A program made the position numbers and the translations under genes. DNA of 34,281 nt, taken from Candidatus Borkfalkia faecavium. GTDB taxonomy: Bacteria; Bacillota; Clostridia; Christensenellales; Borkfalkiaceae. Where the stretch lies: positions 1-34,281 of the forward strand of contig DXEW01000023.1 in NCBI GenBank assembly GCA_019114755.1. The letters run 5' to 3'. How positions within the stretch are numbered: position 1 is the stretch's first letter; every line of letters starts with the position of its first letter. The notes under the pieces are model-generated. The model did no database searches. It saw only the letters and a program-made list of their open reading frames with translations, and had not been told where the DNA came from. Below are positions 1 through 34,281 of the stretch, one piece after another.

Positions 1-135
1 CGCAGAGGGGAGAAACCGTTGCAGAGCCGCCGTAGGGCGGCGAACAACAGGTTTCCCCCTTCCTCACGGAAAATTCTTTTGTCAGCTCAAAAGAATTTTC
101 GTGAATTCATTCGCGCCGAGATTTTCGTGAACCAT
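1..135 (-). repeat. Four-hairpin element, 5' part, cut by window edge
   Basis: Read on the minus strand this is the start of the structured repeat that recurs through the window. Hairpin 1 has arms at 64-80 and 89-103 (TCACG plus an AT-rich arm) around the conserved GAGCTGAC loop. It is followed by the AACCTGTTG linker, the small GCCGCC/GGCGGC hairpin 2 and the CAACGGTTTC linker before the sequence runs off the left edge. It is nearly identical to the copy at 9121-9224. A second, partial TTCACGAAAATCTC start at 105-135 suggests one copy inserted next to or into another. No gene is visible here. Confidence 0.75.
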
Positions 136-188
136 GCTCCTTGGGCAAAATCTACACATTCCGCCCCATTATTTGTAATGTTTGCCCA

Positions 189-217
189 TTGCGTTTTTGG
201 GTAAAATGGTGTAAAAT
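189..217 (+). promoter_or_regulatory. Putative promoter of the sugar ABC ATPase
   Basis: TTGCGT (189-194), a 17-bp spacer and TAAAAT (212-217) lie about 45 bp ahead of the start codon at 264. The match to the sigma-A consensus is moderate (4/6 and 5/6). This is inferred from sequence only. Confidence 0.5.
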
Positions 218-263
218 AATAACAGTAAAAACAAAAAACCATTTCGCAGGGAGGAAACTAACC

Positions 264-1583
264 ATGGCAAGCCTTTTGCTCAAAGGTATTTACAAGGTCT
301 ATCCGTCCGGCGTGACCGCCGTCACGGACTTCAACCTCGACATTAAAGACAAAGAGTTCATCGTCTTCGTCGGGCCTTCCGGCTGCGGTAAGTCTACCAC
401 GCTCCGCATGATCGCCGGTCTGGAAGAAATTTCGAAGGGCGAGCTGTACATCGACGGCAAACTGGTCAACGACGTCGTCCCCAAAGACAGGGATATCGCG
501 ATGGTGTTCCAGAACTACGCGCTGTACCCGCACATGTCCGTATACGACAACATGGCATTCGGCCTGAAGCTGCGCAAGGTGCCCAAGCAGGTCATCGATC
601 AGCGCGTGAAAGAGGCTGCCGCCATTCTCGGCATCACCGATTATCTCACCCGTAAACCGAAGGCTTTGTCCGGTGGTCAGCGCCAGCGTGTCGCGCTCGG
701 CCGTGCCATCGTCCGTGAGCCGAAGGTCTTCCTGCTCGACGAACCTCTGTCCAACCTCGACGCGAAGCTGCGCGCCCAGATGAGGACGGAGATCTCCAAG
801 CTGCACGCGCGCCTTGCCACCACCTTCATCTACGTCACGCACGACCAGATCGAAGCGATGACGATGGGCACGCGCATCGTCGTCATGAAAGACGGCTTCA
901 TGCAGCAGGTCGATACCCCGCAGAACCTGTACGATTATCCCATCAACCAGTTCGTCGCGGGCTTCATCGGCACGCCGCAGATGAACTTCTTCCCCGCAAA
1001 GCTGGTCAAAGAGAACGAGCGCGTTTACGTCGAGTTCGTCAACAACAAGATCATGCTCCCCAAGACGGTGGAAGCGCGCATCCGCAACATCGAAGATTAT
1101 CTCAATACCGATAAACCCGTCACTTTGGGCGTCCGCCCCGAAGATATCCACGACGAAGAGAGCTTCATCGCCGCCTCGCCCGACACGCTCGTCAAGGCGT
1201 TCGTCGAAGTGGTCGAAAAGCTGGGCGCAGAGACGCAGATCTACTGCAAGCTCGACTTTAAGGAAGGCGAAGAGGTGACCTCGGTCATCGGCGACTCCAC
1301 CAACATGATCGCCCGTATCGACTCGCGCAGCATCGTCAACCGCGGCGAAGTGGTCGATCTGGCGTTTGATGCCCGTCACATCCACCTGTTCGACGGCGTC
1401 ACCGAAATGTCGCTGTTGGCGCGTGACGAAGGCTACGAAGTCACGCCCGAAAACGAATCTTCTTCCGCATTCGTGCCGCTGACCCCGCAGGAGATGCGCG
1501 CCGTCATCGAGAAGAACAAGGTCGTCACCAAAGAAGAAAAGGCCGCCATGCGCCGCGAAGCGCGTGCCGCCAAAAAGAACTAA
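264..1583 (+). CDS. Sugar ABC transporter ATP-binding protein, MsmK/UgpC type
   Basis: Cytoplasmic ATPase of the carbohydrate-uptake CUT1 family, which powers binding-protein-dependent sugar or polyol importers. The 439-aa product has Walker A GPSGCGKST (residues 37-45), the signature LSGGQRQR, Walker B FLLDEPLSNLDA and the switch motif THDQ. A C-terminal TOBE/MalK-like regulatory region follows. I chose ATG 264 because GGAGG at 250-254 precedes it; longer in-frame starts have no ribosome site. No permease or binding protein adjoins it. Known MsmK-like ATPases often serve several sugar importers, so this lone gene may do the same (inference). It is longer than the usual ~370 aa, with a Lys/Arg/Ala-rich tail over about the last 50 residues. 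A strong terminator follows. Confidence 0.93.
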   Translation: MASLLLKGIYKVYPSGVTAVTDFNLDIKDKEFIVFVGPSGCGKSTTLRMIAGLEEISKGELYIDGKLVNDVVPKDRDIAMVFQNYALYPHMSVYDNMAFGLKLRKVPKQVIDQRVKEAAAILGITDYLTRKPKALSGGQRQRVALGRAIVREPKVFLLDEPLSNLDAKLRAQMRTEISKLHARLATTFIYVTHDQIEAMTMGTRIVVMKDGFMQQVDTPQNLYDYPINQFVAGFIGTPQMNFFPAKLVKENERVYVEFVNNKIMLPKTVEARIRNIEDYLNTDKPVTLGVRPEDIHDEESFIAASPDTLVKAFVEVVEKLGAETQIYCKLDFKEGEEVTSVIGDSTNMIARIDSRSIVNRGEVVDLAFDARHIHLFDGVTEMSLLARDEGYEVTPENESSSAFVPLTPQEMRAVIEKNKVVTKEEKAAMRREARAAKKN

Positions 1584-1610
1584 ATCAATTTGTTAAACAG
1601 GGGGGAATGG

Positions 1611-1642
1611 CAGCCGCGCCGAAAGGTGCGGCTGTCTTTTTA
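1611..1642 (+). terminator. Rho-independent terminator with GAAA tetraloop
   Basis: A 10-bp stem with one G-U pair (CAGCCGCGCC/GGTGCGGCTG, 1611-1634) closes a GAAA tetraloop and is followed by TCTTTTTAT. It lies 27 bp after the ATPase stop codon. A shorter, decayed version of the same hairpin occurs at about 2510-2537. Confidence 0.9.
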
Positions 1643-1753
1643 TGTTTGCGTGCGGAAATTTTTTAAGCCTGCAAACACGGCGTGCGCTGTTTTGGAGCGG
1701 AAACCGATAGTATGTTAAAATAGACAATTTTTATAGAAATTTACAATTCAGTA

Positions 1754-1782
1754 TTGACAAGGATATTTAAGCATGATATAAT
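1754..1782 (+). promoter_or_regulatory. Consensus sigma-A promoter of the lipoprotein gene
   Basis: TTGACA (1754-1759) and TATAAT (1777-1782) are both perfect and are separated by 17 bp. Transcription should start near 1789, giving a leader of about 95 nt before the ATG at 1884. The rest of the 300-bp gap (1584-1883) holds the upstream terminator and AT-rich sequence with no other feature seen. Confidence 0.88.
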
Positions 1783-1883
1783 AAAATTACAAATAAATAT
1801 TGTTGCAGGTAGCTAAATGATGGCAATTTTTTGTCGTATGTCCAATATTTATCTGCATTTCATGCCGTATAGGGGGTGGATCC

Positions 1884-2411
1884 ATGATCAAAAACGTAGT
1901 TGGCAGGGTCAGCGTATTTTTGTTTTTACTGACGCTTTGCTTCGCCCTTGTAGGGTGCGGGCAGGCGGTGTCTGAAGAGGAGATCTCCGTACAGATAGAC
2001 GGCAAGCCTGTTTCCTTTTTGTTCCGCAGCCGTACAGATACGCAGGCGACGGATATTTGGGAAGAGCTGCCCGTCTATGGCGAGCTGAAAGATGCCGCCC
2101 CGATAGCGGCGCCGGGAGAGCATAGGATCAGCATCGATTTCAGCGGCTGCGCTTTTCCCGAATGGCTCGCGGCATACGGCTACCGCGGCGGTGTCGGTGA
2201 AGACGGCACGGAGGAAGTGAAATACGGCGATCTTGCCATTGACAGTTGTGAGCAGTCAGAAAATGTTTTTACCCTGCGCTTTACGTCACAGGCATCTGCC
2301 TATGCAGATGAAATGGCGATTTTCGTCTTTCACATGCAGTGGCCTGCCGGTGCGAGCGGCTTACAAGAAGTGTGGATGTACGTCGGCTGCTTTACGGGCG
2401 GCGCGGCATAG
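1884..2411 (+). CDS. Small putative lipoprotein of unknown function
   Basis: A 175-aa product with an N-terminal signal: positively charged start (MIKNVVGR), hydrophobic core at about 10-22 and a lipobox ending LVGC at Cys25. It is therefore expected to be lipidated and anchored on the outer face of the membrane. The mature part is acidic and rich in beta-prone stretches. I recognise no conserved domain or catalytic motif. AGGGGGTGG at about 1871-1879 is the ribosome site. The gene is monocistronic, with its own consensus promoter upstream and a GC-rich terminator directly downstream. A role in sensing or binding at the cell surface is possible but not supported by any motif. Confidence 0.8.
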   Translation: MIKNVVGRVSVFLFLLTLCFALVGCGQAVSEEEISVQIDGKPVSFLFRSRTDTQATDIWEELPVYGELKDAAPIAAPGEHRISIDFSGCAFPEWLAAYGYRGGVGEDGTEEVKYGDLAIDSCEQSENVFTLRFTSQASAYADEMAIFVFHMQWPAGASGLQEVWMYVGCFTGGAA

Positions 2412-2436
2412 TGCGGAAAATAAAAAAATTTTAGCA

Positions 2437-2462
2437 GGGGGCGCTACGCGGCGCCCCCTTTA
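2437..2462 (+). terminator. Rho-independent terminator of the lipoprotein gene
   Basis: A perfect 8-bp stem GGGGGCGC/GCGCCCCC (2437-2444 and 2451-2458) with a six-base loop is followed by TTTAT. A second, weaker GAAA-loop hairpin with a T-run lies at about 2510-2537. Confidence 0.85.
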
Positions 2463-2594
2463 TCGTGGCGAGGCCATTCCGCACGCAAAGGATGGCGGAG
2501 GGAGTGCGGGGCGCGCCGAAAGGTGCGGCTGCTTTTTTCTGCCGCGCTGCGCGGAGAGATCATTTGCCCTCTCTTACTTTCCCCCGCAAAACTA

Positions 2595-2623
2595 TTGACA
2601 ATTTTGTCGGCGGGGCGTATAAT
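2595..2623 (+). promoter_or_regulatory. Consensus promoter of the FMN riboswitch-ribU unit
   Basis: TTGACA (2595-2600) and TATAAT (2618-2623) are separated by 17 bp. The transcription start should be near 2630, about 65 nt before the riboswitch aptamer. Confidence 0.9.
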
Positions 2624-2695
2624 AAGTAACGATAAATAAAGGAAAACAAATAAAGAGCAACAAATAAGGTACAACAAATTAAAAACAACAAAACG

Positions 2696-2807
2696 ATTCT
2701 TTGGGGCGGGGTGCAATTCCCCACCGGCAGTATAGTCTGCGAAAGGCTGCGGCCTCCGAACGGGTGCGATTCCCGTACCGACGGTATAGTCCGGATAGGA
2801 AAAGAAT
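2696..2807 (+). promoter_or_regulatory. FMN riboswitch (RFN element)
   Basis: The sequence carries the hallmarks of the RFN aptamer: a closing P1 helix (ATTCTT at 2696 with AAGAAT ending at 2807), GGGGCGGGGTGCAATTCCCC, ACCGGCAGTATAG, a variable GC helix, GGGTGCGATTCCC, ACCGACGGTATAG and TCCGGAT. It senses flavin mononucleotide. The downstream terminator and the ribU gene indicate control by premature termination when FMN is plentiful, which is the known mode in Bacillota. Confidence 0.96.
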
Positions 2808-2851
2808 GTTTTTGGAAGGCCGCGCGTTTTGCGCGCACATTTCAAAAATGC

Positions 2852-2881
2852 GCCCCGCTTTTTTGGCGGGGCTTCCTTTTT
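2852..2881 (+). terminator. Expression-platform terminator of the FMN riboswitch
   Basis: Stem GCCCCGC/GCGGGGC (2852-2858 and 2866-2872) is followed by TTCCTTTTT. It sits between the aptamer and the ribU start. A separate GC hairpin, CGCGCG-TTTT-GCGCGC at 2821-2836, lies between aptamer and terminator and may belong to the antitermination switch. Confidence 0.85.
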
Positions 2882-2914
2882 GCCCCTTGAAAATATTTTT
2901 TTCGAGGTGTTTTT

Positions 2915-3682
2915 ATGAAGGAACAGAAACGCACGGCGGCGGCATCTGCGGCAGCCGCGCAGCAGGCAGCGCCCGCCGGGGCAAACACGGCGTATGCTGC
3001 CGCAAAAGGCGGCATGCCCGCAGCCGAGGCGGCAAAGAATGCGCCTGCCGGAAGCGCCTTTGCCGGGGCCGCCGCCAAGGGGGCGCCCGCAAAGAAGGGC
3101 GCAGGACAAGAGACGCCCGCCGACAGGCGGCACGGCAGGGCGTATTTTACCGCCTCGCGCATCGCCAAGATCGCCCTGCTGTCGGCGCTGGCATATGTGG
3201 TCACCTTTTTAGAGTTCCCCGTATTCCCCGCCGTCAGCTTTTTGAAGTTGGATTTTGCCAACGTGTTCATCCTCTTGGGCGGGTTCATGTACGGGCCGGT
3301 GGCGGCGGTCGTCATCAGCGCCGTCAAAGAGCTGCTGTCCCTCATCGACACGCAGACCATCGGCGTGGGCGAGGTGGCAAACTTTTTGCTCACCCTCAGC
3401 TTCGTGCTGGTGCCCACCATCGTCTACCGCTTCAAAAAGGGGTTGCCGACGGTCACGCTCACCCTGGCGGCGGGCTGCGTATTGCAGATCGCGGCCAGCC
3501 TTGTGGTCAACCGCTATATCAACTTCCCCCTGTACGAGGCGTTTTTGCCCTTCTCGGCGGCGGAGGCGTTCGCGCAGTGGTGGTGGTACATCATCCTCTT
3601 CAACCTCATCAAGTGCGCGGCGGTCAGCCTCGTCACCCTGCTGCTGTACAAGAGAATTTCTTGGCTTTTGAACAAGTTTTAA
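2915..3682 (+). CDS. ribU: ECF transporter S component for riboflavin, with low-complexity N-terminus
   Basis: Membrane-embedded substrate-binding subunit of an energy-coupling-factor importer for riboflavin. From about residue 85 to the end (255 aa) it shows about six hydrophobic helices and RibU-type motifs, including an EFPVFP segment, [18 protein letters not shown] and VKELLS. The FMN riboswitch just upstream fixes the substrate. GAGGTG at 2904-2909 supports ATG 2915. The first ~75 residues are odd: an Ala/Gly/Pro/Lys-rich, probably disordered stretch absent from typical RibU proteins of about 190 aa. The ECF energising module (EcfA1, A2, T) is not in this window, as expected for a group II system. 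Nothing else in the family fits better. Confidence 0.93.
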
Positions 3683-3711
3683 TTGCAAAACGGCCGCATA
3701 TGGTTTATAAT
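3683..3711 (+). promoter_or_regulatory. Promoter of the tsaE-tsaB operon
   Basis: TTGCAA (3683-3688), a 17-bp spacer and a perfect TATAAT (3706-3711). The leader to the tsaE start at 3873 is about 155 nt. It holds an inverted repeat of CTTTTTTTGGAA-like arms (about 3744-3757 with 3818-3832) that could fold into a long hairpin; its function is unknown. Confidence 0.8.
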
Positions 3712-3872
3712 GAGAGTGGTGCTTTTCGGGCATCGCTCTCTTTTCTTTTTTTGGAAGGAAGCGTGCGCCGTGCCTGCTTCTTTTTATGAAGAAGAAAGCG
3801 GGGGGCATATCTGTTTCTTTCCAAAAAAGAAAAACAAGCGCCGTATCTTTTATTTTGCAGGGAGGGGAAGGC

Positions 3873-4277
3873 ATGATCGCTTCCAGCGCACAGCAGACGG
3901 CGGATTTTGCCGCACAATATGCCAAGACCCTGCGCCCCGGCGACGTGGTTTTGCTGCGCGGCGAGATGGGCGCGGGCAAAACAGTGTTCGTGCAGGGCGC
4001 TGCCCGCGGGCTGGGCGGGCAAGAGCAAGTCACCAGCCCCACCTACGCCTACATGAACGAATACCCCTGCGCGGGCGTCACCTTGTACCACTTCGACTGC
4101 TACCGCCTTTCCTGCGGGGCGCAGGCGGAGGCGCTGGGGCTGACGGACTACTTCTATGCCGGCGGCATCTGCTTTATCGAATGGGCGGAAAACATCGCCG
4201 ACGTGCTGCCCGCGGGCTGCAAAGTGGTCGAGATCGTCAAGCGGGGCGAAAACGAACGGGAGATCGTGTGCAGATGA
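3873..4277 (+). CDS. tsaE: tRNA t6A biosynthesis ATPase TsaE
   Basis: TsaE is the P-loop ATPase that works with TsaB and TsaD in making N6-threonylcarbamoyladenosine at position 37 of ANN-decoding tRNAs. The 134-aa product has Walker A GEMGAGKT (30-37), the family's [11 protein letters not shown] segment and HFDCYRL, and a C-terminal FIEWAE motif, all typical. ATG 3873 is chosen because GGAGGGGAAG (3861-3870) precedes it; the upstream in-frame ATG at 3786 has no ribosome site. Its TGA overlaps the ATG of tsaB (ATGA, 4274-4277), so the two are translationally coupled. The length is normal for the family. Confidence 0.95.
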
Positions 4278-4870
4278 AAAATTTCCTCGCCGTCGATACT
4301 TCGGCGGAATATATGACCGTCATCGCCTGTAAAGAGGGCGCGGCGCATACCGTGTTCGAACCCGCTTGCGCCATGCAGCATTCGGTGCGGCTGATGGACG
4401 CCGTAGACGAGGCGCTGCAAAGGGCGGGGCTTTCTCCCCGTGCCTGCGAGTGCTTTTGCGCCGTCACGGGCCCCGGCTCGTTCACGGGCATCCGCATCGG
4501 CATTTCCTGCGCCAAGGGCTTTGCCGCCGCCTGCGGGGCGCCGACGTTGGGCGTCACCGCTTTCCGCCTGGCGGCATATACTGCTGAAGGGAAGGTGCTG
4601 GCGGCGCTGCCCGCGGGCAGGGGAAGCTACTATGTGTGCGGCTTTTTTGAAGGGAAAGAGGTGCTCGCCCCCGCCTGTGTGGGCGAAGAGGAGCTGAAAA
4701 ATTTGGCGCGCGAATACGCGGTGTATTCCGCCTACGAGCTGCCCGTGCCGCATACCCGCATCGACCCCGCCGCGGGGCTTTTGGGCTGCGCGCTCTCCGC
4801 CCGCCCGCAGGACTGCGGAGAGTTGGGGGCGGTATATGTGCGGCGGAGCCAGGCCGAGGAAAGGGCTTGA
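4274..4870 (+). CDS. tsaB: tRNA t6A biosynthesis protein TsaB
   Basis: TsaB is the inactive Kae1-like partner of the TsaBDE complex. The 198-aa product starts with the ASKHA-fold strand AVDTSAEYMTV and contains the diagnostic GPGSFTGIRIGIS segment (about residues 67-79). The C-terminal half is short and variable, as expected. The start overlaps tsaE by four bases. tsaD is not adjacent, although many relatives keep tsaE-tsaB-rimI-tsaD together; here an alpha/beta hydrolase and a RimI-like gene follow instead. Confidence 0.94.
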   Translation: MKNFLAVDTSAEYMTVIACKEGAAHTVFEPACAMQHSVRLMDAVDEALQRAGLSPRACECFCAVTGPGSFTGIRIGISCAKGFAAACGAPTLGVTAFRLAAYTAEGKVLAALPAGRGSYYVCGFFEGKEVLAPACVGEEELKNLAREYAVYSAYELPVPHTRIDPAAGLLGCALSARPQDCGELGAVYVRRSQAEERA

Positions 4871-5024
4871 AAAGCATTCATCGCGAAATACTGTGTCAGG
4901 CTTGCGTTTTGCTTCGGGTTACGTACGTCTGTGTACGCGCCCCTCGCAAATCCGCGCCTTCCTTGTCTTTCGCGCGACTGCTTTCCAATCCACCGGAAAG
5001 GATATCAAATCAACAACGCTGAAG
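4871..5024 (+). other. Gene-free spacer, repeat-like
   Basis: No coding feature is seen between tsaB and the hydrolase. The stretch (TGTGTCAGGCTTGCG, TTACGTACGTCTGTGTACG, CGCGCGACTGCTTTCC) has the texture of dispersed intergenic repeats, but no second copy occurs in this window. It is followed directly by the isolated hairpin at 5025-5070. Confidence 0.4.
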
Positions 5025-5070
5025 AGTTCTCACAATTTCTTTCGTCAGCTCGAAAAAAATTGTGAGAACT
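5025..5070 (-). repeat. Solitary hairpin 1 of the four-hairpin element
   Basis: Two 20-nt arms (AGTTCTCACAATTTCTTTCG at 5025-5044 and its complement at 5051-5070, one mismatch) flank TCAGCT. With the adjoining bases the loop reads GAGCTGAC on the minus strand, the same conserved loop seen in the longer copies. Only this hairpin is present, so it is a fragment or a minimal form. It lies in the leader of the downstream hydrolase and could also affect its expression. Confidence 0.8.
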
Positions 5071-5129
5071 TGGTTGTGTTGCGGCGTCGGCACAAAAGAA
5101 GGCGATAGATCGTTTTTCGGAGGTCGTGC

Positions 5130-5837
5130 TTGGCTGAACTTGCTTCCGTGTCGCTGCTGCAAAAGGGGGAGGGCGAGCCGCTCGTGTTTTTGCACGGCTA
5201 CCTCTCTTCCAAAGAGAGCTTTTATTACCAGATCGAGCGCTTTTCCCGCCGTTTTCGGGTGACGGCGTTCGATTTTTGGGGCATGGGCAAGAGCGCGGCG
5301 TTGCCACAGCCGTGGTCGGTCGGCGACTATGCCGCCCACACGCTGGCGCTGCTGCGGGAGCTGGGCATCGATAGGGCGCGCCTGATCGCCCATTCCTTCG
5401 GCGGCAGGGTGGCGCTCAAGCTTTTGGCTTCGGAAGAAAACCCCTTCAGCCGCGCCCTCCTCACGGGCTGCGCGGGCGTGCCTCCGCACAGGGGTGCCGC
5501 CTACCGCGCCAAAGTGGCTGCCTACCGCGCCGTGCGCCGCGTCGCGCCCCGCTTTGCCGCCCGCCGCTTCGGCTCGGCGGAGTACCGCTCTCTGCCGCCT
5601 GTCATGCGCGAGAGCTTCAAAAAGATCGTGAACGAAGACCTCACCCCGCTCCTGCCCCGCATCCGCGTGCCCGTCTTATATGTGTTCGGGAAGGAAGACG
5701 CCGTCACCCCGCCGTACATGGCGGAACGGCTTGTGACGGAAACGCCCGGCGCGCAGCTGGTATGGCTGCCCGGCACGCATTTTTGCTTTTGCGAACACCC
5801 GCAGGCGTTCAACGCCGTGGCGGAGGAGTTTTTGTAG
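5130..5837 (+). CDS. Alpha/beta hydrolase, TTG start
   Basis: Cytoplasmic serine hydrolase of the alpha/beta fold (AB_hydrolase_1). Visible parts are the oxyanion strand LVFLHGY (18-24), nucleophile elbow AHSFGG with Ser89, acidic residue Asp190 in GKEDAVTPP and catalytic His217 in GTHFCF. The 235-aa length fits a small esterase or lyase with a short Arg/Ala-rich cap at about 120-160. The start is TTG at 5130, set by GGAGG (5119-5123) six bases upstream; the nearby GTG is out of frame. It sits between tsaB and a rimI-like gene, on the same strand, but separated from both by repeat-containing spacers. The substrate cannot be read from the sequence. Confidence 0.88.
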   Translation: MAELASVSLLQKGEGEPLVFLHGYLSSKESFYYQIERFSRRFRVTAFDFWGMGKSAALPQPWSVGDYAAHTLALLRELGIDRARLIAHSFGGRVALKLLASEENPFSRALLTGCAGVPPHRGAAYRAKVAAYRAVRRVAPRFAARRFGSAEYRSLPPVMRESFKKIVNEDLTPLLPRIRVPVLYVFGKEDAVTPPYMAERLVTETPGAQLVWLPGTHFCFCEHPQAFNAVAEEFL

Positions 5838-5840
5838 AAG

Positions 5841-5870
5841 GAAAGGGATCGAAATATTTTTATCCCTTTC
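5841..5870 (+). repeat. Inverted repeat after the hydrolase gene
   Basis: A perfect 9-bp inverted repeat GAAAGGGAT/ATCCCTTTC (5841-5849 and 5862-5870) follows the stop codon. It lacks a clear T-run, so it may be a weak terminator or an RNA-stabilising hairpin. The next bases (TCCTACATTTATCATTTACA) resemble the TTTTACA satellite seen elsewhere, and a GGCGC...GCGCC palindrome lies at 5902-5923. Confidence 0.5.
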
Positions 5871-5971
5871 AAAATCCTACATTTATCATTTACACGCGTT
5901 GGGCGCGTCGCGCATGCGGCGCCGACAGTTTCATTCAATAAGATATTATAAACAGAACGAAGGGAAAAAAT

Positions 5972-6406
5972 ATGCTTTACCGTACATGGACGTATGCCGA
6001 CATCGGCGAAATTGCGGCGCTCGAACAGCAGTGCTTTTCCGATCCGTGGAGCTTCCAGATGCTCGCCGACAGCTTTATCAGCCCCAATACCGCCACCATC
6101 GCCGCCGAAGAGGGGGGCGAGGTGGTAGGCTATGCCTTTTTGACGGGCATCGCCGGCGAGGAGGCGGATCTTGCCAACATCGCCGTAGACGCGCGCTGCC
6201 GCGGGCGGGGCGTGGGGGGCGAACTGCTGCGCCGTTTAGAAGAGCGCGCGCGGCAGCTGGGGGTGCGCCGCATCTTTTTGGAAGTGCGCGTCTCCAATGC
6301 CGACGCCATGCTGCTGTACCTGCGCCACGGCTATGTCGGCAAGTACGTTCGCCCCCGCTACTACGGCGACGGCGAAGACGCCGTGGTGATGGGGAAGGAG
6401 ATATAG
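5972..6406 (+). CDS. rimI: RimI-like GNAT N-acetyltransferase
   Basis: GNAT-fold enzyme transferring acetyl from acetyl-CoA to an amine; the classic RimI target is the N-terminal alanine of ribosomal protein S18. The 144-aa product opens like RimI (RTWTYADIGEIAALEQQCFSDPW), has the acetyl-CoA loop RCRGRGVG (about 71-78) after the strand ANIAVD, and ends with FLEVRVSNADAMLLYLRHGY, the usual RimI finish. AAGGGA at 5960-5965 supports ATG 5972. RimI commonly neighbours TsaB/TsaE in Bacillota, which agrees with the context. The substrate assignment is by family and neighbourhood, not by any unique residue. Confidence 0.88.
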   Translation: MLYRTWTYADIGEIAALEQQCFSDPWSFQMLADSFISPNTATIAAEEGGEVVGYAFLTGIAGEEADLANIAVDARCRGRGVGGELLRRLEERARQLGVRRIFLEVRVSNADAMLLYLRHGYVGKYVRPRYYGDGEDAVVMGKEI

Positions 6407-6413
6407 GAAATGC

Positions 6414-6630
6414 GGTTCACGCGTTCCTCTGCAGGCTGCTGCCTGCGGAACGCCGTGATTTGAAGAAAACCCCATTGTCCGCGCTTGCAGCTCGGAGCAA
6501 TCGGAGTTTTCCTCTTTGCGCGGCGATTTAAGGGCTCTCGTTTATAAACGCCGCGCAAATTCACCTTTCCTGCGGGCAGCTCCCCGCTGTAGGGTGAAAA
6601 AGGCAAAAGCGTGGTTTTGCCTTTTTCGAG
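6414..6630 (+). repeat. Four-hairpin element, copy A
   Basis: Full-length copy. Hairpin 1 (6415-6460) pairs TTCACGCGTTCC with GGAACGCCGTGA. Linker AAGAAAACCCC and its partner GGAGTTTTCCTC enclose a short variable hairpin 2. Hairpin 3 pairs TTTGCGCGGC (6515-6524) with GCCGCGCAAA (6550-6559) around a 25-nt loop containing AAGGGCTCTC and TTATAAA. TTCACCTTTCC follows. Hairpin 4 pairs AAAAAGGCAAAA (6597-6608) with TTTTGCCTTTTT (6615-6626) around GCGTGG. It begins only 8 bp after the rimI stop, so hairpin 4 could also serve as that gene's terminator. Confidence 0.85.
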
Positions 6631-6664
6631 CATTATTTTCAGAGATCCTTCGGCTCGCATTTTA

Positions 6665-6779
6665 TAGGGCTCCCGAAAATCGCAGCGAAGCGAGATTTTT
6701 GGGAAGAGGAGCGGCAGGCGCAACAGGCGAGGCGGCAAGCATAGTGAGCCGCCTGCCATAGCGCCTTGGCGCGACGAGG
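6665..6779 (+). repeat. Repeat module 2, forward copy
   Basis: About 115 bp from AGGGCTCCCGAAAATCGCAG to GCGCGACGAGG. It recurs inverted at 9227-9341 with close to 90% identity by eye. It contains small palindromes (for example around CGCAGCGAAGCG) but no convincing reading frame. It follows copy A of the four-hairpin element and appears to be part of a composite repeat cluster. From 6790 to 6891 the spacer holds another palindromic stretch (GCGCTTCGCGC, CTTCCCCCTAAGGGGGAAG). Confidence 0.75.
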
Positions 6780-6891
6780 ATGAGGGTTGTATCATCCTTG
6801 CTATATCCACTCCGCCCAAAACAAAGACGGTATCCCCTCATCAGGCGCTTCGCGCCAGCTTCCCCCTAAGGGGGAAGCCATGTGTAGAGGC

Positions 6892-7421
6892 GTGTTCGGA
6901 ATGGCTTTAACGTTCTACACAAGATCCCTCGACTGACGCTCGGGATGACAAGGACGGTTTTGTTTTCAGAGATCCTTCGATGCGTGCGGCTTCGCCGCAC
7001 TTACTCAGGATGACAGGGCTGGGGGGCACTTCGTTCCTCAGGATGACAAGAAGGGGGGCTCCTTCTTCGCTTCGCTCCTCAGGATGACAGGTGGGAGCCT
7101 TTTTTGAAACCGTCCAAAATTTTACATTTTACATTTTACATTTTACATTTTTTACCGTGTTCGGAACGGGTAACTGTTCTACACAAGATCCCTCGACTGG
7201 CGCTCGGGATGACAAGGACGGTATTGTTTTCAGAGATCCTACGATGCGTGCGGCTTCGCCGCACTTACTCAGGATGACAGGGCTGGGGGCACTTCGTTCC
7301 TCAGGATGACAAGAAGGGGGGCTCCTTCGTCGCTTCGCTCCTCAGGATGACAGGTGGGAGCCTTTTTTGAAACCGTCCAAAATTTTACATTTTACATTCT
7401 ACATTTTACATTTTATTTTAC
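6892..7421 (+). repeat. Tandem duplication of a ~265-bp repeat block
   Basis: Two head-to-tail copies, 6892-7156 and 7157-7421, differ at only a few positions. Each unit starts GTGTTCGGAA, contains imperfect palindromes of the GATCCCTCG...CGCTCGGGATGAC and CTCAGGATGACA type, reads GGGAGCCTTTTTTGAAACCGTCC and ends in a TTTTACA satellite. A shorter related copy lies inverted at about 17560-17625. No gene is encoded. The second copy ends about 70 bp before the MurF-like gene. Confidence 0.9.
7119..7153 (+). repeat. 7-bp TTTTACA satellite
   Basis: Four or more tandem TTTTACA units ending the first 265-bp block. Related arrays with TTCTACA and TTTACCA variants lie at 7380-7425, 9427-9480, 12150-12203 and 22834-22866, always between genes. 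They are not CRISPR, as the unit is short and has no spacers. Confidence 0.85.
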
Positions 7422-7489
7422 ACTTTTCCTTTACTCACGATCAGGTCAATTACTCACAAAAAATTTTCGGCAAGGAGCTGAACAGGCTT

Positions 7490-9115
7490 ATGTTTGAGAT
7501 CGCAGACATCATCGAATACTTGGCGGCGGCACTCATTTGCGCCGTATTGTTCGCGCTGTGCGCGCACACTATGCTGGGCGCGCTGCAGCAGGCAAATTAC
7601 GGCGGAAAAAAGTTCGCTGTTTGGGTGCGCCGCAAGGGCAACATGACCCGCTCGCGCTATACGCTTTTGGCCTTCCTCATCCTCTTATCCATGGCGGTCA
7701 TCGGCGTCTGCTTTTCCTTCGCGGGGAAATGGGCGGCGTATGTGTCCCTCTTTCCCGTGCCGCTCTTTTGCATCCTTTACAGGTTTGCAAACAGGCACGC
7801 GCTCAAGGTAGAGCTGGTCAAAACGGCGCGCGTCCGCCGCATCTTTGCGCTGGATATTTTGGTGCTGTTCGTGCTCTCGCTCGTCCTCATCGTCGGCGGC
7901 AGGGCGGTCTCGCATTATCTTTTGGAAGACTACGCCATCGCCGCGCAGCTGCGCTTTATCCTGCTGGCGGCGGTGCCCCTGTGTCTGCCCGCCTGCCTGC
8001 GCCTTGCGAACGCGCTGGAAACGCCCTTTTCTTCTTCCAAAAATAAAAAATACATCGCCGCCGCCCGCAAAAAGCTGGCGTCCGCCGGCTGCATCAAGAT
8101 CGGCATCACGGGCAGCTGCGGCAAGACCAGCGTGAAGAACTTTTTGGCGGGCATCCTCTCCGAAAAGTACCGCGTGTTCGCCACCCCCGCCTCGTACAAC
8201 ACCCCGCTCGGCATCGCCAAGGCCATTGAAGACGTCGATTTGAACGGATACGACGTGTTCATCGCCGAGATGGGCGCGCGTTACCGCGGCGACATCGCCG
8301 CTCTGTGCGACCTGGTGGTGCCCGACCACTGCATCGTCACGGGCATCTGCCCGCAGCACCTCGAATCGTTCGGCAGCGTGGAGGGCATCGTCGCCGCCAA
8401 GGGCGAAATTTTGCGCGGCACCAAGTCGGGCGGGTTCGCCGTCATCGGGCAGGACGAATTTACCGCAAAGCTCGACCCCGCCGCGGCGGGCCTTGTCAAG
8501 GTCACCGTGGGCGCGCACGGCGAATACGGCGCCTTCGACGTGCATTGCTCCCCCGAAGGCATCGATTTCAAGCTGGCGCTGGGCATCCTGCAAGAGCCCG
8601 TGCATGCCGCTCTTTTGGGGGCGCATAACGCCGAAAACATCGCCCTCGCCGCCGCCCTCGCCGATAAATTGGGGGTGGAGCGCGAGCGCATCCTCTCCGG
8701 CATCGCCGCCCTGCAGCCCGTGCCGCACCGCCTGCAGCTGAGCGTGGTGGGTGGCATCAACATCTTAGACGACGCCTACAACGCCAACGTCCGCGGGGCG
8801 GCCGCCGCGCTCGACGTGCTGCGCACCTTCGGCGGCAGGCGCTTTGTGGTGACGCCCGGGCTCGTGGAGCTGGGGGTGTTGGAAGGGGAAGAGAACGCCG
8901 CCCTCGGCGGAAAGATGGCGGGGCTGGACCGCGTCATTTTGGTGGGAGAAACGCTGGTCACCGCCGTCAAGCAAGGGTACCTGGCGGCCGGGGGCGACGC
9001 CGCCGCGCTCAGCGTGGTGCCCACGCTCCAAAAGGCGCAGGACATTTTGGCGGAAGAATTGCAGCCCGGCGACACAGTGCTGTTTTTGAACGATCTGCCG
9101 GATATATATAATTAA
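7490..9115 (+). CDS. murF: Membrane-anchored MurF-like Mur ligase
   Basis: ATP-dependent amide ligase of the Mur family, most like MurF, which joins D-Ala-D-Ala to UDP-MurNAc-tripeptide. The 541-aa product starts with about five hydrophobic helices (roughly 8-30, 57-78, 82-98, 118-137, 152-172). The ATP-binding domain follows with P-loop GITGSCGKTS (205-214), then the family motifs AEMGARYRGDIA, TGICPQHLESFGS, LGAHNAENIALA and, in the C-terminal domain, PHRLQ and ILDDAYNAN. The usual soluble MurF domain 1 is not visible; the membrane region occupies its place. ATG 7490 follows AAGGAG (7472-7477) at a rather long 12-nt spacing; a longer frame runs up into satellite repeats and is rejected. D-Ala-D-Ala ligase follows, supporting the role. 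Confidence 0.85.
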   Translation: MFEIADIIEYLAAALICAVLFALCAHTMLGALQQANYGGKKFAVWVRRKGNMTRSRYTLLAFLILLSMAVIGVCFSFAGKWAAYVSLFPVPLFCILYRFANRHALKVELVKTARVRRIFALDILVLFVLSLVLIVGGRAVSHYLLEDYAIAAQLRFILLAAVPLCLPACLRLANALETPFSSSKNKKYIAAARKKLASAGCIKIGITGSCGKTSVKNFLAGILSEKYRVFATPASYNTPLGIAKAIEDVDLNGYDVFIAEMGARYRGDIAALCDLVVPDHCIVTGICPQHLESFGSVEGIVAAKGEILRGTKSGGFAVIGQDEFTAKLDPAAAGLVKVTVGAHGEYGAFDVHCSPEGIDFKLALGILQEPVHAALLGAHNAENIALAAALADKLGVERERILSGIAALQPVPHRLQLSVVGGINILDDAYNANVRGAAAALDVLRTFGGRRFVVTPGLVELGVLEGEENAALGGKMAGLDRVILVGETLVTAVKQGYLAAGGDAAALSVVPTLQKAQDILAEELQPGDTVLFLNDLPDIYN

Positions 9116-9120
9116 GAGTT

Positions 9121-9224
9121 GTTCACGAAAATTCTTTTGAGCTGACAAAAGAATTTTCCGTGAGACAGGGGGAAACCTGTTGTTCGCCGCCCTACGGCGG
9201 CTCTGCAACGGTTTCACCCCTCGC
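9121..9224 (+). repeat. Four-hairpin element, truncated copy E
   Basis: Hairpin 1 (TTCACGAAAATTCTTTT, loop GAGCTGAC, AAAAGAATTTTCCGTGA; 9122-9163), linker GGGGGAAACCTGTTG, hairpin 2 (GCCGCC-CTAC-GGCGGC) and linker CAACGGTTTCACCCC. The copy stops where hairpin 3 should begin and is joined to inverted repeat module 2. It lies five bases after the murF stop. Confidence 0.85.
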
Positions 9225-9226
9225 CG

Positions 9227-9341
9227 CCTCGTCGCATCAAGGCGCCAAAGCAGGCGGCGCGCTATGCTTGCCGCCTTGCCCGCTGCGCCTGCCGCTCCTC
9301 TTTCCCAAAAATCTCGCTCCGCTGCGATTTTCGGGAGCCCT
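9227..9341 (-). repeat. Repeat module 2, inverted copy
   Basis: Reverse complement of the module at 6665-6779, with scattered differences. It abuts truncated copy E on its left. The remaining spacer (9342-9558) holds two TTTTACA/TTCTACA stretches (about 9377-9390 inverted and 9427-9480) and the ribosome site of ddl. No gene is seen. Confidence 0.75.
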
Positions 9342-9558
9342 GTTTTTCCGCGCAGTCGAACGGGTCTTATCAAAATGTAGAATGTAAAGTTGAGGACGAA
9401 TTGAAAAATGTTTTAATCTTTCCAAAATTTTACATTCTACATTTACCATATACAATTCTACACTTTACATGCAAGGCAAAGCCTTTCGGCTTTTCATTCT
9501 ACATTCAAAAAACCATCGGCAGCACCAAAGCGAAAAATTTTTCAGCGGAGGTGCTTTT

Positions 9559-10677
9559 ATGCAAAAAAATATCGCGGTGGTGTTCGGCGGCTTGTCGTCT
9601 GAAAACGAGGTCAGCATCGTCACGGGCGTGATGGCGGCGAACCTGTTAGACGGCGCGCGCTATGCGGTGTGGCCGGTGTATATTGCTCAAAACGGCGGCT
9701 TTTTTACGGGAAAGGCGCTGCTGGATACTGAAAACTTTCGCGAAGGGCGGCGGCGGTTTATCCCCGCCGCCATTGCCGAAGGCCGCCTGTACGAGCGGCA
9801 CGGCAAAAAGTGGCGCGAACTGTGCCGCCTCGACGGCGCCCTCAACTGCTGCCACGGCCGCGGCGGCGAAGACGGCGCCGTGGCGGGGCTGTTGGACCTC
9901 AACGGCATCCCCTGCGCTTCGCCCGGGATCATGCCCTCTTCCGTGTTCATGGATAAAGCGGCGGCAAAGCTCATCGCCCGCTCTTTGGGCGTGCCCGTGC
10001 TGCCGTGGCTGCGCATCTGCGAGGCAGACTACGCCCGCCGTTCCGCCTTCGCCGTCCGCTGCATAGAAGAGCGGCTCAAATACCCCGTCATCGTCAAGCC
10101 CGTGCGCTCCGGTTCCAGCATCGGCATTTCGGTGGCGGAAGACCGCGCCCGCCTCACCTTCGCCCTCAATGCGGCGTTCGCCTACGATACCGCCGTCATC
10201 GCCGAAAAATTTCTGGAAAAGCGGCGGGAGGTCAACTGCGCTGCCTATAAAAAGGGGGAAGAAGTGGTCGTCACCCCCTGCGAAGAGCCGAAGACCGAGC
10301 ATAAATTCCTCACCTTTGCCGACAAATACATGGGTACCGCCAAGACGGGCGGCGGCACCTTCCCCGCCGACATCCCCCCGGCGCTTTCCGAAAAGGTGCG
10401 CGGATACACAAAGCTGCTGTACCGCCGCACGGAGATGACGGGCATCGTGCGGGCAGATTTTTTGCTTTCGGAAGGGGAAGTGTATTTCAACGAGATGAAC
10501 ACCGTGCCCGGCGCCCTGGCGTGGTATCTGGCGAGCGAAAAACTTGCCGGCTTCGGGCAGGTGCTGACGGCGCTCATCGAACAGGGCATCTGCGATTACC
10601 GCGCCCGCGCCGGCAAAAAGATGCTGGCAAACTGCGGCGTGCTGCGCACCTGCCGCGGGAAGGGGAGAAGGGAGTAG
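9559..10677 (+). CDS. ddl: D-alanine--D-alanine ligase
   Basis: ATP-grasp enzyme that makes D-Ala-D-Ala for peptidoglycan precursors, in the cytoplasm. The 372-aa product shows FGGLSSENEVS near the N-terminus (conserved Glu), HGRGGEDGAVAGLLDL, KPVRSGSSIGIS (conserved Ser in the SGSSIG loop), a Lys-Tyr pair in FADKYMG and the metal-binding NEMNTVPG. The Glu/Ser/Tyr set matches D-Ala-D-Ala ligases rather than the VanA/B D-lactate type, where His replaces Tyr (known for the family; the alignment is by eye). GGAGGTG at 9547-9553 sets ATG 9559. It follows the MurF-like gene, the enzyme that uses its product. The C-terminus has a basic tail of about 20 residues. Confidence 0.93.
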   Translation: MQKNIAVVFGGLSSENEVSIVTGVMAANLLDGARYAVWPVYIAQNGGFFTGKALLDTENFREGRRRFIPAAIAEGRLYERHGKKWRELCRLDGALNCCHGRGGEDGAVAGLLDLNGIPCASPGIMPSSVFMDKAAAKLIARSLGVPVLPWLRICEADYARRSAFAVRCIEERLKYPVIVKPVRSGSSIGISVAEDRARLTFALNAAFAYDTAVIAEKFLEKRREVNCAAYKKGEEVVVTPCEEPKTEHKFLTFADKYMGTAKTGGGTFPADIPPALSEKVRGYTKLLYRRTEMTGIVRADFLLSEGEVYFNEMNTVPGALAWYLASEKLAGFGQVLTALIEQGICDYRARAGKKMLANCGVLRTCRGKGRRE

Positions 10678-10816
10678 TTTTATAAAGTTTGTTGTTGTAC
10701 GGCCGCGCTTACTGTCGCGCCGCGCCGAAAATTTTTGCGAATGAACTTCGCCGCGGCGTATAAAAGCGGTAAAATTGCCCAAAGTAGGGGAATAAAACCC
10801 AAAGGAGGGCAATTGT

Positions 10817-11737
10817 ATGGTAAAAAAGATGGCGGCGGGTTTGGCCGCCTGCGCGCTCGGCGCGGCGGTAGGCTTTGCCGCATGGCAGCTGCCGGCGGCG
10901 TTTTCGAGGCAGGCTTCGGCGGCGTGCGCAGCGGGTGCGGAGCAAACCGCGGCGGCGGAGGGCGATGGGCTCTCGGCGGCGTGTGCAGTTGTAGGCGGGG
11001 CGCAGGCAGCGTCTTTGCGCCTGCCTGCGGGCAGCGAGCAGGCGTTTGTGCTGCTGCCGCCGGCGGGCGAGGACGCGGCGGCGTTCGGCTGTTCGCTTTT
11101 GGAAGAGACGGATTCGGAAGGGGAAAGCGGGGCGGAGAAGCCCTTCCTTCTTCCCCCTGCAAAGCAGCCGCGGGAAGGCGCGGAGCCGGGCAGAGCGGAG
11201 CAAGGCCGCGCCCCTGCGGAAGCGGACGGCACGCGCCCGAAGGCGATCGCCGTGACGGGCGTGGCGCGCAGGCAGGCGGAAGCGGACGGGCTGGTGCTGT
11301 TCGGCGGCGTCGAGGCGGCGGGCGAGAGCATGCAGGAAGCCTCCGAGCGCTGTGAACAGGCGGCCGAAGCGGTGCGGCAGGCGTTTGCGCCGTACGGCGA
11401 GGTGGAAGAAGAATCGTCCTGCGCCTGGCCGTGCGGGAGCTCCGGCTATACGGCGGAACACAACTTCCGCTTTTCTTGTGAAGACGCGGGCAAAGCCGCC
11501 GAGCTTTGCCGCGTCCTGGCGGAGGCGGGGCTGCGGCATATCCGCGCCCTGCCCGTCTGCCGCGGCGAGGGGATGTACGGCGAACTGCTGACGGCCGCCC
11601 TGCAGGACGCGACTGAAAAGGCGCAGGCGCTGGGCGCTTCCGGAGAGCCTGTGCGGGTAGAAGAGTTTTGCTGCTGCCGCGGCGAAGAGGGCAGCCTGCT
11701 GCTGGAAGCCCGCGTCCGCGCGGTGTGGGTGGAGTAA
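10817..11737 (+). CDS. Exported SIMPL-domain-like protein
   Basis: A 306-aa product with an N-terminal hydrophobic segment (about residues 5-25) that is either a signal peptide or an anchor. A low-complexity Ala/Glu-rich stretch spans about 30-140. The C-terminal part from about 140 (KAIAVTGVARRQAEADGLVL, then alpha-rich stretches with Ala-Leu-Gly-Ala-Ser near the end) resembles SIMPL/DUF541 proteins, whose molecular role is poorly known. AAAGGAGG (10801-10808) gives a strong ribosome site for ATG 10817. It follows ddl by 139 bp on the same strand. The domain call is by pattern only; it might instead be an unrelated envelope protein. Confidence 0.6.
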   Translation: MVKKMAAGLAACALGAAVGFAAWQLPAAFSRQASAACAAGAEQTAAAEGDGLSAACAVVGGAQAASLRLPAGSEQAFVLLPPAGEDAAAFGCSLLEETDSEGESGAEKPFLLPPAKQPREGAEPGRAEQGRAPAEADGTRPKAIAVTGVARRQAEADGLVLFGGVEAAGESMQEASERCEQAAEAVRQAFAPYGEVEEESSCAWPCGSSGYTAEHNFRFSCEDAGKAAELCRVLAEAGLRHIRALPVCRGEGMYGELLTAALQDATEKAQALGASGEPVRVEEFCCCRGEEGSLLLEARVRAVWVE

Positions 11738-11761
11738 AATGTTCATGCGTTCCTCGCCGTG

Positions 11762-12122
11762 AAGTTCTCACAATTTCTTTCGAGCTGACGAAAGAAATTG
11801 TCGAGAGGAAGGGGGAAACCTGTTGTTCACCGCCTATGCGGCGGCTCTGCAACGGTTTCTCCCCTCGCCGCGCGGCATTTAGGGGCACACCAGTTATAGA
11901 ACGCCGCGCGGCTTCACCCTCATCCGTATGCTTATAAGGGAAAAAAGGAAAAAGCGTCGTTTTTCCTTTTTTTGCGTATTTGTTTGGAATAAAAATGCCG
12001 CGCCTTCACCTTTCCTGCAAAAGCCGCAGGTATGCGGCAAATGGGGTGCGCTTACCGAAAGGCGCGGCTTTCGGACGCGCAGAAATTGTTTGCAAAAGGG
12101 AAAAACGTCGATTTCCATTTTT
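11762..12122 (+). repeat. Four-hairpin element, copy D plus an extra 3' part
   Basis: Full copy: hairpin 1 (ACAATTTCTTTC with GAAAGAAATTGT around the GAGCTGAC loop, about 11770-11801), linkers GGGGGAAACCTGTTG and CAACGGTTTCTCCCC around a small hairpin 2, hairpin 3 (GCCGCGCGGC at 11867-11876 and 11903-11912, 26-nt loop with AGGGGCACAC and TTATAGAA), TTCACC and hairpin 4 (AAAAAAGGAAAAA at 11941-11953, GCGTCG, TTTTTCCTTTTTT). A second 3' segment follows at about 12001-12122: TTCACCTTTCC plus a decayed hairpin 4 (GGGAAAAACGTCGATTTCC). It occupies most of the 488-bp gap before the next gene. Confidence 0.82.
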
Positions 12123-12149
12123 TCCTTATTTATTTTAAGGCGTCCAAAA

Positions 12150-12203
12150 TTTTACATTTTACATTTTACATTCTACATTCACCATTCACCATTTATCATT
12201 TTC
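12150..12203 (+). repeat. TTTTACA-type satellite
   Basis: Tandem TTTTACA, TTCTACA and TTCACCA units directly after the four-hairpin copy D and just before the ribosome site of the next gene. It has the same order (element, then satellite) as at 22567-22866. Confidence 0.75.
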
Positions 12204-12225
12204 AACTATATACGGGAGAAGCAAC

Positions 12226-13089
12226 ATGGACATTACATATTTTGCAGAAGTGGCGAAGCTGGTCGGCGTGTTCGGCCTCAAGGTGACGCGCGGGGGAGAG
12301 CAGCTCGCCTATCAGACGTGGGACGAAGAGGTGCGGCGCAACGTGTATTCCGCCTCCAAGAGTTTTGTGGCCTGCGCCGTCGGCTTTGCCGTGCAGGAGG
12401 GGCTGCTCTCCATCGATGAGCCGCTGTGCGAGGCGTTTGCAGGCAGCCTGCCCGCGTCTCCTTGCGAGAATTTGCAAAAGGCCAAAGTGCGCGACCTCCT
12501 CACCATGTGCCTGGGGCAGGACCGCGCCCAACTGATGGGCCCCTTCCGCCCCCTGTACGAAGAGGACGACTGGGTGAAGCTGGCGCTTTCCTTTCCCTTC
12601 CCCCATGCCCCCGGCAGCAAATTCGTGTACAGCAACGCAGGGCCCTACCTGGCGGGCATGCTCGTGCAGCGGCGGGCGGGGTGCGACTTGGTGCAGTACC
12701 TCACCCCGCGCCTGTTCGCGCCCCTCGGCATCCGCCGCCCGACCTGGGAAGTGGACCCCCTCGGCAACACCTTCGGCTCGAGCGGGCTGATGCTCACCCT
12801 CTCCGAGCTGCACCGCTTCGGGCTGTTCTGCCTGCAAAAGGGGAATTGGGAAGGGAAGCAGCTGCTGGATGCCGCCTGGCTGGAAGAGTGCACCCGCCCG
12901 CAGTCGGCGGCGCCGTACGGGTACTTTTTCTGGATGGGAGAAAAGAACTCCTTCCGCGCAGACGGCAAAAACGGGCAGCTCTCCATTGTCTTTCCCGAAA
13001 AAGAAGCAGTGGTCACCGTCGTCTCCGAAAGCCGCCATGTGCCGCTCATCTTCCGCGCCATCTACGATACCATCTGGCCGCAGCTGTGA
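12226..13089 (+). CDS. Serine beta-lactamase-like hydrolase
   Basis: Member of the class C beta-lactamase/esterase family (PF00144-type). The 287-aa product has the SxxK nucleophile motif SASK (42-45), the YSN motif (135-137, FVYSNAGPY) and a third-motif candidate GKNG (247-250). No signal peptide is visible, so it is probably cytoplasmic; that argues against a drug-resistance beta-lactamase and for an esterase or peptidase-like hydrolase (inference). GGGAGAAG at about 12213-12220 sets ATG 12226. It stands alone between repeat element D and the convergent AraC gene. The substrate is unknown. Confidence 0.85.
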   Translation: MDITYFAEVAKLVGVFGLKVTRGGEQLAYQTWDEEVRRNVYSASKSFVACAVGFAVQEGLLSIDEPLCEAFAGSLPASPCENLQKAKVRDLLTMCLGQDRAQLMGPFRPLYEEDDWVKLALSFPFPHAPGSKFVYSNAGPYLAGMLVQRRAGCDLVQYLTPRLFAPLGIRRPTWEVDPLGNTFGSSGLMLTLSELHRFGLFCLQKGNWEGKQLLDAAWLEECTRPQSAAPYGYFFWMGEKNSFRADGKNGQLSIVFPEKEAVVTVVSESRHVPLIFRAIYDTIWPQL

Positions 13090-13141
13090 AAAGAGGCAGA
13101 AATGAACGCGGCAACGGAAGAGGACGTGCGGCAATAAAAAA

Positions 13142-13168
13142 GCCCCCGCGTGCGGTGCACGCGGGGGC
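13142..13168 (-). terminator. Strong terminator, mainly for the AraC gene
   Basis: A perfect 12-bp stem GCCCCCGCGTGC/GCACGCGGGGGC (13142-13153 and 13157-13168) with a three-base loop. On the minus strand it is followed by TTTTTTATT (complement of 13132-13141), the classical order for the leftward AraC gene. On the plus strand only GGATATTTT follows, so it is a weaker terminator for the beta-lactamase-like gene. A GGCGCG...GCGCAC palindrome lies at about 13188-13210. Confidence 0.9.
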
Positions 13169-13223
13169 GGATATTTTGGTGAAGAGGGGCGCGTCGCGGA
13201 TGCGGCGCACTTTTGTGGCGGGG

Positions 13224-14204
13224 TCAGCCGTTCGGCTTATCGCCGCCGATCTTGGTAAACGGCAGCACGTACTGTTCCAAAAGGCGCAGGCTCTCTGCCG
13301 GGGCGTAGACCGATTCGCCCGTCTCTTCGTCGCGCAGCACGCCGCGCGCGGGCGCGGGCCGGCGTCTGCTGAATTCGCGCGGGGTGCAGTTGAAGCGCTT
13401 GCGGAACATCTTTGCCATGTATTTCACTTCCGAAAACCCGCACAGCGCCGCGATCTCGTTCATCGAAAGCTGCTTGTCGGCGATCAGCCGCAGGGCGTTG
13501 TCGAAGCGCACGTTGTTGAGATATTCCTGAAAGCTCACCCCGAAGTGGTCGCGGAAAAAGTGAGAAAGATAGGTGGGCGTCAGCCCCTCCGCTTCGGCGA
13601 TCTCGGTGAGGGTGATCTTGCCGTCGTAATTGTCGTTGATGGTCTCGCAGATGCGGGCGATGCGCTGTTCCGCGCGCTTGCGCGCCAGATAATCGGCGGT
13701 ATTGTACACCGAAGAGTGGGGGGCGTTGCGGTACACGGCGCACAAAAGCTCCGCCGCGGCGGCGATGCAGTGCAGCTGGTACAGCGCGTCTCCTTCTATG
13801 TAGTGGCGGGCGAGGCGGTACAGGTGCCCCCACAGGCGGGCGCGCTCGCCGGCAGGGAGGGCCGCCGCCAAATCGAACGCCTCAAAGTAGGTGGTCTTGA
13901 GGGCGGGGAAGTATTCCCCCAGTATATGCCGCGAGATCTGCACCACCAAAAAGTCTGCCCCGCCGTCCGCGCGGATGGCGTGCACCACGTTGTGGCCGAC
14001 GAGCACCACCGAGCCCGCCTTCGCCTCGATGGCGTTGCCGCGCGCCACGATGGTGCAGCTGCCGCGGAATACGCACAGCAGTTCCAGCTCGTTATGGATG
14101 TGGAAGCCGCGGTAGACGATGTTGTTCAAAAACAGGTTGAGGTGTTTGATCTTGTCGTACGATACCACTTCAAAGCGGTTGCTGTTTTCCGTGTTCTGTT
14201 CCAT
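13224..14204 (-). CDS. AraC-family transcriptional regulator
   Basis: A 326-aa regulator with an N-terminal cupin-like ligand-binding half (HIHNELELLCVFRG, then GSVVLVGHNVVHAI) and a C-terminal pair of helix-turn-helix motifs (about 185-285: ITLTEIAEAEGLTPTYLSHFF and MNEIAALCGFSEVKYMAKMF, then CTPREF). It is divergent from the GH43 gene and probably controls the glycosidase-isomerase unit in response to a sugar (inference). No ribosome site precedes ATG 14204. A TTGACA-17-TAATAT promoter lies only six bases upstream, so the mRNA is likely leaderless. A short tail after the HTH domain contains a Glu/Arg-rich stretch. Confidence 0.92.
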   Translation of the reverse strand: MEQNTENSNRFEVVSYDKIKHLNLFLNNIVYRGFHIHNELELLCVFRGSCTIVARGNAIEAKAGSVVLVGHNVVHAIRADGGADFLVVQISRHILGEYFPALKTTYFEAFDLAAALPAGERARLWGHLYRLARHYIEGDALYQLHCIAAAAELLCAVYRNAPHSSVYNTADYLARKRAEQRIARICETINDNYDGKITLTEIAEAEGLTPTYLSHFFRDHFGVSFQEYLNNVRFDNALRLIADKQLSMNEIAALCGFSEVKYMAKMFRKRFNCTPREFSRRRPAPARGVLRDEETGESVYAPAESLRLLEQYVLPFTKIGGDKPNG

Positions 14205-14210
14205 GCTTCT

Positions 14211-14239
14211 ATATTAGCAGGTTTTTGCCGCCTTGTCAA
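14211..14239 (-). promoter_or_regulatory. Promoter of the AraC gene, abutting its start codon
   Basis: On the minus strand TTGACA (14239-14234), a 17-bp spacer and TAATAT (14216-14211) end six bases before the ATG at 14204. The expected transcription start coincides with or lies next to the start codon. Confidence 0.8.
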
Positions 14240-14391
14240 TGAAAAGCGATAAACCGCAAGATTGTCATATGCCGAGCGCATCTTTGCACTTGCAAACGGG
14301 GGCGGAGTGTATTATCATTATAAATGAAAACAAAGGGAAGCGGCGGCGCTTTGAAAGTGCGGATGCCGCAACAAAAGTTAAGGAGGCAATG

Positions 14392-15852
14392 ATGAAAAAC
14401 CAAGCAGTCAACCCGTATATGCCCAGTTGGGAGTATGTGCCCGACGGCGAGCCGCATGTGTTCGGCGATAGGGTGTATGTGTACGGCTCGCACGACCAGT
14501 TCGACGGCGTCTCGTTCTGCCTGCTCGACTATGTGTGCTGGAGCGCGCCCGTAGACGATCTGTCCGACTGGCGGTTCGAAGGCACCATCTACCGCCGCGA
14601 TCAGGACCCCGACGGCAGGCCGGGCATGATGAACGCCATGTACGCGCCCGACGTGTGCCGCGGCGCAGACGGCAGGTATTACCTGTACTACTTCCTCGGT
14701 TACCGCGGGCTCATCTGCGTGGCGGTGTGCGATACGCCCGCCGGCAAGTACGAGTACTACGGGCATGTGAAGTATGCAGACGGTACGCTGCTGGGCAAAA
14801 AGGACGAGCCCTTGCAGTTCGACCCCGGCGTGTTCGTGGACGAAGACGGCAAAATTTACCTGTATACGGGCTTCGGTCCCGTCAACTATCCCCGCATTTT
14901 GCTGGGCGGGCATAAACCCTCGCCGCACGGGGCGATGGGCTTCGAACTGGAGCCGGACATGCTCACCATCAAGAGCGGCCCCGCCTATATCGGCGTTTTG
15001 GGCAAGACGGACGGCGTCGGCACCCCGTACGAAGGGCACGAATTTTTCGAAGCCTCGTCCATGCGCAAATTCGGCGGCAAATATTACTTCATCTACAGCG
15101 CCTTCGGCGGCCACGAGCTGTGCTGGGCGGTGAGCGATAAGCCCTTGGAAGGCTTCCGCTTCGGCGGCACCCTCGTCTCCAACGGCGACATCGGCATGCC
15201 CGGCGTCAACGACGTGGCAGGCGCCCTCAACGTCACGGGCAACACCCACGGCAGCGTGGTCGAGATCGGCGGCAAATATTATGTCTTCTATCACCGCCAT
15301 ACCAACCGCCACGCCTTCTCGCGCCAGGCGTGCGCCGAACAGATCGCCTTTGAAAACGGCTCGTTCTCGCAGGCGGAGATGACTTCCTGCGGCCTCAACG
15401 GCGGCCCGCTCAAGGCGGAAGGGGAATACGGCGCCTACATCGCCTGCAACCTCTATTCCGAGCGCGGCAACTATTTCAGCGGCGTGTTGAAGAAGGGCAA
15501 GGGCAAGCGCCCGTACTTCACCCAGTCGGGCAAGGACCGCGAAGAGGCGGGCGACCAGTACATCGCCAACTTCTGCGACGGCAGCACGGCGGGCTTCAAA
15601 TATTTCGATTTTGAAGGCTGCAACCGCGTGGGCGTCACCATGCGCGGCAGGGCGATGGGCAAGATGGTGGTCAGGGACCGCAGAGACGGTTCGCCCGTGG
15701 CCGAGATCCCCGTTTCCTGCGCGCAGGGCACGCAGACCTTCTACGCCCCCTTGCATATCGAAAAGGGCGTAAAACCGCTGTACTTCACCTTCTGCGGCAA
15801 GGGGAAACCCGATTTTGTCTCCATTTCCCTCTCCACCGTATCCGAACAATAA
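14392..15852 (+). CDS. Glycoside hydrolase family 43 protein
   Basis: Five-bladed beta-propeller glycosidase, the family of beta-xylosidases and alpha-L-arabinofuranosidases. The 486-aa product shows a candidate base Asp18 near the N-terminus (YVPDGEPHVFGDR), MYAPDV, transition-state Asp144 in QFDPGVFVDEDG and general acid Glu220 in FFEASSMRKFGGKYYFIYS. The C-terminal ~130 residues look like a CBM6-type beta-sandwich. No signal peptide is seen, so it probably acts on imported oligosaccharides. AAGGAGG (14380-14386) favours ATG 14392; the adjacent ATG 14389 is too close. It is divergent from AraC and followed by a sugar isomerase 45 bp on. The exact linkage cannot be told. Confidence 0.9.
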   Translation: MKNQAVNPYMPSWEYVPDGEPHVFGDRVYVYGSHDQFDGVSFCLLDYVCWSAPVDDLSDWRFEGTIYRRDQDPDGRPGMMNAMYAPDVCRGADGRYYLYYFLGYRGLICVAVCDTPAGKYEYYGHVKYADGTLLGKKDEPLQFDPGVFVDEDGKIYLYTGFGPVNYPRILLGGHKPSPHGAMGFELEPDMLTIKSGPAYIGVLGKTDGVGTPYEGHEFFEASSMRKFGGKYYFIYSAFGGHELCWAVSDKPLEGFRFGGTLVSNGDIGMPGVNDVAGALNVTGNTHGSVVEIGGKYYVFYHRHTNRHAFSRQACAEQIAFENGSFSQAEMTSCGLNGGPLKAEGEYGAYIACNLYSERGNYFSGVLKKGKGKRPYFTQSGKDREEAGDQYIANFCDGSTAGFKYFDFEGCNRVGVTMRGRAMGKMVVRDRRDGSPVAEIPVSCAQGTQTFYAPLHIEKGVKPLYFTFCGKGKPDFVSISLSTVSEQ

Positions 15853-15897
15853 ATAAAAAACTCATATATCAGGAACCATAGCGGAGGTATCTGTATC

Positions 15898-17394
15898 ATG
15901 TTGAACATCCCCAACGTCAAAGTAGGCATCGTCGCCGTCTCGCGCGACTGCTTCCCCGAATCTCTTTCCGTCAACAGGCGCAAGGCGCTGGTGGCGGCAT
16001 ATGAAGCCAAATACGGCAAAGAAAATATCTACGAATGCCCCGTGTGCATCGTCGAAAGCGAGATCCACATGCAGCAGGCCCTTGCCGACGTGCAGAAGGC
16101 GGGCTGCAACGCCCTCGCGGTGTACCTCGGCAACTTCGGCCCGGAAATTTCCGAGACCATGCTCGCCAAAGAGTTTTCCGAAAAGGTGGGCGGCGCCGTC
16201 ATGTTCTTTGCGGCGGCGGAAGAGGACATCCCCACCCTGGCAAGCTCGCGCGGCGACGCGTACTGCGGCATGCTCAACGCCTCGTATAATTTGAAGATCC
16301 GCGGCGTCAAGGCATATATCCCCGAATACCCCGTGGGCGACGCGGAGGAGTGCGCCGACATGCTGCACGAATTTTTGCCCATCGCCCGCGCCGTGTATGC
16401 TTTGAAGCATTTGAAGATCATCTCCTTCGGGCCGCGCCCCACCAACTTCCTCGCCTGCAACGCTCCCATCCAGCAGCTGTATAACCTGGGCGTGGAGATC
16501 GAAGAAAATTCCGAATTAGACCTGTTTGAAGCCTTCCATAAACACGATAACGACGAGCGCATCCCCGCCGTAGTCGAGGATATGGCCAAAGAGCTGGGCG
16601 CCGGCAACAAAAAGCCGGACATTTTGCCCAAGCTGGCGCAGTACGAGCTGACCCTTCTCGACTGGGTCGAAGCGCACAGAGGCTCGCGCGAATTCGTCGC
16701 CATCGCCGGCAAGTGCTGGCCTGCCTTCCAGACGCAGTTCGGCTTCGTGCCCTGCTACGTCAACTCCCGCCTCACCGGCCGCGGCATCCCCGTCTCCTGC
16801 GAGGTCGATATCTACGGCGCCCTGTCCGAATTCATCGGCACCGTGGTCTCGGAAGACGCGGTGACGCTTTTGGACATCAACAACACCGTCCCCAAGGACT
16901 TGTATAAAGCGGATATCGAGGGCAAGTATCCGTACGAGCTCACCGATACCTTCATGGGCTTCCACTGCGGCAACACCTGCTCCAAAAAGCTGTGCTTCTG
17001 CGAGATGAAGTACCAGCTGATCATGGCGCGCTCGCTGCCCGAAGAGGTCACGCAGGGCACGCTGGAAGGGGACATCGCCCCGGGCGACATCACCTTCTTC
17101 CGCCTGCAGAGCACGGCAGATTGCAAGCTGCGCGCGTATGTGGCGCAGGGCGAGGTCCTGCCCGTCAGAACGCATTCCTTCGGCTCCATCGGCATCTTCG
17201 CCATCCCCGAAATGAAGCGCTTCTACCGCCATGTGCTCATCGAAGGCAACTACCCGCACCACGGCGCGGTGGCGTTCGGGCACTTTGGGAAGGCGCTGTA
17301 CGAGGTGTTCAAGTACATCGGCGTGCCCGTGGAAGAGATCGGTTACAATCAGCCCGCGGGCGTCCGCTATAAGACGGAAAACCCGTTTGCATAA
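15898..17394 (+). CDS. L-fucose/L-arabinose isomerase-family protein
   Basis: Cytoplasmic aldose-ketose isomerase-like enzyme of 498 aa. A candidate metal/catalytic set is Glu302 in SCEVDIYGAL, Asp326 in LLDINNTV and a His near 454-455 (YPHHGAVAF). The 24-residue gap between Glu and Asp equals that of E. coli FucI Glu337 and Asp361 (known from the family; alignment by eye). Placed directly behind a GH43 glycosidase and an AraC regulator, an L-arabinose or related pentose substrate is a fair inference. No kinase or epimerase follows, so the pathway is completed elsewhere. GGAGGT (15883-15888) sets ATG 15898. Family members also include proteins of unproven activity. Confidence 0.85.
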   Translation: MLNIPNVKVGIVAVSRDCFPESLSVNRRKALVAAYEAKYGKENIYECPVCIVESEIHMQQALADVQKAGCNALAVYLGNFGPEISETMLAKEFSEKVGGAVMFFAAAEEDIPTLASSRGDAYCGMLNASYNLKIRGVKAYIPEYPVGDAEECADMLHEFLPIARAVYALKHLKIISFGPRPTNFLACNAPIQQLYNLGVEIEENSELDLFEAFHKHDNDERIPAVVEDMAKELGAGNKKPDILPKLAQYELTLLDWVEAHRGSREFVAIAGKCWPAFQTQFGFVPCYVNSRLTGRGIPVSCEVDIYGALSEFIGTVVSEDAVTLLDINNTVPKDLYKADIEGKYPYELTDTFMGFHCGNTCSKKLCFCEMKYQLIMARSLPEEVTQGTLEGDIAPGDITFFRLQSTADCKLRAYVAQGEVLPVRTHSFGSIGIFAIPEMKRFYRHVLIEGNYPHHGAVAFGHFGKALYEVFKYIGVPVEEIGYNQPAGVRYKTENPFA

Positions 17395-17664
17395 TTTAGG
17401 CCATTCTTCAACACAATACATTTCTCCACGAGAGGCTCGCAGCGATGCGGGCCTTTCGGCCGCCTTTGGCGAGCAAAGCGAGTCGAAGGCCCTCATGCCC
17501 TAAATGGTAAATGTAAAATTTAGAATGGTAAATTATGGACGGCGTCAAAAAAGCCTCCCCCTTGTCACCCCGAACGCCGGTCGAGGGATCTTGTACAGAA
17601 CGGTGAGCCGTTCCGAATGCGGCGGAAATATTTCAAAAAAAACAAAAAATGCTTCTCCAAACGG
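17395..17664. other. Gene-free repeat-rich spacer
   Basis: No gene is visible. It contains GC palindromes (about 17430-17500), a TTTACCA/TGTAAAA satellite remnant on the minus strand (about 17505-17535) and an inverted, shortened copy of the 265-bp block (about 17560-17625: CCGGTCGAGGGATCTTGTACAG), which matches the repeats at 6892-7421 read on the other strand. Confidence 0.6.
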
Positions 17665-17693
17665 TTGACAAAATACATCGTTCGGTATATACT
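17665..17693 (+). promoter_or_regulatory. Promoter of the ArsR-family regulator
   Basis: TTGACA (17665-17670), a 17-bp spacer and TATACT (17688-17693). The predicted start near 17700 falls inside the palindrome described next, consistent with autoregulation. Confidence 0.85.
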
Positions 17694-17699
17694 ATTATT

Positions 17700-17727
17700 G
17701 AACATTTGAAGAAGTATTCAAGTGTTC
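17700..17727 (+). promoter_or_regulatory. Putative autoregulatory operator of the metal sensor
   Basis: GAACATTTGAA (17700-17710), six bases, TTCAAGTGTTC (17717-17727): an 11-bp inverted repeat with one mismatch. The TGAAC/GTTCA cores resemble ArsR/SmtB operators. It covers the predicted transcription start. Confidence 0.65.
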
Positions 17728-17780
17728 GGCGGCGGACAGTGAGAACTTAGAATCGAGAGTTTCAGAAAGAAAGTCAGAAG

Positions 17781-17859
17781 GGGAAGCTCAAGGGAAGCTC
17801 AAGGGAAGCTCAAGGGAAGCTCAAGGGAAGCCCAAGGGGAAGCCCAAGGGGAAATTCAA
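17781..17859 (+). repeat. 11-bp tandem repeat in the regulator leader
   Basis: Five 11-bp units (four identical GGGAAGCTCAA, then GGGAAGCCCAA), followed by two 12-bp variants (GGGGAAGCCCAA, GGGGAAATTCAA). The array lies in the 5' leader, 39 bp before the ATG at 17898. The 11-bp period is close to one DNA helical turn. It is too short for CRISPR. It could be slippage-prone, or give phased protein or RNA contacts. Confidence 0.95.
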
Positions 17860-17897
17860 AATGAATTTCAAAGAGAAAAAACGAAAAGGAGAGGCGG

Positions 17898-18254
17898 ATG
17901 GAAGATAAAAAGCAGCCGGAAGATGCGGCAGACATGACGTATACCGAAAATATCCGGCGGCGGCTGCCGCCCGACGAGACGTTTGCCGACCTTGCCGACC
18001 TCTTCAAGATGTTCGGCGACTCGACCCGCGCTAAAATTTTGGGCTGTCTGCAGCTGCGCGACTTGTGCGTGGGCGAGATCGCAGAGGTCTTAGGCATGAG
18101 CGTTTCGGCGGTCTCGCACCAGCTGCGGGTGCTGCGGGGGGCAAAGCTCGTCAAGGGCACCAAAGAGGGCAAAGAGGTCAAGTATTCCCTCGATGACGAC
18201 CACGTCACCAAGATCATGGAATACGGCCTCACCCACGTCAACGAAGGCAGGTAG
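17898..18254 (+). CDS. ArsR/SmtB-family zinc-responsive repressor
   Basis: A 118-aa winged-helix repressor that leaves DNA on binding metal. The recognition helix region reads MSVSAVSHQLRVLR (67-80). The alpha5 metal site of SmtB/CzrA is fully kept: Asp100-x-His102, then His113 and Glu116, exactly the spacing of SmtB Asp104, His106, His117, Glu120. One alpha3 cysteine is also present (Cys57 in LRDLCVGE). This predicts zinc (or cobalt) sensing. AAGGAGA (about 17885-17891) sets ATG 17898. Operators at 17700 and 18452 and the downstream HMA-ATPase pair make it the controller of the efflux genes. The N-terminal ~25 residues are an acidic extension. Confidence 0.92.
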   Translation: MEDKKQPEDAADMTYTENIRRRLPPDETFADLADLFKMFGDSTRAKILGCLQLRDLCVGEIAEVLGMSVSAVSHQLRVLRGAKLVKGTKEGKEVKYSLDDDHVTKIMEYGLTHVNEGR

Positions 18255-18258
18255 GGGA

Positions 18259-18298
18259 AAGCCCGCATATGCGCCCTGTATTTCAGGCGCGCGGGCTT
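18259..18298 (+). terminator. Possible terminator hairpin after the repressor gene
   Basis: AAGCCCGC (18259-18266) pairs with GCGGGCTT (18291-18298), with an inner GCGCC/GGCGC pair. It has no good T-run. Further GC palindromes and a T7 run (18435-18441) follow before the next promoter, so termination in 18255-18441 is likely but its exact site is unclear. Confidence 0.45.
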
Positions 18299-18451
18299 GC
18301 TGCGTTGCGCCTCCCTTCGGGGGGCGGGCGGCGGTTTTTGGCGGCGCGCCCCGTGGGGCACATCCCCGCGGGCGCCCGCAGCCGCCGTTTTATCGGCGGC
18401 GCCCTGTTCCGCCGCATAGGCCGCAGCAGCGCCGTTTTTTTATCGCCGATA

Positions 18452-18469
18452 ATTGAACATTTGTTCAAT
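18452..18469 (+). promoter_or_regulatory. SmtB-type operator of the zinc efflux operon
   Basis: A perfect palindrome, ATTGAACA-TT-TGTTCAAT. The TGAACA(N2)TGTTCA core matches the known ArsR/SmtB/CzrA operator pattern. A TATAAT box follows at 18472-18477, so a bound repressor would cover the spacer or -35 region of the efflux promoter. Confidence 0.85.
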
Positions 18470-18491
18470 CATATAATTATTCAAATAAAAC

Positions 18492-18513
18492 GCCCCGCGC
18501 AAAAGGGCGGGGC
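18492..18513 (+). other. Hairpin directly before the HMA ribosome site
   Basis: GCCCCGC (18492-18498) pairs with GCGGGGC (18507-18513), followed immediately by AAGGAGG (18514-18520). It may stabilise the 5' end of the mRNA or limit access to the ribosome site; no sensor domain is apparent. Confidence 0.55.
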
Positions 18514-18527
18514 AAGGAGGATTTCTT

Positions 18528-18746
18528 ATGAAAAAAGTGTACAGATTGGAAGATCTCGACTGCGCCAACTGCGCCGCCAAGATGGAGCGCGCCGTGGCAA
18601 AGATCGACGGCGTCAACGAAGTCAGCATCAGCTTTATGGGACAGAGGATGTCTATCGACGCCGACGAGGGCCGCTTTGAAGAGATCATGGACAACGTCGT
18701 CAAGGCGTGCAAAAAGGTAGAGCCCGACTGCACGATCGTTCGTTGA
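18528..18746 (+). CDS. Free-standing heavy-metal-associated (HMA) domain protein
   Basis: A 72-aa ferredoxin-fold metal carrier with the metal-binding DCANCAAK motif (Cys12 and Cys15). The acidic residue before the CxxC resembles the N-terminal domain of zinc/cadmium ATPases (DCxxC) rather than copper chaperones. The next gene is a P-type ATPase that lacks this domain, so the HMA unit has apparently been separated into its own gene and probably hands metal to the pump (inference). AAGGAGG (18514-18520) sets ATG 18528. The stop is 32 bp before the ATPase start, in one operon. Confidence 0.92.
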   Translation: MKKVYRLEDLDCANCAAKMERAVAKIDGVNEVSISFMGQRMSIDADEGRFEEIMDNVVKACKKVEPDCTIVR

Positions 18747-18777
18747 CAAAAAAGCCGATTCCATTCAGAGGTCTTGT

Positions 18778-20748
18778 ATGAAGCGTTCTTCCATGAGCCG
18801 AAAGGACAAAAAAAATCTCATCCGCATCGCCATCGCCCTGGCGCTGTTTTTGGCCGTATTTATTGTGGATAAGGCGATGGCAGGGGGGCTGGGCGGCGTG
18901 CTGCAAGGCCCTGCCGCGTGGGTCTTTCCCTTCTGCCTGTACCTGGCGGTGTATCTTCTCATCGGGTACGACGTGCTGTGGCGGGCGGTGCGCAACATCG
19001 CCCACGGGCAGGTGTTCGACGAAAACTTTTTGATGTGCGTGGCGACCCTGGGCGCCTTCGCCCTCGCCATCTACCGCGGCGTCACGGGGCAGGAGATCGA
19101 GGGCTTCGACGAAGCCTGCGCCGTGCTCCTGTTTTACCAGGTGGGCGAATGGTTCCAGTCTTACGCCACGGGCAGGTCAAGGAAGTCCATCGCCGCCCTC
19201 ATGGATATCCGCCCCGACTATGCCAACCTCATGCAGGCGGACGGCACTTTCAAAAGGGTAGACCCTGCCGAGGTCAAGGTGGGGGATACCATCCTCGTCA
19301 ACCCCGGCGAAAAGGTGCCGCTGGACGGCGTGGTCGTCAAAGGCGCTTCCGCCCTCGATACCAAGGCGCTGACGGGCGAATCGCTCCCGCGCGAGGCGTT
19401 GGAAGGGGGCGAGATCGTCAGCGGCAGCGTCAACCTCACCTCGCAGCTGACGGTGCGGGTGGAAAAGGAATTTTACGATTCGACCGTCTCTAAAATTTTG
19501 GAACTGGTGGAAAACGCCGCCGACCAGAAGTCGAAGGCGGAAAACTTCATCACCAAATTTGCCAAATACTATACGCCCGTCGTCTGCGCGGTGGCGCTGC
19601 TCTTGGCCATCGTGCCGGGGCTGATCACCATGGACTGGTCCACATGGGTGTACAGGGCGCTTTCCTTCCTCGTCGTGTCCTGCCCCTGCGCGCTGGTCAT
19701 CTCCATCCCCCTCTCCTTCTTTGCGGGCATCGGCGCGGCGTCGCGCTACGGCATCCTCGTCAAGGGTTCCAATTATCTGGAAAAGTTCAACGCCGCTGAC
19801 ATCTTCGTGTTCGACAAGACGGGCACGCTCACCAAGGGCAACTTCGCCGTGGCGAAAATTTCGCCCGCAGAGGACGCCGAAGAGGTGCTGCGCCTCGCCG
19901 CCATCGCCGAGCATGATTCCTCTCACCCTATCGCCAGGTCCGTCGCCGCGCGGTACGGCAAACAGACCGAGGGCGGCTATACCCTCACCAACATCGCGGG
20001 CTGCGGCGTCGTCGCCGAAAAGAAGGGCAGCGTCATCCTCTGCGGCAACGGCAAGCTGATGGAACGGTACGGCGTCCCGTATCGGAAGGAAGAAGGCGTC
20101 GGCACCGTGGTGTATGTGGCGGAAAACGGGCGCTTTGCGGGCTCTCTCCTCATCGCCGACGAGGTGAAGCCGGAGGCGGCAGAGGTCGTATCGCAGCTGA
20201 ACGGCATGGGCTGTAAGACGGTGATGCTGACCGGCGACAACGAGGCCATCGCGGAGAGCGTGGCAAAGCAGATCGGGCTCACGGGCTATAAGGCTTCGCT
20301 GCTTCCGCAAAATAAGGTGGAAGAGGTGGAGGGCATGCTCGCCGCCAAGGACAAAAAAGAGGTGCTCTGCTTCGTCGGCGACGGCATCAACGACGCGCCC
20401 GTCCTCATGCGCTCGGATATCGGCATCGCCATGGGCGGCGCGGGCAGCGACGCCGCCATCGAGGCCGCCGACATCGTGCTCATGCAAGACGATCTGCGCG
20501 GCCTGCCCCTTGCCAAGCGCATCGCCAAAAAGACGATGGCGATCGTCATGGAAAACATCGTCTTTTCCATCGCCGTCAAAGTCGTCATCCTCATCCTCTC
20601 CGCCGTCGGCATCGCCAATATGTGGCTGGCTGTATTCGGCGACGTGGGCGTGGCAGTCATCGCCATCCTCAACGCCATGCGCGTCAATTCCAAATATCTT
20701 CCCGAAGAAAGGGGGAAGCGCCCCGCTCCCGTTTCTGTTAAAGAATGA
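18778..20748 (+). CDS. zntA: Zinc/cadmium P1B-type ATPase (ZntA/CadA type)
   Basis: Inner-membrane efflux pump driven by ATP. The 656-aa product begins with two hydrophobic helices and no HMA domain. It then shows the actuator TGES (199-202), the membrane metal site CPC (302-304, [15 protein letters not shown], the Zn/Cd/Pb version), phosphorylation site DKTGT (Asp346), the SSHPIA motif, MLTGDNE and the hinge GDGINDAP (534-541). All key residues are intact. Two hydrophobic helices end the protein. It is co-transcribed with the HMA gene and probably repressed by the SmtB-like protein through the 18452 operator. AGAGGTC at about 18766 is a modest ribosome site; ATG 18793 is an alternative start. 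Confidence 0.94.
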
Positions 20749-20763
20749 CCCTTTCCGCTTTTT

Positions 20764-20795
20764 GCCCCCTCGCCTGCGCGAGGGGGCTTTGCTTT
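20764..20795 (+). terminator. Terminator of the zinc efflux operon
   Basis: Perfect 10-bp stem GCCCCCTCGC/GCGAGGGGGC (20764-20773 and 20778-20787) with loop CTGC, followed by TTTGCTTTCTATTT. Confidence 0.88.
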
Positions 20796-21020
20796 CTATT
20801 TGCCCCGCCTGCGCGAGGGGCGATCCCGTATGGGGGCGGTTTTTCTACTATTCCCGCGAAAGGGCGGCTTTTTTATCGCTTTCGCGACGGCGGCTTTTTT
20901 TCTGCTCCCGTGCGGGGGGGGGATCACTTCCAAAGGAGAGCGGCCTTCCTACCGCTTCCGAAAGGGAGCGGCAAAATATGCCCTTTTGCGCGCCGAGGGG
21001 GGAATGGCGGCGATAAACGC
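20796..21020. other. Spacer with serial GC hairpins
   Basis: No gene is seen. Decayed versions of the preceding terminator (GCCTGCGCGAGGGGC) and further small GC inverted repeats with T-runs (CGCGAAAGGGCGGCTTTTTTA, TCGCTTTCGCGA, CCGCTTCCGAAAGGGAGCGG) follow one another. It looks like a run of terminator-like units or a degenerate repeat. Confidence 0.4.
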
Positions 21021-21049
21021 TTGTGTTTGGCGGCGATTTTTGATACAAT
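21021..21049 (+). promoter_or_regulatory. Promoter of isocitrate dehydrogenase
   Basis: TTGTGT (21021-21026), a 17-bp spacer and TACAAT (21044-21049), 40 bp ahead of the start codon. Confidence 0.65.
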
Positions 21050-21089
21050 AACGGGGAACAATCATTTTGCAGAAAAAAGGAGATCGCAC

Positions 21090-22298
21090 ATGGCTAAAAT
21101 TGCGATGAAGAACCCCGTCGTCGAAATGGACGGCGACGAAATGACCCGCATCCTCTGGCAGTGGATCAAAGAAGACCTCATCTGCCCCTATGTGGACCTG
21201 AAAACGGAGTATTACGACTTGGGTTTGCCCAACCGCGACGCCACCGACGACAAGGTGACCGTCGAGGCGGCGGAAGCCAACAAAAAGTATAAGGTGGGCG
21301 TCAAGTGCGCCACCATCACCCCCAACGCCCAGCGGGTGGAGGAGTACCGCCTCAAACAGATGTGGAAGAGCCCCAACGGCACCATCCGCCGCATCTTAGA
21401 CGGCACCGTGTTCCGCGCCCCCATCCTCGCCAAGGGCATCACCCCCTATATCCCCGGCTGGAAAAAGCCCATCATCCTCGCCCGTCACGCCTATGGCGAC
21501 GTGTATTCGGGCGTGGAAACGCGCACCTCTGCAGGCGATAAGGCGTACCTCGTCATCGAAGACGGGGAGGGCGGCGTCAAAGAAAAGCTCCTGGTGCAGG
21601 ATTTCAAAAACGGCGGCGGCATCGTGCAGGCGGTGCACAACCTCGATGCTTCCATCGCAAGTTTTGCCCGTTCCTGCTTCAATTACGCCCTGGACGTGAA
21701 GATGCCCCTGTGGTTTGCCACCAAAGACACCATCTCGAAAAAGTACGACCACCGCTTCAAGGATATCTTTGCCGATATCTACGCCCGCGAATATCAGGAT
21801 AAGTTTGAAAAGGCGGGCATCGAATACATGTACACCCTCATCGACGACGCCGTAGCGCGCGTGGTCCGCTCGGAAGGCGGCATCCTCTGGGCGTGCAAGA
21901 ACTACGACGGCGACGTGATGAGCGACATGGTCGCCACCGCCTACGGCTCGCTGGGGCTGATGAGCTCCGTGCTCGTCTCGCCCGACGGCAATTACGAGTT
22001 TGAGGCGGCGCACGGCACCGTCACCCGCCACTATTATAAGCATCTGAAGGGGGAAGAGACGTCTACCAACTCCGTCGCCACCATCTTCGCCTGGACGGGC
22101 GCCCTCGCCAAGCGCGGCGAACTGGACGGCACGCCCGACCTCGTCCTGTTTGCCAAAAAGCTGGAAGAGGCCACCGTGCGCACCATCGAAGAAGGGGAAA
22201 TGACGGGCGATCTCATCCCGCTCTTCCACGCCGAGGGCATCGCGCCCAAAAAGCTCTCCTCCCGCGCCTTCTTGCAGGCCGTAGCGGCGAGGATGTGA
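21090..22298 (+). CDS. icd: NADP-dependent isocitrate dehydrogenase, homodimeric eukaryote-like type
   Basis: Converts isocitrate to 2-oxoglutarate and CO2 with NADP reduction in the cytoplasm. The 402-aa product begins [19 protein letters not shown] and has [23 protein letters not shown] (substrate-binding Ser/Asn region), GTVFRAPI, the metal-binding Asp cluster around [11 protein letters not shown] and [12 protein letters not shown], and [11 protein letters not shown] near the cofactor. The length and motifs match the subfamily that includes mitochondrial and cytosolic IDH, not the E. coli type. AAAAAAGGAG (about 21074-21083) sets ATG 21090. It is monocistronic, between the efflux operon and a repeat cluster. 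No other TCA-cycle gene is in the window, so a biosynthetic role (glutamate supply) is possible. Confidence 0.96.
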
Positions 22299-22303
22299 CA
22301 CTT

Positions 22304-22510
22304 TTCACGAAAATCTCGGCAGGATGCTGCCTGCGATTTTCCGTGATTTGAAGAAAACCCCGCGGGGCGCCGTACGGCTAGCCGCGGGGTTTCCCTCTGT
22401 GCCGCGCGATTGGGGGCACGCCTTTTATAAATGCGCGGCACATTCACCTTTCCTCGTGCAGCTCCTCGCTGTAAAGTGAAAAAGGCAAAAGTGTGATTTT
22501 GCCTTTTTCG
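22304..22510 (+). repeat. Four-hairpin element, copy B
   Basis: Complete copy starting six bases after icd. Hairpin 1 TTCACGAAAATC...GATTTTCCGTGA (22304-22346); hairpin 2 AAACCCCGCGG/CCGCGGGGTTT; hairpin 3 TGTGCCGCGC (22398-22407) with GCGCGGCACA (22433-22442), loop of 25 nt with GGGGGCACGCC and TTATAAA; TTCACCTTTCC; hairpin 4 AAAAAGGCAAAA (22479-22490), GTGTGA, TTTTGCCTTTTT (22497-22508). Hairpin 4 or hairpin 2 may double as the icd terminator. Confidence 0.88.
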
Positions 22511-22523
22511 AGTGTTAATTTTA

Positions 22524-22560
22524 AGTTCTCACAATTTCTTTTGAGCTGACATTATTCACG
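22524..22560 (+). repeat. Fragments of hairpin 1 between copies B and C
   Basis: AGTTCTCACAATTTCTTTTGAGCTGAC (left arm and loop of hairpin 1) is present without its right arm, then ATTATTCACGAAAAAA, the start of another hairpin 1. Copy C follows. This looks like nested or illegitimate joining of element ends. Confidence 0.7.
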
Positions 22561-22566
22561 AAAAAA

Positions 22567-22795
22567 GTTCACGCGTTCCTCGGCGAGCTGACGCCTGCGG
22601 AACGCCGTGATTTGAGGAAAACCCCAACCAAAACGCGCTATCGGCAGATAGCGCGTTTTCTGTTCGGAGTTTTCCTCGGCGGTGCGCATTTGGGGGCACA
22701 CTATTGTAAAACGCGCACCGCCTTCACCTTTCCCGCAAGAGCGCTGCCGCGCAAATTGAGTGCGCGGGCGCAAAAGCGTGGTTTTGCTTGCGCGA
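22567..22795 (+). repeat. Four-hairpin element, copy C
   Basis: Complete copy. Hairpin 1 GTTCACGCGTTCC...GGAACGCCGTGAT around GAGCTGAC (22567-22611); linker GAGGAAAACCCC pairs with GGAGTTTTCCTC; hairpin 2 AAAACGCGCTATC (22630-22642) with GATAGCGCGTTTT (22647-22659), 13 bp perfect; hairpin 3 GGCGGTGCGC (22678-22687) with GCGCACCGCC (22713-22722), 25-nt loop with GGGGGCACACT and TTGTAAAA; TTCACCTTTCC; hairpin 4 GCAAAA-GCGTGG-TTTTGC (22770-22787). A TTTTACA satellite follows at 22834-22866. Confidence 0.9.
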
Positions 22796-22833
22796 GGATT
22801 ATTTAGAATAAAATATTTTTATTTCATCCTAAA

Positions 22834-22866
22834 TTTTACATTTTACATTCTACATTTACCATTTAT
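22834..22866 (+). repeat. TTTTACA satellite after copy C
   Basis: TTTTACA, TTTTACA, TTCTACA and TTTACCA in tandem, about 40 bp after hairpin 4 of copy C. Confidence 0.8.
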
Positions 22867-22958
22867 GCTGCGGTGCGGCGTTTCGGTGGAATGCTTCGCG
22901 TAGATGCCCTTTATTTGGGCGCGGGCGCTTTGTGCCCCGTAACGGGCGGCGTTTTTCC

Positions 22959-22987
22959 TTTTCATTTCCAAAGAAATGTGCTATACT
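22959..22987 (+). promoter_or_regulatory. Extended -10 promoter abutting the M16-like gene
   Basis: TTTTCA (22959-22964), a 17-bp spacer and TGCTATACT (-10 box 22982-22987). The -10 box ends nine bases before ATG 22997. Confidence 0.65.
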
Positions 22988-22996
22988 GTAGGAGCT

Positions 22997-24205
22997 ATGA
23001 GTGAAAAAGATATGTCACAGTTTTGCGAGCGCCGCGGCCGCATGCCCAACGGCGCGCACCTGGTCTCGTTCCGCGCGCCGCTCTTGCAGACGGCGGCCTT
23101 TGCCGTGGTGCTGCCCTTCGTGCCAGAATACACGCCCGGCGTGTATCATCTGGTCGAGCATATGTTCTTCGAGCGTGCGGGCGAGCGCCGCGCCCCGCAG
23201 ATCAACGCCGAAATGACCGCCCGCGGCAGCGAGATCATGGGCTATACCGCCATCAACTACATGTGCTTCAGCTTCAGCTGCCGCAAAGAGGTGTTCGCGC
23301 CCCAGCTGCGGCTGCTGCACGCCATGCTGTCGCAGCGCGAATACGATAGGGCAGAGTTCGACCGCGTGCTGCCCGTCATCCGCAACGAGATATTCGAAAA
23401 CGCCTTTTACGACGGCCGTTCGGCGGACATTTTGCGCGAGCTGTGGTTCGATTCCCGCTATATCAGCCCCGTGCTGGGCAGCGCTTCGGTATTGGAAAAC
23501 ATCGACCCCGCCGAGATCGAGGGAGCGCGGAAGTCGCTCTTCAACGGCGGCATGTGCGCCTTTCTGGCGGGCGCCTTTTCCGAAGAGGACGAGCGCCTGG
23601 TGCTGGAGACCTTCGGGAAGATGCCGCTGTGCCGCCTGGATGAGTCGCCCGCCCGCCCCGAAGAAAAGATCACCCGCCCCCTCAACCGCGTGGGGCGCGG
23701 GTATGAATTGCAGGCGCTGGTCACCTACCACGTCGAAAAGGCGGATCTGCGCCTGAAATTGGCGGCGCATTGGCTGCGCAGCGCCCTGTTCGACGGGTTA
23801 GACGCCGCCTTTTTCCGCTTCTTCGACGAGCACGGCTTTCAGTTTTATTCGGTAGACGGCATCTACAGCATCCGCGGCGACGAGCTCGTCTTCTCGTATT
23901 TGGCGCACATCACCAAAAAGGAGAAAAAGCAGTTCGACCCGCTCATCGACGCCTTTGAAGAAGCCGCCGCCAAAACGGACTTCCTCTCCCTCACCCGCCC
24001 GTATTTGTACGACAACCTCGTATTTTTATACGACAACCCCGAGCGGCTGTGCCAGCATTATGTAGATTTATGGCAAGACCTGTCCGTGCCCTTCACCCTC
24101 GAAGAGGAGCGCGCCCACACGGGCGCCTTTACCGACGCGGTGCTGGCAGATTGCTGGCGGCAGATCACCTCGTCGCTGCGGCGGGTGTTCTATATCGGGA
24201 AATAA
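22997..24205 (+). CDS. M16-family (insulinase-like) zinc peptidase, single half
   Basis: Putative metallopeptidase. The inverted zinc motif HxxEH is present as HLVEH (51-55) and a Glu at 131 (NEIFEN) lies at the right distance for the third ligand, as in pitrilysin-type enzymes. The length of about 402 aa equals the small, single-chain M16 proteins that usually work as pairs. The partner gene is not adjacent, which is unusual. ATG 22997 is taken because the residues before it lie in the promoter; GGAG at 22991-22994 is too close to serve well, and the mRNA may start at the codon itself. ATG 23012 is an alternative. No signal peptide, so probably cytoplasmic; natural substrate unknown. Confidence 0.85.
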   Translation: MSEKDMSQFCERRGRMPNGAHLVSFRAPLLQTAAFAVVLPFVPEYTPGVYHLVEHMFFERAGERRAPQINAEMTARGSEIMGYTAINYMCFSFSCRKEVFAPQLRLLHAMLSQREYDRAEFDRVLPVIRNEIFENAFYDGRSADILRELWFDSRYISPVLGSASVLENIDPAEIEGARKSLFNGGMCAFLAGAFSEEDERLVLETFGKMPLCRLDESPARPEEKITRPLNRVGRGYELQALVTYHVEKADLRLKLAAHWLRSALFDGLDAAFFRFFDEHGFQFYSVDGIYSIRGDELVFSYLAHITKKEKKQFDPLIDAFEEAAAKTDFLSLTRPYLYDNLVFLYDNPERLCQHYVDLWQDLSVPFTLEEERAHTGAFTDAVLADCWRQITSSLRRVFYIGK

Positions 24206-24299
24206 ACGATCCTGTGCAGCTGCGGGTGGGCATCGTGCGGGTGCACTGTCGTTTTGTCCTCATCAATATGTAAAATTTATTTCAGGAGGTCTTTCTGTT

Positions 24300-24815
24300 A
24301 TGTTAGATAAAAAAGTAGCCGACCTGCTCGTCGAGCAGGTCAACAAGGAGTTTTATTCCGCCTATCTGTACCTCGACTTCGCCAATTATTACGAAGAAGC
24401 AGGCCTTTCCGGCTTTGCGCATTGGTATGAGGTGCAGGCGCAGGAAGAGCGCGACCACGCCATGACCATGCGCCGCTACCTCATCGATAACGGCGTGCCC
24501 GTCACCTTTGCCGCTATCGACGCGCCCGGCAAGGCATATGCCGACGCCTCCGCTCCCTTGGCAGAAGGGCGCAAGCACGAGTGCTACGTCACCTCGCTCA
24601 TCTCCGCCATCTATGCGGCTGCGGCAGAGGTCAAAGATTACCGCACCATGCAGTTTTTAGATTGGTTCGTCAAGGAGCAGGGTGAAGAGGAGAAAAATGC
24701 CGACGACCTCGTCAAAAAGATGAAGTTGTTCGGCGGCGATCCCAAGGGGCTGTACCTGCTCGACCAAGAGCTCGCCGCACGCGTCTACACGCCGTCTACG
24801 CCGACGGGGAATTGA
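24300..24815 (+). CDS. ftnA: Ferritin (FtnA type), iron storage
   Basis: 24-mer iron-storage protein that oxidises Fe(II) and holds the mineral core. The 171-aa four-helix protein keeps the whole ferroxidase centre of E. coli FtnA: Glu17, Glu50, His53, Glu94, Gln127 and Glu130. AGGAGG at about 24284-24289 sets ATG 24300. It follows the M16-like gene by 94 bp on the same strand, but no clear terminator or promoter was identified between them. There are no haem-binding features of bacterioferritin. The length is normal. Confidence 0.96.
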   Translation: MLDKKVADLLVEQVNKEFYSAYLYLDFANYYEEAGLSGFAHWYEVQAQEERDHAMTMRRYLIDNGVPVTFAAIDAPGKAYADASAPLAEGRKHECYVTSLISAIYAAAAEVKDYRTMQFLDWFVKEQGEEEKNADDLVKKMKLFGGDPKGLYLLDQELAARVYTPSTPTGN

Positions 24816-24889
24816 AGAGGGCATAGGCGAAATTGAATTTTTACGGTTTGTATTGCGCGAGCAAAGCAAACCGTCCGGCTCGAAAAGGC

Positions 24890-24924
24890 GACCCCGCAGA
24901 CAGCCATATGCTGTCCGCGGGGTC
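24890..24924. terminator. Terminator-like hairpin between convergent genes
   Basis: GACCCCGC-A-GACAGC (24890-24904) pairs with GCTGTC-C-GCGGGGTC (24910-24924). It is followed by weak T-runs on both strands, so it could serve ferritin and the leftward PHP gene. A second inverted repeat, ACGGTTTG...CAAACCGT, lies at 24843-24873, and a GGCGCG...CGCGCC palindrome at about 24964-24988. Confidence 0.6.
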
Positions 24925-25042
24925 TTGCTCGTGCAGGGGATCTATGCGGAAAGGCAAGTATGTGGGCGCGCCGCGTATGCGGCGCGCCTGCCGCTGTTTT
25001 CCTTTACAGCTCTGCCCGGTATATGCCCGCCGCAGTGCCTTT

Positions 25043-25867
25043 TTACAGCTCCGCCCGGAGATGCTCGCCGCGGCAGGGGATGGTGAGGTGGGTAAAGCCG
25101 ATCTTTTTCAGCGCTTCCGATACAACTTCCCGCTTTTCGCCGATGCGGGCGGTATCGTGCGCGTCGGAGGCGAACGATACCTTTCTGCCGCCCAGGGCAA
25201 AGTAGCGGGCTAAGATGTCGGTATCGGGCAAAAAGGGGCTGCCCGCCGTCTTGCTGCTGGTGTTCACTTCCAAAATTTTATCTTTGGCGATGATGCGCCG
25301 CAGGATGGCGTCGAGCACGTCGGCAAATTCTTCGTAGCGCAGCTTGGGGTCGGGGTAGGTGGCATTGCGCGAGCAATAGCCGATGTGCGCCACCACGTCG
25401 TACGGGTAGGGCGCGTCGAGGCTTTCCAGCACGCGGTAGAGGTAGGCGTTGTAGGCATACTCCTTGCTGCGCCCCGCACAGTAGTGGGGGAAGTAGCAGT
25501 CCATCCCCAAACAGGTGTGGATGCTGTTGACGATAAAATCCGGCCTGTACTCCTCCGCGGTGCGCATATACCGCTCGAGGGCGCGGGGGCTGTGGTCGAA
25601 GCCGAATTCCGCCCCCACCAAAAACAAGAGCTTCCCCGCGCATGCCGCCTGCAGCTGCCGCGCGCGGGAAAAGTATGCCGCCTCGTCGATGGGCGGCACT
25701 TCTCTGCCGTCGATCTGTAAGTGCAGGCGGTCGTAGTCGTAATTGAAGTGTTCCGAAACGCCGTATATTTTCAGCCCCAGGGCGACGGCTCGCTCTAACA
25801 TATCTGCCATGTCGGCATGGCTGTCGGGCGAAAAGGCGGTGTGCGTGTGTATATCTGCGTAGATCAT
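25043..25867 (-). CDS. PHP-domain phosphatase, histidinol-phosphatase (HisK/HisJ) like
   Basis: Metal-dependent phosphoesterase of the PHP family. The 274-aa product starts MIYADIHTHTAFSPDS with the HxH motif at 7-9, then shows SEHFN, AEFGFD, NSIHT, VVAHIGY and ASDAHDTARIG, the usual metal ligands of HisK-type histidinol phosphatases (last phosphatase step of histidine synthesis). No his genes adjoin it, so the substrate is uncertain; PHP proteins of this size also include other phosphoesterases. ATG 25867 is set by GGAGG just upstream (complement of 25873-25877); a longer frame crosses the promoter. It is convergent with ferritin. Confidence 0.87.
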   Translation of the reverse strand: MIYADIHTHTAFSPDSHADMADMLERAVALGLKIYGVSEHFNYDYDRLHLQIDGREVPPIDEAAYFSRARQLQAACAGKLLFLVGAEFGFDHSPRALERYMRTAEEYRPDFIVNSIHTCLGMDCYFPHYCAGRSKEYAYNAYLYRVLESLDAPYPYDVVAHIGYCSRNATYPDPKLRYEEFADVLDAILRRIIAKDKILEVNTSSKTAGSPFLPDTDILARYFALGGRKVSFASDAHDTARIGEKREVVSEALKKIGFTHLTIPCRGEHLRAEL

Positions 25868-25891
25868 GCGAACCTCCGTTTGTACCCTTGT

Positions 25892-25920
25892 ATGATAATC
25901 GTTTTGCCGCCGCTTGTCAA
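25892..25920 (-). promoter_or_regulatory. Promoter of the PHP gene
   Basis: Minus strand TTGACA (25920-25915), a 17-bp spacer and TATCAT (25897-25892), leader about 20 nt. Confidence 0.8.
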
Positions 25921-25998
25921 GCGCGGAAAGGGGCACGGACGCGGCGGGCAAACGCTTTTTCGCCCTTTCTTTTATATAATGGGGAAGGAAGGGGAAGG

Positions 25999-26087
25999 AG
26001 GGCGCGGCTTTTTGGGCCTGATTGATCTGAAAGGGCGGCGGCGGGCGGAGAAGGCGCGGCTTTTTGGTCTGAAAGGGGCGGCGGCGC
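25999..26087 (+). repeat. Imperfect direct repeat before the YkvI-like gene
   Basis: GGCGCGGCTTTTTGGGCC...TCTGAAAGGGCGGCGGCG is followed by a shorter repeat GGCGCGGCTTTTTGG-TCTGAAAGGGGCGGCGGCG ending at the -10 box. The second copy lacks about 11 bp. The -35 region of the gene below lies inside the second copy. Confidence 0.6.
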
Positions 26088-26100
26088 TATACTATATAAA

Positions 26101-27288
26101 ATGATGAAAAAATGTTTCGCTTGTTTCCGCGCGGGTGCGGGGCTTGCCTTTTCGCTGTTCGGGGCGGTGGTGGGGGCGGGGTTCATGACGGGCGCGGAGC
26201 TGGTGCGCTTTTTCCCCTTGCGCGCCGCCTTTGCCCATGCCGCCGTGGCGGCGGGGCTGTTTGCCGCCTGCTTTCTGCTGCTGTTCGACGCCGGCAGAAA
26301 ATGCGGCGGGTTCGAGGGGGCGCTCCGCTGCTGCGGGCGCGCCGCCCCCGTCTTCCGCGCCCTGCTGCACTTCGCCTCCTTTATCACCTGCGCCGCCATG
26401 TTGGCGGGGCTGGACGGCGCCGTGCGCACGGGCTTCGGCCTGCGCTACGCCCTCCCCGTCGCCGCCCTGTGCGCCCTGCCTGCCATGTTCTTTGTCGCCC
26501 GCAGGGGGATGCGCGGCGTTGCCGCCCTCTCGGCGGCGCTCGTGCCCGTCATGGCCGCCGTGTTTGCGGCGCGGGCGGGCGATATTCCCGCGGGCTTTAC
26601 CCCCTCTTCGCCGCAGAGCGCCTTCACCTCTTTGACGGGCGTATGCCTGTACGCCGCCATGAACTGCTTCCTCGCCGCACCCCTCGCCTGCGACGCGGGC
26701 AGGGAAGGGGCGGGCAGGGGCGGCTGCATCGCCGCGGCGGCACTCATCGGCTTTTGCATCGCCGCAGCGCTGGGCGCGGTGGCGCGGGCGGGCACGGCGG
26801 GGGAAGAGATGCCATTTCTGGCGGCGGGCGGCGGGGGCCCTGCGGCCGTCGCCTGTATCTGCGCCGTGCTCACCACCCTGTTTTCTTCCTTTTATCCCCT
26901 GGCGCGGGCGGCGGAACAGTACAGCGCGGAAAAGGGCGGGAAGGAAAGGCACAAAAAGAGAAAAGAAGAGCACACTGCCGACGCGGAACGGGGCACAAAA
27001 GAAAGCCGCGCGCTTCCTGTGCGGGAGCGCGCGGCGGCGGTGCAGGCGGGGCTGTGCGCGGGCGCCTTTTTGCTGTCGCTGTGCGGACTTTCGGGCATCG
27101 TGCGCGCCGTGTATCCGCTCATCGGCATGGCGGGGGCGGCGTTCTTCCTCCTTTTGGCGGCGCGCCGCCTGCCTTCGCTGCTGTCTTCATCGCCTGCGCA
27201 GCAGCAGCTTTTCCGCCAGCGCCACCAGGGCGTACATGCCCGCGGCCAGCAGGCAGAGGATGGCTGTCGCCGCCATCACCAGGTCTAA
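26101..27288 (+). CDS. YkvI-like integral membrane protein
   Basis: Predicted transporter-like membrane protein of 395 aa with about ten hydrophobic segments. The N-terminal GAVVGAGFMTGAELVRFF is characteristic of the YkvI family, relatives of the APC/LeuT-fold transporters with unknown substrate. A hydrophilic Lys/Glu-rich loop occurs at about 275-310. ATG 26101 follows a TATACT box (26088-26093) by only seven bases and no ribosome site exists, so a leaderless mRNA is likely. The last ~34 residues (QQQLFRQRHQGVHARGQQ...) are polar and come from reading 102 bp into the convergent permease gene, with no terminator between them. The true function is unproven. Confidence 0.75.
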   Translation: MMKKCFACFRAGAGLAFSLFGAVVGAGFMTGAELVRFFPLRAAFAHAAVAAGLFAACFLLLFDAGRKCGGFEGALRCCGRAAPVFRALLHFASFITCAAMLAGLDGAVRTGFGLRYALPVAALCALPAMFFVARRGMRGVAALSAALVPVMAAVFAARAGDIPAGFTPSSPQSAFTSLTGVCLYAAMNCFLAAPLACDAGREGAGRGGCIAAAALIGFCIAAALGAVARAGTAGEEMPFLAAGGGGPAAVACICAVLTTLFSSFYPLARAAEQYSAEKGGKERHKKRKEEHTADAERGTKESRALPVRERAAAVQAGLCAGAFLLSLCGLSGIVRAVYPLIGMAGAAFFLLLAARRLPSLLSSSPAQQQLFRQRHQGVHARGQQAEDGCRRHHQV

Positions 27289-27996
27289 GCGGAACACCTG
27301 CCCGCCGTACACGATCAAGTAGCCCAGTCCCGCCTTGGAGGCGATGTATTCCCCCATGATGGAGCCGATCCACGCCATGCCCACGCTGATCTTCAGCATG
27401 CCGATAAACGCGGGCAGCGCCGAGGGCAGCACCAGTTTGGTCAGCATCTGCCGCCTGCCCGCGCCCATCGAGGCGAGCAGCAGCATCTTGTTTTTGTCGG
27501 TAGACAAAAACCCTTCCAGCATGTGCATGGTCGCCACGATGATGCTCACCAGCACGGTCATGAACACGATGGAAGGCGCGCCCGCGCCGAACCAGACGAT
27601 GATGACCGGCCCCAGCGCGATCTTGGGCAGGGCGTTGAGCACCACGATGTACGGCTCTAAAACGCGCCGCGCCCGCTCGCTCCACCAAAGCAGCAGGGCG
27701 ATCGCCGTGCCGGCGATGACGGCGACGGCAAAGCCCGCCAGCGTCTCCCACAGGGTAGTGCCGATGTGGTAGAACAGCGACCCGTCCGCCGCCAGCGAGC
27801 CGATGACCTTGGCGATGCGAGAAGGCGAGCTGATGATGAACGGGTCGGCAAGCTCCAGCCGGGCGACGAGCTCCCATACCCCCAAAAGGAGCAGCAGCAG
27901 GCCGGCGCGCGCCGCCTGCACGGCGATGTTTTCGCGGCGGCGGCGTTTCAGATACAGCGCGTGCGCGGGCGAACACAAATTTTTTGTCTTTTTCAT
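27187..27996 (-). CDS. ABC transporter permease, NitT/TauT (SsuC) type
   Basis: Inner-membrane permease of 269 aa with about six helices. The EAA-loop region is visible around ASMGAGRRQMLTKLVLPSALPAFIGML, followed by WIGSIMGEY. Family members import sulfonates, nitrate, pyrimidine precursors and similar anions or ring compounds. The start ATG at 27996 overlaps the stop of the ATPase gene (ATGA), indicating tight coupling in the order binding protein, ATPase, permease. The N-terminus is basic (LYLKRRRRENIAVQ). The 3' end overlaps the convergent YkvI-like gene by 102 bp. Confidence 0.9.
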   Translation of the reverse strand: MKKTKNLCSPAHALYLKRRRRENIAVQAARAGLLLLLLGVWELVARLELADPFIISSPSRIAKVIGSLAADGSLFYHIGTTLWETLAGFAVAVIAGTAIALLLWWSERARRVLEPYIVVLNALPKIALGPVIIVWFGAGAPSIVFMTVLVSIIVATMHMLEGFLSTDKNKMLLLASMGAGRRQMLTKLVLPSALPAFIGMLKISVGMAWIGSIMGEYIASKAGLGYLIVYGGQVFRLDLVMAATAILCLLAAGMYALVALAEKLLLRRR

Positions 27997-28763
27997 ACGT
28001 TCAGCTCCTTCCACAGCAGTTCGAACCAGCCGGAAAAGCGGGGCGATTCGCGGCGCCTGAGGGGCACGGTGCTGCCGAACTCCAGCGCGTGCGAACAAAG
28101 CACCCGCGCCGGCCGCGCGCTCAGAACGAGTACCCGGTCGGCCACGGAAATGGCCTCGGAAATGTCGTGCGTGACCAGCACGGCGGTCTTTTGTTCGCTG
28201 CGGATGATGTTGTACACGTCATCGCATACGTTCAGCCGCGTCTGGTAGTCGAGGGCGGAAAAGGGCTCGTCGAGCAGCAGGATGTGCGGGTCTGCGGCGA
28301 GAGTGCGGATGAGCGCGGCGCGCTGGCGCATCCCGCCCGAAAGCTGGTCGGGGTAGTGCTTCAAAAACCCGCCCAAGCCGTATTTTTCCGCCAGGGCCAG
28401 CGCCCTCTGTTCCTGCTGCGGCGAGCGGATGCCCCGCACTTCGAGGGGCAGGCGGATGTTCGCCTCCACCGTGCGCCAGGGGAACAGCTCGTCGCGCTGC
28501 AGCATATAGCCGAAGTCCTGCGCGCCGCGCGCGGGCGGCCGCCCGTACACGAGCACGCTCCCTTCCGTGGGGCGCAGCAGCCCCGCCGCCAGCGACAGGA
28601 GCGTCGTCTTGCCGCAGCCGGAAGGGCCGATCACCGCCACAAATTCCCCCTCGTACACGCAAAAGTTCAGGTCTTTGGCGGCAGGCGTCTCGCCCGCCGC
28701 GGTATGGTATGTCATGCCCACGCCCGCAAATTCCAGCACGGCGCGGCGCGTATTCCTCTCCAT
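27993..28763 (-). CDS. ABC transporter ATP-binding protein, NitT/TauT (SsuB) type
   Basis: 256-aa ATPase with Walker A GPSGCGKTT (46-54), the Q-loop at MLQRDELFPW, signature LSGGMRQR, Walker B LLLDEPFSALD and the switch THDISEA. The MLQxDxLFPWxTV pattern is typical of the nitrate/sulfonate/taurine branch. GGAGG upstream (complement of about 28774-28778) sets ATG 28763. It lies 23 bp after the binding-protein gene and overlaps the permease by four bases. A C-terminal ~40-residue extension beyond the core is normal for this branch. Confidence 0.93.
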   Translation of the reverse strand: MERNTRRAVLEFAGVGMTYHTAAGETPAAKDLNFCVYEGEFVAVIGPSGCGKTTLLSLAAGLLRPTEGSVLVYGRPPARGAQDFGYMLQRDELFPWRTVEANIRLPLEVRGIRSPQQEQRALALAEKYGLGGFLKHYPDQLSGGMRQRAALIRTLAADPHILLLDEPFSALDYQTRLNVCDDVYNIIRSEQKTAVLVTHDISEAISVADRVLVLSARPARVLCSHALEFGSTVPLRRRESPRFSGWFELLWKELNV

Positions 28764-28786
28764 GCGTGCTTCCTCCGTGCGGTCGC

Positions 28787-29797
28787 CTATTTTTGCAGCT
28801 GCGCGTACACGGCGGAAGAGTAAGAGGTGTCTATAAGGTCTTGAAAGTCCACCCGCCGTTCCAGCTCTCCCGCGCGCTCGATGATGTCTTGCAGCCGATC
28901 GAAGGCGGCCTCCGTCATGGTCATATCCTCCTGCCAGGCGTCGACGGCCTTATAGCTTTTCAAAGACGTGACGATCGAGCTCTCTTCCGTGCCGTCAAAA
29001 TACGGCAGCAGCAGCGCTGCGGCCTCCGCTTCGCCCGTATCGCCGATGTAGGCGATGCCGCGCATCACCGCCCGCAAAAAGCCTTCGATCACCTCTTCGT
29101 TTTCTTCGATGTAGCTCTCGCGGGCGATGTAGCAGGTGTAGGGCACCTCGCCCGAAGCCTCGCCCACCGAGGCGACCACATATCCCTTGCCCGCCTTTTC
29201 GTATTCGGAAGCGACGGGCTCGAACATGGTGCAGTAGTCCGCCGTGCCCGATTCAAACGCCGCCGTCATGTAGTTGAAGTTGATGTCGTAGTTCATGAAC
29301 ACGTCCTGCCCGTCATAGAGGCCGTGTTCGTTGAGGATATATTCGAACGTCATCGCCGGCACGCCGCCCTTGCGCCCCGCCAGTATCTCTTTGCCGCGCA
29401 GGCTGGTCTCCCAGTCGAAGCTGTCTTTTTCGTCTGTTCTGGAAACGAGGAAAGAGCCGTCTCTCTTGGTCAGCTGCCCGAACACGGTGGGCACGTTGTT
29501 CGAGCCGCCCACCAGCACGTACAGCGCCGCCTCCGGCCCGCAGAAGCCGATGTCTGCGCTGCCCGAAAGCACCGCCGCCATCACGTTGTCTGCCCCGCCG
29601 CCGTTGGTCAGCTCGATCTCGATGCCCTCTTCGGCAAAATAGCCCAGCGCATCCGCCGCGTACATGGGTGCGTAAAAGATGGAATGGGTCACCTCGTTGA
29701 CGCGCACCTTTACGGTGTCTTCTCCCGTATCCGCGCACGCCGCCAGCGGCGCGAGCGCAAACAGCAGGCACAGCGCCGCCGCCAATATCTTTTTCAT
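28787..29797 (-). CDS. ABC transporter substrate-binding lipoprotein, NMT1/THI5-like
   Basis: 336-aa extracellular binding protein anchored by a lipid: signal MKKILAAALCLLFALAPLAAC with lipobox Cys21. The mature protein has the two-lobed pattern of the NitT/TauT/NMT1 family: FYAPMYAADALGYFAEEGIEIEL, then NGGGADNVMAAVLSGSADIGFCGPEA. It captures the ligand for the ATPase and permease encoded downstream. No TPP or other riboswitch is present upstream, so a thiamine-precursor role is unsupported and the ligand (sulfonate, nitrate, pyrimidine or other) is open. GGAG just upstream sets ATG 29797. The leader contains a strong GC hairpin (29821-29849). Confidence 0.92.
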   Translation of the reverse strand: MKKILAAALCLLFALAPLAACADTGEDTVKVRVNEVTHSIFYAPMYAADALGYFAEEGIEIELTNGGGADNVMAAVLSGSADIGFCGPEAALYVLVGGSNNVPTVFGQLTKRDGSFLVSRTDEKDSFDWETSLRGKEILAGRKGGVPAMTFEYILNEHGLYDGQDVFMNYDINFNYMTAAFESGTADYCTMFEPVASEYEKAGKGYVVASVGEASGEVPYTCYIARESYIEENEEVIEGFLRAVMRGIAYIGDTGEAEAAALLLPYFDGTEESSIVTSLKSYKAVDAWQEDMTMTEAAFDRLQDIIERAGELERRVDFQDLIDTSYSSAVYAQLQK

Positions 29798-29820
29798 GTG
29801 ATCATCTCCGCAATTTTGTA

Positions 29821-29849
29821 CCGCGGCGGCGTGGAACGGGCCGCCGCGG
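29821..29849 (-). other. Strong hairpin in the leader of the binding-protein gene
   Basis: CCGCGGCGGC (29821-29830) and GCCGCCGCGG (29840-29849) form a perfect 10-bp stem, about 24 bp upstream of the start codon. No T-run follows, so it is not a terminator. It may affect translation or mRNA stability. Confidence 0.55.
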
Positions 29850-29985
29850 CCGAAGCCGCAGGGGGCGCGTGCGCGCCGCACCGTCACGGCATAGTTCATT
29901 GTATGCGTGCGCATCCGAAATTGATAAAGCCGCCTGCGGCAACCAAAATGCAACCGGCGGTTGACAAAAAGCACGCGCAGGGTGG

Positions 29986-30015
29986 TGGACAGCGGCGGGC
30001 GGTTTGTGCTATACT
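29986..30015 (+). promoter_or_regulatory. Promoter of the XRE-family gene
   Basis: TGGACA (29986-29991), an 18-bp spacer and TATACT (30010-30015) with an extended TGC. A TTGACA at 29961 is too far upstream to pair with this -10 box. Confidence 0.7.
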
Positions 30016-30040
30016 GTTTGTAATAAAGGAGGTATACGGT

Positions 30041-30541
30041 ATGACGATCGATGAAAAAATAGCCAAAGCCCGCCGTGAGAAGCGGCTGACGCAGGAAGAG
30101 CTTGCAGATCGGTTGGGCGTGTCGCGGCAGGCTGTATCCAAGTGGGAGTCGGGTGCGGCGCTGCCGGAAACGGATAAATTGGCGCGCCTGAGCGGCTTGC
30201 TCGGCGTCAGCTGCGACTATCTGCTCTGTGACGATGCGGAGGAAGAACAGGAAAATGCGTCGGGACGGCCGAAGCAAGAAGCGGAGGCAGCAGGGCAAAC
30301 GCTTATGGAAGAGAAAGACGCCCGCTGCCTGCATCGGCGGCGGCCTTTGACGGGCGGCGGGGTCGCCGTCGTCGCCATCCTCGTCGTGGCGGGGGCATTG
30401 CTGGCGCTGCTGTCGGCGATCATGCTTTTTACCGTGCAAGACAACATAGAGCTGTATGCTCCTACGTTCATCATTTTGTTTTTTGTTGGCTGTGCCCTGG
30501 TGCTGATCGGCGTCATCGTCAAGCTGTTTTTGAATAAGTAG
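30041..30541 (+). CDS. XRE-family DNA-binding protein with two C-terminal membrane helices
   Basis: 166-aa product. Residues 1-60 form a Cro/CI-type helix-turn-helix (RREKRLTQEELADRLGVS, then RQAVSKWESG). A charged linker (about 70-100) leads to two hydrophobic helices (about 107-130 and 140-163). This build, an HTH domain tethered to the membrane, is frequent in Bacillota and suggests a regulator that senses the envelope or is kept at the membrane (inference). AAAGGAGG (about 30026-30033) sets ATG 30041. It is divergent from the ABC transporter operon; its target is unknown. The last ~30 bp of the gene are repeated just downstream. Confidence 0.88.
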   Translation: MTIDEKIAKARREKRLTQEELADRLGVSRQAVSKWESGAALPETDKLARLSGLLGVSCDYLLCDDAEEEQENASGRPKQEAEAAGQTLMEEKDARCLHRRRPLTGGGVAVVAILVVAGALLALLSAIMLFTVQDNIELYAPTFIILFFVGCALVLIGVIVKLFLNK

Positions 30542-30607
30542 AGAACGAAAGTTTTCCGGCTTGTTGTCGCGCATCCGGTCATCGTCAAGCTGTTTTTAAA
30601 TAAGTAA
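30508..30607 (+). repeat. Duplicated 3' end of the XRE gene
   Basis: GTCATCGTCAAGCTGTTTTTGAATAAGTA at the gene's end (30511-30539) is repeated as GTCATCGTCAAGCTGTTTTTAAATAAGTA at 30579-30607, 68 bp on. The second copy is not coding in context and probably records a tail duplication, or an old gene end left by recombination. Confidence 0.85.
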
Positions 30608-30641
30608 AGCACCTGCGGGCAGGATCCTGCCCGCAGGTGCT
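30608..30641. terminator. Long perfect palindrome, probable bidirectional terminator
   Basis: A 34-bp perfect palindrome (GCACCTGCGGGCAG/CTGCCCGCAGGTGC arms around GATC). Minus-strand sequence after it reads TTTACTTATTTAAA, the plus strand CTCTGTATG. It lies after both the XRE gene and the leftward acetyltransferase remnant. Confidence 0.6.
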
Positions 30642-30671
30642 CTCTGTATGCGCTGATTCGGCCGTCGGATT

Positions 30672-30809
30672 TTTCCTATATCTTTTAATGACTTCGGCGG
30701 GGTTTCCCGCCACGACTGTATTGGCGGGGGCATCGTGCGTGACGGCGTTTTCCCCGACGCTCACGCCGGGAAGGACGATTGCGCCCGCTCCGATCCATAC
30801 GCAGTGCTT
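30672..30809 (-). pseudogene. Remnant of a sugar O-acetyltransferase (LbH family)
   Basis: The minus strand encodes VWIGAGAIVLPGVSVGENAV joined to THDAPANTVVAGNPAEVIKRY. This is the C-terminal end of a maltose/galactoside O-acetyltransferase with left-handed beta-helix hexapeptides. Compared with the family pattern (GENAV-xGAGxVV-TKDxPAN) about seven residues are missing between the two halves, an in-frame deletion. The N-terminal three quarters of the enzyme (usual length near 190-200 aa) are absent, and the valS promoter occupies the place. It is therefore a decayed fragment. Its frame stays open over 30585-30923, but the flanks show no homology that I recognise. Confidence 0.75.
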
Positions 30810-30864
30810 TTTTGCGGAGCCCTTTGGAAGGCGTGCCAAAAACGTGCGGGGCGTTCGTTTTCGA

Positions 30865-30893
30865 TTGACAATTTTCACACAAACGGGTATAAT
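30865..30893 (+). promoter_or_regulatory. Consensus promoter of valS
   Basis: TTGACA (30865-30870), a 17-bp spacer and TATAAT (30888-30893), both perfect. The leader to ATG 31032 is about 130 nt and contains a CCGCCCG/CGGGCGG hairpin near 31000-31020. I see no T-box specifier or AGGGTGGNACCGCG element. Confidence 0.88.
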
Positions 30894-31031
30894 ATTTCCC
30901 ATAGAAAATGGGTGTTTCTGCACGTTTCCGATGCGGAAAACTGCCCCTGCGAGGCGGACGGTTCACGCGCAGCGGGGGAGGGAAAATATTTTTCAGGCCG
31001 CCCGGCGGACGCGGGCGGAAAGGTATATCTT

Positions 31032-33659
<2,628 letters not shown>

Positions 33660-33692
33660 CTGTTTCGCTGCCGCAGTTAAAATGATACGGAC

Positions 33693-33736
33693 GCGCCCGC
33701 GCGCATCATTTTGATGCGCGCGGGCGCTTTGCTGTT
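33693..33736 (+). terminator. Terminator of valS
   Basis: Perfect 16-bp stem GCGCCCGCGCGCATCA/TGATGCGCGCGGGCGC (33693-33708 and 33712-33727), followed by TTTGCTGTTT. A palindromic repeat of the GAAGGATCTT family follows at about 33756-33795. A CGCCGCCCG/CGGGCGGCG hairpin lies at 33835-33876, with a T-run on the minus strand. Confidence 0.92.
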
Positions 33737-33920
33737 TGGCGGCGGCGCATCTCTCCCGTCGTTCCGGGCGAACGGAGCGAGACGAAGGATCTTTTCCCTT
33801 ATATATTATAATTAAGAAAGGTAGAAATAAAAAGCGCCGCCCGCAAAAACGGGGCAAAAGCGCGCTCCGGGCGGCGGAAAAAAGGCGGCAAAATAATTTT
33901 TAAAAATTTTGAAAAAATAC

Positions 33921-33949
33921 TTGACATATAATAGCAAAAGTGTTATCAT
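33921..33949 (+). promoter_or_regulatory. Promoter of the 23S rRNA transcript
   Basis: TTGACA (33921-33926), a 17-bp spacer and TATCAT (33944-33949), preceded by an AT-rich UP-like stretch (33890-33920). Predicted transcription start near 33956. Confidence 0.82.
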
Positions 33950-33955
33950 ATCTAA

Positions 33956-34185
33956 GCTGTCGATTGAGGCAGCCCTTTCTGCCGAAAGGTCCTGAAGCTT
34001 GACAACTGCATAGGAAAGAAAGACGAAAAGATAGTACGAAAGGCAAGAAAGCAAGTAAAGCTAATTGGTTAGTACGAAAAGCGTATAGAAAAGAAAGCAA
34101 GAGGTAGCCGAAAGGACGCCTTTGGCTGTGCCGATTAGCCGAGTTGAAATTTAGAATTTTGTATGTAAGGAAAGTAGACGAGAAC
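33956..34185 (+). ncRNA. rRNA leader ahead of 23S
   Basis: About 230 nt of A-rich leader. It starts with a GGCAG-CCCTTT-CTGCC hairpin (33968-33983), then CTTGACAACTGCATAGGAAAG (33998-34018), which resembles the boxA-like antitermination sequence found ahead of rRNA genes in Bacillota. Further short stems follow up to the 23S start. No 16S rRNA or tRNA is present. Confidence 0.65.
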
Positions 34186-34281
34186 GATCAAGCTACAAAG
34201 AGCATACGGAGGATGCCTAGGTACATGGCGCCGAAGAAGGACGTGACAAGCTGCGAAAAGCTGCGGGGAGCTGCAAATGAG
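34186..34281 (+). rRNA. 23S ribosomal RNA, 5' end (cut by window edge)
   Basis: GATCAAGCTAC, GGAGGATGCCTAGG, GAAGGACGTGACAAGCTGCGA and GGGGAGCTGCAAATGAG match the start of bacterial 23S rRNA (domain I), closest in style to Clostridia. Only the first ~96 nt are in the window. The exact 5' end (34186) is estimated by comparison with known 23S starts. Confidence 0.94.

Follow-up and report, generated by a model that had tools for sequence, protein, structure and literature searches.

An element built of four hairpins recurs between genes on one contig, with stems that differ among copies, raising the question of whether it acts as an RNA, as a mobile DNA or as a protein-binding site. The DNA analysed here (the window) is an entire contig of 34,281 bases from a 1.73-Mb, 38-contig metagenome-assembled genome (MAG) that is ~90% complete. 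An earlier note on the window left all three possibilities open. The evidence gathered here favours DNA, because the stems show two-sided changes almost without G-U states, the neighbouring gene can lie in either orientation relative to a copy, and the fourth hairpin is variably terminator-like.

Copies of the element in the window

Four full copies, all on the plus strand, have outer hairpin limits of 6416-6627, 11765-11972, 22304-22509 and 22568-22794, so the earlier coordinates were essentially right. A covariance model of hairpin 3 (HP3) and the following linker matched these copies with E values between 2e-16 and 2e-15, far ahead of the next match at 0.15, and their recovery is partly circular since two of the four were used for training.

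The two copies that lie side by side illustrate the layout. In the first, HP1 (22304-22346) begins 5 nt past a stop codon ending at 22298, HP2 (22350-22397) has a purine-rich 5' arm GAAGAAAACCCC, an inner hairpin and a pyrimidine 3' arm ending in TTTCCCTC, and HP3 (22398-22442) has a 10-bp stem TGTGCCGCGC and a 25-nt loop. The linker TTCACCTTTCC (22443-22453), the proposed third strand on HP2, leads towards HP4 (22478-22509), which is terminator-like and has the apical sequence GTGTGA. The second copy follows two truncated HP1 scars (22523-22567) and consists of HP1 (22568-22610), HP2 (22614-22677, arms GAGGAAAACC / GTTTTCCTC around a long inner hairpin), HP3 (22678-22722, stem GGCGGTGCGC), a linker that is again the proposed third strand (22723-22733) and an HP4 of GCGC type (22762-22794) that was not called terminator-like. 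When two copies were folded as RNA, stability was far above shuffled sequences (z -6.5 and -6.4), and folding the 22567-22795 copy as DNA gave z -9.1 for the minus strand and -7.3 for the plus strand.

The 6416 copy lies 9 nt beyond a stop codon ending at 6406 and comprises HP1 (6416-6458), HP2 (6462-6514), HP3 (6515-6559), the linker (6560-6570) and HP4 (6596-6627). The 11765 copy belongs to a different subfamily (HP1 11765-11806, HP2 11807-11866, HP3 11867-11912, linker 11913-11923, HP4 11941-11972) and appears to split a second copy, of which the 3' half from the HP3 loop onward remains at 11988-12110 (plus strand). Partial copies consist of HP1 and HP2 at 9122-9222 (plus strand), where HP3 is interrupted by another repeat from 9228, and at 1-105 (minus strand), where the contig end cuts the element. 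A solo HP1 at 5024-5071 (minus strand) is without the usual bulge.

The stems of HP3 quoted earlier for the four copies are correct and fully complementary, and other sequence motifs ascribed to all four were found in only some. The loop cores GGGGCAC and TTATAAA are conserved in part, with GGGCTC in the 6416 copy, TTGTAAA in the 22568 copy and TTATAGA in the 11765 copy. HP1 closure by TTCACG...CGTGA fails for the 11765 copy, which has TCTC/GAGA and not TCACG/CGTGA, the 6416 and 22304 copies carry GGCTGCTG/GGATGCTG instead of GAGCTGAC, and the pairing linkers GAGGAAAACCCC/GGAGTTTTCCTC are a feature of the 22568 copy. The first reading had not included the mirror covariation between HP2 and linker, the one-base bulge of HP1, the adjacency to stop codons or the mosaic of subfamilies, which are described below.

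Several other features share the window. A second, two-hairpin repeat (CTCGTCG...CCTCTTTCCCAAAAATCTCGC...GCGATTTTCGGGAGCCCT) lies at 6666-6779 (minus strand) and 9227-9341 (plus strand), occurs also in stretches L010, L012, L018 and L027, and lies recurrently within HP3 of four-hairpin elements. Units of ATTTTACATTTTACATT / CATTTACCATTTA form short arrays at 7100-7428, 9427-9466, 12149-12188 and 22814-22863, in many cases directly downstream of elements. A tandem duplication at 6912-7414, whose units recur every 263-264 bp and are 97-98% identical, is made of repeats of the CAGAGATCC...CAGGATGACA type, and an 11-bp tandem repeat, GGGAAGCTCAA, is present in several copies at 17781-17849. An Rfam scan also placed an FMN riboswitch at 2693-2810 (RF00050, 103 bits) and, where the contig ends (34186-34281), the first part of an LSU rRNA gene.

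Anatomy of the element

From 191 stretches of DNA (1.15 Mb) we extracted 178 distinct copies bearing HP3. The element is about 200-230 nt long with the layout HP1-HP2-HP3-TTCAC-HP4. HP1 has a 4-bp basal stem (TCAC/GTGA, TCGG/CCGA, TCTC/GAGA, TCGC/GCGA or TCGT/ACGA), and above it a one-base bulge (C or T) in the 3' strand, an upper stem of 12 bp and a tip centred on GCTG. Among 65 copies counted, the upper stem took 40 different forms and the matched basal pairs were of five types; this count took in one type of HP1 and left out a second type with an internal loop. The one-base 3' bulge geometry gave 55 perfect 16/16 stems among 70 candidates, compared to 2 of 10 for the unbulged geometry and 1 for all other geometries tried, taken together. 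Wobbles in HP1 were more often G.T (8) than A.C (4), partly owing to chimeric copies. Such chimeras, which combine 5' and 3' arms of different types, were seen at L053:927, L059:2935 and L060:251, and are likely traces of recombination between copies.

HP2 consists of a 5' purine-rich arm and a 3' pyrimidine arm enclosing a variable inner hairpin, and in one subfamily is reduced to GAGGGC-TCT-GCCCTC. A C.T mismatch in HP2 is retained in 46 of the 63 copies scored. HP3 abuts HP2 without a spacer, has a 10-11 bp stem that occurs in 47 versions, and its loop, built around GGGGCAC...TTATAAA, is more conserved than its stem. Past HP3 come TTCAC, a pyrimidine run and a variable region, and then HP4 with apical GCGTGG or GTGTGA. 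The second and sixth apical bases of HP4 covary (C-G 83, T-A 74 and C.A 2, from 159 of 178 copies), in a search whose pattern admitted solely C or T with G or A. Pair classes in the HP4 stem (91 G.T, 24 A.C) were set aside, as they were counted in a fixed 12-bp register that is incorrect for GCGC-type hairpins. A possible pairing between the linker and a GxGTG ahead of HP4 was also considered and set aside on inspection by eye. Subfamilies are distinguished by HP2 and the linker, with HP1, HP3 and HP4 types mixed among them.

Compensatory change in HP3

Many further copies with compensatory pairs were found, and they uphold the compensatory change that had been read from four stems. In 83 distinct aligned copies, a set selected for at least 8 of 10 pairs, 98.3% of 830 HP3 stem cells were paired and all ten pairs had changed two-sidedly, with 313 two-sided cells versus 1 one-sided cell (a wobble) and 14 unpaired. 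The covariation score for these copies was 0.954, compared to 0.242 after shuffling and at most 0.217 after sliding. Without selection for pairing, a model search, which favours its own structure, returned 144 hits in 84 stretches (141 distinct), in which 1362 of 1403 cells were Watson-Crick (97.1%) and 114 copies were perfect; the exceptions were G.T in 9 cells, A.C in 13 and other combinations in 19. A regular expression retrieved 121 copies with 47 distinct arms and 1172/1210 Watson-Crick cells (G.T 4, A.C 10), in a set that includes two poor rows (L020 and L160) and is only partly blind to the stem, as 70 of the 121 left boundaries were ambiguous and the better-pairing choice was taken.

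The element's structure is nearly certainly under selection, a conclusion that rests on the 178 distinct copies and the HP3 tests, since the four window copies alone are no proof. In covarying RNA helices, one-sided G-U states are common. Because such intermediates are nearly absent from HP3, we read this stem as a DNA-level structure, and the element likely acts as DNA rather than RNA.

A mirror relation between HP2 and the linker

The linker (TTCAC and the pyrimidine run) covaries with the pyrimidine arm of HP2 as its mirror, not as its complement. Arm/linker pairs across subfamilies include TTCTCCCTC with TTCACCCTCTT, TTTTCTCTC with TTCACTCTTTC, and GTTTTCCTC with TTCACCTTTCC. For 42 distinct arm/linker pairs the mirror score was 4.29 of 6 versus 3.37 expected (z 7.2-7.3, 0 of 5000), and none of the direct, reverse-complement or complement relations was raised in the same pairs. 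The signal was clear in a single register, with z at most 2.0 at other registers, and after collapse to 11 distinct 4-mers the relation was still present at 3.09 of 4 versus 2.27 (1 of 20,000). Arm/linker covariation falls largely between subfamilies, leaving few independent events.

Simple duplication makes no mirror repeat, and such a repeat is required for a Hoogsteen third strand. The order expected of an intrastrand triplex, in which purine strand, pyrimidine strand and third strand follow one another and the last two are mirror-symmetric, is found in these elements, and the geometry allows it: HP2 can stack on HP3, from which the strand emerges in parallel orientation to the purine arm of HP2. 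Judged from covariation, an intrastrand triple helix in the element is probable. About one-third of the scored positions 4-9 are noncanonical for a triplex, and one subfamily mirrors a G outside both triplex codes.

Which strand would fold in this way is less clear, as the covariation fits both codes alike (pyrimidine z 6.0, purine z 5.5-5.6). The order purine, pyrimidine, Hoogsteen strand is assigned to class III, and the class I purine motif is stated to be unable to form in RNA, in excerpts from Holder et al. (PMC4666352). The given strand has the class III order, and its complement would form a class I purine-motif intrastrand triplex. Linker base 4 is A in 137 and G in 3 of 140 model hits, which still favour TTCAC, and the arm has T opposite in all; this A is noncanonical in the pyrimidine motif, whereas a purine-motif triplex of the other strand would have a canonical T.A-T triplet here. 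At HP1 pair 12 of copies from a second family, A.C (G.T on the other strand) recurs, the only result used from an HP1 count that mixes both strands and chance matches. Together with the stabler minus-strand fold of one copy, these observations hint weakly at the complementary strand as the one that works, and the excess of G.T over A.C wobbles in HP1 speaks against it. A search of the open-licence PMC literature, a partial body, found no earlier case of covariation evidence for a natural DNA triplex.

Distribution among genomes

The genome of the window holds at least 60 copies, and blastn with one copy gave 56 matches there, some of which cover only part of the element or hit the same palindrome in reverse. 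A covariance model (R1) was positive in 35 of 61 relatives, comprising 34 of 37 in the genus and one genome of another family (G023). With 86 candidates scored per genome, copies within the genus ranged from 0 to at least 85 (at least 85 in G012 and in G047, at least 80 in G017), and the R1 search found zero copies in congeners G001, G004 and G045. When 148 genomes sampled from the class were searched, the window's own among them, copies were found in the own genome only. Around G023, five of six genomes of its genus were positive, as was G231 from another genus of the window's family, and 0 of 18 genomes from other genera of G023's family had copies. The element is thus present in a second genus of its own family and in a second family of the order, and is patchy beyond the genus. 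Among the pattern matches listed in public genomes, most were to MAGs labelled Candidatus Borkfalkia or 'uncultured Clostridia', and some chance hits fell in other taxa. A Clostridia source is thereby supported, and the host is probably of Candidatus Borkfalkia type, a genus assigned to Christensenellales. Viral contigs searched for the exact HP1 pattern gave 0 matches, and a blastn search of phage and plasmid sequences with one copy also gave 0.

Copies from the second family (genus g6) keep the layout HP1-HP2-HP3-TTCAC-HP4, and their loops and stems differ. There, 5 rows from two genomes (3 distinct places) have the arm/linker pair TTTTCTCTC with TTCACTCTTTC, and 3 rows (2 places) have TTTTCCCCTC with TTCACCCCTTT; the commonest pair of this genus would need one more C in its linker to be a perfect mirror. 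In stretches L245-L262 of genome G211, which lies outside the window's family, copies otherwise alike differ in the HP1 stem in a largely compensated manner, as if HP1 diversified fastest in these copies.

Genomic context and movement

Gene context was taken from a simple gene caller for 162 copies with a recognised HP1, none of which lay inside a called gene. The HP1 side follows a stop codon in 106 copies, at a median of 7.5 nt and within 15 nt in 66 of them, and faces a gene start in 41 of 147 copies, at a median of 72 nt and within 30 nt in 18. Orientation to the upstream gene is therefore biased towards sense (106:41), with both orientations occurring. On the HP4 side only 3 of 149 copies come within 30 nt of a gene, and the next neighbour on that side (165 copies) was tail to tail in 44, head to tail in 30 and absent within 600 nt in 91.

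Synteny revealed empty orthologous sites in the pairs L089/L157, where the empty site is a 29-nt gap between cistrons, L085/L110 and L084/L149, and a weaker pair with a run of N (L080/L023); flank identity in these pairs is only 65-85%. No consistent target duplication was seen by eye at the empty-site pairs, where the 3' boundary of the element is imprecise. At the orthologous sites L041/L065 and L054/L066, genomes G015 and G018 carry different subfamilies behind upstream flanks that are 95.7% identical. Truncated HP1 scars lie ahead of complete copies, and an older copy can be split by another. Closest pairs among 41 copies of the own genome were 93.6% identical when dispersed and 96.8% when in tandem. 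Elements have thus moved or been overwritten, although nothing in the own genome suggests that they dispersed very recently, and dispersal as a mobile element is likely.

Search for a mobilising enzyme

No mobilising enzyme was found among the Y1, reverse transcriptase, Rep_trans and IS110 genes examined, with every such negative weakened by MAG incompleteness. PF01797 (Y1, IS200-like) occurs in 16 of 31 genomes and is absent from the window's own. Mobilisation by a RAYT/IS200 enzyme was rejected, as the presence of PF01797 was uncorrelated with elements in 19 genus members: G008, G002, G016 and G009 have no Y1 yet bear 65, 34, 24 and 12 copies, respectively, whereas G001, G004 and G003 have Y1 and 0, 0 and 1 copies, and other genomes, G012 and G017 among them, have both. 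In 8 stretches examined out of 30 places with a Y1_Tnp match, no HP1 or HP3 pattern lay nearby. Retro-mobility was set aside with RVT_1 in 4 of 40 congeners and absent from the own genome, as were Rep_trans (0/40) and IS110 (6/40). A gene-bearing, autonomous form was sought among the 10 of 50 HP1 copies in the own genome that lack HP3 within 190 nt, and no gene was seen in the following 230 nt; five of these ten carry the second repeat.

Comparison with known systems

The element matches no known RNA family, as first thought, with Rfam 15 giving no match at the gathering score over the window elements or in 14 stretches of relatives. A lenient scan produced five sub-threshold matches, the best (E 0.011) to mir-8499 with 25 of 100 bits. 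It was not recognised as a REP either: among copies of the window's family, GTAG is at the foot of HP1 in 3 of 162 and CGTC in 1 of 162, with neither at HP3.

MITEs, BOX, ERIC, Correia and RUP elements are non-coding, dispersed, modular, hairpin-forming and non-autonomous, and the element described here shares all these traits and differs in that its structure is kept by compensation. The attC sites of integrons are folded single-stranded DNA read by shape, with variable stems, conserved unpaired features and one active strand. The element resembles them, as far as these general traits go, in its conserved unpaired features and in a fold that may be read as single-stranded DNA. REP, BIME and REPIN sequences with their RAYT (TnpA_REP) are likewise intergenic, high-copy, palindromic and arranged in pairs; unlike REPs, which are 20-50 nt long, the element spans 200-230 nt with four hairpins and stems diversified wholesale. 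In the RAYT system, according to excerpts of PMC8266576 and PMC3733652, a folded single-stranded DNA hairpin with a conserved bulge is recognised.

The boxC/TMECO repeat, as portrayed in parts of PMC4666352, is also an intergenic repeat capable of an intrastrand triplex, and its motif is linked to local genome instability. TMECO is there a 37-nt, nearly invariant consensus with a class II purine motif, and the finder in that source allows loops of 1-6 nt, whereas here whole hairpins part the triplex strands and the strands covary. We found no description of these repeats in the open-licence PMC literature, which does not show their absence from print.

Weighing the explanations

With a probability of roughly 0.55, we propose that each copy, which encodes no protein, functions as a folded single strand of DNA and that the element was dispersed between genes by a trans-acting activity. 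HP2 and HP3 would stack, with the linker lying as a third strand in the major groove of HP2, and this fold would form once the strand is exposed during replication or transcription. The folded strand may then be recognised by an activity of the host or of a mobile element acting in trans, and the same activity may have dispersed the element into gaps between genes. Ectopic exchange among copies would shuffle the modules HP1, HP2 with linker, HP3 and HP4 and overwrite copies in place. We suggest more tentatively, as a possibility we would not yet bet on, that it represents a new class of genetic element, defined by a DNA tertiary fold of four hairpins and a purine-motif triple helix, compensated on three strands, spreading as a folded single strand and placed so that HP1 comes to lie next to stop codons and ribosome-binding sites.

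Some of the same observations fit a domesticated element, resembling BIMEs, that binds a host protein or marks gene borders, insulating or stabilising gene ends, with the spacing to stop codons arising by deletion of other spacers. The HP1 end abuts genes (66/106 within 15 nt of a stop) while the HP4 end does not (3/149 within 30 nt), loops are conserved, and the same site in sister species is filled by different subfamilies. We regard this as unlikely; the range of 0 to at least 85 copies among congeners and the empty orthologous sites speak against an essential role. Proximity to stop codons (median 7.5 nt) and the sense preference of 106 to 41 could also reflect a structured RNA, made as a 3'-UTR or small RNA from the upstream gene, with HP4 as terminator, as the terminator-like HP4 of copy 1 would allow, and a pyrimidine-motif triplex that protects or regulates the transcript. 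RNA can adopt pyrimidine-motif triplexes, according to an excerpt of PMC4666352, and the covariation fits that code as well as the purine code. An RNA nevertheless seems quite improbable, with 1 wobble against 313 two-sided changes in HP3 and G.T (9) no commoner than A.C (13), 41 of 147 copies facing a gene start, no terminator-like call for HP4 of copy 2, and a linker A (137/140) opposite the arm T that misfits the pyrimidine motif.

Correction of one arm by the other through template switching is known for quasi-palindromes, and passive palindromes, in which switching at hairpins copies arm onto arm with no selection for structure, would explain both two-sided change without wobble intermediates and stems that differ block-wise. 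Under such a process asymmetries would vanish, yet the 3' bulge of HP1 (55 perfect versus 2) and the C.T mismatch of HP2 (46/63) are kept, and the HP3 loop is better conserved than its stem. Arm correction is also unable to create the mirror between HP2 and linker or to keep the layout across two families, making this explanation very unlikely.

Implications

Arguments over whether DNA triplexes form in cells and have a role there have long drawn on sequence motifs and antibodies. Evolution may give an independent test, in the form of three strands changing together across subfamilies. These results also suggest that strong two-sided covariation alone need not mean RNA, and that structure at the DNA level can be told by a scarcity of G-U intermediates. 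If the reading as a folded DNA element is true, these copies would offer biophysics many naturally occurring triplex sequences and would point to a protein that reads folded single-stranded DNA, and part of the intergenic DNA in common gut Clostridia would be explained.
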